Position numbers and translations under genes: made by a program
The notes under the pieces: generated by a model
Databases searched by the model: none
The model's input: only the letters and a program-made list of their open reading frames with translations
What the model was told of the DNA's origin: nothing
Source: Sediminibacterium sp.
GTDB lineage: Bacteria; Bacteroidota; Bacteroidia; Chitinophagales; Chitinophagaceae
Direction of reading: 5' to 3'
DNA length: 64,000 nucleotides
Assembly: GCF_019264485.1 (NCBI RefSeq)
Contig: NZ_JAHVAA010000012.1
Location: forward strand, 186,001-250,000
Shown here: piece by piece, positions 1-64,000 of the stretch
Layout of the letters: the number at the start of each line of letters is the position of its first letter
Position numbering within the stretch: position 1 is the first letter of the stretch

Positions 1-259
1 GCTTTTCCTGTGCATTATATTCGAAGGAATAGGTTACGCTCACAGCAGATGAAGGATCCCATACAGATTTTATTTTGATGAGTTTACCGGTGGAGGAATA
101 ATACAATGAATCATACGCACCACTGTCGTAACTTATTTTTGATAGTTTACCTTTTACAGGTTCAACAGGTACCGGAGGCTGGATGATGGTATCTGTTTTT
201 TTTGAACAGGACGTTATGGCTATCATGATCACCAGTACAAAACGTCCATATTTATTCAT
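1..259 (-). CDS. Putative lipoprotein, N-terminal part only (runs off window start): MNKYGRFVLVIMIAITSCSKKTDTIIQPPVPVEPVKGKLSKISYDSGAYDS...
   Basis: Open reading frame on minus strand not in the ORF track because it is truncated at base 1; lipobox-like ITSC after a hydrophobic stretch. Confidence 0.6.
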   Translation of the reverse strand, partial: MNKYGRFVLVIMIAITSCSKKTDTIIQPPVPVEPVKGKLSKISYDSGAYDSLYYSSTGKLIKIKSVWDPSSAVSVTYSFEYNAQEK

Positions 260-363
260 CAACATAACTTTGTGTTTTAATAATTTGAACACGAAAGTAT
301 CTGCACAAACATGCTGTATAAATAGCATATTGATGTGGTTGGTGATAAACGGAAAAATGAGGC

Positions 364-397
364 AAAAAAAAGTCCCGCCTGTTGTACAAGCGGGACT
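364..397 (-). terminator. Rho-independent terminator downstream of rpmE
   Basis: AGTCCCGC-N11-GCGGGACT stem with a T-run on the minus strand (aaaaaaaa at 364-371). Confidence 0.75.
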
Positions 398-418
398 CGA
401 ATATGATTGAAGTTGAAA

Positions 419-673
419 TTATTTCTTCTTCTCGTAACGTTTTTTGAATTTGTCGATACGACCTGCAGTATCTACCAGCATGTTTTTACCGGTATAGAAT
501 GGATGTGAAGTATTAGAAATCTCCAGTTTAATTACTGGATATTCTTTACCATCTCCTTCCCAAACGATGGTTTCTTTTGAAGCTGCAGTTGAACGGCTCA
601 GGAATGTGTGACCATTACTCATATCCTTGAACACAACAAAACGATAATTTTCCGGATGGATACCTTGTTTCAT
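419..673 (-). CDS. rpmE: Type B 50S ribosomal protein L31
   Basis: [30 protein letters not shown]...; start trimmed to the MKQGIHP methionine. Confidence 0.9.
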
Positions 674-776
674 AATTATTTGTTTTAGGTGGTACGGATT
701 TGGCCGTACGCTTATTTTTAAGGACTGCAAAAGTAAGCAGGATGCAGGGAATTGCCAAATTAAAGGAGAATTAATA

Positions 777-873
777 GTCCGGGAGTCGGAAAGACCGAAA
801 GTCCGAAAGATGGTTGAATCGGTGCCTTTTTCTTGCGGAATTTCGTTCTTGCCGGCTTCCGGACTTGCTATCT
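777..873. repeat. Intergenic fold-back repeat, GTCCGAAA octad family (locus A)
   Basis: Left arm AGTCCGGGAGTCGGAAAGACCGAAAGTCCGAAAGA; reverse complement of right arm AAGTCCGGAAGCCGGCAAGAACGAAATTCCGCAAG. Right arm follows the yajQ stop directly. Confidence 0.75.
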
Positions 874-874
874 T

Positions 875-1366
875 TTAGCTCTTCATATTAATAAACTGCA
901 GTGGAATACCCAGTTCTGCGGTCTTACATTTTGCTATAACGTCCTGTAAATCATCGATTTTCTTGGCTGTAACGCGTATGATATCATCCATAATGGCTGC
1001 CTGTACCTTAAGACCGCTGTCTTTGATCATTTTCACGATCTTTTTGGCATCATCCTGTTTTAGGCCATTTCTTACGGAAACCTCTTTTTTCACCACTTTA
1101 CCGCTCGGATAGGCATCTTTGGAGAAATCGAAAGCACTGCCCTCAATCCCCTGTTTAATGGCCCTGCCGATCAGTACATCAATCAACTGCTTCATTTTCA
1201 TATCGCTTTCTACTTCGAGCGACACGATATAATCCTTTTTATTGAGTTCTACAGACACATGGGAGTCGCGGAAATCGAAACGACCTGCAATCTCTTTTTT
1301 AACGGTATTGATGGCATTATCCAGGGTCTGGAGGTCTACTTTACTGGCTATGTCGAAAGAAGGCAT
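875..1366 (-). CDS. yajQ: YajQ family cyclic-di-GMP-binding/nucleotide-binding protein
   Basis: MPSFDIASKVDLQTLDNAINTVKKEIAGRFDFRDSHV...; start trimmed. Confidence 0.9.
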   Translation of the reverse strand: MPSFDIASKVDLQTLDNAINTVKKEIAGRFDFRDSHVSVELNKKDYIVSLEVESDMKMKQLIDVLIGRAIKQGIEGSAFDFSKDAYPSGKVVKKEVSVRNGLKQDDAKKIVKMIKDSGLKVQAAIMDDIIRVTAKKIDDLQDVIAKCKTAELGIPLQFINMKS

Positions 1367-1392
1367 GGGATGATTTTTTGTAAAGATAAGCA

Positions 1393-1490
1393 GGGAAGTC
1401 GGAAAGTCCGAAAGACCAAAAGACCGAAAGAAATAGGTTCCTGTACAATCATCTTTCGGACTTGCGGACTTGCCGACTTTCGGTCTCTTC
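1393..1490. repeat. Intergenic fold-back repeat, GTCCGAAA octad family (locus B)
   Basis: GGAAGTCGGAAAGTCCGAAAGACCAAAAGACCGAAAG ... CTTTCGGACTTGCGGACTTGCCGACTTTCGGTCTCTTCC. Confidence 0.8.
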
Positions 1491-1522
1491 CAAAAAAATA
1501 GGCCCCGATAGAAATCGGGGCC
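1491..1522 (-). terminator. Terminator for the minus-strand outer-membrane protein gene
   Basis: GGCCCCGAT-AGAA-ATCGGGGCC with T-run on minus strand. Confidence 0.65.
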
Positions 1523-1684
1523 GCCTTCTATATAATGCACATGAGAAAAAAACAAAGTTGATGTTGCTAAATTGACTTTATACTGCTACACAGAAATGTC
1601 AAAATAGGATGAGCGGAATCATTTCGGGTCAAATGGAAAATCTTGTCTTTATCTCCTGCCCAATTCCGCTCATCGATCGTTGAT

Positions 1685-4132
1685 TTAGTTTCCACCACCT
1701 AAATTCACACGATTCTGTTCTTCATTGGCACCACCTCTTTTACGTTGTGCTGCAGTTTTTCCTTTGCTGAAACGATAAGTAAAACTCAGGTTTACTACAC
1801 GACTGTCTCTGTTCTGACGGATAGTTACATCCACATTCTGGTACTTACTATATCCGTTAAAGATTTGTGTATATAGTACATCTCTTACTACCAGTCTAAC
1901 CATTCCTTTATTCTTCAATACCTGTTTGGTAAATCCAATATTCAACCCACCCATTGGTTTTGCAACCAATACACCTTCTACTCCTTGTGTGCGATAGAAA
2001 CCACTTAGTTCAGCACCCCATCCTTTAGGGAAAGTAAACTGGTTAGAGATATTGGTCATAACTGAAGTAGCTCCTACAGAAATTTCTCCGTTGTTTACCA
2101 TTCCTTTAAAATGATTGTAGAACACATTTACATAAATATTTGTTCTGAACCATTTTGTAACAGGCATACCCAGACTCACTGATGCTCCTAAATTTTGTCT
2201 GCGTGCGATATTGCTTTTCTTTACAAAGGAAGAATTGGTACTGTCTATCTGCTCTAATACATCCTGAAGGATATCATTGGTTTTGCTGTAGTTTAATGAG
2301 GTATTTAATACGCCTCTGTAAGTATGCACTAATTCAATATTATGACTGAACTGTGGGCGCAGATAAGGGTTACCCACCTGGTAAGTGTATTTATCAAGGA
2401 AATAATAGAACGGATTCAGGTCCTGGTAGTTGGGGCGATCGATACGACGGCCATAACTCAATGCAAACTGGTTCTTATCATTCGCTGTATAACCAATATA
2501 TGCTGTTGGGAATACCTGTGTGTAGTTGCGTTTGAAGACTTCTCCTGTTGTTAACTGGTTACCGGTAATATTGGTATTCTCTGCACGCAGACCCAACTGG
2601 GCACTCCATTTTTTTGTAAACTGTTTGTTGAAGTTTACATACGCTGCATTAATATTTTCTTTGTAAAGAAAATGGTTACTACGGGTTGCATCGTTTACAA
2701 ACTGAGCTCCGTTCCAATTAGCATACTGCGCATCATTATCTGTATTTACATAGCTGGTTTTTAATCCTGCTTCAAATTTTACCTGCCCTTTCATTGACTG
2801 AGAATAATCTGCTTTGAAACTATAGATATTAATAGATGCAGGAAGTATACCTCTTAAAATTTCATCAGGCGATTTTACATTACCGTTCTGATCGAAGAAT
2901 TCATTGCTCAATACCTGCTTATTATTCTGCGAATAGTTTATATAATCTGCATCAATGGTTAATTCCTTACCTGTGCTATCGAATACATGACGCAGGTTAG
3001 CATTCACACCTACATTTTTAAATTTCAGGTTTACATCGTTGATTGCCTGTGTGCGTGTTACTACACTGCCTGCAGGATCTTTAATATAAGTTGTATTATC
3101 AGTATACTCATCTCCAACACTGTTATAGCCATTTACAACCAGTCCGAGTGTTGTCTTTTTATTCATGAAGTAATCGAAACCTGCTTTGTAATTGTAGCTG
3201 TTGAACACACGGTCGTTCTTCGCCAACTGATTGAATGAAGTTAACAGTGCACCTGTACTCTGGTTACGGAAATTTCTGTCGATCTTGATATTGCCAAAGT
3301 TTTCGGTGTAGTTATGACTTGCATTGGCAAAAAAGTTGATCTTGTTCTGCCTGTAATTCAGGTTAAAACTATTGTTGGTTTTGGGTAACACCCCTTGTGA
3401 AAAACCGGTTGTAACGCTGGCATTATAACCCATGGTTTTTGTTTTCTTGGTTTTGATGTTGATCACACCTGAATTACCAGATGCATCAAAACGTGCAGGC
3501 GGATTGGTCATCAGTTCAATAGTTTCGAGGTTTGAGCTCGACATATTTCGTAACATATTGGCCAGGTCCTGTGCACCGAGATACGTAGGTTTACCATCAA
3601 TTAATACCACCACTCCCTGTTTTCCTTTCAGGCTGATATTACCATCTTTATCTACAGAAATACCAGGTGATTTTTCGAGCACTTCCAGTACAGTGGCACC
3701 GGCATTGGTAGGAGAAGCATCTACATTAATGATGGTTCTGTCTAATTTCTGCTCAATCATCGGCTTTTTAGATGTAACTACTACCCCTTCCAGTTCTTTT
3801 GAAATATTGGTAAGTGTAATGGGCTGAACGGTATATGACTGACCATTGGCCAGGTCGAATACAGGGCTGTAATATTTATTATACCCCACAGACTGTACAA
3901 GTACGAGGTATTTACCCGCTGACAGTTTTTCTACTTCAAACTGACCTGTCTTGTCGGTTACAGCCATTTTAACGATGGCTGAATCTTTTGCACGTAAAAT
4001 ACCCACTGAAGCAGCTTCAACTGGTTTTTGTGAGCCTGCTACGGCACCATTAATTTTTGCAGTCTGTGCCTGAGCTGCTACCGAAACAGAAACCATTGCG
4101 ATGGCTGCCAGTAAGTTTTTCAAATTTCTCAT
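1685..4132 (-). CDS. TonB-dependent receptor / outer membrane beta-barrel protein with N-terminal CarboxypepD-reg-like domain
   Basis: Signal peptide, KINGAVAGSQKPVEAASVGILRAKDS..., plug motif SPGISVDKDGNISLKGKQGVVVLIDGKPTYL. Confidence 0.85.
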   Translation of the reverse strand: MRNLKNLLAAIAMVSVSVAAQAQTAKINGAVAGSQKPVEAASVGILRAKDSAIVKMAVTDKTGQFEVEKLSAGKYLVLVQSVGYNKYYSPVFDLANGQSYTVQPITLTNISKELEGVVVTSKKPMIEQKLDRTIINVDASPTNAGATVLEVLEKSPGISVDKDGNISLKGKQGVVVLIDGKPTYLGAQDLANMLRNMSSSNLETIELMTNPPARFDASGNSGVINIKTKKTKTMGYNASVTTGFSQGVLPKTNNSFNLNYRQNKINFFANASHNYTENFGNIKIDRNFRNQSTGALLTSFNQLAKNDRVFNSYNYKAGFDYFMNKKTTLGLVVNGYNSVGDEYTDNTTYIKDPAGSVVTRTQAINDVNLKFKNVGVNANLRHVFDSTGKELTIDADYINYSQNNKQVLSNEFFDQNGNVKSPDEILRGILPASINIYSFKADYSQSMKGQVKFEAGLKTSYVNTDNDAQYANWNGAQFVNDATRSNHFLYKENINAAYVNFNKQFTKKWSAQLGLRAENTNITGNQLTTGEVFKRNYTQVFPTAYIGYTANDKNQFALSYGRRIDRPNYQDLNPFYYFLDKYTYQVGNPYLRPQFSHNIELVHTYRGVLNTSLNYSKTNDILQDVLEQIDSTNSSFVKKSNIARRQNLGASVSLGMPVTKWFRTNIYVNVFYNHFKGMVNNGEISVGATSVMTNISNQFTFPKGWGAELSGFYRTQGVEGVLVAKPMGGLNIGFTKQVLKNKGMVRLVVRDVLYTQIFNGYSKYQNVDVTIRQNRDSRVVNLSFTYRFSKGKTAAQRKRGGANEEQNRVNLGGGN

Positions 4133-4179
4133 AAAAAAAGTTTAATATTTTAGTTCTCGTTGTTGCTAATTACAGAACG

Positions 4180-4214
4180 AAACTATGTACTATGTTTTGC
4201 ATAGTACATAGTTT
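4180..4214. promoter_or_regulatory. Perfect 15-bp-arm dyad upstream of the TonB/OMP gene
   Basis: AAACTATGTACTATG-TTTTG-CATAGTACATAGTTT, 48 bp upstream of the start codon. Confidence 0.55.
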
Positions 4215-4261
4215 TATAATGAACGGTGTTAAACAAGGATGAGTGGCAAACGAGAAAAAAC

Positions 4262-4379
4262 AGGTATCAGGACACAAGAAACAAGGGGGAAAAAAACAAG
4301 GGATAGTAATATAATTAATTGATTATCAATTATATTACTATCCCTTGTTCCTGGTATCTTGTAGCTTACAACTTGTCTC
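4262..4379. repeat. Fold-back repeat, NNNCAAG heptad family with perfect inner stem (locus C)
   Basis: Inner stem ACAAGGGATAGTAATATAATT / AATTATATTACTATCCCTTGT; outer heptads AGACAAG TTGTAAG CTACAAG ATACCAG GAACAAG directly after the lgt stop (minus strand). Confidence 0.85.
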
Positions 4380-5540
4380 TTAGATCTTGAAACCTGGTTT
4401 CCCAAACCAGTCTTTTGCCTTGAACATCAATAAGATGCCAGACAGAATCATGACAAAAGAGATCAGTTCAGCCTGTGTAGGCTGGAGGGGAAGGTCTTCG
4501 TATTTGGTGTTGACACGGATTTTTTCGATAAAAAAACGTTCCAAGCCGTTTAATATAAGGTAGAGTCCAGAGAGCTGACCGGCTACTTTGAGCTTTTTAC
4601 GGTATATCCATAAGACTGCAAAGAGTATGAAACAGGCGATGATTTCATATAAGGGAGTAGGATACACTGCCGGAAACAGTTCATTACAATAAGGTCCATC
4701 ACAACCGGCGATTGGTTTTCCTTCACCAATTACATTATGCGGATAACTATATGCCCATAACCAATCGGGCATCCAGCTAAATGGTTTTGGATGGGTGTTG
4801 GGTATACCCCAGTCACCATCTCCACTTATCTGGCAACCGATTCTTCCGAATGCATAAGCAAACATCATGGTTGGTGCCATGGCATCTGCCAGGTGAATGA
4901 CTGATATTTTTCTTTTTCGCGCATAGTAGATAATGGCAGCTCCGGCGCAGATTAATCCGCCATAAAAAGTAAGACCACTAAAAGAGATCAGAGAACCAAT
5001 CGGATCCTTTGAAAACTCTTTCCAGTTTTCGAGGTTATGAAAAATTTTGGCGCCGAGAAAACCAAACAATGCTGCATACAATACAATATCTCCTACCCTG
5101 TCGTGCGGCCAGATACGGATGGTTCTTTCTTCGGGTTTATCCAGTTTCTGTTTATTCTTCTCCCACCATTTCAAACCGGAAAATATAAAACCCACTAATA
5201 GGCCAAAAGGCCAGCTACCATTGGCTGATAAGATAAATGCCTGCGGATCGTTCAAGGCAGCATCAATCACAAATGCGCCGAGTATTTTGAAACCAAATAC
5301 AAAGCCCAGTAAAAAATTAATCAGTAGTTCTGCCACACTTGCTTTTGCACCTACCAGAATTTTTTCTTCAGTAAAAGTAAACTGTCCGAGGTTTTGCTTC
5401 CGCTTTAATTCCAGTGTCAGTATCCATGCGGAAAGAATAAAAGAAAGGGCTACAAAAAAACCAAAACTGTTTACCAGTTTTAATCCTTCCAGTTCAACCC
5501 CGAAAATGTCTTTGAAAGCGTAATACAAATTAGGATACAT
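4380..5540 (-). CDS. lgt: Prolipoprotein diacylglyceryl transferase
   Basis: Multi-TM protein with LTFYGGLICAGAAIIYYARKRK, GRIGCQISGDGDWG, PTPLYE motifs. Confidence 0.9.
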   Translation of the reverse strand: MYPNLYYAFKDIFGVELEGLKLVNSFGFFVALSFILSAWILTLELKRKQNLGQFTFTEEKILVGAKASVAELLINFLLGFVFGFKILGAFVIDAALNDPQAFILSANGSWPFGLLVGFIFSGLKWWEKNKQKLDKPEERTIRIWPHDRVGDIVLYAALFGFLGAKIFHNLENWKEFSKDPIGSLISFSGLTFYGGLICAGAAIIYYARKRKISVIHLADAMAPTMMFAYAFGRIGCQISGDGDWGIPNTHPKPFSWMPDWLWAYSYPHNVIGEGKPIAGCDGPYCNELFPAVYPTPLYEIIACFILFAVLWIYRKKLKVAGQLSGLYLILNGLERFFIEKIRVNTKYEDLPLQPTQAELISFVMILSGILLMFKAKDWFGKPGFKI

Positions 5541-5628
5541 AAAAAGCTCGTCTAAATGTCATTCAATTATTAAGACAGATGCAATGATAGTCAGAAATTA
5601 TGAAACTGTTTTCTGGTTCCCGGAGAAC

Positions 5629-5654
5629 AAAAAAGGCTCCACCAAAGTGGAGCC
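5629..5654 (-). terminator. Terminator downstream of bacilliredoxin gene
   Basis: GGCTCC-ACCAAAGT-GGAGCC with T-run on minus strand. Confidence 0.65.
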
Positions 5655-5693
5655 GTACTTACTAACCCATCCTTAAACAAAACTATAGTAAAA

Positions 5694-6110
5694 TTAATTG
5701 CAATGTTCATCAAAAACAGAAATCAGGTGTTGTGCTATCACCTGAGCTGGGCGGCCTTCGATCTGGTGACGTTCTACCATACTCACCAACTGCCCGTCTT
5801 TAAAAAGCGCAATGGCCGGTGATGATGGTGGATAAGGCAATAAATGCTGACGAACCTTATTAATGGCTTCTACATCGAAACCCGCAAAACTGGTGGTCAG
5901 GTGGTCTGGACGTTTGCCGGAATTCTGAACAGCCATTAAAACGCCTGGTCTGCAAGTGCCTGCTGCACAACCACATACAGAGTTAATAACCACTAATGTG
6001 GTACCTTTCTGCTGTAACATATTATCAACATCGGAAGCAGATAATAACTCCTCAAAACCACTATCTGTCAACTCCGCTTTCATGGGTAATACAATCTCTG
6101 CTGGATACAT
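5694..6110 (-). CDS. BrxA/BrxB family bacilliredoxin (YphP/DUF1094-like)
   Basis: MYPAEIVLPMKAELTDSGFEEL...VVINSVCGCAAGTCRPG; CGC motif. Start trimmed. Confidence 0.85.
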   Translation of the reverse strand: MYPAEIVLPMKAELTDSGFEELLSASDVDNMLQQKGTTLVVINSVCGCAAGTCRPGVLMAVQNSGKRPDHLTTSFAGFDVEAINKVRQHLLPYPPSSPAIALFKDGQLVSMVERHQIEGRPAQVIAQHLISVFDEHCN

Positions 6111-6337
6111 ATTCGCTTGTTTTATAATTAAGAACACAAAATTAGGATTAAAAGTTGTAACACTAACTATTAAAATAAAAGACATAATGTCTGTATGAAA
6201 AACAAATAAGCGTCATTATGGCGTATTGAACTATGGAATTTAGCCAGAAAAACTGCAAAAAATGCATTGTCAGGGTGATGGTATACCGTTTGAACGGATT
6301 AATACGAATTCAATTCAAAAACATAAAAACATCTGAT

Positions 6338-6766
6338 ATGACACTCGTAAAACACAACACAGCTCCATTCAACAGTTTGTTCGACGAACTCTTTAACAGT
6401 TTTCCTGCTACCTGGGGTAAGGATACCAACCAGGCTTATGCAACTGTTCCTGTAAACATTCATGAAACAGCAGAAGGTTATCACCTCGAACTGAATGCAC
6501 CGGGCAGAAACAAGGAAGATTTTAAAGTAAACCTGGAAAATGGACTGCTGACCATCAGCTACGAAAAGAAAGAAACAACCGAGCAGAAAGACTACAAAAC
6601 GATCCGCAGGGAATTTAATTTCCGTTCTTTCAAGCGCAGTTTTTCACTCGATGAAAAAATCAATGCGGATGCTATTCAGGCCCGTTATGAAAATGGTGTA
6701 CTGAAATTGTACCTGCCCAAAAAAGAAGAAGTAAAAGTATCTCCCAAAGAGATCAGCATTTTATAA
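6338..6766 (+). CDS. Hsp20/alpha-crystallin family small heat-shock protein
   Basis: MTLVKHNTAPFNSLFDELFNSF...VPVNIHETAEGYHLELNAPGRNKEDFKVNLENGLLTISYEKK. Confidence 0.9.
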   Translation: MTLVKHNTAPFNSLFDELFNSFPATWGKDTNQAYATVPVNIHETAEGYHLELNAPGRNKEDFKVNLENGLLTISYEKKETTEQKDYKTIRREFNFRSFKRSFSLDEKINADAIQARYENGVLKLYLPKKEEVKVSPKEISIL

Positions 6767-6822
6767 GAACAAGTTTTCATATGGTGCCTGTTGAAGGCAC
6801 ACATGCAGTTGGTTTTGGTTTC

Positions 6823-6856
6823 GCCCCGTGTTTCTACACGGGGCTATTTTTTTTCG
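6823..6856 (+). terminator. Terminator downstream of hsp20
   Basis: GCCCCGTG-TTTCTA-CACGGGGC followed by TATTTTTTTT. Confidence 0.75.
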
Positions 6857-6899
6857 TAATATTTCGGCCTTAACTGCGACAAACAGAAAAACTCAATTG

Positions 6900-7772
6900 A
6901 TGTTGCTCAGAAAACTGTTCTATAGTTTGTGTACAGTCGCCCTATTCATTCCCCGGTCTTCAGAGGCACAAAAACCACCCGTGAGTTCATTACTCTGGAA
7001 AATCAGCGGTAAAGGCTTACAACAACCATCCTACATTTTTGGCACTTTCCATATCATGTGCAAGTCTGATTTTACCATTTCGCCTGCATTGGAAGCAAAA
7101 ATAAAAACGGCCAAACAGTTTTATGGAGAGCTGGATATGGATGACCCCGGTATGCAGATGACCCTGATGACAAAAATGCGTTTACAGGAAACCAGTCTCG
7201 CTAAATTATTGGGTGATGAGGATTATAAAGCCGTGAGCGACAGTTTTAAAAGCATTACGGGAATGCCCTTACAACTCTTTAACCAGTTTAGTCCTTTTAT
7301 GCCCATGAGCCTGCTCGCTATCAGTAGTATTAAATGTGCCGACAGGATTCAGCCGGAAACCGAGTTTGTAACGATTGCCAAAAATAACCAGTTACCGATA
7401 CTGGGATTAGAAACGATAGATGATCAGCTAAAAGCCATTAATGCACAACCACTCGACTCTCAGGTACTGGCTTTTAAACAAACAGTATTAAAGTACGATA
7501 GTGTACAACAGATGATGGTAAAAATGATACAGGTATATAAGCAGAATAATGCCGAAAAAATTTATCGTTTTATCATGGATAATGGTGGAACAAATGATTT
7601 TGAAACAGCCATGCTGGTTGTACGAAATAAAAAATGGATTCCGGTTATTAAAAATGCGGTTATGGATAAACCCAGCTTTTTTGCAGTAGGTGCCGGACAC
7701 CTGGGTGGTAAACAGGGTGTAATTGCCTTGTTAAAAAAAGAAGGTTATACACTCACACCTGTATTGTACTAA
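6900..7772 (+). CDS. TraB/GumN family protein
   Basis: SSLLWKISGKGLQQPSYIFGTFHIMCKSDF...; FAVGAGHLGGKQGVIALLKKEGYTLTPV. Confidence 0.85.
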   Translation: MLLRKLFYSLCTVALFIPRSSEAQKPPVSSLLWKISGKGLQQPSYIFGTFHIMCKSDFTISPALEAKIKTAKQFYGELDMDDPGMQMTLMTKMRLQETSLAKLLGDEDYKAVSDSFKSITGMPLQLFNQFSPFMPMSLLAISSIKCADRIQPETEFVTIAKNNQLPILGLETIDDQLKAINAQPLDSQVLAFKQTVLKYDSVQQMMVKMIQVYKQNNAEKIYRFIMDNGGTNDFETAMLVVRNKKWIPVIKNAVMDKPSFFAVGAGHLGGKQGVIALLKKEGYTLTPVLY

Positions 7773-7781
7773 TTTAGCCAG

Positions 7782-8282
7782 ATGCCTGCTGAAAAGGAAT
7801 TCATAGCATTACTGAACGAGCACCAGCGCATTATCCATAAAGTGTGCAACCTGTATATGGATGCACATGCGGATCGTGAAGACCTGTTCCAGGAAATAAC
7901 CCTGCAGGCCTGGAAAGCTTATGCCGGTTTTAGGGGCGATGCCAAATTCTCTACCTGGCTCTATCGTGTTGCCCTGAATACAGCCATTACTTTTTTCAGG
8001 AAAGAGAAAAGAAAACCTGATATCTATTCTACTGAGTCTGTACCTGATTTCGGAACCAGTGAAACATATGATCCGATTGAAGAACAGGTAAAAGCCATGT
8101 ATACAGCTATTGGCGATCTCTCCAAAATCGACAAAGCCATTGTAATGCTATACCTGGAAGATTATAACTATAATGATATTGGAGACATGATGGGTATTAC
8201 CGCCAATAATGTGGCAGTAAAAATGAACCGCATCAAAACAAAGCTGAAAGAATCGACACAAAAATATATGACCCCCGCGTAA
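7782..8282 (+). CDS. RNA polymerase ECF-type sigma-70 factor
   Basis: HADREDLFQEITLQAWKAYAGFRGDAKFSTWLYRVALNTAITFFRKEKR. Confidence 0.9.
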   Translation: MPAEKEFIALLNEHQRIIHKVCNLYMDAHADREDLFQEITLQAWKAYAGFRGDAKFSTWLYRVALNTAITFFRKEKRKPDIYSTESVPDFGTSETYDPIEEQVKAMYTAIGDLSKIDKAIVMLYLEDYNYNDIGDMMGITANNVAVKMNRIKTKLKESTQKYMTPA

Positions 8283-8292
8283 ATGAAGTGTT

Positions 8293-8922
8293 ATGGAACT
8301 CGATGAACTAAAATATCAACTCAACCAAAAGCTGGCAACAGATCATGCCAGCCGGACTGATGCAGATATTGCAGCCCTACTGAAAAAGAAAACCAGTTCT
8401 GTCATTGGCAAACTGAAACGCAGCCTTGTTGTTGAAATGGTGCTTTGTGTGCTGTTTTCTATTGCCATGCTGTATGTATGTTTTGTTTCAGACTACTGGT
8501 CTATTCGTTTATACTTTGGCGTATTTGCCGTACTGATGTTTCTTTTCACTTTTATTTTATATTACCTGTATAAAAGAACACAAAAACTTACCAGCTCTCA
8601 TCAGCCTGTAAAAGCCAACCTGCAAAGCGCCGTAAGTCTGTTGGAGGAATTTGTAAAAAGGTATTTCCAGTTTACCATGGCCATGCTGCCTGTTTGTTTT
8701 GTATTCTCACTCATCTTATCAAGTATGGAACCCATTTCTGTTCCTGAAGTAGATAAGTTTGTGTTGCACTATTTCTCTGCAAGATGGCAGGTACTTACTT
8801 TTCTGGGTGTTTATATGATTGTACTGGCCGTAACACTGTATTATTTCACCAAATGGTACCTGAAAAAACTCTATGGAAATTATTTGACGGAGTTGAAGAA
8901 ATGCATAGAGGAGTTGGGGTGA
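8293..8922 (+). CDS. Hypothetical membrane protein (possibly the anti-sigma partner of the upstream sigma factor)
   Basis: ORF with four predicted TM stretches, 10 bp after the sigma gene, same strand. Confidence 0.65.
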   Translation: MELDELKYQLNQKLATDHASRTDADIAALLKKKTSSVIGKLKRSLVVEMVLCVLFSIAMLYVCFVSDYWSIRLYFGVFAVLMFLFTFILYYLYKRTQKLTSSHQPVKANLQSAVSLLEEFVKRYFQFTMAMLPVCFVFSLILSSMEPISVPEVDKFVLHYFSARWQVLTFLGVYMIVLAVTLYYFTKWYLKKLYGNYLTELKKCIEELG

Positions 8923-9025
8923 GAAAACAGAAGAACAGAGAAACAGAGGAATAAGGAACAGAGAAAGTTAATCATCCCTATTTTCTCATTCCTCTGTTTC
9001 TCTGTTCGTTATTCTTCTGTTTTTT
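8922..9025. repeat. Fold-back repeat, AACAGAGA octad family (locus E)
   Basis: AAAACAGAAGAACAGAGAAACAGAGGAATAAGG ... reverse complement AAAAAACAGAAGAATAACGAACAGAGAAACAGAGGAATGAG. Left arm abuts TGA of 8293..8922; right arm overlaps the 3' end of 8986..9441. Confidence 0.85.
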
Positions 9026-9441
9026 AGCACTGCAACGGTAAGCCTGCTAATACAAACCAACCTCTCCCTCTCATCATAAATTTTAATCTCCCACACCTGT
9101 GAGCTGGCACCTATATGTACGGGTTTGGCGATGCCTGTTACCAGTCCTTCTCTTACACTACGCAGGTGGTTGGCATTGATTTCCTGTCCAACACAAATCA
9201 TTTTTTCAGGGTCAACCGTCAAGGCTGCACCTACACTGCCAAGTGTTTCAGCCAGTGCAACAGAAGCACCACCGTGTAATAATCCATAAGGTTGTTTGGT
9301 GCGGTGATCTACGGGCATGGTGGCTTTCAGGTAATCATCACCCAGTTCTGTAAAAATCATACCCAGGTGCTCACCCATGGTATTTTTACCCAATGGCTGT
9401 ATATCAGCAATCGTTAATGCTTTATGAAACCAGATCGACAT
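8986..9441 (-). CDS. Hotdog-fold PaaI family thioesterase
   Basis: LGMIFTELGDDYLKATMPVDHRTKQPYGLLHGGASVALAETLGS; C-terminal NRRITNRETEE is encoded by the repeat. Confidence 0.88.
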   Translation of the reverse strand: MSIWFHKALTIADIQPLGKNTMGEHLGMIFTELGDDYLKATMPVDHRTKQPYGLLHGGASVALAETLGSVGAALTVDPEKMICVGQEINANHLRSVREGLVTGIAKPVHIGASSQVWEIKIYDERERLVCISRLTVAVLKNRRITNRETEE

Positions 9442-9450
9442 GGTGAGTCA

Positions 9451-9918
9451 TTATTTTTTGATGGAACGTATTACGGCTTCCGGTAAAAAAGGAGAAGCAT
9501 CTCCGCCATTTTTTATGATATCACGAACAATGGTAGACGCCACCGATGTATATTTTGGTTCACCGGTGAGAAAAATGGTTTCTATATTTTTATCCAGTGT
9601 ACGATTGGCATCGGCAATGGTTTTTTCATACTCAAAATCGCTCACATAGCGAATACCGCGAAGTATAAACTGCGCCCCTATTTCTTTACAGTAATGAATC
9701 GTTAATCCCTCGTAGACCACACTTTTTACCTTGGGTTCATCTTTATAAATTTCTTTGAACCATTCCATCCGCTGTTCCGGACTAAACATCGGCGATTTGG
9801 CCGAATTGATTCCAATACCCACATAAATCTGGTCGAACAATGGCAGTGCCCGATTAATAATATCGGTATGCCCCAAGGTAACGGGATCGAATGTGCCAGG
9901 GAATAAACAGATACGCAT
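9451..9918 (-). CDS. coaD: Pantetheine-phosphate adenylyltransferase
   Basis: MRICLFPGTFDPVTLGHTDIINRALPLFDQIYVGIG. Confidence 0.93.
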   Translation of the reverse strand: MRICLFPGTFDPVTLGHTDIINRALPLFDQIYVGIGINSAKSPMFSPEQRMEWFKEIYKDEPKVKSVVYEGLTIHYCKEIGAQFILRGIRYVSDFEYEKTIADANRTLDKNIETIFLTGEPKYTSVASTIVRDIIKNGGDASPFLPEAVIRSIKK

Positions 9919-9948
9919 GGTAATGGTTTATAACCACGAAGAAAGGGA

Positions 9949-10060
9949 AGAAAACAGAGAAAGCAAAAAAATAAGAAATAGGAAATAAGGAATAAGTAAT
10001 GAGAAAGTGTATATCATACTTCCTGATTCCTTATTTCTTTTTCCATATTTCTCTGTTTTA
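9949..10060. repeat. Fold-back repeat, AACAGAGAAA / AAATAAGGAAT family (locus F)
   Basis: GAAAACAGAGAAAGCAAAAAAATAAGAAATAGGAAATAAGGAAT ... right arm reverse complement TAAAACAGAGAAATATGGAAAAAGAAATAAGGAAT beginning at the pyrB stop. Confidence 0.8.
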
Positions 10061-10978
10061 TTCTCCTGCAAGCAGGTACAACACCGCCATCCGCACCGCT
10101 ACCCCATTTTCTACCTGGTTAAGTACAATGGAGAATGGCCCGTCGGCTACATCGCTGTCAAGTTCTACGCCTCGGTTAATCGGTCCGGGGTGCATGATTA
10201 CTATTTCTTTACCCAGGCTTTCGAGTAAACGTCTGTTAATGCCGTAAGCCAGGTTATATTCACGAAGAGAGGAAAATAGAGGCTGGTTCTGTCTTTCCAA
10301 CTGTATCCGCAGTACGTTGGCCACATCACACCATTGCAGGGCTTTCTTGAGGTTATACTCCACACGTACATCCAGCGCTTCTTCAATATACTTGGGAATA
10401 AGTGTGGGCGGACCTGCAATAGTAACTTCCGCTCCCATTTTACGGAGCAGGTACATATTGCTGAGTGCCACACGGCTGTGCATGATATCGCCGATGATGG
10501 CTACTTTCAGCCCCTCCAGCTTACCCAGTTTCTCTTTCATTGAAAAAGCGTCAAGCAAAGCCTGTGTGGGGTGCTCATTGATACCATCACCTGCATTTAC
10601 AATGGCTGCAGGAATATGTTTGGCGAGGAAATGCGGTGCGCCGGAAGCACTGTGACGCATAACCACCATATCCACTTTCATACTGAGGATATTATTAACG
10701 GTATCGAGCAGGGTCTCACCTTTAGCGGCCGAAGATGTGGTGGCAGCAAAATTCAATACATCGGCCGACAAACGCCGTTCTGCCAGCTCAAATGACATCC
10801 GGGTACGGGTTGAATTTTCATAAAACAGGTTCACAATGGTGATATCGCGCAGCGATGGCACTTTTTTAACCGGTCTTTGTAAAACTTCCTTGAACTGTTC
10901 GGCTGTAGTAAGAATTAACTGAATATCATCTCGGGTGAGATCTTTAATACCAAGGAGATGTTTGGTAGAGAGTTTCAT
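10058..10978 (-). CDS. pyrB: Aspartate carbamoyltransferase catalytic subunit
   Basis: LFYENSTRTRMSFELAERRL...HPTQALLDAFSMKE...IMHPGPINRGVELDSDVADG. Confidence 0.93.
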   Translation of the reverse strand: MKLSTKHLLGIKDLTRDDIQLILTTAEQFKEVLQRPVKKVPSLRDITIVNLFYENSTRTRMSFELAERRLSADVLNFAATTSSAAKGETLLDTVNNILSMKVDMVVMRHSASGAPHFLAKHIPAAIVNAGDGINEHPTQALLDAFSMKEKLGKLEGLKVAIIGDIMHSRVALSNMYLLRKMGAEVTIAGPPTLIPKYIEEALDVRVEYNLKKALQWCDVANVLRIQLERQNQPLFSSLREYNLAYGINRRLLESLGKEIVIMHPGPINRGVELDSDVADGPFSIVLNQVENGVAVRMAVLYLLAGE

Positions 10979-11000
10979 TAAAAATCAAAGTTAGGAAAAA

Positions 11001-11583
11001 AAGAAACAAGAAATGAAGGAACAAGGGGCAAGGAACAAGAATCAAGAAAAAAGTTGAGGGATTAGCTTCGTTTGAGCAGAATGGCAGACAGTATTTTAGT
11101 CAGTTGAATGGATTGGTTTATCAGACGGTTTCGTTCTGAAATTAAATGATCATCTGCTGGGATCAAAAGTAATTTTAGCCAAAAAACAGACTCTTTTGCT
11201 TCCCTTCGTGCTATTTTAAGTTTCATATTTTCATCCGCTTTGCCCAAGGGATCAGACGCCTCGATATAATTGGCCCCAATTGATGCAGATGATCGTAATA
11301 GTTGTTTTACATATTCGTGATTGATCCATTCTTTGCCTGCTATGGCACATAGATTGCGCACATCCATAGCAAACTGATAAAAGCGTTTTTGCAGTTCTTC
11401 TGACATGTTCCGAAACTAAAAGAAAGAGACATCGTTTCCCATAAAAAATACATAGATAAATACCTGCGAGACCCCGTAATTTTAATAGAAGAAAGGCTAA
11501 AAACAGGCGACGGAGGAACAAGAATTAAGATTCAAGATTCGATTTCCCTATCTCTTGATCCTTGACTCTTGTCTGTTGAATCC
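11001..11583. repeat. ORF-bearing fold-back element, NNNCAAG heptad family, between pyrR and pyrB
   Basis: Array 1 at 11001-11053 (GAACAAG GGGCAAG GAACAAG AATCAAG AAAAAAG), array 2 at 11515-11541 (GAACAAG AATTAAG ATTCAAG), inverted array 3 at 11549-11583 (reverse complement GACAAG AGTCAAG GATCAAG AGATAGG). Confidence 0.75.
11062..11406 (-). CDS. Four helix bundle protein (S23 / 23S rRNA intervening-sequence protein family; Avd-like fold)
   Basis: MSEELQKRFYQFAMDVRNLCAIAGKEWINHEYVKQLLRSSASIGANYIEASDPLGKADENMKLKIARREAKESVFWLKLL; SASIGANYIEA and ARREAKESVFWLKLL are family hallmarks. Confidence 0.85.
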   Translation of the reverse strand: MSEELQKRFYQFAMDVRNLCAIAGKEWINHEYVKQLLRSSASIGANYIEASDPLGKADENMKLKIARREAKESVFWLKLLLIPADDHLISERNRLINQSIQLTKILSAILLKRS

Positions 11584-12104
11584 TAAATCAACACCACTTC
11601 ATCCACTTCGTCCCTTTCCTTCCAGCAAACTTTTACTTTTTGGGAGATGATGGTATCGATGGTTTTGCCGGTGAAATCGGGCTGTATAGGTAGTTCGCGG
11701 CTGAAACGGCGGTCAATAAGTACGCAGAGCGATACTTTGGAAGGGCGGCCAAATGCCAGTAAAGCATCGAGTGCCGCGCGTATGGTTCTGCCGGTATACA
11801 ATACATCATCAATCAGTATCACATGCTGGTTCTCCAGACTGAAAGGAATATCGGTACTATTAGCAATATGCAGGCTCTTACGCACATCATCACGGTAGAA
11901 AGTGATGTCCAGCTTGCCATATACTACTTTACCACCCGGTACCAGTGATTGTAATTCAGTTACAATACGATCGCTCAGAAAAATACCGCGGGGTTGCAGG
12001 CCAATAACCACGGTGTCTTGCAGCGATGCATTGTTTTCCAGTATCTGATGGGCCAGTCTTTTTACCGTTAATGCCAGTTGCTGACCAGATAATATCGTCT
12101 TCAA
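11583..12104 (-). CDS. pyrR: PyrR bifunctional regulator / uracil phosphoribosyltransferase
   Basis: VVIGLQPRGIFLSDRI...VILIDDVLYTGRTIRAALDALLAFGRPSKVSLCVLIDRR. Confidence 0.9.
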   Translation of the reverse strand: MKTILSGQQLALTVKRLAHQILENNASLQDTVVIGLQPRGIFLSDRIVTELQSLVPGGKVVYGKLDITFYRDDVRKSLHIANSTDIPFSLENQHVILIDDVLYTGRTIRAALDALLAFGRPSKVSLCVLIDRRFSRELPIQPDFTGKTIDTIISQKVKVCWKERDEVDEVVLI

Positions 12105-12185
12105 GCCAATTTTTTATTAAAAATAATCGCTTTCATTGATACCACACGTGAATTATTCCGAAACAGGTGCGTTAATTTGCCGTCT

Positions 12186-13274
12186 ATGTTCCGTCTTCGG
12201 CAGTTATCTATGGTACAGTTCCGCAATTATGAAAGTCAGCATGTTGACTTTGGAGAAAGAATTGTGGGCATCTGCGGCTCCAATGGTGTAGGTAAAACCA
12301 ATTTACTGGATGCCATTTATTACCTGAGTTTCTCCAAGAGCTATTTTGCCCGTACAGATGCCCAAAGCGTTCATCACGGCAGTTTGGGTATGCGTTTACA
12401 GGGACATTACCATATTAATGAGGAAGATAAGAGTGTAACACTGATTGTTCGGGAAACAGGAAAAAAAGAATTACAACTCGATGGGGAGCTTTATAAGAAA
12501 TTCTCAGACCATATTGGAAAATTTCCTGTGGTAATGATTGCCCCTGATGATGTGGCGCTGATCAGCGGCCCCGGAGAAGAAAGAAGAAAATTCCTGGATA
12601 CGGTTTTGTCGCAGATCGATCCACATTACCTGCAACAACTGATCGATTACAATAAAATCCTCCAGCAAAGAAACAGCCTGCTGAAACAGGCGGCTGACAG
12701 TGGAATGATGGATGAAACGCTGCTCAATATTCTGAACGAACAATTAAGTACAACGGGCACTATCATTTTTAATACCCGTAAAAGTTTCCTGCAAAATTTT
12801 CTGCCACTGGCTTTCAGTATTTATGAACGTATTGCCCGTAGTAATGATGGCATTTATTTATCGTATCAAAGCCCTTTATTACAAACAGATTTCCCTACCC
12901 TCTTGCAACAAAACCGGTTAAAAGATTTTGCCCTGCAAAGAACCAGTTCAGGTATTCACCGCGATGATATTATACTGCAAATGGGTGACCAATTATTTAA
13001 AACAGAAGCTTCACAGGGGCAAAGAAAAAGTTTACTCTTCGCACTCAAACTCGCCGAATGGCAGGTTTTAAAAGAAAAGAAAGGGTTTACACCCATCCTT
13101 TTACTCGATGATGTATTTGAAAAATTAGATGATGCAAGGATGTTGCAGTTGCTGCATTGGGTTTGCGCAGAAAGTGATGGCCAGGTATTTATTACAGACA
13201 CACATCCGGAGAGATTGAAGCAGCAGTTAGATGCTATTGGAACGGCTTTTCAGATGATTCAATTGAATCATTAA
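12186..13274 (+). CDS. recF: DNA replication/repair protein RecF
   Basis: MFRLRQLSMVQFRNYESQHVDFGERIVGICGSNGVGKTNLLDAIYYLSFSKSYF; start trimmed to the ATG. Confidence 0.92.
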   Translation: MFRLRQLSMVQFRNYESQHVDFGERIVGICGSNGVGKTNLLDAIYYLSFSKSYFARTDAQSVHHGSLGMRLQGHYHINEEDKSVTLIVRETGKKELQLDGELYKKFSDHIGKFPVVMIAPDDVALISGPGEERRKFLDTVLSQIDPHYLQQLIDYNKILQQRNSLLKQAADSGMMDETLLNILNEQLSTTGTIIFNTRKSFLQNFLPLAFSIYERIARSNDGIYLSYQSPLLQTDFPTLLQQNRLKDFALQRTSSGIHRDDIILQMGDQLFKTEASQGQRKSLLFALKLAEWQVLKEKKGFTPILLLDDVFEKLDDARMLQLLHWVCAESDGQVFITDTHPERLKQQLDAIGTAFQMIQLNH

Positions 13275-13307
13275 TTTTAAATAAGCTGTCGTTTTGAATT
13301 GTAAGAA

Positions 13308-13852
13308 ACCACAGAGTTACACGGAGTATGACACAGAGTTTCACGGAGGATTAATAAACAACTCGTTTGATGCCGTTCTTTAGTGAGTTGACATGAAAGT
13401 TAATCAACAAGCCAACTTTACAATTACTGAGTTTTAAATAGGTAATCATTTGAGCAATATGAACGTCTGTAAAAGTTTCCACCGCTTTCACTTCAATAAC
13501 TATAGATCTTTCTACAAGAATGTCTATCCGATAACCTGTTTCAAGTTTTACCTCTTTGTATATAAGGGGCATTGGCACTTGCCTTTCTACAATAAATCCT
13601 GTTGTGAGTAACTCGTAATATAAGCAGGCTTCATAGGCAGATTCAAGTAAGCCCGGTCCAAGGTTACTATGTACTAAATAAGCCGCTTTTAATATCTGGC
13701 TGGTAATTATACTTTGTTGCATTTTACTTTTTCAACAAATCTATAACAAGTCCCTACGGTACAACCGATGTGCCATAGGCGTTCTAATATCCATCCAGCT
13801 ACTAAACAACCCTCAGTGTAACTCCGTGCCATACTCCGTGTAACTCTGTGGT
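13308..13852. repeat. ORF-bearing inverted-repeat element, CACAGAGTTA decamer family, between recF and a DUF721 gene
   Basis: Arm 13308-13352 ACCACAGAGTTACACGGAGTATGACACAGAGTTTCACGGAGGATT versus reverse complement of 13808-13852 ACCACAGAGTTACACGGAGTATGGCACGGAGTTACACTGAGGGTT: 40/45 identical, first 23 bp perfect; encloses the GxxExxY ORF. Confidence 0.85.
13351..13722 (-). CDS. GxxExxY protein (PD-(D/E)XK_3-like putative nuclease)
   Basis: MQQSIITSQILKAAYLVHSNLGPGLLESAYEACLYYEL...GYRIDILVERSIVIEVKAVETFTDVHIAQMITYLKLSNCKVGLLINFHV; LGPGLLESAYE and D-IEVKAVE signatures. Confidence 0.9.
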   Translation of the reverse strand: MQQSIITSQILKAAYLVHSNLGPGLLESAYEACLYYELLTTGFIVERQVPMPLIYKEVKLETGYRIDILVERSIVIEVKAVETFTDVHIAQMITYLKLSNCKVGLLINFHVNSLKNGIKRVVY

Positions 13853-13946
13853 AAAAAAGACTTCGGCATATACATGATTATTTAAAAACTGAGATGCTGA
13901 AACAACTCTCTGTAAGCAAGTCTTACCTTTTTTGTACTTTTGACGC

Positions 13947-14228
13947 ATGTCTGAATTCCATATCGGCGACGCTATCAGGGGCTTTTTGCACAAGAGTCAT
14001 TTAAAGAACGGTATTCGTGCGGTTCAGATTGAAGAGATATGGGAACAACTGATGGGAAAAACCATTGCGCGTTATACAGATAAAATACAGATCATTAACC
14101 AGAAATTATTCATCACCACCAGCGTTGGCCCTTTAAAGAATGAACTACTCTACCAGAAAACCCAGATTATTGAAAGGGTGAATGAGGCGTTTGGAGAGAA
14201 AGTGATTAGTGAAGTGGTGATACAGTAG
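13947..14228 (+). CDS. DUF721 domain-containing protein (DciA-like)
   Basis: IRAVQIEEIWEQLMGKTIARYTDKIQIINQKLFITTSVGPLKNELLYQKTQIIERVNEAFG. Confidence 0.8.
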   Translation: MSEFHIGDAIRGFLHKSHLKNGIRAVQIEEIWEQLMGKTIARYTDKIQIINQKLFITTSVGPLKNELLYQKTQIIERVNEAFGEKVISEVVIQ

Positions 14229-14339
14229 TCAGTAGTCAGTAGTCAGTAGTCAGTAAGGAAAACTCGCCTGTTCTTTTGGTTATTGTGCTATCTGCTTTTT
14301 TCACCTTTCACGTCTCACTTTTCACGTTTCACGTTTCCG
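14223..14339. repeat. Two facing heptad arrays: CAGTAGT x4 (14223-14250) and inverted GTGAAAC-type (14300-14339)
   Basis: CAGTAGT CAGTAGT CAGTAGT CAGTAGT CAGTA; reverse complement of right array GGAAAC GTGAAAC GTGAAAA GTGAGAC GTGAAAG GTGAAAA. Both overlap stop codons of the flanking genes. Confidence 0.85.
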
Positions 14340-15374
14340 TATTCTCGGATCAACTACGCCATAGAGAAGATCGGCTATCATATTAACGAAGATGAAAAAA
14401 GTGGCGGTAATGAGTACACTACCCATCACTACGGGGAAATCGAGTTTTTCGAGGGCATCTACGGTTATTTTTCCGATTCCCTTCCAGCCAAAAATATATT
14501 CCACAAAAAAAGCACCCGCCAATAATTCTGCAAACCATCCGGTGATTGCTGTGACAACAGGATTTAATGCATTACGCAATGCATGTTTCACCACAATGGT
14601 TCTTTTACTCAGTCCCTTTGCTCTGGCAGTGCGTATATAGTCCTGGTTCAACACATCAAGCATCGCAGTTCTTGTTAACTGTGTAATAATGGCGAGTGGA
14701 CGTATACCAAGTGTAATGGCCGGGAGTATCAGGTTCTTTAATTGCAAAGACCTGCCTTTGAATGGATCAATATCATATAAACTACCTGTCATTTCCAGAC
14801 CTGTATAATGACTCAGTACAAAACCAAATAAATAAGCCAGTACAATACCCATAAAAAAAGAGGGTGCTGAAATACCGAGTACGCTGGCAAATACAGAGCC
14901 GGTATCCATCCAGGTATCTTTTTTTATTGCAGCTATTACACCAAGTGTTATACCAATAACTGTAGCAAATAACATGGCTGCCAGTGCCAGTACCAGTGTT
15001 CCCGGCAGGGCTTCGGCTAATACAGCAGCTACTTCTTTTTTGGTTTGATAAGACCGGCGCAGATAAGGTACTTTGATGGCAAATTTGGTATCGCCCCCTA
15101 TAAAAACACCTTTGAGTTCCTTTCTTTCAATTTCTTCTTTTGCGTGAATACTGAGTGGAGAAACATCATTCAGGTAATACAAAAACTGTTTCCACTTTGG
15201 CTGATCCAGCGCCAGCTCCTTTCTTATATTCTGGATGGTAGCACTGTCGCCGGTTTGTCCTAATACAAGTCGCGCAGGATCACCAAATCCCTGGAACAGA
15301 AAAAATACAATCACCACTACCCCTGCCAGTACAAGCAACCCATACAGGAGTTTTTTGGTGAGGTATTGTAGCAT
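14322..15374 (-). CDS. ABC transporter permease (oligopeptide/dipeptide DppB/OppB type)
   Basis: MLQYLTKKLLYGLLVLAGVVVIVFFLF...TARAKGLSKRTIVVKHALRNALNPVVTAITGWFAELLAGAFFVEYIFGWKGIGK. Confidence 0.9.
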   Translation of the reverse strand: MLQYLTKKLLYGLLVLAGVVVIVFFLFQGFGDPARLVLGQTGDSATIQNIRKELALDQPKWKQFLYYLNDVSPLSIHAKEEIERKELKGVFIGGDTKFAIKVPYLRRSYQTKKEVAAVLAEALPGTLVLALAAMLFATVIGITLGVIAAIKKDTWMDTGSVFASVLGISAPSFFMGIVLAYLFGFVLSHYTGLEMTGSLYDIDPFKGRSLQLKNLILPAITLGIRPLAIITQLTRTAMLDVLNQDYIRTARAKGLSKRTIVVKHALRNALNPVVTAITGWFAELLAGAFFVEYIFGWKGIGKITVDALEKLDFPVVMGSVLITATFFIFVNMIADLLYGVVDPRIRKRET

Positions 15375-15383
15375 CTGTTTTTC

Positions 15384-16472
15384 TTAAGGAATTAAAGCAT
15401 CTGCATTAGCCAGCGATAATTTATTGGTTACACGTGCACCCTGCATCAGAAAGAAAGTCGGATTTACACGTGCAGCCGTTTTTATAACGGTAGCATCGCA
15501 GCGAATGATGGTTGTTCCGGGAAACAAGGTCACCGCTTTTTCTGTATCGGCAGTAACAATGGCTACGGCAATATTTTTAGCAGCCCATTTTTCTTTCAGT
15601 GTTGCCAGTTGCGCTGACCAGTCTGTTGCATTACTCATATCTTTTGCAAATACCAGTACATATGGATTTGTATTGTTGAAAACAGCAGCCGTAGTATCGG
15701 CACCAGAGATGTTTTGTAAAGTGAAGTCAACAATTTTTGCAGCAAGTCCGTTGCCCTTTTTAACCAGTTTGTCTTTCCTGTCTATATATTCATAAGTAGA
15801 ATCAAAATCGGCAGGGAATGATGACTGGTCGAAGAAAATATCTTTCCCGTTTTTTTTATACTGGAACACGATGGCGAAACTATCTGGAATGGCCCCAGCT
15901 GGTGTTTTCATTTGTTCGGTAATATCATTCCCTTTTTTATATGGTAAGCAATCTACCAGTGGCAGGTATTTGAGAACATACCATTGTAAACCTGCTGTTG
16001 CAAACAAGCTCAGTATTACATATATCACTGCACCCGATTCGCTCATCATTGATGGCACTTTACGGTTGGTAAAGAGTAAAATGAGGATGAGGAACAAAAG
16101 AAGAATATCTTTCCCGAACGACATGGCAGGGGTTAAAGGAAGACAATCACCAAAACAGCCACAGGTTTTAATTTTACCCGAGAATAATGCATAGGCAGTA
16201 AGAAAAGTAAAGAAGACAATCAGCAACAATAACATCCAGCTTACACTTCGTTTACGCCATCCAACAATAACAGCCACACCTGCCACTACTTCCAGTACAT
16301 TCATCACCAGTGAAAACAAGAGTGTATAATCATTCAGGAAATGCCAGCCCCATACTTCAAAGAACTCCTGCATTTTATAGCTGAGTCCTAAAGGATCATT
16401 GGCTTTAATGAGTCCTGAGAAAATAAACAACAGACCTACAAACCAACGGATAAGTGTGATGATTGTCCTCAT
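15384..16472 (-). CDS. DoxX-like / BT_3928 family membrane protein
   Basis: WFVGLLFIFSGLIKANDPLGLSYKMQEFFEVWG...TCGCFGDCLPLTPAMSFGKD. Confidence 0.8.
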   Translation of the reverse strand: MRTIITLIRWFVGLLFIFSGLIKANDPLGLSYKMQEFFEVWGWHFLNDYTLLFSLVMNVLEVVAGVAVIVGWRKRSVSWMLLLLIVFFTFLTAYALFSGKIKTCGCFGDCLPLTPAMSFGKDILLLFLILILLFTNRKVPSMMSESGAVIYVILSLFATAGLQWYVLKYLPLVDCLPYKKGNDITEQMKTPAGAIPDSFAIVFQYKKNGKDIFFDQSSFPADFDSTYEYIDRKDKLVKKGNGLAAKIVDFTLQNISGADTTAAVFNNTNPYVLVFAKDMSNATDWSAQLATLKEKWAAKNIAVAIVTADTEKAVTLFPGTTIIRCDATVIKTAARVNPTFFLMQGARVTNKLSLANADALIP

Positions 16473-16475
16473 AAA

Positions 16476-17021
16476 TCAATGTTTTCCTTCTTCTATTAAG
16501 ATCAATGCAAAAACTGCATAATTAATAATGTCTACATAGTTGGCATCAATCCCTTCACTGATCAGGGTTTTACCATCGTTTTCCAGTATCTGGCGTATGC
16601 GTAATAATTTCACCAGTATAAGGTCGGCAAAACTTTCCTGGCTCATTTCACGCCATGCTTCACCATAGTCGTGGTTTTTATCGAGCATAGTGTTTTTGGC
16701 AAATGCCACATAATGATGATATAATTCATCTACTTTTTCTACCGGCATTTCTTCTACCTGTGGGTTACCCAGCTTGAGTTGTATCAGCCCGATAACGGCA
16801 TAATTGATGATGCCTTTGAATTCTGAAGGAATATCATCCCCTACTTTCTGCGTTTTCAGGTCTTGTATGGTGCGTATGCGGAGGGCTTTGATAAATATCT
16901 GGTCAACTACCGAAATGGTCCTGAGCACGCGCCAGGCCGTTCCATAGTCTTTTGTCTTTTTGATGAATATATCCCTGCAACTTCCAATGGCTGCATCATA
17001 TTGCTGATTCGTTGTACTCAT
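16476..17021 (-). CDS. DUF1599 domain-containing protein
   Basis: MSTTNQQYDAAIGSCRDIFIKKTKDYGTAWRVLR...DKNHDYGEAWREMSQESFADLILVKLLRIRQI; start trimmed. Confidence 0.8.
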   Translation of the reverse strand: MSTTNQQYDAAIGSCRDIFIKKTKDYGTAWRVLRTISVVDQIFIKALRIRTIQDLKTQKVGDDIPSEFKGIINYAVIGLIQLKLGNPQVEEMPVEKVDELYHHYVAFAKNTMLDKNHDYGEAWREMSQESFADLILVKLLRIRQILENDGKTLISEGIDANYVDIINYAVFALILIEEGKH

Positions 17022-17077
17022 TTTTCCGAAACCGTTAAGGGCTTTGACAATATCTTTGATCTGTGGATGCAATATAA

Positions 17078-17917
17078 ATGAAACCCGCAATGTTTACACT
17101 GAACTGCAAAGGAAGATTACTCACAATTGACCAGCCCATCGTAATGGGCATCATAAATACCACACCTGATTCATTTTATGAAAACAGCAGGATAAACCAT
17201 GTTGATGCGGCTTTAACACAGGCCGAAAAAATGATCAGTGAAGGGGCGGTTATCCTAGATATTGGTGCGCAAAGCACCAGACCGGGTAGCGAAATAGTGG
17301 GGCCTGAAGAAGAAATAAGGCGTCTGGGCAATATCATTGAAGCCATTGCCAAAAAATTTCCGGATACTTTTCTTTCGGTAGACACTTATTACAGCGAAGT
17401 TGCCAAAGCTGCTGCAAATATGGGTGTATCGATCATTAATGATATCAGTGGCGGACATTTCGATCCACAAATGCTTGACACAGTGGCACAGTTAAAAATG
17501 CCCTATGTATGCATGCATGTTGAGGGCAATGCGGCAACCATGCATAAAGTGCCGGTGTATACTGACGTGGTGATTGAGGTGATGGATTATTTTATTCAAA
17601 GGATGAAAGCATGCCGGGCTGCAGGCATTACTGATATGATACTGGATCCCGGTTTTGGTTTTAGTAAAACAGCGGAACAGAATTTTCAACTGATCCGCTC
17701 CACTTCCAGTTTTGTAGCATTGGGTAAACCTCTACTTATCGGGGTTTCAAGAAAGTCCACTATTTATAAAACACTGGGTATTACTGCACAGGAAGCACTA
17801 AATGGCACAACCGTATTACATACCGCTGCTCTCCTGGGCGGCGCACATATTGTAAGGGTACACGATGTAAAAGAAGCCATGGAAGCCATTCGACTTACCC
17901 GTTACCTGATGCCATAA
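17078..17917 (+). CDS. folP: Dihydropteroate synthase
   Basis: PIVMGIINTTPDSFYENSRIN...LDIGAQSTRPGSEIV...VSIINDISGG...ILDPGFGFSKTAEQNF. Confidence 0.93.
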   Translation: MKPAMFTLNCKGRLLTIDQPIVMGIINTTPDSFYENSRINHVDAALTQAEKMISEGAVILDIGAQSTRPGSEIVGPEEEIRRLGNIIEAIAKKFPDTFLSVDTYYSEVAKAAANMGVSIINDISGGHFDPQMLDTVAQLKMPYVCMHVEGNAATMHKVPVYTDVVIEVMDYFIQRMKACRAAGITDMILDPGFGFSKTAEQNFQLIRSTSSFVALGKPLLIGVSRKSTIYKTLGITAQEALNGTTVLHTAALLGGAHIVRVHDVKEAMEAIRLTRYLMP

Positions 17918-17947
17918 AAAAAGCGTCCCAATATAAATCGGGACGCT
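17914..17947 (-). terminator. Terminator downstream of FKBP gene
   Basis: AGCGTCCC-N10-GGGACGCT with T-run on minus strand. Confidence 0.65.
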
Positions 17948-17972
17948 CTCTGTACAAAATGTACCATTATTT

Positions 17973-18893
17973 TTACTGACGGGGCATTTGCTGTGGCATC
18001 TGCATTTCAGGAGTAGCAGGTTTAGGTGCCGCTTTTACCACGTCTACTACTTCAATATCAAACGCAAGGTTTGAGAATGGAGGAATAACCGGCGCTGAAC
18101 CCTGGATGCCATAGGCCAGCATCGCAGGTATAATCAAACGGCCTTTTCCACCTTTACCAAATAAACGCAGACCTTCATCCCAACCAGGCATTACTGCACC
18201 TGTTCCTACTTCAACATTAATAGGCTGTGCATTGGGGTCCATATTGGTTTCAAATACTTTACCATCATTGGTTTTGCCGATGAAATAGCCTTTATAACGT
18301 ACCACAGCCGCCCAGCCTGAATCGGCTTTCTGACCAGTGCCCGCATTCTGAACTTCTACCTGTAAACCAGATGCTGTTGACTGTACAGTCAGGTTCTTTT
18401 TCTTGGCGTATTCTTTTACGGCGTTGATTTCTTTTTGTTTTTCAACAGCGATCTCTTTTTCGTAATCAACTTTTACCTCATCCTGTGAGTTAAATACTTT
18501 CAGGATTTCAAAACGGCCATTGATCAGGTCGCCTTTTTTAAACATGTCGTTGTAATCCATCACCTGCATACTTTTCAGGGTATCGATCGACAATACGAAA
18601 TCTACCTTATCACCTGCACCACAAAGTGTAATGATCTCTGTAAATGTATGTTTACCCAGACGGGCAGTATCAACAGGGAAATAAACGGGTATATTATCGA
18701 AAGATGACTGCAGTACAGTATCTTTTGATTTGAGTTTGTACTCAATATGCATTTTTACAAACTGACCATGTTTCAGTTTTTCTTTGCTCGTCCCGCTGAT
18801 CTTGTAAGTCATACCGGAAGGTGCTTTTTCATATTGGTTACAGCTTGCAAGCAATACGATCGCCAGTAACAGCGAGGTGGTTGTTCTCATCAT
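17973..18893 (-). CDS. FKBP-type peptidyl-prolyl cis-trans isomerase, lipoprotein
   Basis: LLASCNQYEKAPSGMTYKI...GWAAVVRYKGYFIGKTNDGKVFETN...VGTGAVMPGWDEGLRLFGKGGKGRLIIPAMLAYG. Confidence 0.88.
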   Translation of the reverse strand: MMRTTTSLLLAIVLLASCNQYEKAPSGMTYKISGTSKEKLKHGQFVKMHIEYKLKSKDTVLQSSFDNIPVYFPVDTARLGKHTFTEIITLCGAGDKVDFVLSIDTLKSMQVMDYNDMFKKGDLINGRFEILKVFNSQDEVKVDYEKEIAVEKQKEINAVKEYAKKKNLTVQSTASGLQVEVQNAGTGQKADSGWAAVVRYKGYFIGKTNDGKVFETNMDPNAQPINVEVGTGAVMPGWDEGLRLFGKGGKGRLIIPAMLAYGIQGSAPVIPPFSNLAFDIEVVDVVKAAPKPATPEMQMPQQMPRQ

Positions 18894-18897
18894 TGTT

Positions 18898-19905
18898 TTA
18901 TTGTAGTTGATTGTGATAGTTTTTGATAATTTCTTTAAATCGTTTGACGGTTGTTTCAAGGTTATCGCTGCTTCTTCCTCCTGCTGCGTTTTTATGCCCA
19001 CCTCCTTCAAAATGTTCACGGGCAAAGGTATTCACATCAAAATCGCCCTTGCTTCTGAAACTCCATTTTCTTTCCTCATCCCTGTCTATTACAATGGCAC
19101 CCAGTTTTATACCCTGAATAGTGAGCAGGTAATTTACCAATCCTTCCGTATCTCCGGTTTTGATATCAAACTTCTGGAGATCAGCTTTTGTAATATACAT
19201 CAGGCTGGTATTGTATTCATATAATACTTCCATTCTGTTGAGCAGGGCATGACCAATAAATCGTAACCTGTTTTCCAGAAAACTGTCGTAAATATAATCG
19301 TGTACTTTGGTATGGTTCAATCCCAGGTCTTTCAGGTGTGCCGCCATTCTATGAACAGAGGCTTTGGTGGCCGGGAAACGGAAAGAGCCGGTATCGGTCA
19401 TTAAACCGGTATATAAACACTCCGCCATGTCTACATTGAGCATATCTGCATAACCCGATGCCATGATAAAATCGTACACCATTTCGCAGGTGGAACTTTT
19501 AGAAGTATCACTTGCTCCATAATTAAATGCTTCTTTCTGAGGCTGCTGGTGATGGTCGATCAATACCTTGGTACAATCGGCTTTCGTTAATACCTGCTCC
19601 ATGTGTTTGGTACGGTGAAGCACATTAAAATCGAGACAGAATATCACTTCTGCGGCATTTACGAGGTCGGACGAAGCATGGGGTTGCTGTTCAAAATCTA
19701 CTACTTTATCAACTCCGGGCATCCAGTTCAGGAATGAGGCCCAGTTGGTAGGCGAAATAACGGTTGCCTCATGTCCCAGGGCTTTCAGGAAATGGTATAA
19801 ACCGAGCGCAGAACCCATGGCATCGCCATCAGGCTTCTGGTGCATGGTGATTACTGCTTTGAAAGGCTTGCTCAGGGAAGGGGAAAATAAATCGATCGAC
19901 TGCAT
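18898..19905 (-). CDS. DHH/DHHA1 family phosphoesterase (NrnA-like oligoribonuclease/pAp phosphatase)
   Basis: MHQKPDGDAMGSALGLYHFLKALGHEATVISPT...VLIDHHQQP...FEGGGHKNAAGGRS. Confidence 0.88.
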   Translation of the reverse strand: MQSIDLFSPSLSKPFKAVITMHQKPDGDAMGSALGLYHFLKALGHEATVISPTNWASFLNWMPGVDKVVDFEQQPHASSDLVNAAEVIFCLDFNVLHRTKHMEQVLTKADCTKVLIDHHQQPQKEAFNYGASDTSKSSTCEMVYDFIMASGYADMLNVDMAECLYTGLMTDTGSFRFPATKASVHRMAAHLKDLGLNHTKVHDYIYDSFLENRLRFIGHALLNRMEVLYEYNTSLMYITKADLQKFDIKTGDTEGLVNYLLTIQGIKLGAIVIDRDEERKWSFRSKGDFDVNTFAREHFEGGGHKNAAGGRSSDNLETTVKRFKEIIKNYHNQLQ

Positions 19906-20045
19906 AGCTTGGCGGCAAAATTGCGGTTTCCGGACTGTTTCGGCAAATCAATTTAGCCCCATTTAACAAATTTCCTGCGAATATGTCCAGAAAAAGGCTT
20001 GCTTTCTCGTACTTTTGCGGCCGAAATAGATAAAGCAAGTATATT

Positions 20046-20462
20046 ATGAGCAACAGAACATTTACCATGATTAAACCGGATGCTACCGCTAAAGGATATA
20101 CCGGAGCCATCCTGGATCAGATCATCAAAGCCGGATTTAGTGTAAAAGCAATGAAATGGACCCGTCTCACGCCCGAGCAGGCAGGTTTATTCTATGATAT
20201 TCACCGTGAGCGCCCTTTCTTTGGTGAGCTGGTTGAATTTATGAGCAGTGGTCCGATTGTAGCGGCCATCCTCGAGAAAGAAAATGCAGTAGCCGATTTC
20301 CGTAAGCTGATTGGTGCTACCAATCCTGCTCAGGCAGAAGAAGGAACCATCCGCAAACAATTTGCAGCATCAGTAGGTGAAAATGCAGTACATGGTAGTG
20401 ATAGTGATGAAAATGCAGCGATTGAAGGAGATTTTTTCTTTTCTAAATTAGAAAGATTCTAA
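20046..20462 (+). CDS. ndk: Nucleoside-diphosphate kinase
   Basis: [26 protein letters not shown]...[25 protein letters not shown]. Confidence 0.94.
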
Positions 20463-20485
20463 TTAATCAACCTTTTTATAGCAAA

Positions 20486-20519
20486 AAGCCATCCGCCTCA
20501 AACGGATGGCTTTTTTTTT
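20486..20519 (+). terminator. Terminator downstream of ndk
   Basis: AGCCATCCG-N7-CGGATGGCTTTTTTTTT. Confidence 0.8.
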
Positions 20520-20628
20520 CCTGCGGTTCACCTCTGCGTTCTCTCGTTCTCTGCGGTCCCTTCCTTCGTCAGGGTGACGTCAGGAACCCCACCGCAGAGA
20601 ACGAGAGGAAACAGCGTTTACGCAGAGA
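20520..20628. repeat. Fold-back repeat, CCGCAGAGAACGAGAGG family, copy 1
   Basis: CTCTCGTTCTCTGCGG / CCGCAGAGAACGAGAG perfect 16-bp stem; right arm 20590-20627 is identical to 21418-21455. Confidence 0.85.
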
Positions 20629-20695
20629 CATTACGAAAATATGCACTCTTCCATTTCATTGGAAAATTGTAATTTTATACATAATAATATAGTAT

Positions 20696-20899
20696 ATGTT
20701 GATAGAAAGAACGTCAAGTGAAGTTATTATTCGTTTACCGGCTTCGGTTGAAGCTACCGGATTACAGCGTCTTATCGATTATCTTACTTATAAAGAAGCG
20801 GTGTCTGCTTCCAAAGCAACACAAGATCAAGTTGATCAACTTTCAGATGATGTAAAAAAAGGTTGGTGGAAAAAGAACAAAAAGCGATTTATTAAGTGA
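20696..20899 (+). CDS. Small antitoxin-like protein preceding PIN-domain toxin
   Basis: MLIERTSSEVIIRLPASVEATGLQRLIDYLTYKEAVSASKATQDQVDQLSDDVKKGWWKKNKKRFIK; stop overlaps the GTG start of the PIN ORF (GTGA). Confidence 0.65.
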   Translation: MLIERTSSEVIIRLPASVEATGLQRLIDYLTYKEAVSASKATQDQVDQLSDDVKKGWWKKNKKRFIK

Positions 20900-21348
20900 G
20901 GAAAATAGTCGTTGATACGAATATCATTTTCTCATGTCTGCTTAATTCCAATGGAACCATTGGAGATCTTATTTTTAATTCAGATACTGTTTTTGAGTTT
21001 TACAGTAATCAATACATGCGTCATGAAATTCGAAAACACTGGAACAAACTTAAAAAGATTTCAAAATTATCAGACGCGGCTCTCGAAATCAGTTATGAAA
21101 GAATGTTGCATCAGATTACATTCATAAATGAATAACTCATACCAGAAAAGGACTGGCTTAAAGCAGAGCAAATAGCTGATGATATTGACATAGACGATAC
21201 TGACTTTATAGCGCTTACAAGGTATTTAAAGGCTAGTTTATGGACAGGCGATAAGGTTTTATATCAGGGATTAAAAGATAAAAAGTTCCGATCTGTTATT
21301 CAAACATCAGATTTATTTAAACTAAGAACACGTTTATCTAAATTTTAG
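20896..21348 (+). pseudogene. PIN-domain (VapC-like) toxin with a single in-frame TAA at 21133-21135
   Basis: MRKIVVDTNIIFSCLLNSNGTIGDLIFNSD...HQITFINE* then in frame LIPEKDWLKAEQIADDIDIDDTDFIALTRYLKASLWTGDKVLYQGLKDKKFRSVIQTSDLFKLRTRLSKF*; the DTDF and TGDKVL PIN acidic motifs lie after the stop. Confidence 0.8.
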
Positions 21349-21363
21349 ACACTATCTTAAAAA

Positions 21364-21456
21364 CTGCGGCTAACCCCAGCGCCCCCATGTTCCCTGCGGT
21401 GAACATTCGAGTAAGCTCACCGCAGAGAACGAGAGGAAACAGCGTTTACGCAGAGG
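21364..21456. repeat. Fold-back repeat, CCGCAGAGAACGAGAGG family, copy 2
   Basis: 38-bp exact match CACCGCAGAGAACGAGAGGAAACAGCGTTTACGCAGAG to copy 1; degenerate left arm CTGCGGCTAACCCCAGCGCCCCCATGTTCCCTGCGGT. Confidence 0.85.
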
Positions 21457-21572
21457 TAGAGAATGAAAAAGCCACCCGAATACCGGATGGCCTTTCTGCT
21501 TAATAACTAACGCCCTGCCTATTACTTCATTTTTCTATCTACATACGCTATAGCCAATTCCTAACCTATTAC

Positions 21573-21614
21573 AACTCTTCCGGACTTTCCGACTTCCGGA
21601 CACCGGACTTCCCT
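21573..21614. repeat. Single-armed GTCCGGAAG array abutting a stop codon
   Basis: Reverse complement AGGGAAGTCCGGTGTCCGGAAGTCGGAAAGTCCGGAAGA directly follows the TAG of 21615..22406. Confidence 0.7.
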
Positions 21615-22406
21615 CTATTTCTTTTTCTGTGAGAACAACCACTTTAATAACCCCGGCTCTGCAAATGTGGGGTCCCAGCTATTGTGGTTGGCATTGGGGA
21701 ATAATTTGAATTGAACATTAGCCTTTGCCTTTTGCAAAGCAGCATACATCTGTTCTGAATAAACCGGTAGCACTACATCATCCTTCCCACCATGAAATAT
21801 CCACCACTTGGTTTTTACCAATTGAGGAGCAGTTGCCGGATGCGCGCCTCCACAAATAGGAATGGCCGCTGCAAACAAACCGGGCATTCTCCGCACCAGT
21901 TCAAATGTGCCCATGCCACCCATTGATAAACCCATGATATACACCTGGTCCATTTTAACAGGATAGCGTTCGAGTAAATTACCTACCAGTCCCTGCAACA
22001 TTTTCATCGATTGCGATGGTTCTCCTACCGGTACAAAATAAAAAGTTCGTTTTCCTGTTTTACTGCCTGTTGTTACCGCCTGAACATTACTCCAGTAACT
22101 GTTAGCAGCACATTGCGGAAAAACCACAATGGCCGGATAATTTTTACGGATACTATCCTGTAAAAACATTCTGGCACCATGTGTCAGTTGCTTTTCATTA
22201 TCGGTTCCACTCTCTCCTCTCCCATGCAGGAATAATACAAGCGGATATTTTTTTGCAGGATCATAGTTCTCCGGCAACAACACCCGGAAAGGCATGGTAT
22301 CGCCACTTTGCATGATCCACTGTTTTTCGAACAGGCTCAAATCCTGGGCCTTCACCAATACATTGGTCAATAATAAAAACAGAATAACTAAACTGATCTT
22401 TTGCAT
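21615..22406 (-). CDS. Prolyl-oligopeptidase/dienelactone hydrolase-like alpha/beta hydrolase, secreted
   Basis: Signal peptide; YPLVLFLHGRGESGTDNEKQLTHGARMF...YIMGLSMGGMGTFELVRRMPGLFAAAIPICGG. Confidence 0.85.
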   Translation of the reverse strand: MQKISLVILFLLLTNVLVKAQDLSLFEKQWIMQSGDTMPFRVLLPENYDPAKKYPLVLFLHGRGESGTDNEKQLTHGARMFLQDSIRKNYPAIVVFPQCAANSYWSNVQAVTTGSKTGKRTFYFVPVGEPSQSMKMLQGLVGNLLERYPVKMDQVYIMGLSMGGMGTFELVRRMPGLFAAAIPICGGAHPATAPQLVKTKWWIFHGGKDDVVLPVYSEQMYAALQKAKANVQFKLFPNANHNSWDPTFAEPGLLKWLFSQKKK

Positions 22407-22415
22407 GATAACTGT

Positions 22416-23804
22416 TTATTTCAGGTATGGACTTTCAAAACCCAATTTTTTCAAACCGGTCTGTATTTCGGGGCAACTCATGAATAGTTTCCATAATAAA
22501 CCACTGCGATAGTTTTCCATCATCACTACAATCGGTCCCTGGTCAATGGCGAGATAACGTGGCAGGTACCAGTTTTCGGTTTCACTGAATGCATCGTAAA
22601 AACCAAAAGGTCCCCATAGCTTGTCTTTTTTATTGAGGTACCAGTTTTTCATGGCAGCCATTGATTCTTTGGGTGTATAGGGAAATGATGACAATGCCGC
22701 CGTGGGTGAAATCACACCGATATCTCTTTTCATACCCGGTGCATGACCTGCATATCCTTTTATGGAGTAACTGGATGTAAGCCCCCAGCTATCAGGTCCA
22801 TATCCTTTGAATTTTTTAGGGTTATCTACACACCAGCGATAATGAATTAATGCATGATTGGTATTCTCTTTTCCATAATCAGCATATTTGTCTTTCAGTC
22901 CACGGGGATCAAGTCCCAGGTATGAGTAATGCGCCCAAAACAATGGGCCAGACTCTGTAGCATCGCCCTGGTGGTGCATTTGTAGTTTGATATCGCCATA
23001 ACCGGAAGGATTCTGATTAATGGCTCCATTCTGCGCCCATCCTTCATGGTATACTTCTGCAGGTACTCCATGTGTAGGTGATGAAGCCGCGAGTATGTAC
23101 ATGATCAGACATTCATTGTAACCCCTCACCGGAAAATTCATTCTCCATGCATGATTAGGGCTCCAGTGCCAGTACAGTACATTTTTCTCATTTCTGTACC
23201 AGTTAAAATCTACTTCTTTCCAGAGTTTGTCTATTCTTGCTGCGAGTGCTTTCTCATCTGTTGTACCCTGCTGAAAATACTGACGCACACATAAAAGTCC
23301 CTGTATCATAAATGAACTTTCAACAAGATCGCCACCATCATCGTAACGACTAAATGGCTGTACCTTACCTGTTTCACCGTTCCACCAATGTGGCCATACG
23401 CCATGAAAGCGATCGGCTTTTTCGAGGAAGCCTACAATTTTTTCCAGTCTTTGTCTTCCTTCCTCTCTGGTAATAAATTTTCTTTCTATTCCTACCAGAA
23501 TAGCCATCACCCCAAAACCACCGCCGCCACTGGTTACAATATGTTTATCATTTTGAGGATACACATTATCGTTATGGTAACGCTCACGGGCCAATCCGCT
23601 GTTGGGTTCTGCACCGTCCCAGAAATACTGAAATGTGGCGCGTTCTACTTCCGTAAATATTTTTTCCTCCTCGGCAGATGCAAAAGCTACTGTGCCGCTA
23701 CCTGCAGAAACTTTTTGTTGCGCCGATGGTTTACAGGATACAAAAAAAAGGAGCATACAAGTCACAAGTGACAAGGATACAAGATTGCGATTGTTTAAAC
23801 GCAT
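22416..23804 (-). CDS. Glucoamylase-family / GH144-like lipoprotein (endo-beta-1,2-glucanase family)
   Basis: ATFQYFWDGAEPNSGLARERYHNDN...VTSGGGGFGVMAILVGIERKFITREEGRQRLEKIVGFLEKADRFHGVWPHWWNGETG. Confidence 0.82.
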   Translation of the reverse strand: MRLNNRNLVSLSLVTCMLLFFVSCKPSAQQKVSAGSGTVAFASAEEEKIFTEVERATFQYFWDGAEPNSGLARERYHNDNVYPQNDKHIVTSGGGGFGVMAILVGIERKFITREEGRQRLEKIVGFLEKADRFHGVWPHWWNGETGKVQPFSRYDDGGDLVESSFMIQGLLCVRQYFQQGTTDEKALAARIDKLWKEVDFNWYRNEKNVLYWHWSPNHAWRMNFPVRGYNECLIMYILAASSPTHGVPAEVYHEGWAQNGAINQNPSGYGDIKLQMHHQGDATESGPLFWAHYSYLGLDPRGLKDKYADYGKENTNHALIHYRWCVDNPKKFKGYGPDSWGLTSSYSIKGYAGHAPGMKRDIGVISPTAALSSFPYTPKESMAAMKNWYLNKKDKLWGPFGFYDAFSETENWYLPRYLAIDQGPIVVMMENYRSGLLWKLFMSCPEIQTGLKKLGFESPYLK

Positions 23805-23882
23805 AAATTGGATTTTTGTGAGGCAATAAAATATGGGCAGATCGTAACACTGGTTACAACCTGCCCAATTCTTTATATCAGC

Positions 23883-24773
23883 TTACTTATTCGCCTTACC
23901 TAAGTTGAACAGCGATTTTATCTGTGCATCGGGTAATGCACGGTTATAAATTCTTACTTCATCAATCTGTCCGGTCATAGGTGCAAATGAAACATCTGTG
24001 CTCACAGTTTTTCCGGGGATGCCGTTGTAGTTCGAGCCAAAGATCAACTCACTGGGTTCATAAGCATTAAACAGGTTATTACCCACACCCCTGTTCGGAA
24101 AACCGCCCACTTTTATACCATCGGCCCAGATGTCGAATACACCGGTATTGGTTTCATAAGTCAACAGAATGTGGGTCCATTTATCCATACCAATGGTAGG
24201 AGATAAATTATTGTTCAGGTTATCCTGTGTTCCACCCCCTACTGTCATGAATGTAGGTTGTATGCGCAACGTAGTGGTATTGGTAGCAGGGAATGAATTG
24301 GTATTCAATGCAAAATTGATATTACCATTGAAGATACCCGGACGTGCCAGTTGAAACAACATGGTTCTTTTAGATCCATTGTTCAGAATTTTAACCCAGG
24401 TACTGATGGTAAAACTTTTCAGTGCTGCAGTTTTAAAAGCCTGAAACTGTGTAGCGTAATACAGGTATCCTGCTGCCAGGTTCAACGCTTTTCCCCGAAC
24501 ACCGCCGGTTACATAAGTATCGTTGGCTGATGCAGTGGGTGCCGTTGCACTTTTCAGTTCATTTTTGGTATCATCAAAGCTCCAGTATGCGATAAGGTTA
24601 TCGGGATATACTTCATCGGAACTTTTATACCCATCGATGGTACCCTCATAAGTGGCCGTGCTTACAGCAGGCAGGTTGTTGGGATTACCATCTTTTTTAC
24701 AGGAAACAGCTGCGAGTGCGATAGACGCTATCACCAGTGTTCTGCTGATTTTATATGATGTTGACAATAACAT
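23883..24773 (-). CDS. LamG/concanavalin A-like domain lipoprotein
   Basis: VSCKKDGNPNNLPAVS...LIAYWSFDDTKNELKSA...GQIDEVRIYNRALPDAQIKSLF. Confidence 0.8.
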   Translation of the reverse strand: MLLSTSYKISRTLVIASIALAAVSCKKDGNPNNLPAVSTATYEGTIDGYKSSDEVYPDNLIAYWSFDDTKNELKSATAPTASANDTYVTGGVRGKALNLAAGYLYYATQFQAFKTAALKSFTISTWVKILNNGSKRTMLFQLARPGIFNGNINFALNTNSFPATNTTTLRIQPTFMTVGGGTQDNLNNNLSPTIGMDKWTHILLTYETNTGVFDIWADGIKVGGFPNRGVGNNLFNAYEPSELIFGSNYNGIPGKTVSTDVSFAPMTGQIDEVRIYNRALPDAQIKSLFNLGKANK

Positions 24774-24800
24774 GATGTAATTTTTTTAATGATTCAGTAA

Positions 24801-26348
24801 TCAATAACCAGGATTCTGTGTGAGTACACCCGCACTTAAATCGATCTGTTGTTGCGGAATGGGTAACAGCACATCTCTTGCATTACTGAATGCTGTTTTA
24901 CCGTGTGCATTTAATACGGTTTGTGCCACACCCCATCGTACCAGGTCGAAGAAACGATCATGTTCCATGGCCAGTTCTACACGACGTTCTTTGCGGATTG
25001 CATCACGTAAGAGTGCCTGATCGGTTGCTGTTACATCTGGTAAGATCGTATTGTTACCCGCACGGGCTCTTGCTCTTACTGAGTTCAGCGCATTTCTTGC
25101 AGCAGTAATATTGGCTGTACCTCCAACCTCATTGGCTGCTTCTGCATACATCAACACCACATCAGCATAACGCAATACACGCACATTCATCCAGTAACCA
25201 AAGCGGTTACCAATAGAAGCACGTGTAGCCGGGTTGGTATACACTTTGTTATTGTATCGCGGATTAGGCAAACCGGTTGGCAGGTTTTCACCATACAAAG
25301 TCTGATATGTGGTAGTGGTGGTACTTGTGTACATAATGGTCCTGTTCTTACGTGGATCATTGGCTTCATAGGCCGCTTCCAGATCGGTAGTAGGTGTGTT
25401 CCAGCCCCAACCTAAATCCCATATACCTGCACCTCTCACACCCTGTATCTGCGCATACTGTACACCGTTGTTACTGGGTATGGCTGCAGATGCAGTGGCC
25501 TGTACTTCAAATACCGATTCTTTACTGTTCTCACCTTCCTCACGGAAAATACGATCGTAAGGAGTGGTAAGATCATACTGACCAGAAGTCATCACCGCAT
25601 TGGCAGCCCCCATGGCTTCTGTCCATTTCTGTTGTGTTAGGTAAACTTTGGCCAGTAATCCATTGGCGGCACCACGGGTAACACGACCTGCAAATTTTGA
25701 GTCCCATGACAGTGGCAGATTGGCTGCTGCAAATACCAGGTCAGCTTCTACAAAAGCATAAACCTGTGCGGCTGTACTTTGTGGTACATTGTTTTGTTGT
25801 GCCGGGTTATCAAACAACTTATCAATCAGCGGCACTCTTCCAAAAAAGCGCACGAGGTTGAAGTAGGCATAAGCACGTAAAAACCTGGCTTCTGCAATAG
25901 TCTGTTGTTTAATCTGGTCTGTTGCTGTAATAGTAGTATTGGTATTTACTTCATTAATGGTGCTGTTACACCTGTTGATCATGGTATAATAACCTAACCA
26001 GAGTGCATTACAAAAACCATTGCTGGGTAATACCGGGAAATTATCCATCGTAATGGCATTAGCGCCACCATCGGCTGGTGTACTTCCTTTATCGGCATCA
26101 TCACTGCGAATACTTGCTGCGGTTATAAATGCCTGGCTATGCACATTGAAACTTCTCAGTTCATTGTAGGCACCAAAAATAAACTGGTCGTATGGACCAG
26201 AACCACCGGGATACGGATAATTGTCTGCATCGTATGCACCCTGACGTTCCGTATCGAGGAATTTTTTACATCCGGTGGAAAGCAATAACATACCCATGGC
26301 TACAGGAACCAGGTAAGTCATCCGGAATAGTTGTTTAATAGATTTCAT
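24801..26348 (-). CDS. RagB/SusD family nutrient uptake outer membrane protein
   Basis: LSTGCKKFLDTERQGAYDADNYP...EARFLRAYAYFNLVRFFGRVPLI...IRKERRVELAMEHDRFFDLVRWG. Confidence 0.93.
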   Translation of the reverse strand: MKSIKQLFRMTYLVPVAMGMLLLSTGCKKFLDTERQGAYDADNYPYPGGSGPYDQFIFGAYNELRSFNVHSQAFITAASIRSDDADKGSTPADGGANAITMDNFPVLPSNGFCNALWLGYYTMINRCNSTINEVNTNTTITATDQIKQQTIAEARFLRAYAYFNLVRFFGRVPLIDKLFDNPAQQNNVPQSTAAQVYAFVEADLVFAAANLPLSWDSKFAGRVTRGAANGLLAKVYLTQQKWTEAMGAANAVMTSGQYDLTTPYDRIFREEGENSKESVFEVQATASAAIPSNNGVQYAQIQGVRGAGIWDLGWGWNTPTTDLEAAYEANDPRKNRTIMYTSTTTTTYQTLYGENLPTGLPNPRYNNKVYTNPATRASIGNRFGYWMNVRVLRYADVVLMYAEAANEVGGTANITAARNALNSVRARARAGNNTILPDVTATDQALLRDAIRKERRVELAMEHDRFFDLVRWGVAQTVLNAHGKTAFSNARDVLLPIPQQQIDLSAGVLTQNPGY

Positions 26349-26370
26349 ATAAATGAGTTATTAAAGTCGG

Positions 26371-29300
26371 TTAAAAAGTAAGATTGATACCCAGTGAATA
26401 AATTGCCGGAACAGGATAAGCACCATTATCCGCACCACCACCCAGAATACTTCCAATGAGCGGCTCTGGTGAGTAACCGGTTACCTTGCTCCAGGTTTTG
26501 ATATTCTGTCCGTTCAGGTAAATCCTTGCACGCTGAATACCAATTTTAGACAATACTGTTCTTTTGAATGTGTAACCAATCTGTAAAGTTCTGAGACGGA
26601 AAAAATCTCCCGGCTCCAGGTAATAAGTGCTCATCAGGAAATTATTACCTCTGGTATTATCCAGTACAGGCTCCACATTGCTGGTACCAGGAGCGGTCCA
26701 GGCATTCAAACGGTTGGCTTCATAATTCAATACAGCAAAGGTTGAGGTACGGCGCTGTGTGTAAATTTTATGACCCGCCATTCCCTGTCCTTCAATCTCA
26801 ATATCAAATCCTTTATAACTGATGCCGATATTTCCACCAAAACTGTAAGGAGGGAACGGACTTCCTATATAACCCCTGTCTGCAGGTGTAATCTGTCCGT
26901 CGCCATTAATATCTGCATAAGCAATATCACCCGGTAATGAATTGGTAAAAGCAGCGGTTTTCTGCAGGTCGGCGGTCGACTGGTAAATACCTGTCTGAGT
27001 ATATCCATAGAAATAACCGATTGATCTGCCGGTAGTGGTAAGGTTGGCACCACCGTTTCCGATGATGGAGAAATTGAAGTTATTACCAATGGAGTTTACC
27101 ACATTATGGTTATAACTGAAATTGGCTCCTACCCTATATGTCAGGTCTTTACCGATACTGTTCGACCATGCCAGGTTTACTTCAATCCCTTTATTGGTAA
27201 TACTTCCGAGGTTGGTGAAATAACTTCTGGTTTCATTCGGCAGTGTTACAGCCGTGAGGATATCGGTTGTGGTTCTGTTGTAATAAGTGATCTCTGCACT
27301 CAATTTATTTTCGAACGCTTTCACATCGATACCCACATCAATACCTTTAACGGTTTCCCAATGCAGGTTTGGATCGGGAATATAAGCCGCCTGTATAGAG
27401 CTGTAAATATTATCACCAAAAATAGCAGTAGATGCATTCTGCACACCGGGTCTCCAGAGGTTATCGGCAAAGCCATTGGCATTACCCGTTAAACCCCATG
27501 CAGCTCTCAGTTTCAGGAAATTTATTTTTTTCACTTTAGAGAAGAAGGCTTCGTCACTTAGTACCCAGCCCGCACCTACACTACCAAATGTACCCCAGCG
27601 ATTGGCTGGTGCAAATTTGGAACTGCCATCTCTTCTCACGGTAGCATTCAGCAGGTACCTGCCTTTGTAAGAATAACCTACACGTGCAAATCCACCCGCA
27701 ATGGCGTTTTCAGAACCACCACCTGAGTTGGAAATCGGGTTGTTGATATTGATGATATTCAGGTACCAGAAATCAGGATCATTCGGCACATTGGTGAGTG
27801 TATCGCGACGGGTACCACCTACCGATGAACTTTTGTTGTAAATGGTGGTAAAACCAGCCACTGCATTGATGTTATGACCATTGCCTAAGTTCTTATCAAA
27901 ACTCAGGGTATGATCCTGTTGAAAACGGCTTGCTTCATTTTTTGTCTGGCTCACAGAAGTTCTGGCCGCATTATCGAATGTAGTAGTGGTTGGCGCACCA
28001 TTTTCGCCCAGGTTAATAAATGAATAGGGCAATGAAGTGTAACTTCTTGTATCATCAAAAACAAGATCAGTGTACACAGTAGAACGCCAGGTAAAGTTTT
28101 GAAGGAATTTAATCTCTGCAAACAGGTTACCAATTACACGGTATTGTTTGTCGATGGTATTCCCATTGTTACGGTTTAAAGCAGCAATGGGGTTACCTAC
28201 CTGTGCCCGCTGGAACGATGGCATGCTGTAATAAGTAGTGGCATCCTGCTGAATAGGCACAATAGGTGCAGCCCATAAAGCATTGGTAACAGAAGCTGCT
28301 GCCGGATTATTGATGGCATGATAACCTGTTAAACCACCACCCACTTTAATCTTATCATTAAAACGCAGTTCTTCATTTAAACGAACGAGGTAGCGTTTAA
28401 AACGATTGTCTCTCAATACACCCTGCTGATCGGTATAACCGATGTTCAGGTAAGTGGTAGATTTTTCTCCGGTGTTGGAAATACTCAGGTTGGTGGCGCT
28501 GATAACCGCATCGCGCAGTACCAGATCCTGCCAGTTGGTATTGGCGGTATAATTGGTATAATCGAATGGGGCCGCATTTAAATTGGCGAGCTGAGCATTG
28601 TATAGTTTTTTGAAACCGGCTGCATCGGTAATTTTTATTTTATCCTGAACCGTTTGCACACCAACAGAACTTTGCAGTTCAATACGTGTTTGTCCCCTGG
28701 CTGCTTTTTTAGAAGTAATGGCAATAACACCATTGGCACCACGTAAACCATAGATGGCGATAGAGGAAGGATCGCGCAGGATATCGATGGTTTCAATATC
28801 GGCAGGATTCAGAAAATCGATATTATCATGTAAAATACCATCCACTACATATACAGGGCTGGCCGTATTGGTACTGTTGATACCCCTGATTCTTACAACC
28901 GGACTTGCACCTGCCACACCTGAGTTGGCAATGGTTAAACCAGCCACACGGCCTTGTAATGAGGCGATGGGGTTGGTAGCAGGTCTGTTGGCCACTTCCT
29001 CCCCTTTTACAGAAGTTACAGAACCGGTGAGGTCTCTTTTCTTTTGTGTACCATAACCGACCACTACAATTTCATCGATGGCTTTCTCTGCGGGTTTTAG
29101 TGACACAGTGAAGCTTATATTCTTGCCCACTCTTTGTTCAACAGTGGTAAAGCCAACATAAGAAAACACCAGCACATCACCTTCCGTTACAGCGATAGAA
29201 AAGTTACCGGAAGCATCGGTAATGGTACCGCGTGTAGTGCCTTTTACCGCAACAGATACATCGGCCAATGGAGCACCGTTGTTATCGGTAACCTTACCTT

Positions 29301-29721
29301 TTACATCGGGCACAACCACGGGTTCGGGTTGAACAGATGGCGTTACGGTTGGTTCAGCATACTTGCGTTTCACCACAATGGTTTTATCGCTGATGGTGTA
29401 CGAAAGAAGCTGGTCTTTAAAACAAAGTGCGAGTACATTCTCCAGTTTCTCATTGCGAACAGAAAGACTCACGGGTTTGGCCGTTCTCAATGCATCATCT
29501 GCATATAAAAACTGAAAACCCGTTTGCTTTCGGATATCTTCAAAAATGCGCTGGATAGATATGTTCTCTCCTTTGATGGTTACTTTTTGTGAGAGACCTG
29601 CTGCACTGACCTGCAGACAGGCGATGATCATAAAAACTGTAGTAAGTTTCATAATCTTTAGCATTTGATTTGCCCCCCGGCGCAGGACGCCCGGAGATTG
29701 GCAAACAGAAGTTAAATACAT
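26371..29721 (-). CDS. SusC/RagA family TonB-linked outer membrane protein with N-terminal secretin/STN domain
   Basis: STN region then CarboxypepD_reg then VVGYGTQKKRDLTGSVTSVKGEEVANRPATNPIASLQGRVAGLTI. Confidence 0.94.
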   Translation of the reverse strand: MYLTSVCQSPGVLRRGANQMLKIMKLTTVFMIIACLQVSAAGLSQKVTIKGENISIQRIFEDIRKQTGFQFLYADDALRTAKPVSLSVRNEKLENVLALCFKDQLLSYTISDKTIVVKRKYAEPTVTPSVQPEPVVVPDVKGKVTDNNGAPLADVSVAVKGTTRGTITDASGNFSIAVTEGDVLVFSYVGFTTVEQRVGKNISFTVSLKPAEKAIDEIVVVGYGTQKKRDLTGSVTSVKGEEVANRPATNPIASLQGRVAGLTIANSGVAGASPVVRIRGINSTNTASPVYVVDGILHDNIDFLNPADIETIDILRDPSSIAIYGLRGANGVIAITSKKAARGQTRIELQSSVGVQTVQDKIKITDAAGFKKLYNAQLANLNAAPFDYTNYTANTNWQDLVLRDAVISATNLSISNTGEKSTTYLNIGYTDQQGVLRDNRFKRYLVRLNEELRFNDKIKVGGGLTGYHAINNPAAASVTNALWAAPIVPIQQDATTYYSMPSFQRAQVGNPIAALNRNNGNTIDKQYRVIGNLFAEIKFLQNFTWRSTVYTDLVFDDTRSYTSLPYSFINLGENGAPTTTTFDNAARTSVSQTKNEASRFQQDHTLSFDKNLGNGHNINAVAGFTTIYNKSSSVGGTRRDTLTNVPNDPDFWYLNIININNPISNSGGGSENAIAGGFARVGYSYKGRYLLNATVRRDGSSKFAPANRWGTFGSVGAGWVLSDEAFFSKVKKINFLKLRAAWGLTGNANGFADNLWRPGVQNASTAIFGDNIYSSIQAAYIPDPNLHWETVKGIDVGIDVKAFENKLSAEITYYNRTTTDILTAVTLPNETRSYFTNLGSITNKGIEVNLAWSNSIGKDLTYRVGANFSYNHNVVNSIGNNFNFSIIGNGGANLTTTGRSIGYFYGYTQTGIYQSTADLQKTAAFTNSLPGDIAYADINGDGQITPADRGYIGSPFPPYSFGGNIGISYKGFDIEIEGQGMAGHKIYTQRRTSTFAVLNYEANRLNAWTAPGTSNVEPVLDNTRGNNFLMSTYYLEPGDFFRLRTLQIGYTFKRTVLSKIGIQRARIYLNGQNIKTWSKVTGYSPEPLIGSILGGGADNGAYPVPAIYSLGINLTF

Positions 29722-29898
29722 AGATTTGTAAGGATTGAGTAGTTAATAAACAGTTAGACTAGCTGATCTATGACTTCACTCAAATTCGCCGGATGCTGCT
29801 GCAACAGTGTCCGGTTTTTTGTAAGTCATATTCAACCTGTTTAACCATCGCTACCCATCGGGAACATAAACAGGTGTTTCATATATGGCGTTTTATTG

Positions 29899-31092
29899 TT
29901 AGCGTGATACAACGACTTGCTTACCCTCTACTTTAAACTTCACTTCCTCCGTCAGTTCCAGCATCTCCAGTACTTTCGACACATTGTTGTTACGGGTGAT
30001 CTGCCCGGTAAACTGCATGCCCACATTTCCTTTATACTCGATGTCTACATCGTACCAGCGTGCCACCTGGCGCATGATGGAGCGCAGGTCGGTGCTTTTA
30101 AATACAAACAATCCATTTTTCCAGGCCATCACTTCTTCTGTATCTATATTGTTTACCACATTGATACGACCACTTTTGGTCATGCTTGCCTGCTGACCGG
30201 GTCTGAGTATTTTAACCTGCTGCTCGCTTTCACCGGCTGCAAATACTTTAACAGCACCTTCGAGCAGGCTGGTTCTTACCTGTGCTTCATCGTCGTAAGC
30301 ATTTACATTGAAATGGGTACCCAGCACTTCAATGGCCGATTTGCCGGCCGATACTTTAAAAGGTTTGGCTTCATTACGAACCACTTCAAAATATACTTCA
30401 CCCGTAATCTGCACCTGCCGCTCGCTGCCACGGAAAGCAGTGGGGAACCGAATAGATGATGCCGCATTCAGCCATACTTTGGTACCATCTGATAAAGTAA
30501 CCTGGTATTCACCACCACGAGGTGTAGAAATGGTATTGTAGAAAATTTTCTCTTCTGCCGCCGGTCCGCCATTATTGGTTTGATAGGCTACCAGACCGTT
30601 ATCCAGTTTCTTTACTTCTACTTCACCCTGTTCGCCAAGGATACCATTATTGGCGCTGTCGAGAATGATGACAGAACCATCATCGAGTGTAAGCATGGCT
30701 TTATTACCACCGGGTGCTACATCGCCAGCCGGAACGGGTGCCGATAATACCAGGGGTTGCTGAACCGCTTTTTGATCAGGTCTGATAAAAAAATAAACAG
30801 ACCCTGATAAGAGTATGAGAATCAATGCTGCTACTGCGGGTCTGCGCCACTTGCCGACGCTTTTTCCGCTAACCGGTTCAAGGTTTTCTTCTTCTGCTGC
30901 CAGACTTTCCTGCAGGCGATTGCCGATACGATCCGACAGTTCTTCTGCCGAACCCTGTGGCAGGTCGGTAACTGTGGTTTGCCGGTCGTCGAAGGAATGG
31001 TACCAGTTGTCTAATACCTGTTTCTCGGCGGCAGACAAGCTCCCTTGCCCGTATTTACTGATCAGTTCCTGTATATGATCGGGTATGTGCAT
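29899..31092 (-). CDS. FecR family anti-sigma factor
   Basis: TPRGGEYQVTLSDGTKVWLNAASSIRFPTAFRGSERQVQITGEVYFEVVRNEAKPFKVSAG. Confidence 0.92.
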   Translation of the reverse strand: MHIPDHIQELISKYGQGSLSAAEKQVLDNWYHSFDDRQTTVTDLPQGSAEELSDRIGNRLQESLAAEEENLEPVSGKSVGKWRRPAVAALILILLSGSVYFFIRPDQKAVQQPLVLSAPVPAGDVAPGGNKAMLTLDDGSVIILDSANNGILGEQGEVEVKKLDNGLVAYQTNNGGPAAEEKIFYNTISTPRGGEYQVTLSDGTKVWLNAASSIRFPTAFRGSERQVQITGEVYFEVVRNEAKPFKVSAGKSAIEVLGTHFNVNAYDDEAQVRTSLLEGAVKVFAAGESEQQVKILRPGQQASMTKSGRINVVNNIDTEEVMAWKNGLFVFKSTDLRSIMRQVARWYDVDIEYKGNVGMQFTGQITRNNNVSKVLEMLELTEEVKFKVEGKQVVVSR

Positions 31093-31136
31093 ACAGTATA
31101 GTGTGCGTTCAGGGCGGTTGCACCTATGGAAAAAGA

Positions 31137-31260
31137 AAAAAACAGAAGAACAGAGAAACAGAGGAACAGACGAATGTTCAAGGGAAGAAGCAGTTAGACC
31201 ATAGAAATTATCCTATTTGGATATTTCTCTGTTCCTCTGTTTCTCTGTTCTTCTGTTTTA
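31137..31260. repeat. Fold-back repeat, AACAGAGA octad family, between ECF sigma and FecR genes (locus L)
   Basis: AAACAGAAGAACAGAGAAACAGAGGAACAGA ... reverse complement TAAAACAGAAGAACAGAGAAACAGAGGAACAGAGAAAT; right arm starts at the sigma TAA. Confidence 0.88.
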
Positions 31261-31836
31261 AAACCCGAGTAATATTACTAACAGCAACGGCAAAAAAGTT
31301 CGTACAGCGGTTCGCAACTGCCGCAGGGCTTTATTCAACTGGTTTTCGACCGTTTTGGGGGATATGTGCATCACTTTGGCGATTTGTTTTACCGACATGC
31401 CATCGTTTCGGCTGTATTGGAAGATGATGCGGCATTTTTCGGGCAGTTTCTCCACTTCTGTTTTAACCAGCAGGAGTATGCGTTTATAGTGTAGACTGTT
31501 TTCTATGGGCATTTCTACCACCATGCCGGTATCGGCCGAATCGCGGTATTGTCTTTCGCGTACTTTGCTTTTAATACGGGCCAGTACCTTGTATTTGGTG
31601 GCTACGGCCAGATAGTTTTCGAGTTGATCTATCTGCTGGGTCTGGCGGTTTTTCCAGAGGCTGAGGAAAACGTCGTGAACAATATCTTCAGCTTCCTGGC
31701 TATCCTGTAAACGGTTATGGGCAATAGTGAATATCTTCTGCCAGAAACGATGGTAAATGGTCATAAAAGCCTGCTCATCGCTTTGGGAAAGCAGGTTGAG
31801 TAACAACTGGTTATCATATGAAGCATAATCGACCAT
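31258..31836 (-). CDS. RNA polymerase sigma-70 factor (FecI-like ECF)
   Basis: NLLSQSDEQAFMTIYHRFWQKIFTIAHNRLQDSQEAEDIVHDVFLSLWKNR...MSVKQIAKVMHISPKTVENQLNKALRQLR. Confidence 0.93.
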   Translation of the reverse strand: MVDYASYDNQLLLNLLSQSDEQAFMTIYHRFWQKIFTIAHNRLQDSQEAEDIVHDVFLSLWKNRQTQQIDQLENYLAVATKYKVLARIKSKVRERQYRDSADTGMVVEMPIENSLHYKRILLLVKTEVEKLPEKCRIIFQYSRNDGMSVKQIAKVMHISPKTVENQLNKALRQLRTAVRTFLPLLLVILLGF

Positions 31837-32124
31837 AAAGCAAGGAGAAGACAGTATAAAAGTAGGGAAAGAATTTATTACAAACGGATTGTGTTGAAAA
31901 TTGTTGGAGGAAGATAACTTTATAAGTATTTCTTCTCAGTTATGCCTTCTCAATTAAAAGTTCTTCGCCGAAGTTTCCTGAGGCACGAAGGTCTATAGGA
32001 CTCCTTGGGAGAACTCGGCGTTTTACACAGAGGCGTGCTAATAATTAATTTGCAACCACGCATACCTCCTAGTATTATTAGTTGTTGCTCAAAACGAAAC
32101 AACTCTGGCATGTCGGGAAACATT

Positions 32125-32152
32125 TTAAACCCTTCGAATTCGAGGGGTTTAA
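32125..32152. other. 28-bp near-perfect palindrome in an unassigned intergenic region
   Basis: TTAAACCCTTCGAATTCGAGGGGTTTAA; 26/28 positions self-complementary. Confidence 0.6.
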
Positions 32153-32309
32153 TCGGAAACATGAGAGATCATCAATCACCCAATTTCAAATACCCCGAAT
32201 TCTGAGTAATTGAAAAAGGCTCAGGTACCAAGAGGTTTTGCTCTCTTCAATATCGTTCTTCTATCTACTGCCCTTGTTTTATCAACTTACCAAGAGTAGA
32301 AGAAGTATA

Positions 32310-32378
32310 GAACACAGATTGTCATGATTGTTATGATTTATCATGACACATCATAAAAATCATGATAATCCGTGTTCC
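32310..32378. repeat. Fold-back repeat, nonamer NNCATGATT family (locus N)
   Basis: GAACACAGATTGTCATGATTGTTATGAT ... reverse complement GAACACGGATTATCATGATTTTTATGAT (24/28). Confidence 0.8.
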
Positions 32379-32399
32379 ATCTATGCTCACCTATAAAAA

Positions 32400-32426
32400 A
32401 GAAGACTGATTACTCAGTCTTCTTTA
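32400..32426. terminator. Putative bidirectional terminator downstream of the GH127 gene
   Basis: AAAAAAGAAGACTGA-TTAC-TCAGTCTTCTTT. Confidence 0.6.
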
Positions 32427-32453
32427 AAAATTCATCCTAACTCATCCCTGTTG

Positions 32454-35400
32454 TTACTTGAGTTTCACATCTAAGTAAACGGAATGTCTGCCATAAGTTT
32501 CATAAAATGGTTTGAACACCACATCATCAATCTTAAACTGTAAAGATTTAGGATCTCCGGTGATTGATTTGCTGATATCATTGGCATCCAGTGTTATTTT
32601 CCTCCATTCTTTTCTTGCTTCAGATTCCTGTGCTGCCAGTAAGATGGGGCCATAAAACAAGCTGGCAATATTCTGCTGATCCATTACCGGATCGAGGTGA
32701 AACTGGAAAGGCATTTTCAATTCAATTACATCACCATTTTTCCAGCTACGGCTTATTTTCAGGTAACTGCCCGGTTTGGCCTGCAGTTTCTGTTCCTTAC
32801 CATTGATCTTTACAAAAAAACCACCGGTAGCCCATCCTGGCACACGTACATTCACATCAAATTTTCCGCTTCCTTTCACTGTTAATTTTGTCTGATCCTC
32901 GTTAGGGAAACTCGTGGTTTGTTCTATTGTTACCTTACGTTCTGTCCATTCGAGTGTAGATGGTACATAAAGATTTACATACAGTGCTTTATCATCTTTA
33001 CTCTTGAAGTAAATAGAGTTCTGCAGTTTGGTACTGCTTTCAATGGCTGTACCATTACAACAGGTGAAGCCTGTCATATTCGGATTACCAAACTGTTTAA
33101 TGGAACCCGGCTTCAACGGCACATGATAAGTATTGGCTGGCGTATTCTCTGCTACCGATGCAAGGATATGGTTGTATAAACTACGCTCATAATAATCCAT
33201 ATACTCACCTTTCTGATCGAAGAGGAAGAGGTTACCTGTTAGTTTCAGCATATTGTAAGTGGCACAGGTTTCATTTTGTCCGCCAGCGGCAAAACCATTT
33301 TCATAGATGGTTCCGGGCTGCGCAATAAAACATTCTGCATTGGCCGGATTACGAGCACCTGCAACACCTCCGATACTGTACATATAATCATTCACCATTT
33401 TGTACCAGAAATTATCGGCTATCCGGTAATATTCTGGATTGTTGGTGGCGAGATAAGTTTCTACACTACCCACCACCTGTGGTATATGCTGGTTGGCATG
33501 CAAGCCACGGAACAGATCTACATTTTTTGCGAGGCCGTGTGAATGTTTTGTATCGCCAAAGAATACCCTGATATTATCAAACAACTGCGCCGTTTTTAAA
33601 TGATTGGGCGATCCGGTAATACGATACAAACGCGCCATCGATTCATTCATACCACCAAACTCACCCGCGATATAAGTGTTCCACATTTTAATGAGCGTAT
33701 CAGTGGGTACTTTACTCAAACGCGCATATACCCATTCTCCCATGTTTGATGCAATCTCCAATGCTTTCTTATTACCACTTACTTCATACACATCTGTTAA
33801 GCCGGCGAGAATTTTATGCAGTGTATAATAAGGTGCCCATACCTGTGTTTTCTGTCCACCATATTTGGCACCTTTTTCCAGCATGATAAACTGATCGGGC
33901 GGATAAGCACTGATAAAGCCCTTACCCCAGTTCCAGTAATCGTTACGAATGGCGGTATCACTCAAATCTGAATCATAATCTTTTTTACCCGGGCCAACAG
34001 GCACAAGTGTTGGATCAGCTACACTGGGTCCACCTGCTGTTTTTGGTTTTCCAGATAACTGAGATAAGTCATACAGTGTATTCACCATATAGTCCATCTT
34101 TTGCGCGAAATTGTCTTGAAGTGTTTTATCATATCCAGTACCTGCATAAGCCTGTGCAATGGCAGTAAGATAGTGACCGGTTGCATGACCTCTTAATTTG
34201 GTATCGCGGCTATCCCATACACCCAGGGCTTTTGCGCCTTCGGGTTGTTTCTGACCAAATGCATGGCGGAACATATAAAGGAATGAATTGGGATCGGTTT
34301 TAGCCAATGTCAACACAAACTTATCGCGGTTCTCTACAAATTTCGATTTATGTCCATGCGGATCGTTTTGCAATGAAACCTGTTTCAGGTCAAAAGCCTG
34401 CAATTTCGAAACAGGTGCTGTTGCTTTAGCCGGAGCCTTAACCGTAACAATGGCTTTGGGTTGAAAACTGGTTCCGGCAACACGTCCGTTAATGGTGTAA
34501 GTACCGGTTTTCAATACTGCATTATTATCTACATCGGCCGGCCATACCACACGTACTTTTGGTCCTTTCACACCATCTTTGTAAGTACCGGTTGTATAAC
34601 TGGGTAATCTTGGTAAAGATCCGGCTTCTGTTTCCACTTTTACATCTGCTACACTTGTTAAATAGGCCGTGTACAGTTGAGGGTCTGTTGCAGCAAATTT
34701 GGGAAGGTCTTCTTCTACCCTGCGCTGGTTTACACCACCCTGATTAATACCTCTGCGTGAATTATTAAATACACTGCCAATCTGTGTAGGATTTAATGGA
34801 ACACGATAAATACGGAAATCGCGTACCAGTGCATTCAAATTAGGATCACCGGGAATCAATGATTTACCGATATATAATTTTTTATCTGCCGCCTGCTGAC
34901 CAAAAACATCAGTCAGTTCTTTTGGAATTTCTTTTGATTCACCCACTGCTTTACCATCTACATAAGTAATCAGTGTTTTAGAAGGTATATCAACCACAAT
35001 TGTCAGGTGAACCCATCTGTCGGTTTCAATAACTGGCGCCACAGCTCCTTTTTTAGTTGCCGGGTCTGCTGTTATCAAAGCCTGGTAACCTTCCTGTCCG
35101 CTTATACCTGCCGGTGCTGCGTAAAAATGTTTAGCAGCATCTCTTCCGAAATCGAAAAAGCGTTGACCGGGTTGTTTCGAACGAAGGAATATCCATCCTG
35201 AAATACTAAGTGATTCAAGATCCGTTAAAGCCTCACCGGGCAGTGTAACATAAGAATTGGCTTCGCCGGAAAGAGACAATACCGTGCCGAAACGGTTATC
35301 GGCAACAAATTTGGCTTCAGTGCCCTGTAATTTGCCATGTAAATTATTCCGCGACCAATCGCGGGCATCTCCACTAAAGAGGTAACGGGCAATCAATCCC

Positions 35401-35516
35401 GTTTCACCAATACCATCCAGAATCTGATCGCCGTTTTGAGCACGGGCGGTAAAAACACCCTGGGTTAATACTGCAATAAATAAGATGATACGCAGGCAAA
35501 CTTTGTACATTTTCAT
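32454..35516 (-). CDS. LamG-domain plus GH127-like beta-L-arabinofuranosidase protein
   Basis: GLIARYLFSGDARDWSRNNLHGKLQG (LamG); SLQNDPHGHKSKFVENRDKFVL... GHATGHYLTAIAQAYAGTG... ENGFAAGGQNETCATYNMLKLTGNLF...TGFTCCNGTAIES (GH127). Confidence 0.85.
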   Translation of the reverse strand: MKMYKVCLRIILFIAVLTQGVFTARAQNGDQILDGIGETGLIARYLFSGDARDWSRNNLHGKLQGTEAKFVADNRFGTVLSLSGEANSYVTLPGEALTDLESLSISGWIFLRSKQPGQRFFDFGRDAAKHFYAAPAGISGQEGYQALITADPATKKGAVAPVIETDRWVHLTIVVDIPSKTLITYVDGKAVGESKEIPKELTDVFGQQAADKKLYIGKSLIPGDPNLNALVRDFRIYRVPLNPTQIGSVFNNSRRGINQGGVNQRRVEEDLPKFAATDPQLYTAYLTSVADVKVETEAGSLPRLPSYTTGTYKDGVKGPKVRVVWPADVDNNAVLKTGTYTINGRVAGTSFQPKAIVTVKAPAKATAPVSKLQAFDLKQVSLQNDPHGHKSKFVENRDKFVLTLAKTDPNSFLYMFRHAFGQKQPEGAKALGVWDSRDTKLRGHATGHYLTAIAQAYAGTGYDKTLQDNFAQKMDYMVNTLYDLSQLSGKPKTAGGPSVADPTLVPVGPGKKDYDSDLSDTAIRNDYWNWGKGFISAYPPDQFIMLEKGAKYGGQKTQVWAPYYTLHKILAGLTDVYEVSGNKKALEIASNMGEWVYARLSKVPTDTLIKMWNTYIAGEFGGMNESMARLYRITGSPNHLKTAQLFDNIRVFFGDTKHSHGLAKNVDLFRGLHANQHIPQVVGSVETYLATNNPEYYRIADNFWYKMVNDYMYSIGGVAGARNPANAECFIAQPGTIYENGFAAGGQNETCATYNMLKLTGNLFLFDQKGEYMDYYERSLYNHILASVAENTPANTYHVPLKPGSIKQFGNPNMTGFTCCNGTAIESSTKLQNSIYFKSKDDKALYVNLYVPSTLEWTERKVTIEQTTSFPNEDQTKLTVKGSGKFDVNVRVPGWATGGFFVKINGKEQKLQAKPGSYLKISRSWKNGDVIELKMPFQFHLDPVMDQQNIASLFYGPILLAAQESEARKEWRKITLDANDISKSITGDPKSLQFKIDDVVFKPFYETYGRHSVYLDVKLK

Positions 35517-35770
35517 AGTTAAATCGTTTTCATCAAAACCCTGAGAAAACAATATATCCAGGTGGATAATTGTTTGTTTGACAATTAACTATAAAACTAT
35601 AAAGATTCGGGGAGTTGACAGTAAGTCTATTTTAACTAATACTTACACGATATTAACAGGCAGGAATAAAAATGAGCGGCACTAAGATCATTTTTTCAAC
35701 CTGAGTTGATCTTATCTGGATAAAAATATCGATATGTTGTTTCCAGACAATTCCTCCGTACAGTGTATAC

Positions 35771-37072
35771 TTACAGCGTTTTTTTCAGTTTTACAGCCAG
35801 CTTTTCACCCACTTTTTTTATGGTGATTATTTTCTTCACCCCCGCTACCGCATTGGTGCCATATTTGTAAGTTTCCGTATTCGCAGAAGAGCCCTGAAAC
35901 ATGCCATTAATATAGGTATCAGTATAACCTACTACTTCTGTTTTGGTGGTGGTATGCACATAACCGAACTCTGTATAGAGTAAATACTCACCGGGCTTCA
36001 GGTTGGTAAATTCAAAATGCCCGTCGTTATCATATACGGTGGTTGTTTTAATGCAGGCGGCCGCTTCTTTTGATAATGGCAATGATCTTCCCTTTTTCCT
36101 GAATTTTTCATTGAGCGATACCCATTCTTTAAAGTAGGGAGTATAGGGTATCAGCACAACAGACGTACCCATTTTGGCATACTGCTTTTTATTGATATTG
36201 AGTATGGCCATTCCTTTCAACACACCTTCATTTTCATTATCTCTTGCAAATGCCACGCCTTCAATAGTTGCAGTTCCATCCTTGATAAGACTTAGTGTTT
36301 CTTCTTTGTTGAATGTTGTGGTAAAAGGATTGTAATCAAGCTCCTTATCCAGCAGTAGAAAACGCTGACCATTGGCAGCCTGTATTTCAATTTTCCATAA
36401 TCTCCGGCTGTCTTTATCAATATAATACTCATATTTTTCGCCTGTAGCTTCTTCAAATACACTTACCTGCCATACACTATGTTCACCGGTCATTTCGCTG
36501 GTGTACATATTGGTTCTTACTTCTTCTACCCTTGTTGTCTTGATGTTGCTACTGTTAGCCGGTTTGTAATCATATACTTTCATCGTGGTTCTGTAACCGG
36601 AATTAAGCGGAAGAGACCCGAGAAGATAGGGATAGAAATAACTGTCGAAAAAGGGTTCTTTTGAGGCTTCATTTATAACATGTTTCTTTTTTGCCTGTTT
36701 ATCAAAATAATACCCGGTTATTGCTTTATCATATTTCAGTTCCAGTGTTCGGTTGGGATTAACAGATGAGCGGTACAATGGTTTTAAACTATTGGCATCG
36801 GCAATACTCGTATCGATCCATTGTTCATTATTACTCAGCATGGTTAATACAGTATATATTCCAATCGTTTTTGTATTGGCATTCACTTTAACAGTAAAAG
36901 AACTTACCGGCACCATTTGTTTACCACTGACTGCAAAACAGGTCATTTCATAGTTGGCGTTTTTCAGCCATTTCTTATCAAAACTATTTCCACCTGGCAA
37001 CAGCAGTTCTTGTGAAAGACATCTGCTCACGGTAAAACAGAGCAATATTGGGTATAAAACAGATCTGTTCAT
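35771..37072 (-). CDS. Hypothetical secreted protein
   Basis: Long ORF with signal peptide; carboxypeptidase-regulatory-like segment YDNDGHFEFTNLKPGEYLLYTEFGY. Confidence 0.6.
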   Translation of the reverse strand: MNRSVLYPILLCFTVSRCLSQELLLPGGNSFDKKWLKNANYEMTCFAVSGKQMVPVSSFTVKVNANTKTIGIYTVLTMLSNNEQWIDTSIADANSLKPLYRSSVNPNRTLELKYDKAITGYYFDKQAKKKHVINEASKEPFFDSYFYPYLLGSLPLNSGYRTTMKVYDYKPANSSNIKTTRVEEVRTNMYTSEMTGEHSVWQVSVFEEATGEKYEYYIDKDSRRLWKIEIQAANGQRFLLLDKELDYNPFTTTFNKEETLSLIKDGTATIEGVAFARDNENEGVLKGMAILNINKKQYAKMGTSVVLIPYTPYFKEWVSLNEKFRKKGRSLPLSKEAAACIKTTTVYDNDGHFEFTNLKPGEYLLYTEFGYVHTTTKTEVVGYTDTYINGMFQGSSANTETYKYGTNAVAGVKKIITIKKVGEKLAVKLKKTL

Positions 37073-37303
37073 ATCAATAAAAGATTCGTAATAACATTAA
37101 ATTACTCATGCCAAAGTCATGCACTGCCAGTCACAGGGCTTTGATTGTACTGGACTGTCAGACGTATCGACACTTTGCTTCAATGCAATTATAGCATATT
37201 ACGTATCTGTAGAAATTAACTTAAGTTAATTTCTACGGCCAGACTAACACATACCAAACAGCAATAGTTAATACAGCAGTAAAGGTTTTAATTACCGGCC
37301 GGA

Positions 37304-37729
37304 TTATAATTTCTTAAAAGTAAATGTGAGTTTATCACCAGGCATAACCGCATCTTTAGAAAACACCACCAAAGTGCTGCAATCGAAGCTTTGAATTTCA
37401 CCCTGTATTTGTCCATCACTTTCTATTTTATTACCAACCAGGTTCCAGGTGCCTTCATTATTTGTTGATGGATTACAAGAAACGCCCGCATCAATATTAT
37501 TATAGGTTTTGTTTGAATTTAATTTTACCTGATCATCTTTTTCGCAGTCATCTAAAAAAGACAGATAATCTATTTCTTGCGCCGATGCTGCTGCCTTATA
37601 CTTTAGCGACACAATTTTATAGGTTCCGGAAAGTGTAGTGATGGATGGGCTACAGTTTTGTGAAGGCTCTCCTTTCTTACATGAAGAAAGAATTACAAGG
37701 AATGTAAAAAGCGAATAAATGGTTTTCAT
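37304..37729 (-). CDS. Lipocalin-like domain lipoprotein
   Basis: MKTIYSLFTFLVILSSCKKGEPSQNCSPSITTLSGTYKIVSLKYKAAAS...NEGTWNLVGNKIESDGQ. Confidence 0.65.
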   Translation of the reverse strand: MKTIYSLFTFLVILSSCKKGEPSQNCSPSITTLSGTYKIVSLKYKAAASAQEIDYLSFLDDCEKDDQVKLNSNKTYNNIDAGVSCNPSTNNEGTWNLVGNKIESDGQIQGEIQSFDCSTLVVFSKDAVMPGDKLTFTFKKL

Positions 37730-37862
37730 TTTTAGCGATTTCGTTCTGCTCATTGTATTTGTTTTCAGGTTAATATTTAATTGTACAATTGTTGCAACAC
37801 AGAGGTTGTTTGTTCTATCGGTATAGTGCTATACTGATTTATCCTGCAGGAGGATCTGAAAT

Positions 37863-39941
37863 TTATTTTTTTACAGCTTTTATACTACCATTTGGCTGAA
37901 TAAGTATAAAAGCGATTACTTCTGCTTTTTCATTTGCTTCAAACTTTACACTATACCCACTAACGCCTTCAATGGTAAACTCATCTTTATTACCAGCTAT
38001 AAGTGTGTATTCAGGCTGTCCGGGTGTTTTCGACATAAGTGCAGCTCCTTTCAGATACACTTTTACAATTTGGCCACCAAGGTTATACTCACCAGTATAC
38101 TTTGTAAAATCATTGTTAGCAATAGTTTGCTTATGCTCTTTATTAATCACAGCAGCTTCTTCCTCTTTACTACTGCCAATTCTTTTCACCCGAAATGTTC
38201 CATTGGGTTGTATAAATACACAGGCGGGAATATTTCCTTTTTCATCTCTTTCAAACTTTATACTCACTCCTTTTGCCCCTTTTACAGCAAACTCATCCAG
38301 CTTTATGGGTAGCAAATCATAATCTGTCTGGCCGGGCACTGCAACTTTGAGCATATTTCCATCAGTGAGATATATTTTGGCAATTGTGCCATTAAAGTCA
38401 TAGTCTCCGCAATATTGCCTTGGATCACCCTTGATAATCTGACTAGTCGATACCTGCTTTTTAAACGCTATATCTTTTATACTGCTTTCAAAAGGTATTT
38501 TCAATGAAACAATAGAGCCATCAACCGCAACAGTAAATTCACCATTCACGGCTTCGCTGCCATCAAACACCGTTTCATCGATTGTGAATTTGAAATAGTT
38601 ATACTGAACATGTTTAATCCTCAAATTCCACCGGTTAAATGTTCCTGTTAATCCATCGTTATTGTCTTTTATAACAATTGTGCCATAGGCCTCATTTTTA
38701 TAAGTGCCACTGAAATCAGCGAATGCATGAGAAGGTTGTATTATTGTACCATTGTTATCTGCATTTACTGGCTGGTTATTTGCCTGCATTTTAAGCATGC
38801 CATTCCAGTCTCTGTAGCTCGCCCCAATCATCCTGTCGGCAATGATGTTGTGGAGAATACGCGGTACTTCTGAATTATTCTGATTTACGGATATAAATAT
38901 CCCAAGGCTGTCGGTTGGGAAAAAAGAAGCAAAAGAACTAAAACCGTTAATATTACCACCATGTCCAACGCCATAATGTCCTCTGTAATTAGCGGTATAC
39001 CAACCCAGACCATAATTGAAGAAGTAATAATCCGTCATTTGTTTGGATGGCAAATTGGCGGACACAATCATTTGTGAGCTTATAGCCTGTTTATAAAAAT
39101 CAGGGCTAATGATTTCTTTGCCCTCAAATTTCCCCTGGTTTGTCCACATCAACAGCCAGTTGGCCATATCTTTTGCTGTTGATACTATTCCTCCTGCCGG
39201 TGCTATGCCGTTCAAAGTGCCTGGAAGAAAATCTAACTTTTGCAGTTTACCATTTTTACTTACGTATCCGTAAGCATAATCGGGCGTGTTTGACAACTGA
39301 CCGGTTGATGAACTCTTCATAGCCAGTGGCGAAAAGAATTTTTCTTCAATGAGTTGCTCCCATTTTTTTTGATAAGTATTTTCCAGCAATCGTGCTATGG
39401 CAACATAGTTTAAGTTATTGTACTGAAAAGTTTGCCTGAGCGGGGCACTCGGTTCCAGATAACGTATCAAACGAACCATACTATCCCTGTTACCCATAGC
39501 GCCACTGTACCAGGCATAATCATGTCTGGGCAAACCTGTGCGGTGACAAAGCATATCCCTTACTGTTACATGAGCAGTGAGATCGCTGTTATAAAATTTT
39601 AATTCAGGGAAATATTGGTTGATGGGTGCATCCATATCGAGGTTAACATCCTTCATCAGGTAACCAACCAGGGATGCTGTAAAAGCTTTGGTACAGCTAC
39701 CTATGGCGAAACGGGTATTTTCTGTAACAGGCTTTTGATGCTCATGGTCTCTTACACCATAGCCCTTTGCCATCAGAATTTTATTCTTTTCAACTACCGA
39801 AATGGAAATACCCGGCACATTCCATTCTTTTAAAATCCGGTTGATCATGCTGTCCATACCCGCTAACCTTGTGTCATTCATTTGTGCCTTAGCTGCCACT
39901 GAAAGGCAGACCATCAGCATAGTTGTAATAATTTGCTTCAT
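37863..39941 (-). CDS. Serine hydrolase (class C beta-lactamase family) with repeated C-terminal modules
   Basis: TRFAIGSCTKAFTASLVGYL, YNNLNYVAIARLLE, GVGHGGNINGF motifs; two similar C-terminal repeats. Confidence 0.85.
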   Translation of the reverse strand: MKQIITTMLMVCLSVAAKAQMNDTRLAGMDSMINRILKEWNVPGISISVVEKNKILMAKGYGVRDHEHQKPVTENTRFAIGSCTKAFTASLVGYLMKDVNLDMDAPINQYFPELKFYNSDLTAHVTVRDMLCHRTGLPRHDYAWYSGAMGNRDSMVRLIRYLEPSAPLRQTFQYNNLNYVAIARLLENTYQKKWEQLIEEKFFSPLAMKSSSTGQLSNTPDYAYGYVSKNGKLQKLDFLPGTLNGIAPAGGIVSTAKDMANWLLMWTNQGKFEGKEIISPDFYKQAISSQMIVSANLPSKQMTDYYFFNYGLGWYTANYRGHYGVGHGGNINGFSSFASFFPTDSLGIFISVNQNNSEVPRILHNIIADRMIGASYRDWNGMLKMQANNQPVNADNNGTIIQPSHAFADFSGTYKNEAYGTIVIKDNNDGLTGTFNRWNLRIKHVQYNYFKFTIDETVFDGSEAVNGEFTVAVDGSIVSLKIPFESSIKDIAFKKQVSTSQIIKGDPRQYCGDYDFNGTIAKIYLTDGNMLKVAVPGQTDYDLLPIKLDEFAVKGAKGVSIKFERDEKGNIPACVFIQPNGTFRVKRIGSSKEEEAAVINKEHKQTIANNDFTKYTGEYNLGGQIVKVYLKGAALMSKTPGQPEYTLIAGNKDEFTIEGVSGYSVKFEANEKAEVIAFILIQPNGSIKAVKK

Positions 39942-40247
39942 TTAGTTATTCACTGGTTTAAATTTGATGGAGCAACGCAAGTGTTTGCTCCATCATTTAT
40001 TTAATAATGATGTTTACAATCCGCAGTAAAAATCATTACAGTTACTGGCTTACAAGACCTGCCCTGCAATAAGAGACCAAGCAAATGGCTATTGAAAATC
40101 AGCAGTTTACGAGATTTAATGTACAAGGATTACCTACCTTACAGGATGATCCCCGCATGTGAGAGATTTCTAATTGCAACGCGCTAACTAATCGATGCAT
40201 TATTGTATTGGCAGCATATGACCAATTGATTGAACTATCCCCGGCTT

Positions 40248-41033
40248 CTATGGTTTCCGGCACCTGATGTGAAGAAAATAACCTACAACCGCTGCACTTT
40301 GCAAGGATGGCTTCTCTCTGATATGTTCATCAGATGGACAGGGTTCATTGATCTCCTCTATTGAAAAGCCGGCATTGATAACAGCATTCATCCAGAAAGT
40401 CAAAGTCCGATGAAAACGGGGCACTTGAAACTGTGGTGTCTGTTCTTTTATTTGTGGTGGAGTATTCCTAAATATCCACTCCTCAATTTCGCCGTCATTA
40501 CCTGAAAAATATTCACCCACGGCTACTGCATAGGTTTTCCCCTCGGTATTACGTAACTTTTTTAAATAAGGAGGTTTAAAACAGGGATGTTCGATAGAGA
40601 ATTGGAAAAAGCTGCCTGGTTTTAAAACCCTGTATGCTTCCTGTATTGCTTTTTCGGGTTCAGGTAAATCCATGAGGCACATAAAAGATACAGCAAAATC
40701 GAAGCGCTCGTTTTGAAAGGGTAATTGGGTGGCGCTTGCAACTGCATAGTGTATACCTAAAGGAAATTCTCGCTCAATCACTTCGGCACTTTCGATGAAG
40801 GCAGGCGCAATATCAATTGCCTGCAGTATCGCTCCCCGGTCTGCCAATAGCCTTGTATTATAGCCCTCCCCACATCCAATATCGATTCCTTCTTTGTTCT
40901 TTATATCCGGCAGTGTGGCGAAGAAGGCAGGTGTATTTAAATAATCCCTGTACACATCGTATCCTGCCCTTACCAAATTGGTCCATACAGGCGCATTCCT
41001 GTTCCAGTACTGGCCTACTTCAGTTTCATTCAT
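40248..41033 (-). CDS. Class I SAM-dependent methyltransferase
   Basis: NKEGIDIGCGEGYNTRLLADRGA...LPFQNERFDFAVSFMCLMDLPEPEKAIQEAYRVLKPG. Confidence 0.88.
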   Translation of the reverse strand: MNETEVGQYWNRNAPVWTNLVRAGYDVYRDYLNTPAFFATLPDIKNKEGIDIGCGEGYNTRLLADRGAILQAIDIAPAFIESAEVIEREFPLGIHYAVASATQLPFQNERFDFAVSFMCLMDLPEPEKAIQEAYRVLKPGSFFQFSIEHPCFKPPYLKKLRNTEGKTYAVAVGEYFSGNDGEIEEWIFRNTPPQIKEQTPQFQVPRFHRTLTFWMNAVINAGFSIEEINEPCPSDEHIREKPSLQSAAVVGYFLHIRCRKP

Positions 41034-41677
41034 AAACTTGTATTTTTTGAGGGAGTACTAATTAAAAGAATAGCAGCTATAATTTTCCAGCTTACAAGGC
41101 TGAAAATAAAAAGACCGAAACCTAATGCAGAGGTGAAATTAAACTTCATAAGAAGCCCAAGCATGGTAACCACTACAATCAGCAAACCATAATAGCCCAG
41201 CCATTTCGAAAGTTCACCTGTAGCTGTTATAATAAGAGACCAGATTACAATAGCAAGAGAAAGTGCTATAATAAAAATATAGTCCATAGATGTACCTATA
41301 AGCCATCCATAGTTGCGTATTGCATGTAAAACAGCCCCATCAACCGTACTACCGGAGTAGTTTGATGCAAACATGGGTAATACAAAGCCATTGACAGTAC
41401 CGGCAATCATTACCGCTATAAGTCCAAAACAAGTAACAGAAAATGCCAGAAAGGATATTCGGCTCTTTGTTGCCAAAGCAGTTGCCAAGCCCCAAAAGCC
41501 AAAAGCGATAAAAGGAATACTGATAAGCGCTAAAATGTGTGAAACGATAAATATCTCTTTTTTACCGGCTATCTCTGCAAGACTCCCCCCTACCGGGTGT
41601 ATTGCCATCGTAAGGGTTGCCAGGACTGCGCCTGTTAATAAACTGATACCTGATGCTTTTTTAAATTGCTTTTCCAT
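41030..41677 (-). CDS. Hypothetical multi-TM membrane protein
   Basis: Six hydrophobic stretches; overlaps methyltransferase start by 4 bp. Confidence 0.65.
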   Translation of the reverse strand: MEKQFKKASGISLLTGAVLATLTMAIHPVGGSLAEIAGKKEIFIVSHILALISIPFIAFGFWGLATALATKSRISFLAFSVTCFGLIAVMIAGTVNGFVLPMFASNYSGSTVDGAVLHAIRNYGWLIGTSMDYIFIIALSLAIVIWSLIITATGELSKWLGYYGLLIVVVTMLGLLMKFNFTSALGFGLFIFSLVSWKIIAAILLISTPSKNTSL

Positions 41678-41804
41678 TATTTTTTTCTTGAAAAGCAAAG
41701 ATTAGACTGGAACCTTAAAGCATCACTTGACGAATGTCAATAAATAAAACCTAAGGTGGTATGCTATTAAAATCAATCACCCCTACGATTCAAAACTCAT
41801 TATT

Positions 41805-41935
41805 GCTCCTGGGCCGAATGGCCTCGTCCCTGCTACCGGGCTGCATTGGCCTCTGATCAGATCTGCTGCGCATGATCTGATCTGTCTTCGCTGCGCTTGA
41901 CACCGACCCCAATGAGGCCCGTCCACAGGGACTGA
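41805..41935. repeat. GC-rich mosaic fold-back element
   Basis: Left GTCCCTGCTACCGGGCTGCATTGGCCTC versus reverse complement of right GTCCCTGTGGACGGGCCTCATTGGGGTC (matching blocks 7+5+6+2), plus inner stem GATCAGATC / GATCTGATC. Confidence 0.65.
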
Positions 41936-42034
41936 TTAAAAATGATTCATTTTAACTGGCTCATACTCGGCAGTTTTAATGCGCCTCTTTATTTCTTAAA
42001 TATATAAATAGCAAATAACACAACACGTTAAAAC

Positions 42035-42586
42035 CTATTTTTTACCCCTTATACGGCTAAGTGTTTCAGGTGCAATCTTCAGGTAAGAGGCAATCATTTT
42101 TAGCGGAAACTGCTGAAAGAGTTGGGGTCTTGAAGAAAAGAGCTGACTATGTTTCTCCTCAGCTGTATTGGCATGATCGAAATAGCGAACCCTTGATACG
42201 GTTTGTTCCAGCACTTTACCCAACTGAAAAAATGAGGGTGATAGCGCAATCAATTCATGTACTGACATGAGCGATAATTCTACAACTGTTAGTTCAGAAT
42301 ATGCTTTGATCGTTACTGTGGAAGGTTTTTGGGTAACAAAACTTGAATGATTCAGGCACCAGTCATCCTTCATATGCAGGTCTATAATATTTTCGTCAAT
42401 ATCATCATACGAAAATTGGTATGCTTCACCTGAAACAATATAAAAAGCCGATTTGCAAACATCCCCTTCATTCAGGAGTATTTCATTCTTTTTAAAATTT
42501 CGGCTGACTGCTTTTTCAGTAAACAGTACCACTTCCTCGGCTGTAAAATGACCAATGCTTTTAAGTAAACCTTCCGTTACATTCAT
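42035..42586 (-). CDS. Crp/Fnr family transcriptional regulator (cyclic-nucleotide-binding domain)
   Basis: KKNEILLNEGDVCKSAFYIVSGEAYQFSYDD...FPLKMIASYLKIAPETLSRIRGKK. Confidence 0.85.
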   Translation of the reverse strand: MNVTEGLLKSIGHFTAEEVVLFTEKAVSRNFKKNEILLNEGDVCKSAFYIVSGEAYQFSYDDIDENIIDLHMKDDWCLNHSSFVTQKPSTVTIKAYSELTVVELSLMSVHELIALSPSFFQLGKVLEQTVSRVRYFDHANTAEEKHSQLFSSRPQLFQQFPLKMIASYLKIAPETLSRIRGKK

Positions 42587-42588
42587 GA

Positions 42589-43752
42589 TTAACCCTTTTG
42601 ATTCGAAAGCTGACTCATATATTCAGAAGGCGACTGTCCGGTTACTTTTTTGAAATTCTTGTTAAATGAAGACTTGGAATTGAACCCACATTCATAAGCA
42701 ATGCTCATGATGGTGAACTGGCTGTTTGCCGGAAGGCTGATCAACTTTTTAAATTCTTCTACCCGCAATGTATTAATATAATCAAAAAAGTTTTTGTTTT
42801 CTCTTTCATTAATTACCTGTGAAAGATAATTGGAATGAACATTTAACCTGGCCGCCAGGGTTACAAGCGATAATTCGGGCTCTGTATAGCTTTTTTCTTC
42901 GGCCATTACCTGTTTTAATCTGTTGTGCAGATCTTCAGCCATTTCAGGGGTCAGGCCAGAATTGGCATATTTTTTTTTCTGAAGATTGGTTGCTGTTTCT
43001 TCTTCCGGTGCTGGTTCGGCTATTTCCTTTTTAGCGAATGGTGGTGTTTTAGGCTCAATATCGCCAGCTAAGAAAACCTGTTTTTTTCCAAATATTCCTA
43101 CTTGCCGGATACCGAGAAATCCGAGAAGGGTTACAAAAACAACACCAGCCCCGAAAATGATCGAATTCTTTTTAAATACAATGATGATTATCCAGATTAC
43201 CAATAGTCCATAAATTAAATACCGTAACCAATTCAGGTTAATTCTTTCCTCGTAGGAAAACTGTTCTCCTATATTTTTTTTGTGCTTTCGCAATAAAATA
43301 AATGACCAGATGACATAGACCAATCCCGACAAATGAATGGTGCTAAGTAAAATGGTATTGGCGGTTTCGTACCCTTTCCCTTTATTCAGGTAAATCTCCA
43401 TTTTCTCTTCGGCACTAAGCAGGTATATTGGCATCAGGTAAATAACAGTAATCAATGCCGGCAAAAAATGCAGCCACCATTTCTTTTTATTGGATGGAAG
43501 CAGATTGGTGGAAGCTGCTGTATATAAATAAAGAAACGGGCCATGTAAAAGCGGAAAACAACTTCCCACAGACATTATCCAGTGAATATTATCAATATTG
43601 GCAGGTTGCAGGTTTATTACATACAGAATGGTATGTACAGCAATAGCGAATAGCCAGATAGCTAGAATATTGTCAGCAAGATTTTTGCCTTTCTTGGTGA
43701 CCAAAATCAATAAAAGAAATAAATTGATCCCTAATCCTATGTAGTAAATCAT
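42589..43752 (-). CDS. AraC family helix-turn-helix regulator with N-terminal TM region
   Basis: LSLVTLAARLNVHSNYLSQVINERENKNFFDYINTLRVEEFKKL...FTIMSIAYECGFNSKSSFNKNFKKVTGQSPSEY. Confidence 0.9.
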   Translation of the reverse strand: MIYYIGLGINLFLLLILVTKKGKNLADNILAIWLFAIAVHTILYVINLQPANIDNIHWIMSVGSCFPLLHGPFLYLYTAASTNLLPSNKKKWWLHFLPALITVIYLMPIYLLSAEEKMEIYLNKGKGYETANTILLSTIHLSGLVYVIWSFILLRKHKKNIGEQFSYEERINLNWLRYLIYGLLVIWIIIIVFKKNSIIFGAGVVFVTLLGFLGIRQVGIFGKKQVFLAGDIEPKTPPFAKKEIAEPAPEEETATNLQKKKYANSGLTPEMAEDLHNRLKQVMAEEKSYTEPELSLVTLAARLNVHSNYLSQVINERENKNFFDYINTLRVEEFKKLISLPANSQFTIMSIAYECGFNSKSSFNKNFKKVTGQSPSEYMSQLSNQKG

Positions 43753-43896
43753 CTCGTTGACAATAACTTAACTTTATCCTGCATTCCGGATAAAGTTAAT
43801 TGAAAAATTGACCCAATTGCCCGTATTAGTGCCGTAAGGTAATGCCCCATGCATTACCTTAATAAAAAAGAGCCCTAATTGCTTAGAACTCTTTTC

Positions 43897-43973
43897 TGGT
43901 CGGGACGACTGGATTCGAACCAGCGACCTCTTGCACCCCATGCAAACGCGCTACCGGGCTGCGCTACGTCCCG
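43897..43973 (-). tRNA. tRNA-Pro (anticodon GGG), CCA encoded
   Basis: CGGGACGTAGCGCAGCCCGGTAGCGCGTTTGCATGGGGTGCAAGAGGTCGCTGGTTCGAATCCAGTCGTCCCGACCA; loop ATGGGGT. Confidence 0.92.
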
Positions 43974-44085
43974 CAAAAACCAAATCAGACATCTGACATC
44001 TGCCATCAGACATCCGAAAGGGGCTGCAAATATAGGGGTAAAACAAAATTTCAGGTTATATTGCACAAAATTTTATACCCGCTAC

Positions 44086-45348
44086 ATGAAGATCCTCATC
44101 AGGCAGGCTAAGATCGCCGATACAAATGCATCAATCAACAGACAGGTCAGGGATATTTTAATTGAGGATGGTATCATTACGCAAATTGCAGCTAAAATTA
44201 ACGGTTCGGCCGATCAGGAGATCAGTGCTGATGGCTTAACTGTTTCTCCCGGCTGGGTGGATATTTTTGCACATGGCTGCGATCCGGGATTTGAATACAA
44301 AGAAACCCTCGATACACTGGCCGCCGCCGCCGCCGCTGGAGGCTATACACAGGTATTTGCACTGGCCGACAATAAACCCGTTACAGATAATAAGGCACAG
44401 GTAGAATATATCAGGCTGGGGTCACAGCATTTACCCGCCAGCATCCTCCCTATTGGAGCCATCACCCAAAAAATGGAAGGTAATTCACTGGCAGAAATGT
44501 ATGACATGCGCAACAGCGGTGCCGTAGCATTCTCCGATGGTTTGAAACCGGTTCAGTCACCCGGTCTTTTCCTGAAAGCCTTACAATATGTAAAAGCATT
44601 TGATGGCGTGCTCATTCAATTACCTATCGATAAAAGTATCAGTGCAGGCGGACTCATTAACGAGGGTATTGTTTCCACGAGACTGGGTTTACCCGGACTA
44701 CCTACGCTGGCCGAAGAACTTTTTATTAAAAGAGACCTTGATTTACTGAGGTATACCGGTTCAAAATTGCACCTCACGGGTATTTCAACCGCCAATAGTG
44801 TATTGCTGATACAGGCCGCTAAAGCGGAGGGATTAGCGGTAACCTGCAGTGTTACACCTTATCACCTGTTTTTCTGTGATGAGGATCTGCAAGAATATGA
44901 TACCAACCTGAAAGTAAATCCACCCCTTCGCTCCAGGGCCGATATGCTGGCTTTGCGTAAAGCGGTACAGGATGGCGTAATAGATTGTATTGCTTCGCAC
45001 CATATACCCCAGGACTGGGATCATAAGACCTGCGAATTTGAATATGCTGCTTATGGTATGCTGGGTTTACAAACCGTATTTGCTGTGCTGAACGAAACCA
45101 TTCCCGGTTTAAATGATGAGGCATTGGTGGCACTGTTATCCAACAATGCACGTAATATTTTTGGCTTAACACAGACCAATATTCAGGAAGGTGCGGAGGC
45201 AGAACTGACTTTGTTTTCAAGATCGGCGGGCAGTATGCTGACAAAAGAAAACCTGAAAAGCAAATCTGCCAATACTGCTTTTATGAACAGACCCATGAAA
45301 GGCGCTGTGTTGGCCACTATCCATAAAGGTCAAATTCATCAACCATAA
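44086..45348 (+). CDS. pyrC: Dihydroorotase
   Basis: MKILIRQAKIADTNASI...SPGWVDIFAHGCDPGFEYKETLDTLAAAAAAGGYTQV...CIASHHIPQDWDHKTCEFEYAAYGMLGLQT; start trimmed from the tRNA-overlapping ORF. Confidence 0.9.
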   Translation: MKILIRQAKIADTNASINRQVRDILIEDGIITQIAAKINGSADQEISADGLTVSPGWVDIFAHGCDPGFEYKETLDTLAAAAAAGGYTQVFALADNKPVTDNKAQVEYIRLGSQHLPASILPIGAITQKMEGNSLAEMYDMRNSGAVAFSDGLKPVQSPGLFLKALQYVKAFDGVLIQLPIDKSISAGGLINEGIVSTRLGLPGLPTLAEELFIKRDLDLLRYTGSKLHLTGISTANSVLLIQAAKAEGLAVTCSVTPYHLFFCDEDLQEYDTNLKVNPPLRSRADMLALRKAVQDGVIDCIASHHIPQDWDHKTCEFEYAAYGMLGLQTVFAVLNETIPGLNDEALVALLSNNARNIFGLTQTNIQEGAEAELTLFSRSAGSMLTKENLKSKSANTAFMNRPMKGAVLATIHKGQIHQP

Positions 45349-45360
45349 ACCAACTGATAC

Positions 45361-45903
45361 ATGAAACCTAACTTCAATCAAACTGCCATTACCTATGGCG
45401 TCATTACAGGTTTAATTTTTCTGGTCATCACTTTTGCGGCATGGGCTGTGGGAAGTGCAGAATCTTTTGTTAACATTACCGGTATCGCCGTTTTCGTTCC
45501 CTATGTAATTGTTACACTGATTATAGTTGGGATTAAAATTCGCAAGCAAAATGATAACCTGATGACTTTTGCTGAAGCACTCAAATTTACTTTCCTGGCT
45601 TATGTGGTTTATGCAATTATAGAAGCTATTGGTAATTATGTTCTCTATGCCTGGGTTGACCCCGACCTTACCGCAAAAGTGTTTGAAATTGGTTTGAAGA
45701 AAACACAAAAAATGATGGAAGCTTTTGGTGCATCAGAACAGCAGATGGAAGATGCAATGGATAAAGTAAAAAATGAACCTCAGCATACTTCTTTCAAACA
45801 GATTTTCCTTGGTCTGGGCGTAACGCTTATATGGAACTTTGTTAAATCTTTATTGATCAGCCTTATTATCAGAAGAGAGCCTAAATTCGAGGATCAATTA
45901 TAA
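45361..45903 (+). CDS. DUF4199 domain-containing membrane protein
   Basis: ITYGVITGLIFLVITFAAWAVGSAESFVNI...DNLMTFAEALKFTFLAYVVYAIIEAIGNYVLYAWVDPD. Confidence 0.75.
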   Translation: MKPNFNQTAITYGVITGLIFLVITFAAWAVGSAESFVNITGIAVFVPYVIVTLIIVGIKIRKQNDNLMTFAEALKFTFLAYVVYAIIEAIGNYVLYAWVDPDLTAKVFEIGLKKTQKMMEAFGASEQQMEDAMDKVKNEPQHTSFKQIFLGLGVTLIWNFVKSLLISLIIRREPKFEDQL

Positions 45904-45911
45904 ATTCAAGT

Positions 45912-46856
45912 ATGGATCTGTCAATAGTCGTTCCCCTTTTAAATGAAGACGAGTCGCTTCCCGAATTATGCGGATGGATTGAGTCTGTAATGCAGCAGAA
46001 TGGCTATTCCTATGAAGTGATCCTGGTGGATGACGGCAGTACCGATGCCAGTTGGGAAGTAATACAAACCATTGGAACAAAGAATTCGAATTTCAAAGGC
46101 ATCAAGTTTCAACGTAATTATGGTAAATCAGCCGCATTAAATGAAGGTTTTAAAGCAGCCAGTGGTGATGTAATCATTACCATGGATGCAGATATGCAGG
46201 ATTCTCCCGACGAGATACCTGAACTTCGCCGTATGATCATTGAAGAAGGTTATGATATGGTGAGTGGCTGGAAGAAAAAAAGATTTGATAACACACTCAC
46301 TAAAAATATTCCTTCGAAATTATTCAATGCTGTTGCGCGGAAAAGTTCAGGTATCCGTTTACACGATTTTAACTGCGGACTAAAGGCATACAGAAAAAAA
46401 GTAGTGAAGAGTATTGAAGTATATGGCGAAATGCATCGTTATATACCTATTCTCGCTAAATGGAGCGGTTTCAGAAAGATTGGAGAAAAAGTGGTAGAAC
46501 ACCGTGCACGTAAATACGGTGTTACAAAATTTGGCTGGCAGCGTTTTGTCAACGGCTTTCTCGATCTGGCTACTATTATGTTCTTAGGTAAGTTTGGTAA
46601 AAGACCCATGCAGTTTTTTGGCTTGCTGGGTACCCTGTTTTTCCTGGTAGGTTTGGGAGCCAGTATATCACTGGTGATTGCCAAATTTATTTCAACTGAT
46701 TTCTCTCTCACCAACAGACCCAGTTTTTATATTGCTTTAACCACTATGATTATTGGTATGCAATTATTCCTCACAGGTTTTGTGGCGGAACTGGTGGCCC
46801 GCAATGCTTCGGAAAGAAACGTATACCTCATTGAAGAAAAATCGGGACTGGACTGA
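45912..46856 (+). CDS. Glycosyltransferase family 2 protein (DPM1/GtrB-like)
   Basis: MDLSIVVPLLNEDESLPELCGWIESVM...MDADMQDSPDEIPEL. Confidence 0.92.
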   Translation: MDLSIVVPLLNEDESLPELCGWIESVMQQNGYSYEVILVDDGSTDASWEVIQTIGTKNSNFKGIKFQRNYGKSAALNEGFKAASGDVIITMDADMQDSPDEIPELRRMIIEEGYDMVSGWKKKRFDNTLTKNIPSKLFNAVARKSSGIRLHDFNCGLKAYRKKVVKSIEVYGEMHRYIPILAKWSGFRKIGEKVVEHRARKYGVTKFGWQRFVNGFLDLATIMFLGKFGKRPMQFFGLLGTLFFLVGLGASISLVIAKFISTDFSLTNRPSFYIALTTMIIGMQLFLTGFVAELVARNASERNVYLIEEKSGLD

Positions 46857-46867
46857 TTGAATGATGC

Positions 46868-48004
46868 ATGAAGAAAAAAATTATCATCATCGGATCTGCC
46901 TGGCCACTCAGAGGCGGTGGCATTGCTACTTTTAATGAAAGACTGGCCCGGGCATTTATGCAGGAAGGCCATGAAGTAATTATTTATAGTTTTTCTTTAC
47001 AATACCCTTCGTTTTTATTCCCCGGTAAATCGCAATATGGCAATGAGCCAAAACCGGCTGATCTAACCATCAGGTCTATTATCAATTCCATCAATCCATA
47101 CAACTGGATCCGGTCTGGTAATAAAATCAAAAAAGAAAATGCTGATCTTATAGTTGTCCGTTACTGGTTACCTTTTATGGGTCCATGTTTAGGCACTATA
47201 CTGCGTATTATTCATAAAAACCGCCGTTCAAAAATTGTATGCATTGCAGACAATGTTATTCCGCATGAAAAAAGAATGGGCGACATGCCTTTTACCCGCT
47301 ATTTCATAAAGCCGGTAGATGCATTTATTACCCTGAGTGAGAAAGTGCTGAACGACTTAAAACAGTTTACACAGAAGCCTGCCATCGCTACAGTGCATCC
47401 TTTATATGACAATTTTGGGGAACCGATTGATAAAGCGGATGCCAGAAAAACATTGGGTATTGCTGCCGACAAAAAACTGATCCTTTTTTTTGGATTTATC
47501 CGTCAATACAAAGGGCTTGATCTTTTACTCAGGGCCATGGCAGTGTTAAAAGAAAAACAGGATGCTCCTACCCTGTTGATTGCCGGAGAGTTTTATGAAA
47601 ATGAGCAACAATACCAGCTTTTAATTGATGAACTGAATATCCGCGACCTGCTGATTCTGCGAACAGATTTTATTCCGGATAATGAAGTGCGTAATTATCT
47701 CTGTGCGGCAGATTTTGTGATACAGCCCTACCGCCATGCCACACAATCAGGTATTACACCCCTGTCTTATCATTTTGAAAAACCCATGCTGGTTACCAAT
47801 GTGGGCGCTTTACCGTCGATGGTGCCACATGAACAGGTAGGCATAGTTACCGAACCCGATCCGCTATCCATTGCCAATGGCATTCAACAGTTATACAGTT
47901 TAGGCGAAGCGCATTTTTTGTTTCATCTTCGTAATGAGAAAAAAAAATACAACTGGCAGGGTCTTACAGATTGTATCTGGCAGTTGGTTGAAAAAGTAAA
48001 CTAA
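46868..48004 (+). CDS. Glycosyltransferase family 4 protein
   Basis: IIGSAWPLRGGGIATFNERLARAF...LILFFGFIRQYKGLDLLLRAMAVL. Confidence 0.88.
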   Translation: MKKKIIIIGSAWPLRGGGIATFNERLARAFMQEGHEVIIYSFSLQYPSFLFPGKSQYGNEPKPADLTIRSIINSINPYNWIRSGNKIKKENADLIVVRYWLPFMGPCLGTILRIIHKNRRSKIVCIADNVIPHEKRMGDMPFTRYFIKPVDAFITLSEKVLNDLKQFTQKPAIATVHPLYDNFGEPIDKADARKTLGIAADKKLILFFGFIRQYKGLDLLLRAMAVLKEKQDAPTLLIAGEFYENEQQYQLLIDELNIRDLLILRTDFIPDNEVRNYLCAADFVIQPYRHATQSGITPLSYHFEKPMLVTNVGALPSMVPHEQVGIVTEPDPLSIANGIQQLYSLGEAHFLFHLRNEKKKYNWQGLTDCIWQLVEKVN

Positions 48005-48010
48005 CAGTAT

Positions 48011-48589
48011 ATGGCAACAAGAATTCATGAAATCATAGCATCATCCATACAGGTAAAACAAAGCATATTGAATGATGAAGCCTTACAACAAACCGTTCAG
48101 CAAATAACAGATGCTGTTGTTGAAGCATTTGAATCGGGACATAAAGTAATGTTTTGCGGCAATGGCGGCAGTGCTGCCGATGCCCAACACCTGGCTGCAG
48201 AGTTTTCGGGTCGCTTTTATAAAAACAGAAGAGCATTACCTTCTGATGCATTGCATTGCAACAGTTCTTACCTCACTGCTGTGGCCAATGATTATAGTTA
48301 TGATGATATTTATAGTCGCCTCGTAGATGGCACCATGGAAAAAGGAGATGTACTGATCGGTATCAGCACATCGGGCAACTCACCCAATATTGTAAAAGCT
48401 TTTGAAACCGCGCGCAGTAAAGGCATTACCACCGTAGGTTTTACAGGCGCTTCGGGCGGAAAGATGAAAGAACACTCAGATTTTTTACTGAATATTCCTT
48501 CTACAGATACTCCACGTATACAGGAGAGTCATATTATGCTGGGACATATTATTTGCGAACTCACGGAAGCAGCTATTTTTAAAGGTTAA
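48011..48589 (+). CDS. gmhA: SIS-domain D-sedoheptulose-7-phosphate isomerase
   Basis: GHKVMFCGNGGSAADAQHLAAEFSGRFYKNRRALPSDALHCNSSYLTAVANDYSYD. Confidence 0.85.
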   Translation: MATRIHEIIASSIQVKQSILNDEALQQTVQQITDAVVEAFESGHKVMFCGNGGSAADAQHLAAEFSGRFYKNRRALPSDALHCNSSYLTAVANDYSYDDIYSRLVDGTMEKGDVLIGISTSGNSPNIVKAFETARSKGITTVGFTGASGGKMKEHSDFLLNIPSTDTPRIQESHIMLGHIICELTEAAIFKG

Positions 48590-48598
48590 GACGATATT

Positions 48599-49156
48599 AT
48601 GTTAGCACTGGATCAGGTAAATAATCAATGGACCCTTTTTTTGGATCGTGATGGCGTATTAAACCATGAAAAAAATAATGATTATGTACTCAGCTGGAAC
48701 GAATTCAGGTTTTATGAAGGTGTTCCTGAGGCACTTGCATTATTAGCCGGCCGTTTCAAACATATTGTCATTGTTACCAACCAGAAAGGTGTGGGTAAGG
48801 GAGTAATGGGTTTGTCGGATTTACTGGAGATACACAGCAATATGTTATCACTGATTGAAAAGGCGGGCGGGCGGATTGACAAAGTTTATTTCTGCTCCGA
48901 TCTTTCAGATGATTCACCCAACCGTAAACCCCAGCCCGGTATGGCTTTTCAGGCGCAACATGATTTTCCGGGTATTGATTTAGCTAAAAGTATCATGGTA
49001 GGCAACCGACCCAGTGATATGAAATTTGGCAGAAATGCGGGTATGCATACGGTATACCTTGCTACCACGCATCCCGAAACACCCTTTCCTCACCCTGATA
49101 TTGATCTCCGATTTAACAGTTTGGTTGAATTTGCACATACAATTACTGCTGTATAA
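48599..49156 (+). CDS. HAD-IIIA family hydrolase (GmhB-like)
   Basis: WTLFLDRDGVLNHEKNNDYV...VTNQKGVGKGVM...RKPQPGMAFQAQHDFPGIDLAKSIMVGNRPSDMKFGRNAGM. Confidence 0.88.
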   Translation: MLALDQVNNQWTLFLDRDGVLNHEKNNDYVLSWNEFRFYEGVPEALALLAGRFKHIVIVTNQKGVGKGVMGLSDLLEIHSNMLSLIEKAGGRIDKVYFCSDLSDDSPNRKPQPGMAFQAQHDFPGIDLAKSIMVGNRPSDMKFGRNAGMHTVYLATTHPETPFPHPDIDLRFNSLVEFAHTITAV

Positions 49157-49208
49157 GAAAAACACAAAAATGTTTTTCATCGTTTTGATTGGTTTAATTT
49201 TGCAGTAT

Positions 49209-50096
49209 ATGAGAGTATTGCTGTTTATCTTTTTATTGCTCGCCGGTCTTACTACTGTTACCGCACAGGACGACCGTATGCATATGCAGCAAATGGAGGA
49301 TGAAATAAAGCCACTGGCTTATACCATCATGAACGATAATGATTTTATTACCCGTTTTCGTGCCGACAGCGCTTTTATCCGCGGATTGGTAAGGGCATTA
49401 CGAACGCCTCATTCCTTTCGCTACCGTTTTGATTCGCTCACCAGCATCTCTCAACTATACGCCCCCGACAGCAGTTTCCGCATTTTTACCTGGCAGTTGC
49501 AAATGGAAGACATGAACCATTTTCGCCAGAAAGGTGCCATTCAAATGCGCACCGCCGACGGATCGCTGAAACTCTTCCCCTTATTCGATGTTTCAAAATA
49601 CACGGAAGCGCCTGTTGATTCGGTTCGTAATGTACAGAACTGGATTGGTGCCGTTTATTATAATATCATACAGACCAAATACAATAACCGCAATTACTAT
49701 ACCCTTTTTGGTTATGATGAAAATGATGCGCGCAGTACCAAAAAATGGATGGAAGTATTAACTTTTGATGCCAATGGTGCGCCCCTTTTTGGAGGCCGTT
49801 ATTTTAATTACCGCGAAGATGACCTGAAACCCAAACAACCTGCTTTCCGCTTCTGTGTTGAATTTAAAAAAGAAGCCAACGCCAAACTTAATTACGATCC
49901 TGAACTAGATATGATTGTACTTGCTCATCTGGTAAGTGAAGAAGGTGATACCAAAAAGAAACATACACTGGTTCCTTACGGAACATTTGAAGGCTTCAAA
50001 TGGCTGGGAGGAAGATGGGTGCATCAACCCGATATTAAAGAAGCCAATCCCGATGCAAGAGTGAATCCGGATCAGACGAGGAAGAAACAACAGTAG
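49209..50096 (+). CDS. Hypothetical secreted protein
   Basis: Signal peptide MRVLLFIFLLLAGLTTVTAQDD; start trimmed. Confidence 0.65.
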   Translation: MRVLLFIFLLLAGLTTVTAQDDRMHMQQMEDEIKPLAYTIMNDNDFITRFRADSAFIRGLVRALRTPHSFRYRFDSLTSISQLYAPDSSFRIFTWQLQMEDMNHFRQKGAIQMRTADGSLKLFPLFDVSKYTEAPVDSVRNVQNWIGAVYYNIIQTKYNNRNYYTLFGYDENDARSTKKWMEVLTFDANGAPLFGGRYFNYREDDLKPKQPAFRFCVEFKKEANAKLNYDPELDMIVLAHLVSEEGDTKKKHTLVPYGTFEGFKWLGGRWVHQPDIKEANPDARVNPDQTRKKQQ

Positions 50097-50163
50097 AACA
50101 GAAGAATATCGAATATCCAATTTCGAAGTTGGATATTCGATATTCGACATTCATCTGTTATTA
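50094..50163. repeat. Fold-back repeat, TATCGAA/TATCCAA heptad family between convergent genes
   Basis: TAG-AACAGAAGAATATCGAATATCCAA-TTTCGAAG-TTGGATATTCGATATTCGACATTCATCTGTTATTA; both arms abut stop codons. Confidence 0.88.
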
Positions 50164-51945
50164 ATCGAGTTTCAGCACTGCCAGAAATGCTTCCTGTGGT
50201 ACTTCTACGTTTCCAATCTGGCGCATTCGTTTTTTACCTTCTTTTTGTTTCTCCAGCAGTTTACGCTTACGGCTGATATCGCCACCATAACATTTGGCGG
50301 TTACATCTTTACGCATGGCGCTGATATTTTCACGGGCAATTACTTTTGCACCGATGGCAGCCTGTATGGCAATCTGGAATTGCTGTTTGGGTAATAATTC
50401 TTTTAATTTCTCACATAACCTGCGGCCAAAATCCTGTGCACGGCTGCGATGTATCAATGCACTCAAAGCATCTACTTTATCGTTGTTCAGCAGGATATCC
50501 ATTTTAACAATATCTGCTTCGCGATAACCAATCGGACTATAATCGAAAGATGCATATCCACGGGTAGAGCTTTTCAGCTTATCATAGAAGTCGAATACGA
50601 TCTCTGTTAAAGGCATTTCAAAAATCAGTTCCACACGTGATGGTGTGAGATAACTCTGGTTGATGAGGATACCACGTTTACCCAGACAAAGGGTCATGAT
50701 ATTACCGATATAATCAGGGAGTGTAATAATCTGTGCCTTGATAAAAGGTTCTTCAATACGGTCGATCTTAACCGTATCCGGCATTTCTGCTGGGTTGTTT
50801 ACAATGATTTTTTCACCGCGTGTGGTATAGGCATTAAAACTTACGTTCGGTACCGTGGTAATCACCATCTGGTTGAACTCACGCTCCAGTCTTTCCTGGA
50901 TAATTTCCATGTGCAGCAAGCCCAAAAACCCGCATCGGAAACCAAAACCCAGTGCCTGAGAGGTTTCCAGCTCGAAAGTAAGTGAGGCGTCATTCAACTG
51001 TAATTTATCCATACAGTCGCGCAGTTCTTCAAACTCATCCGTATTCACCGGAAATATTCCTGCAAATACCATCGGTTTTACTTCTTCAAATCCATTGATC
51101 ATTTCACCCGGATTGGCGGCCAGGGTAATGGTATCACCTACTTTTACTTCTTTCGCATTTTTAATACCGGTAATAATATAGCCCACATCTCCTGCCCTTA
51201 CTTCACTCTTGGGTGTCATGGTTAGTTTCAGCACCCCTACTTCATCCGCAAAATAATCGTTACCCGAGGCAACAAAACGAATCTTGTCTCCTTTTTTCAA
51301 CACCCCATTAAGTATCCGGTAATAGACAATGATACCACGGAAGCTGTTGAATACACTGTCGAAAATCAATGCCTGTAATGGTGCTTCGGTATTGCCTTCG
51401 GGTGCGGGAATACGTTCAACAATGGCTTCGAGTATTTCTTCAATACCTATGCCTGATTTTCCGCTGGCCAGTAATATATCTTCCTGCTTGCACCCGATCA
51501 GGTCTACAATCTGGTCGGTTACTTCCGGAATTTTGGCCCCATCCATATCAATTTTATTGATGACAGGAATGATTTCGAGATCATTTTCAATGGCCAGGTA
51601 AAGATTACTGATGGTTTGTGCCTGGATACCCTGTGAAGCATCTACCAGCAATAATGCCCCCTCACAGGCTGCCAGTGCACGACTCACTTCATAGCTGAAG
51701 TCTACGTGCCCGGGTGTATCAATGAGGTTGAGTACATATTGCTCTCCCTTATGGGTATAATTAATCTGTATGGCATGACTCTTAATGGTAATACCTTTCT
51801 CCCGCTCCAGGTCCATATCATCCAGCACCTGGTCCATCATATCGCGCTCGGTAATGGTTTTGGTATGTTCCAGCAAACGGTCTGCCAGTGTACTTTTTCC
51901 ATGGTCGATATGCGCAATAATGCAAAAATTCCTGATCTGCTTCAT
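50161..51945 (-). CDS. lepA: Elongation factor 4 (LepA)
   Basis: [28 protein letters not shown]...[41 protein letters not shown]. Confidence 0.95.
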
Positions 51946-52093
51946 AAGTGCGCAAAGATACACGGAAAAGGGTCAAGACAGAAGATACCGGGTACAAGGT
52001 TATACAGATTTATACGCTTGTGGGAGTGTTTTGCGTGTACTTCGTTCGGCAAACAAGCTTTTCGCCTAAATTAGGGGTATAAGCCCGCAAATT

Positions 52094-53059
52094 ATGCTGA
52101 CCAGAAAACTGAACAAAAAAGCCCAGATCAACAATGAAACCGGACTGGGAACCAATACAACGCTAAGTGGCGGGGGCCGTTTTTTTAACCGAGACGGTAA
52201 CCCGAATATGGAAGTAATGGGAATGAATTTATGGGAAAGACTAAATATCTACCATTCGCTGCTGACCATGTCGATGTGGAAATTTCTGCTGGTAGTGGTG
52301 GTTTATTTTCTGGGAACCAATCTCATTTTTACGGGTATTTATTACCTGATTGGCATTGAACATCTTGGCGGACTCCTGCAGGTACAGGGATTAGAATTAT
52401 TCGGGGAAGTATTTTTCTTCAGCGCTCAAACTTTTACCACCGTGGGTTATGGACGTATTAATCCGATGGGGTTTGCCGCCAGTTTTACGGCCTCCATGGA
52501 AGCCTTAACAGGCTTAATGACTTTTGCCATTGCAACGGGTATTATGTGGGGCCGTTTTTCAAGACCCAAAGCCTATATACGGTATAGCAGAAATGCCATT
52601 GTTGCACCATTCAGAGAAGGAATTGCACTCATGTTCAGAATGGTGCCTTTTACAAGAAATTACCTGGTAAATGTGGAAGTAAAAGTTACGCTGGCCATGC
52701 AGGTACAGGAAGACGGACAAACGAAAAATCGTTTTTTCAACATGCCACTCGATATTGCCAAAGCCAATACCATGACGGCTAACTGGACACTTGTACATAT
52801 CATCAATGAAGACAGTCCGATTTATGGTCTAACAAAAGAAGACCTTTCCAATGCACATGCAGAGATGCTGGTATTTGTGCAGGGTTTTGATGAGAGTTTT
52901 TCAAACACAGTGATCTCACGTACTTCTTATACCTACGAAGAATTTGTATATGGTGCAAAATTTCTGCCGATGTATCATCCAAGTGAAGATGGGATGAAAA
53001 CGATACTCCATCTCGATCAGTTGGATGCATATGAACATACAGCATTACCCATTGCTTAA
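52094..53059 (+). CDS. Inward-rectifier potassium channel (Kir-type)
   Basis: FFFSAQTFTTVGYGRINPMGFAASFTASMEALTGLMTFAIATGIMWGRFSRPKAYIRYS. Confidence 0.9.
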   Translation: MLTRKLNKKAQINNETGLGTNTTLSGGGRFFNRDGNPNMEVMGMNLWERLNIYHSLLTMSMWKFLLVVVVYFLGTNLIFTGIYYLIGIEHLGGLLQVQGLELFGEVFFFSAQTFTTVGYGRINPMGFAASFTASMEALTGLMTFAIATGIMWGRFSRPKAYIRYSRNAIVAPFREGIALMFRMVPFTRNYLVNVEVKVTLAMQVQEDGQTKNRFFNMPLDIAKANTMTANWTLVHIINEDSPIYGLTKEDLSNAHAEMLVFVQGFDESFSNTVISRTSYTYEEFVYGAKFLPMYHPSEDGMKTILHLDQLDAYEHTALPIA

Positions 53060-53076
53060 GTTTTTAGGTGAAGGAT

Positions 53077-53127
53077 GGAACACAGATTATCATGATAGAT
53101 CATAACAATCATGATAATCTGTGTTCC
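53077..53127. repeat. Perfect 20-bp-stem fold-back, NNCATGATT family
   Basis: GGAACACAGATTATCATGAT-AGATCATAACA-ATCATGATAATCTGTGTTCC. Confidence 0.9.
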
Positions 53128-53157
53128 CTTATGCTGCAAAATTCTGAGACTACTCTC

Positions 53158-53919
53158 TTATTTAAGTGAATCAATAATCACTTTAAACTCATCAACTAAA
53201 AGTGAAGCACCTCCTACCAGACCACCATCCACATCGGGTTGAGAAAAGAGTTCTTTTGCATTGGAAGCTTTTACACTGCCTCCGTATAAAATGGTAATGG
53301 TGTTGGCTACTAGTTCACCATATTTTTCGGTTAACTGTGCACGGATATAGGCATGCATTTCCTGCGCCTGTTCGCTACTCGCTGTTTTGCCTGTACCTAT
53401 GGCCCAGATGGGCTCATATGCAATTACTACCTGCTTTAGCTGATCAGCGCTAAGATGATATAAAGATTCTTCAAGTTGTGCTGCCACATACGCATTCTGT
53501 GTACCGGCTTCCCTGATTTGAAGCGGCTCTCCACAGCAGAAAATGGGTGTGATGTTATGTTCCAGCGCAATATTTAATTTTTCAGCCAGTAACTGGTTGC
53601 TTTCATTAAAATATTCCCTTCTTTCAGAATGACCCAATACCACATGTGTAATGCCTAATGACTGCAACATCAGTACAGAAGTTTCTCCTGTATAAGCACC
53701 ACTTTTTTTGCTGTAACAGTTTTGTGCAGCAATCGCCATATTTGTATGACCCGCAAGTTTAGCCTGGGCCATGGCCAGGTAAGGGGCAGGAACAGCAAAT
53801 ACCACCTGTCTGTTCTCATTCAGTTCATATTTATTGCTCAACAACTGATCGAGCAATTGCTCTCCTTCCGTAAGGGTAAGATTCATTTTCCAGTTGGCGG
53901 CAGCTATTTGTTTCCTCAT
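53158..53919 (-). CDS. tpiA: Triosephosphate isomerase
   Basis: MRKQIAAANWKMNLTLTEGEQLL...VVLGHSERREYF...VIAYEPIWAIGTGKTASSEQAQEMH. Confidence 0.94.
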   Translation of the reverse strand: MRKQIAAANWKMNLTLTEGEQLLDQLLSNKYELNENRQVVFAVPAPYLAMAQAKLAGHTNMAIAAQNCYSKKSGAYTGETSVLMLQSLGITHVVLGHSERREYFNESNQLLAEKLNIALEHNITPIFCCGEPLQIREAGTQNAYVAAQLEESLYHLSADQLKQVVIAYEPIWAIGTGKTASSEQAQEMHAYIRAQLTEKYGELVANTITILYGGSVKASNAKELFSQPDVDGGLVGGASLLVDEFKVIIDSLK

Positions 53920-53950
53920 TGAATTGTTTTTTGAGATGGCGAAAATACGT

Positions 53951-54032
53951 TTTTTCCTCTGTGTTTTTTTCTGTGTCCTTCCGTGTTCTCAGTGGCAATT
54001 AAATGCCACTGAAAACAGAGAAGGCACTGAAA
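53951..54032. repeat. Fold-back repeat, CACAGAG/CACTGAGAA decamer family
   Basis: Core TCAGTGGCA-ATTAAA-TGCCACTGA; outer arms CCTCTGTG...CTGTGTCCTTCCGTGTTC / AAACAGAGAAGGCACTGAAA; abuts the stop of 54033..55190. Confidence 0.8.
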
Positions 54033-55190
54033 TTATTTTTCATTTAGATGATGTAAAAAAATTTTTTCTGTATCAGTCAGGGCTGCGTTTTTGAGTTTTT
54101 TCCAGTTATCAATATCATTCAATGCTTTGTCCATTTTGTATTTCACTCCTTTACAACCCCAGCTGAAATCGGGAATGATATTGGGTAGTAATCCTTCTCC
54201 GAATACATTTGATGAAATACCGATTACCGTTCCGGTGTTAATAGATGAGTTGATGGCGGTGCGTGAATAATCGCCCATCATCACTCCACATTTATATCCT
54301 GCCTCTAAGTAATTATTAGCCGCTTCATTCCATACTTTAATCATCCCCGCTGTATTCTTCAGGTTACTGTTACTGGTACCTGCTCCCCAGTTGCACCACT
54401 CACCTATTACTGAATCGCCCATATATCCGTCATGTGCTTTATTGGAATAACCGATCATGATGCTATTCTTTATTTCACCACCTGCCATACAATTGGGTCC
54501 TAATGAAGTGGCACCATAAATACGGCTATTCATTTTTATTACTGAATTTGCTCCCATGGCAAAAGGCCCCCTGATAGCAGTGCCTTCCATCACTTCAGCC
54601 TGTTTTCCGATATAGATGGGACCTGTTGAGGCATTAAGGATACAATGTTCAATCCTTGCCCCTTCTTCCACAAAAATCTGATCGGTACCAATTAATTTAT
54701 TGGTAGAAGAAATGGTAGCCGACTTTCTTCCTTTGATGACTGTTTCAAAATCTAAGCGAAGCATCCGGTCATTCCATTGTACCAGTTGCCAGGGATATTC
54801 AAAACGTTCCGCTAAAGGATGATCATGAATATGTGTAAAATGCTGAAGACTTTGTAAGGCTTCAAAAGCTGCAAAGGGAAAATGATGTTTACCAATGATC
54901 AGTCCTTTTTCATCGGCCCAACAGGAGCCGTTTGAAAGCCCCTGCATTTTATCCATCAAATCGGGTGTAGGTAATACTGCTGCATCAATCCAAATATGTT
55001 CAACAGTGTCCGGACAGCCATATAAATCCTGCAGGTAGGCCGCTGTATGTATATAAACAGTCATGCCGGTTAAGTGCTGCCAGCGTTCGGCCATGGTATA
55101 TATACCCGTCCGCAGATAAGCCACCGACCTGGTTTTGGTAAGTGGAAAGAGACTGTTCCTGTTTACTGAATCGAATAGTACGATTGCCAT
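54033..55190 (-). CDS. GlmU-like putative sugar nucleotidyltransferase with left-handed beta-helix
   Basis: MAIVLFDSVNRNSLFPLTKTRSVAYLRTGIYTMAERWQHLTG...; hexapeptide-type repeats GPIYIGKQAEVMEGTAIRGPFAMGANSVIKMNSRIYGATSLGPNC. Confidence 0.82.
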   Translation of the reverse strand: MAIVLFDSVNRNSLFPLTKTRSVAYLRTGIYTMAERWQHLTGMTVYIHTAAYLQDLYGCPDTVEHIWIDAAVLPTPDLMDKMQGLSNGSCWADEKGLIIGKHHFPFAAFEALQSLQHFTHIHDHPLAERFEYPWQLVQWNDRMLRLDFETVIKGRKSATISSTNKLIGTDQIFVEEGARIEHCILNASTGPIYIGKQAEVMEGTAIRGPFAMGANSVIKMNSRIYGATSLGPNCMAGGEIKNSIMIGYSNKAHDGYMGDSVIGEWCNWGAGTSNSNLKNTAGMIKVWNEAANNYLEAGYKCGVMMGDYSRTAINSSINTGTVIGISSNVFGEGLLPNIIPDFSWGCKGVKYKMDKALNDIDNWKKLKNAALTDTEKIFLHHLNEK

Positions 55191-55224
55191 CTATCAAACC
55201 TACAGGAAAATGATGAAAGATAGG

Positions 55225-55818
55225 TTATCGCGAATACCTGTAATGACCGATGATGGGATAATTAAACAAACAGTCTTCCAATACCTGACCGTCACCTATA
55301 TTATGCACAATGAGATGTCTTTTCTTATCTGCTGATTTTTGCTTTACTACCAATCCAATATGTTTCATGCCTCTGTTAAGCGACCAGCAAACAATATCGC
55401 CGGGTTTATAATCAATGGCATTCTCCGAAACCGGTAATGAAGCACCTGAACGTTTGAAAAAAGTCATGAGGTTGGGCACCCTTCTGTGATCAATATTTTT
55501 ATCGGTGCCAGTCATTCTCCATGCCCGCGGGTATTGACTGAAATGATTGCGCATGTCTTCATGTACCAGTTGCTGTAAATCGATATTGAGTTTTCTGTAA
55601 GCACGAATAATAACGTCTGTGCAAACACCCCGATCCACTGGTACATCTCCGTTCGGATAAGCTATAGAATAATAAGAAAGATCGTATGTTACTTTTTGTC
55701 TGACGAGCGTTGCGGCCGAGTCTGCCAGACGGTAGCAAAAATCGTTCTGAGCAACAGCATCATAAAAGCAGATCAGAAAAATAAAAACAAAGCAGTTTTG
55801 TTTCAAGGTACCGGGCAT
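55225..55818 (-). CDS. DUF1287 domain-containing protein
   Basis: SYYSIAYPNGDVPVDRGVCTDVIIRAYRKLNIDLQQLVHEDM...RRVPNLMTFFKRSG...YKPGDIVCWSLNRGMKHIGLVV. Confidence 0.82.
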   Translation of the reverse strand: MPGTLKQNCFVFIFLICFYDAVAQNDFCYRLADSAATLVRQKVTYDLSYYSIAYPNGDVPVDRGVCTDVIIRAYRKLNIDLQQLVHEDMRNHFSQYPRAWRMTGTDKNIDHRRVPNLMTFFKRSGASLPVSENAIDYKPGDIVCWSLNRGMKHIGLVVKQKSADKKRHLIVHNIGDGQVLEDCLFNYPIIGHYRYSR

Positions 55819-55967
55819 GGCTTCTTCTTTCCCCTGAAATGCAGTCGCGCTCTGTTTACATAAAAATAATTGTTAATTCGATAAGCCTTCTTTGCTTTCG
55901 CAGTAAGGTTGAAGACTACAGGATTGCTGTTTTATAACAAATTGATTTCCACTCTTCTCTAACGCCT

Positions 55968-56066
55968 TTGTTGGTTGCCTGACCAACAATTATATTTAGA
56001 AAGAATACGCAATACAGGTGCCAGTTTGGTTTCTTGAAAAAAACGTTGTTGGTCAGGCGACCAACA
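55968..56066. repeat. Inverted pair of REP-like palindromes
   Basis: TTGTTGGTTGCCTGACCAACAA (55968-55989) and TTGTTGGTCAGGCGACCAACA (56046-56066); each is a hairpin and the two are near reverse complements. Confidence 0.75.
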
Positions 56067-56072
56067 TCGGCT

Positions 56073-56104
56073 GTACCCGGTACGGGAATCGAACCCGTCT
56101 TTCC
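56073..56104 (-). pseudogene. Truncated tRNA 3' end (T-arm plus acceptor strand only)
   Basis: Minus strand ...AGACGGGTTCGATTCCCGTACCGGGTAC; canonical T-stem/loop with no D- or anticodon arm upstream. Confidence 0.6.
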
Positions 56105-56144
56105 TGAAAACAAAAAAGTCGCTCAATATTTGAACGACTTTTTG

Positions 56145-56230
56145 TGCCCCAGACGGGAATCGAACCCGTACTCGCGTTTCGGCGAACAGGATTTTAAGTC
56201 CTGCGTGTCTACCAGTTCCACCACCGGGGC
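56145..56230 (-). tRNA. tRNA-Leu (anticodon TAA)
   Basis: GCCCCGGTGGTGGAACTGGTAGACACGCAGGACTTAAAATCCTGTTCGCCGAAACGCGAGTACGGGTTCGATTCCCGTCTGGGGCA. Confidence 0.92.
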
Positions 56231-56276
56231 AGGTGGTCAAAAAAAATCCCGTCACGCATGACGGACGGGATTACTG

Positions 56277-56349
<73 letters not shown>

Positions 56350-56421
56350 AGTCGATATAAGAACTAAATTGGGAGTGCAAAAATAGGATTCTACAACTCC
56401 TGACAAAATTTTTATTGGATT

Positions 56422-56625
56422 TTATTTGTATTCAGGGTTGTATTTACTGCTACCCTGCACTTCTACATCGGGCTTGCCTTTATAACGCTGGTTATACAGA
56501 CGATAACATCCACCTAAAACAAAAGCAAGGATACAAAACACTTGCAGATAGAAGAGAAAACGTGATGAATTCACCCAGTTTCTGGTAAAATCTTTTTCCT
56601 GTGCGGCTTGTTGTTCGTTCGACAT
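56422..56625 (-). CDS. Hypothetical small single-TM protein
   Basis: MSNEQQAAQEKDFTRNWVNSSRFLFYLQVFCILAFVLGGCYRLYNQRYKGKPDVEVQGSSKYNPEYK. Confidence 0.6.
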   Translation of the reverse strand: MSNEQQAAQEKDFTRNWVNSSRFLFYLQVFCILAFVLGGCYRLYNQRYKGKPDVEVQGSSKYNPEYK

Positions 56626-56665
56626 AGTTTTGAATTGCTGTGCAAAAATAAGGCAGCAGGTTTGA

Positions 56666-57697
56666 TTATAAAATCTTTCTGCCAACAATTTCCTGAAAAC
56701 GGGTTTGTTTCCTGATAAAATATTTCCATACTACAGTGCCCGTATACACGCCCACCAACTGTTTCATGGGTTTTGGCGCTTGCCCGCTTTTTTGCGCTCT
56801 GCCTTTACACCATATAAGTACCACGGCCCAGTGCGCTTTTACAATAGCTTTAAAAAAGTCAGTATCTCCCGCAAATAAGCCCTTCCAGGCCGATATACCA
56901 TCGAGCGTAAACCGCAGTGGCAGTTTCCAGAGTTTTTCTTTCCAATGCAGGTTTTTCCCGAGCATCAGCAGGTTATTTCTGAAATTCAGGAACACTTTGC
57001 GCCCCCCTCTCGGCAGGGTGCCGGCACCTACATGGTATACTACAGACTGTGGACAGCTCATAATCCTGTAACCGGCCAGTTGCATCCGCCAGCAGAGATC
57101 AATTTCTTCCTGATGCGCAAAAAAACTGTCATCAAGTCCGCCCAGTTCATGGTATACTTTTGCCCTTACAAACATGGATGCCCCCGATGCCCAGAAAACG
57201 GGCTGGGGATCGTTGTACTGTCCTTCATCTTTCTCACAAATATCAAACACCCTTCCCCTTGAAAATGGGTAACCCAGGCTGTCGATCCAGCCACCGGCGG
57301 CACCGGCATATTCAAATAATGCAGGATGGTGATAGGATAATATTTTAGGCTGACAGGCCGCAATTGTTGTATCGCTTTCCAGCATAGTAATTATGGGTTC
57401 TATCCAATCTGGCGTTACCGATACATCCGAATTTAATAACACATAATAATCTGCTGCTACCTGTTTCAGGGCCCAGTTATAACCACCTGCAAAACCCTGA
57501 TTGCTGAGGTTGTACAGACATTCAATTGCCGGATAATTGTTTTTCACATAATCCATTGAATCATCTGTAGAGGCATTGTCGGCCACCACTACCCTTTTAT
57601 TCGAATAGGTTGATGCCATTACAGAAGGAAGAAAAGTTTCCAGGTAATTCCTTCCATTATAATTAAGGATAACAATCGCTACTGAGGGATGAGACAA
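56666..57697 (-). CDS. Glycosyltransferase family 2 protein
   Basis: MSHPSVAIVILNYNGRNYLETFLPSVMASTYSNKRVVVADNASTDDSMDYV. Confidence 0.92.
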   Translation of the reverse strand: MSHPSVAIVILNYNGRNYLETFLPSVMASTYSNKRVVVADNASTDDSMDYVKNNYPAIECLYNLSNQGFAGGYNWALKQVAADYYVLLNSDVSVTPDWIEPIITMLESDTTIAACQPKILSYHHPALFEYAGAAGGWIDSLGYPFSRGRVFDICEKDEGQYNDPQPVFWASGASMFVRAKVYHELGGLDDSFFAHQEEIDLCWRMQLAGYRIMSCPQSVVYHVGAGTLPRGGRKVFLNFRNNLLMLGKNLHWKEKLWKLPLRFTLDGISAWKGLFAGDTDFFKAIVKAHWAVVLIWCKGRAQKSGQAPKPMKQLVGVYTGTVVWKYFIRKQTRFQEIVGRKIL

Positions 57698-57737
57698 GGA
57701 AAATGGTTTAGTTGCGAAAATAAGGAGAAAGAGAGGG

Positions 57738-57829
57738 AGTTGAATAATGAATATCGAATAATGAATATTGAATTTCCAGGTGAGATATCTGTTTACATGG
57801 AAATTCGATATTCATTATTCAATATTTTA
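57738..57829. repeat. Fold-back repeat, NNGAATA heptad family
   Basis: TTGAATA ATGAATA TCGAATA ATGAATA TTGAATT TCC ... reverse complement TAAAATATTGAATAATGAATATCGAATTTCCATG starting at the stop of 57827..58969. Confidence 0.85.
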
Positions 57830-58969
57830 CATCCCTGCCTGCATTCCCCAATTAATCAAATAGCGTACTTCCTTGGGTACGGTGCGCTCGCGGATTTTGG
57901 AAGTTTTTTCTCCGAGCCTCACAATGACAGTTTTTTCGGAGGGGATAACAATAATATACTGACCCAATATTCCCCTTGCATAAAATACCTCAGGATTTAC
58001 CGGATCAATCCACCACTGGTAGCCATAATAATCACAGGCTTTGCCTTTTAAATCGATGATACCGCAGGGTTTAATGGAACTGGCCCAGTATGCACTGTCG
58101 ATAATAGCGGTTCCGTTCCATTTGCCACTGTCGAGCATCAGCTTACCGATCCGGGCAAAATCGCGCACATTTGAATTGAAACAACAATAGGCTTTGGTAT
58201 GTCCTTTTTCTTTATCGGTACTCCATAATGCAGGATGTTCTGCACCCATGGGTTGCCAGAGTTTTTGTGACGCATAATCGCTTAGGCTTTGCCCAGTAGC
58301 TTTTTCTAATAAAAGACCCAACAATTGCGTATCCCCACTTTTATAAGAATGTACCGATCCGGGTTTGTCTTTCATTTTTACACCGGTGGCTGTTGCATAT
58401 ACGTCATTGCCATAATAGGCTTCAGAAGTAACAGAGAAGAGGTCCCAATACGATTCGTTCCAATCTGTTCCGCTACTCATGGTCAGCAGGTCTACAATTC
58501 GTACGGCGGCTTTTTCTTCTGTTTTAAATTCCGGCAAATAATTACCCACTGGTTCTTCGAGGGATTTAATTTTTCCTTCTTTCAAAGCCACACCAATCAA
58601 TAAGCTGGTAATACTTTTGGCCACGGAAAAAGATCCCGATTTAGAACTGTCGCTATAGCCTTTCCAGTATTTTTCAAAAACCACCTGGTTATCACGTATC
58701 ATCAGCAATCCAACTGAACCGAGTTCTTCCAGTAAAGCATTGAGTGTATCGGGATATGCTAATTTGTTATAATCAGCAGCTTCAGTCCATGGTTGTGGGG
58801 CAGCTACAGCTACTTCGTTATTACTGAATTTTTTATAATCATCTATATTGGCAAAATTGTAGCGGATAGCGGTAAAAAGAAAGGTTTTACCAGATACAAA
58901 TGCATAGGCACTAAAACCAATGACAATGATGAGTATGATCCATAATACCCTGCGGAAGAATTTTTTCAT
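57827..58969 (-). CDS. Serine hydrolase (beta-lactamase family)
   Basis: SGSFSVAKSITSLLIGVALKEGKIKSLEEPVGNYLPEF...HSYKSGDTQLLGLLLEKATGQSLSDYA. Confidence 0.9.
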   Translation of the reverse strand: MKKFFRRVLWIILIIVIGFSAYAFVSGKTFLFTAIRYNFANIDDYKKFSNNEVAVAAPQPWTEAADYNKLAYPDTLNALLEELGSVGLLMIRDNQVVFEKYWKGYSDSSKSGSFSVAKSITSLLIGVALKEGKIKSLEEPVGNYLPEFKTEEKAAVRIVDLLTMSSGTDWNESYWDLFSVTSEAYYGNDVYATATGVKMKDKPGSVHSYKSGDTQLLGLLLEKATGQSLSDYASQKLWQPMGAEHPALWSTDKEKGHTKAYCCFNSNVRDFARIGKLMLDSGKWNGTAIIDSAYWASSIKPCGIIDLKGKACDYYGYQWWIDPVNPEVFYARGILGQYIIVIPSEKTVIVRLGEKTSKIRERTVPKEVRYLINWGMQAGM

Positions 58970-59261
58970 GGCAACAAATTATGGTATTGAAATTAAGGTT
59001 TTTTATGATCCGACACCCTAGCTGCTGATTTTAAAAGCCGCGGATGCGTCAGAAAACACCTGCTTAAATCATGGCCTAAATAATATCCCCGACATCTATT
59101 GCTTACCTTTCAGTCAAGTTCTTTATCTTGCACTTAGAAAACAGCTTATGCATTTCCTGCGCCTTAATCTTGATTTCCTCGATCATCCTTGTAACTAAGG
59201 ATATTTTTTCATTTGTTTTCTTCTCATTAAGCGTCTCTATTTTTTATTTAAAAAGGCATTT

Positions 59262-60494
59262 ATGCTTACTCATACTATTTCAGCCAATACCGCTGCGTAT
59301 TTGCAGTTGGAGGAACAATACGGTGCACATAACTATCATCCCCTTCCAGTTGTACTGGAAAAAGGAGAAGGTGTTTTTCTATGGGATGTAGATGGCAAAC
59401 GTTACTACGATTTTTTAAGTGGTTATTCAGCCGTGAACCAGGGGCATTGTCATCCACGCATTATTCGAGCACTTACTACACAGGCACAAAAACTCACGCT
59501 TACTTCCCGTGCCTTTCACAATAACCTGTTGGGTGAATATGCACGCTTTATCAGCTCCTATTTTGGATACGATAAAGTGTTACCCATGAATACGGGTGTG
59601 GAAGGTGGTGAAACCGCCATTAAACTGGCCCGCAGGTGGGCTTATACCCAAAAAGGTGTTCCGGAAAACAAGGCAAAAATTCTTTTTGCAGAAGGTAATT
59701 TCTGGGGAAGAACACTGGCGGCTATTTCATCCTCCAGTGACCCCAGCAGTTACAAAGGTTTTGGTCCTTATATGCCAGGGTTTGAACTGGTTCCTTACAA
59801 TGATACCATTGCACTCGAAAAAGCGTTGCAGGATAAAAATGTAGCCGCTTTTATGGTGGAACCCATACAGGGTGAAGCCGGAGTGGTAGTACCCGATGAT
59901 GGGTATTTAAAAACAGTAAGGGCCCTCTGTACCGAATATAATGTATTATTTATTGCAGATGAAATACAGACAGGATTGGCCCGCACCGGTAAAATGCTGG
60001 CCTGCGATCATGAGTCTGTACAACCCGATATACTGGTATTGGGTAAAGCACTCAGCGGTGGTGTATTACCTGTTTCTGCAGTACTGGCCAATGATGAAGT
60101 GATGCTGAATATTAAACCGGGGGAACATGGTTCAACCTACGGTGGCAACCCATTGGCCTGTGCAGTTGCAATGGAGGCACTCACTGTTTTAAAAGAGGAG
60201 AAAATGGCGGAAAATGCCGAAGCAATGGGAGATTTATTAAGATCGGAACTTCATCAACTTCAATCTCCTTTTATCAAAATAATTCGTGGCAAAGGTTTAT
60301 TAAATGCCATCGTTATTGAACACCCCAATCTTGATGCGTCGTGGGATATATGTCTGGCACTAAAAGAAAACGGTTTATTGGCCAAACCCACACATGGCGA
60401 TAAAATACGTTTCGCTCCTCCACTGGTAATTACAGCAGATCAGGTAAAAGAAGCAGTGGAGATCATTGGCCGCTCGTTGAAGACGCTGGGGTAA
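59262..60494 (+). CDS. rocD: Ornithine--oxo-acid transaminase
   Basis: [52 protein letters not shown]...[19 protein letters not shown]...[17 protein letters not shown]. Confidence 0.93.
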
Positions 60495-60571
60495 CAGAGG
60501 AGGAAAGAACAGAGAAACAGAGGAATAATATCATTTCGAAATTGAACATTCCTCTGTTTCTCTGTTCATCA
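60491..60571. repeat. Fold-back repeat, AACAGAGA octad family between convergent genes
   Basis: GTAACAGAGGAGGAAAGAACAGAGAAACAGAGGAAT ... ATTCCTCTGTTTCTCTGTTCA; contains the 19-mer GAACAGAGAAACAGAGGAA on both arms. Confidence 0.88.
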
Positions 60572-60961
60572 TTTTCTCTCTCCCACCGGCATGCTTGGAA
60601 ACAGCACCATTAACTGTATAACAATGGCACAGCCCAGTATTGCGTAGAGTGCGGGTTGTTTTTCAGGACATTCGCCCAGCATACAGCTCGATACCAGTAC
60701 ATAATTTCTGATAGCCCATGCCAGATTGATGGCACCAATAAACACATTGGTTCTCTTGGCCCAGATACGCGGAATGGCAAAAAATAAAACCGCTGCTGAA
60801 CAGAATATTACATGAAACAAACCAGGTCTTCCAAAACTGGTACCCTCGGCTGCAAAACCGGATATACTCAGGTTTTTACTGATTACAATGCTCCAGGGGA
60901 AAAAACAACATATGACCAAACCGATAGCGGCGGCTATACCTATCTGCTGAGAATATTTCAT
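60569..60961 (-). CDS. Hypothetical membrane protein
   Basis: MKYSQQIGIAAAIGLVICCFFPWSIVI...; several TM stretches; start trimmed. Confidence 0.65.
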   Translation of the reverse strand: MKYSQQIGIAAAIGLVICCFFPWSIVISKNLSISGFAAEGTSFGRPGLFHVIFCSAAVLFFAIPRIWAKRTNVFIGAINLAWAIRNYVLVSSCMLGECPEKQPALYAILGCAIVIQLMVLFPSMPVGERK

Positions 60962-61013
60962 GATGGAATACTTAGGCTGCGAAGCTAAAGATTTTTGGGA
61001 AGAAGTGCGTTTT

Positions 61014-61106
61014 GAGCTGCCAGCTACCAGCCTCAAGATGATGCGTCAATATAAGAACTCGCTGTTTTATTTCAGGCTGGCAGCTAGAAGCTGAAAGCTA
61101 GCAGCC
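61014..61106. repeat. Fold-back repeat, NNNAGCT heptad family overlapping a coding 3' end
   Basis: Left GAGCTGCCAGCTACCAGCCTCAA; reverse complement of right GCTGCTAGCTTTCAGCTTCTAGCTGCCAGCCTGAA; right arm lies inside the ORF 61067..63628. Confidence 0.8.
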
Positions 61107-63628
61107 TTCTCCCCTGCGCCAATTTTCACCAACTGAACAACCTTACGTTCTGTACCCTGTATCAATTCAACAATGTATTGTCCTGAAGTATAGCTTTGTC
61201 CAAACTGTATGGTACTGTTAGCCGTGAGCGACTGACGCTGTTCAATCAACCGGCCCTGCATGTCAGCAATACGCATGGAGATGGGCATATTGGATTGGCT
61301 GCTTTTTAACTGTACAGTAAAGAAATGAGTGGAAGGATTGCCCATTACTACCGGGTTCAATTTTTCTGCGTTTACAGACTGGGTAATATTTACCGCAAAA
61401 GATACACGCTGGCTGGCAACGCCATTTTCTACACTGGCTACCCAAAACCGATAAGTACCCGGTGTATTTTTTACCAGCGGTTCTATTGCTTTTGCATTAG
61501 GGGATGCAGTTTCAAAATATTGTACAGTGGTACCTGCTTTTGTTGTTACCTGCTGATCGAAACGAATAAAAGACAATTGTTTCAGGCTCTCATAGCTGGC
61601 ATCTTTTACAAGCGGCGCTTCTGGCTGAACTGTAACAGGAATAACAGCTTTCACCCTGCAGCCCTGCTGATCTGTTGTTTCAAATGAAACCTGTGTGGTA
61701 CCCGGGCGAACAGCTTTTACATATCCACGCTGGTCAATTGTTGCAATTTCTTCCAGTTGACTCTTCCATTTTCCATCGGGTATACCAGCGCTTAACTGGC
61801 GGGTTTGACCAGCAACCATTTTATTATATCCATGGATCACCGGAGTCATGGATACAGGTAAAACAACAAATGATGCTTTGCTTTCTGCTATACAACCTTC
61901 TTTTTCTGCGGTGAAAGAAATAACCACTTCACCTGCACTGATTCCTTTTATATTTCCTGCTTCTACTTTTGCGATAGCAGTATCACTGCTTCCCCACTGT
62001 CCCTGTAATAAAATGGTACTTAATGGTAAGCTGCTGCCAGCACAAACCTGCTGTGTTTTAAATGAAGACCCACCAGACTGCTGAATCAATTCAGGTGCCA
62101 ATGTTACGGGGGGTACTGCCGGTGAAGCTTTTACTTCAATGGTTTTAGCTGTAGTACTTACACAGCCAAACTCATCTTTTATCTCGTACGAGATGATGGT
62201 AGTACCATTTTGCTTTCCAAACAGTATTCCTTTTTCGTTGATTGCTGCAATATTGCTATTACTGGTCATCCATTTGCCATCTTTTGCATCAATTTTCAAC
62301 TGGTATTCTTTTCCGCTGCAAATCATTTCTTCTGTTACAATTGGCGCAACGACTGGCAGATCATGAATTTCAAATAAACCAGAGGCTTCTACAGTACCAT
62401 TTCTGTATACTATATCTGCCTGATAGGTTCCGGGGCGTGTTGCCTTAAAACGAAAACTATACCTGGTGGTTGATTCAGGATTCTGAAAAAATTGAATGCG
62501 ATGATTGTACTGATCTGCTACGTAAATATTGTCTTCATTATCTACAAACAAACCATAGGAATAATTAAACTGATTTATATTATTACCCTGACCATTTCCA
62601 CCGGCAACTGTAATACCGGTTTTGGCTCCGGGTGTCCAACGCTGTATACGCTGATTGGTCTGATCAGAAATAAACAAATCTCCTGCAGCATTAATAGCTA
62701 TATCAGTCGGAAAATACAATTGCCCTGCTCCTTTTCCTCTTCCCTGTCCGCCTGCAACGGTGATTCCTTTTTCTGCGTCTTTTTGCCAGGCCTGTACCCT
62801 GTCGTTAGCAGCATCTGCTATAAAAAGGGTACCTGTTTTATCAATCTTTATACTGCTCGGATATTGTAACTGGTTGGCCGCATTTCCTTTGCCATTTCCG
62901 CCTGCAACAGTTACTCCGGCAGCTGCGCCGGGTACCCAGCGCTGAATGCGGTGATTGTAATTATCAGCTATATAAATATTACCGGTTTCATCCAAACAAA
63001 TACCAAAAGGCATATTAAACTGGTGGGCTCCTGCTCCCCTGCCATTACCTCCAGCAACCGTAATACCTATTACAGAACCCGGTGTAAACATCTGTATACG
63101 GCTGTTTGCCGCATCGCTTACATAGATATTACCTTTTGTGTCTACCGCCACAGACATCGGATAATTTAACTGATCGGCATCGTCACCCTGTCCGGATACA
63201 CCTGCCACAGTAATTCCTTTTGCCGCCCCGGGGATCCATTTTTGTACACGGTGATTAAACTGGTCGGCTATATAAATATTACCTGAAGCATCTACTGCAA
63301 TTCCTGTAGGAAACCTGAACTCATCGTCTCCGGTACCTTCTCCATTACCACCTGCCACTGTTTTAACCAGTGATGGTGTAAAAGATGTATGCACCTGCTG
63401 TCTGTTGTGCTTCCATACAATACGTTCTACTTTTGGAGAAACAGCTTCCATAGAAAGCTCGGCATTAATGCAAAGTGTAGTGCTGCTTAAAACGGGTTTC
63501 GTAGCTGCAGTAAGGAGACTGTCGCTTGCCGATGCATTCATCATTAAACCAATCAATAACACCCAAATCAACAAGGCTGTTTTAAATTCAGACTTTGAGT
63601 TGTTTTGGTATGTTTTGATGATTTGCAT
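61067..63628 (-). CDS. NHL-repeat beta-propeller protein with BIG2-like domains and T9SS type A C-terminal sorting domain
   Basis: Repeats GNIYIADQYNHRIQRWVPGA..VTVAGGNGKG; C-terminal VVMGNPSTHFFTVQLKS...GQYIVELIQGTERKVVQLVKIG. Confidence 0.88.
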   Translation of the reverse strand: MQIIKTYQNNSKSEFKTALLIWVLLIGLMMNASASDSLLTAATKPVLSSTTLCINAELSMEAVSPKVERIVWKHNRQQVHTSFTPSLVKTVAGGNGEGTGDDEFRFPTGIAVDASGNIYIADQFNHRVQKWIPGAAKGITVAGVSGQGDDADQLNYPMSVAVDTKGNIYVSDAANSRIQMFTPGSVIGITVAGGNGRGAGAHQFNMPFGICLDETGNIYIADNYNHRIQRWVPGAAAGVTVAGGNGKGNAANQLQYPSSIKIDKTGTLFIADAANDRVQAWQKDAEKGITVAGGQGRGKGAGQLYFPTDIAINAAGDLFISDQTNQRIQRWTPGAKTGITVAGGNGQGNNINQFNYSYGLFVDNEDNIYVADQYNHRIQFFQNPESTTRYSFRFKATRPGTYQADIVYRNGTVEASGLFEIHDLPVVAPIVTEEMICSGKEYQLKIDAKDGKWMTSNSNIAAINEKGILFGKQNGTTIISYEIKDEFGCVSTTAKTIEVKASPAVPPVTLAPELIQQSGGSSFKTQQVCAGSSLPLSTILLQGQWGSSDTAIAKVEAGNIKGISAGEVVISFTAEKEGCIAESKASFVVLPVSMTPVIHGYNKMVAGQTRQLSAGIPDGKWKSQLEEIATIDQRGYVKAVRPGTTQVSFETTDQQGCRVKAVIPVTVQPEAPLVKDASYESLKQLSFIRFDQQVTTKAGTTVQYFETASPNAKAIEPLVKNTPGTYRFWVASVENGVASQRVSFAVNITQSVNAEKLNPVVMGNPSTHFFTVQLKSSQSNMPISMRIADMQGRLIEQRQSLTANSTIQFGQSYTSGQYIVELIQGTERKVVQLVKIGAGEKAASFQLLAASLK
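62480..63370 (-). repeat. Six tandem NHL-repeat coding units (about 57 codons each)
   Basis: Translation repeats GITVAGGNGxGxxxxQxxxPxGIxxDxxGNIYIADxxNxRIQxWxPGA six times. Confidence 0.8.
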
Positions 63629-64000
63629 TGGGCCCTGATGTCCTTTGATTTTGACAATACAAAGTGACTTCAATCCGGGTCCCTGGCATATAACGGCATC
63701 TGTGAAAAAATAGTAGTAGCAGGTACTTTTATGGTAGCAACGGAACTACATTAGTAAGCCAGTACAATTCATGATGCTTTTAAAATTGATTGTACGTTAT
63801 GGAGACAAAAAGAATTTTTTGTAGTGGATGAGACAGCAGGAATAAGGGTTTCGTAATACCTACAAACAAATACGTACTGATATCACTACAAATATGTCGT
63901 TTTAATGGTATTTTAAGGTGTAGATATGCGGCTACCATGCGCCAGTATGTGCAAAAGAAAAAGAGCCGTTCGGTTAGAACTGCTCTTCTCTTTCGGTTTT

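What the first reader, a model, noticed from the sequence alone, without database searches (positions are those of the whole stretch)
13308..13852. GxxExxY putative nuclease ORF enclosed by a 45-bp inverted repeat between recF and DUF721
Arms 13308-13352 and 13808-13852 are 40/45 identical in inverted orientation (first 23 bp perfect) and enclose only the GxxExxY ORF plus an ~85 bp leader. The ORF stop codon lies in the inner edge of one arm. GxxExxY proteins match a PD-(D/E)XK-like family (D...IEVKAVE visible). The element is in opposite orientation to recF and the DUF721 gene, which are neighbours in many Bacteroidota. Inference: a second ORF-bearing member of the same hairpin-array class, with a candidate nuclease in place of the four-helix-bundle protein.
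Basis: partly seen in the sequence, partly recalled or inferred. Interest (0 to 1): 0.8.

Follow-up and report, generated by a model that had tools for sequence, protein, structure and literature searches.

The report
Nuclease gene inside its own hairpin-repeat element
A small DNA-nuclease gene has been inserted between two housekeeping genes inside a pair of mirror-image short repeats, and the same kind of nuclease sits inside matching repeats in many bacteria, so this looks like an undescribed family of repeat elements, each with its own dedicated nuclease.

Summary
The arms are 40/45 identical with the first 23 bp perfect (score 64; best of 2000 shuffles 30). The ORF is a TIGR04256/PF13366 nuclease. 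In all 17 same-genus relatives where both genes were found, recF and dciA (DUF721) are 8-37 bp apart, against 676 bp here, so the element is an insertion. Association with such elements is general. Of 108 GxxExxY loci, 93 have flanking inverted repeats (far controls about 5%), and 84 have inverted CRCNRAK arrays (far controls 1/96; RecF flanks 0/29). Array type tracks nuclease clade (2 changes on a 159-protein tree; shuffled mean 16.3), and 10 genomes carry both types. The host has three GxxExxY genes, each matching its own array family with many ORF-less copies. Across 148 Bacteroidota genomes, array counts follow the gene (646 hits in 75 carriers, 26 in 73 non-carriers). At one Flavobacterium site the gap is empty, holds a solo hairpin, or holds the nuclease element. 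The nuclease is under purifying selection (dN/dS 0.07) and has a Cas4/lambda-exonuclease-like fold. Best reading: a REPIN/RAYT-like partnership with an unrelated PD-(D/E)XK enzyme. Mobilisation by the nuclease is inferred, not shown. I found no publication on it.

The parts
13308..13352 (+). left arm: inverted array CACAGAG-TTA-CACGGAG-TATGA-CACAGAG-TTT-CACGGAG behind an ACC tip (type I array)
13351..13722 (-). GxxExxY PD-(D/E)XK nuclease ORF, 123 aa (motif residues about G24..E27..Y30, D67, E77-x-K79, Q91xxxY95)
   Evidence: residues D, E, K in 159/159 relatives; fold pLDDT 95
13723..13807 (-). 85-bp leader between the second arm and the ORF start, no Rfam match
13808..13852 (-). right arm: inverted array, outer tip GGT (ACC on the minus strand)
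13275..13946 (.). recF-dciA intergenic region, 676 bp between the protein matches here, 8-37 bp in 17 same-genus relatives: the insertion site
20532..20559 (-). ORF-less arm of the type II array family (family of GxxExxY gene L002)
   Evidence: G000:C12:206532-206559
21417..21444 (+). ORF-less arm of the type II array family
   Evidence: G000:C12:207417-207444

Best explanation
This is the ORF-bearing ('master') member of a family of inverted-array hairpin elements. The element is about 520 bp: two inverted arrays of degenerate heptamers (CRCNRAK, 9-10 bp period) enclosing one gene, a minimal Cas4/lambda-exonuclease-like PD-(D/E)XK nuclease. Shown: the association, the insertion, the nuclease-array co-variation, the ORF-less copies and the site turnover. 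Inferred: the nuclease recognises its own family's arrays as DNA, as duplex or extruded hairpin, and cuts or processes them so that the hairpins are copied or re-inserted, through host replication and repair, into short gaps between genes. ORF-less copies are then maintained in trans and the nuclease gene is inherited mostly vertically, as in REPIN/RAYT systems but with an unrelated enzyme. Most insertions that keep the ORF lie in the same sense as both neighbours, probably because the gene is expressed from the host operon; the window copy is one of the rare antisense ones.
For: Shuffle-proof inverted repeat. Empty recF-dciA sites in 17/17 relatives. 93/108 GxxExxY loci with flanking inverted repeats above the 95% of far controls, and inverted CRCNRAK arrays in 84/108 vs 1/96 and 0/29 RecF flanks. 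Array subtype follows nuclease clade: 2 changes vs shuffled mean 16.3, min 11, with 10 genomes carrying both types; within-genome correlation rho 0.39, p 0.009. Three GxxExxY genes and three matching array families in the host (89 unit-pair hits, 54 arms, 20 arms; 0 in controls), with a near-constant 42-bp partner offset in family II. Arrays co-occur with the gene across 148 genomes, also within families (p 1.5e-4). The hemW site in Flavobacterium shows empty, solo-hairpin and nuclease states (57 genomes, 24 changes) and dN/dS 0.07. Catalytic D/E/K in 159/159. Arm mismatches show no sense-strand G.T excess, 190 vs 200, p 0.65.
Against: No movement observed. No target-site duplication (9 of 66 with >=4 bp, 6.6 expected). 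No near-identical ORF-bearing copies within a genome among the pairs compared (max 80% protein identity), so ORF transposition is at best old or rare. 11 of 73 genomes without the gene still have arrays. Loci came from the strongest family matches and some share orthologous sites, so counts are not fully independent. The subtype labels were defined after looking at the arrays. Nuclease activity and array binding are untested.
Confidence: 0.62

Rival explanations
1. RNA-level intervening sequence: the arrays pair in the operon transcript, RNase III or the nuclease cuts the stem, and the ORF-bearing loop is removed from the mRNA, like S23p intervening sequences in 23S rRNA.
For: 76 of 99 loci are in the same sense as both neighbours and 6 antisense; four-helix-bundle (S23p family) genes have the same architecture; the Coxiella 23S IVS with an S23p ORF is excised by RNase III and carries GACAGAT heptamers (PMC4990558).
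Against: Arm mismatches show no excess of G.U-compatible pairs on the sense strand, 190 vs 200; the window copy is antisense; the arrays keep sequence motifs, not only pairing; no Rfam match.
Confidence: 0.15
2. Homing-type element: the nuclease cuts array-free alleles or other sites, and the element is copied in by repair, so inheritance is biased without free transposition.
For: Small stand-alone nuclease; occupancy at the same site turns over in Flavobacterium; no target-site duplication; GIY-YIG ORFs occupy the same gap in three genomes.
Against: Many ORF-less copies at unrelated sites and co-variation of nuclease clade with its own arrays rather than with a target.
Confidence: 0.13
3. The arrays are host hairpins (terminators or nucleoid sites) or elements moved by another enzyme, and the nuclease gene is a passenger or a cleaner of cruciforms.
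For: ORF-less arrays in 11/73 genomes without GxxExxY; conserved retention at some sites across genera.
Against: The only Y1 transposase (RAYT-like) gene in the host has different palindromes at its flanks; array type follows nuclease clade even inside one genome; 646 vs 26 array hits by gene presence.
Confidence: 0.1

Closest known systems
REPIN / RAYT (REP doublets with the TnpA-REP tyrosine transposase)
   Same: Genome-wide inverted doublets forming hairpins; one dedicated enzyme gene per repeat family (three and three in P. fluorescens SBW25, PMC3116915; three and three here); more repeats in genomes with the gene (PMC8049555); enzyme genes distinct within a genome and mostly vertical.
   Different: The enzyme is PD-(D/E)XK, not HUH/Y1; arms are short-period heptamer arrays, and the ORF lies inside the arm pair.
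23S rRNA intervening sequences with S23p (four-helix-bundle) ORF
   Same: Small element, inverted stem, one small ORF, heptamers reported in Coxiella (PMC4990558).
   Different: Different ORF family, intergenic instead of rRNA, no strand-asymmetric pairing signal.
TIGR04256 / PF13366 GxxExxY protein family
   Same: The ORF is a clear member.
   Different: I found no description of its linkage to inverted arrays; only two papers in the held library mention the name, once each.
Cas4 / lambda exonuclease / Hjc nucleases
   Same: Similar predicted fold (Cas4 SSO0001 E 9e-4, LHK-Exo, lambda exonuclease, Hjc ST1444) and D, ExK, QxxxY residues.
   Different: Only about 120 aa; no sequence match to any solved structure; no cas genes next to the window copy.

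Membership tests
TIGR04256 GxxExxY | score above curated cut-off, GxxExxY motif | tested here: met
   146.5 bits vs cut-off 35
PD-(D/E)XK nucleases | D...ExK catalytic residues in the conserved fold | tested here: met
   D, E, K in 159/159; model pLDDT 95 and fold matches; activity not tested
REPIN/RAYT | HUH/Y1 transposase (PF01797) linked to the repeats | tested here: not met
   the linked gene is PD-(D/E)XK; the single PF01797 gene of the host has other palindromes at its flanks
REPIN/RAYT | inverted repeat doublets dispersed in the genome, one enzyme per repeat family | tested here: met
DDE-type MITE / insertion sequence | target-site duplication | tested here: not met
   9 of 66 elements with >=4 bp vs 6.6 expected
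23S rRNA IVS | location in 23S rRNA with S23p ORF | tested here: not met
23S rRNA IVS | pairing acts in RNA | tested here: inconclusive
   no G.U asymmetry, but sense bias 76:6
Homing endonuclease | cuts the empty allele | not testable with these tools
   needs enzyme assay

The most novel reading that the evidence does not exclude
A PD-(D/E)XK nuclease, rather than a transposase, recombinase or reverse transcriptase, drives the spread of short inverted-array hairpins. Each nuclease clade reads its own array code, which would be a second, independently evolved enzyme-hairpin replicator system besides REPIN/RAYT, present in several bacterial phyla.
Probability: 0.45. Interest if true: 0.92.

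Novelty: new variant of a known kind. Interest (0 to 1): 0.83.

Why it matters
GxxExxY is a common family for which I found no assigned function (present in 75 of 148 Bacteroidota genomes sampled). Linking it to a specific, clade-dependent DNA array gives it a testable substrate, and gives many unexplained repeats of environmental bacteria a likely enzyme. If the nuclease spreads them, it is a hairpin replicator with an enzyme class not known to do this, and its array specificity could be read out by sequence alone.

Tried and rejected
Literature searches for GxxExxY, PF13366, array heptamers and S23p elements found no description. No solved structure by sequence and no Rfam family. GIY-YIG as a third ORF of the same array class in the host: rejected, two of the small ORFs lie at tRNA genes and none in these arrays, although GIY-YIG ORFs with other palindromes use the hemW gap in Flavobacterium. 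RAYT as the mover: the only Y1 gene has different repeats. RNA pairing by strand asymmetry: no signal. Target-site duplication: no signal. CRCNRAK arrays at the host's four-helix-bundle genes: 0 of 8.

Full report
Observation. The inverted repeat is real and far beyond chance: 40/45 identical, first mismatch at position 24, score 64 against at most 30 in 2000 dinucleotide shuffles. It encloses one ORF, a member of TIGR04256/PF13366, with an 85-bp leader. Each arm is an array of CAC(A/G/T)GAG heptamers with spacers of 3, 5 and 3 nt.

Insertion. The window lies in a 3.64-Mb genome (G000). In every same-genus relative where both genes were found (17 loci), recF and dciA are 8-37 bp apart, against 676 bp here. 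The order is therefore not ancestral. About 33 bp and 94 bp of additional intergenic sequence lie outside the arms, so the exact ends of the inserted DNA are not fixed.

Generality. GxxExxY is found in 75 of 148 Bacteroidota genomes. A genome-collection scan returned 80 more loci under eight phylum labels (many are metagenome bins, and the 'Rhizobium' contig L150 looks like Flavobacterium contamination because its neighbours match the Flavobacterium hemW site). In 93 of 108 usable loci the flanks hold an inverted repeat above the 95th percentile of far flanks, and 84 have at least two CRCNRAK units inverted on both sides, against 1 of 96 far flanks and 0 of 29 RecF flanks. Unit spacing peaks at 9-10 bp.

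Nuclease-array coupling. In the host, the three GxxExxY genes (35-49% identical to each other) have three different arm types, and each type has its own ORF-less copies: type I 89 unit-pair hits in 33 clusters, type II 54 arms, type III 20 arms, with no hits for the reversed patterns. Type II copies have a near-constant 42-bp offset between partner arms. On a tree of 159 nucleases, the RAG versus GAT array type changes twice, against a mean of 16.3 and a minimum of 11 in shuffles; ten genomes carry both types, so genome background does not explain it. With more array classes there are 5 changes against 21.3. Within genomes, protein identity and arm similarity correlate (rho 0.39, p 0.009), though this may partly reflect duplicated elements. 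The array classes were defined after inspection.

Co-occurrence. A three-unit array pattern gave 646 hits in the 75 genomes with GxxExxY and 26 in the 73 without (48 vs 11 genomes with any hit, Fisher p 8e-10); within families holding both kinds of genome the stratified permutation p is 1.5e-4.

Site turnover. At the hemW-cyclase site of Flavobacterium, 57 classified genomes show an empty gap (5), solo RAG hairpins (21), solo GAT hairpins (12), the nuclease element (16) or a GIY-YIG ORF between other palindromes (3), with 24 changes on a short hemW tree (shuffled mean 30.2). The nuclease copies there evolve under purifying selection (median dN/dS 0.07). Other sites are shared across species and genera, so long vertical retention also occurs.

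Orientation and level of action. 76 of 99 nucleases lie in the same sense as both neighbours and 6 antisense, as in the window. This suggests expression from the host operon or action in RNA. Arm mismatches are not enriched for G.U-compatible pairs on the sense strand (190 vs 200), which favours recognition as DNA.

Protein. The model has pLDDT 95. Nearest solved folds are Cas4 SSO0001, LHK-Exo, lambda exonuclease and, further down, the Holliday-junction resolvase Hjc. D62, E72 and K74 of the domain are invariant in 159 sequences, and Q86xxxY90 nearly so. Activity is inferred, not shown.

Comparison. REPIN/RAYT is the nearest working analogue: SBW25 has three RAYTs beside three REPIN groups (PMC3116915), and genomes with a RAYT hold more REPINs (PMC8049555). 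The defining HUH transposase is absent here, so this is not a member. The four-helix-bundle genes show the same architecture with other arrays (29 of 38 loci above the far control, 29 of 35 in sense), matching the heptamers reported in the Coxiella IVS (PMC4990558). No publication on GxxExxY arrays was found in the held library (open-licence papers only).

Limits. No movement has been observed, no target-site duplication was found, loci were drawn from the best family matches, and several share sites.

Noticed in passing
window 11062-11406 with flanks 11017-11047 and 11514-11580: A four-helix-bundle (PF05635) gene sits between AACAAGAATCAAG-type short-period arrays; all eight PF05635 genes of the genome lie in different inverted arrays.
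   Followed up: partly
window 14223-14255, 14299-14337, 8925-8963, 31140-31258: Further short-period arrays without an obvious ORF (CAGTAGT x4.7, TTTCACG x5.6, AAACAGAGGAACAGAG, and an inverted AAACAGAAGAACAGAG / TTTCTCTGTTCCTCTG pair).
   Followed up: no
L103 and L104 (G000:C12:64478-64684, C3:34213-34419): Small GIY-YIG ORFs next to tRNA genes with a partial copy of the tRNA on the other side, suggesting insertion of the ORF at tRNA genes.
   Followed up: no
L216, L232, L256 (hemW site of three Flavobacterium genomes): A GIY-YIG ORF between TCCTGAACTAGTTTCAGGA palindromes occupies the same intergenic gap that elsewhere holds GxxExxY elements or solo hairpins.
   Followed up: partly
L202 (G281:C1, about 239208-239919): The last 61 bp of hemW are duplicated about 590 bp downstream, after the nuclease element and before an inserted dehydrogenase-like gene.
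   Followed up: no
L215, L222, L252: Some GxxExxY elements have a complete hairpin or an extra array upstream in addition to the enclosing arms.
   Followed up: no
L300, L302, L314, L322, L324, L330: Nucleases whose arms are built from GGATT, GATT or similar units, several with an outer tip like GTCTGAAC.
   Followed up: partly
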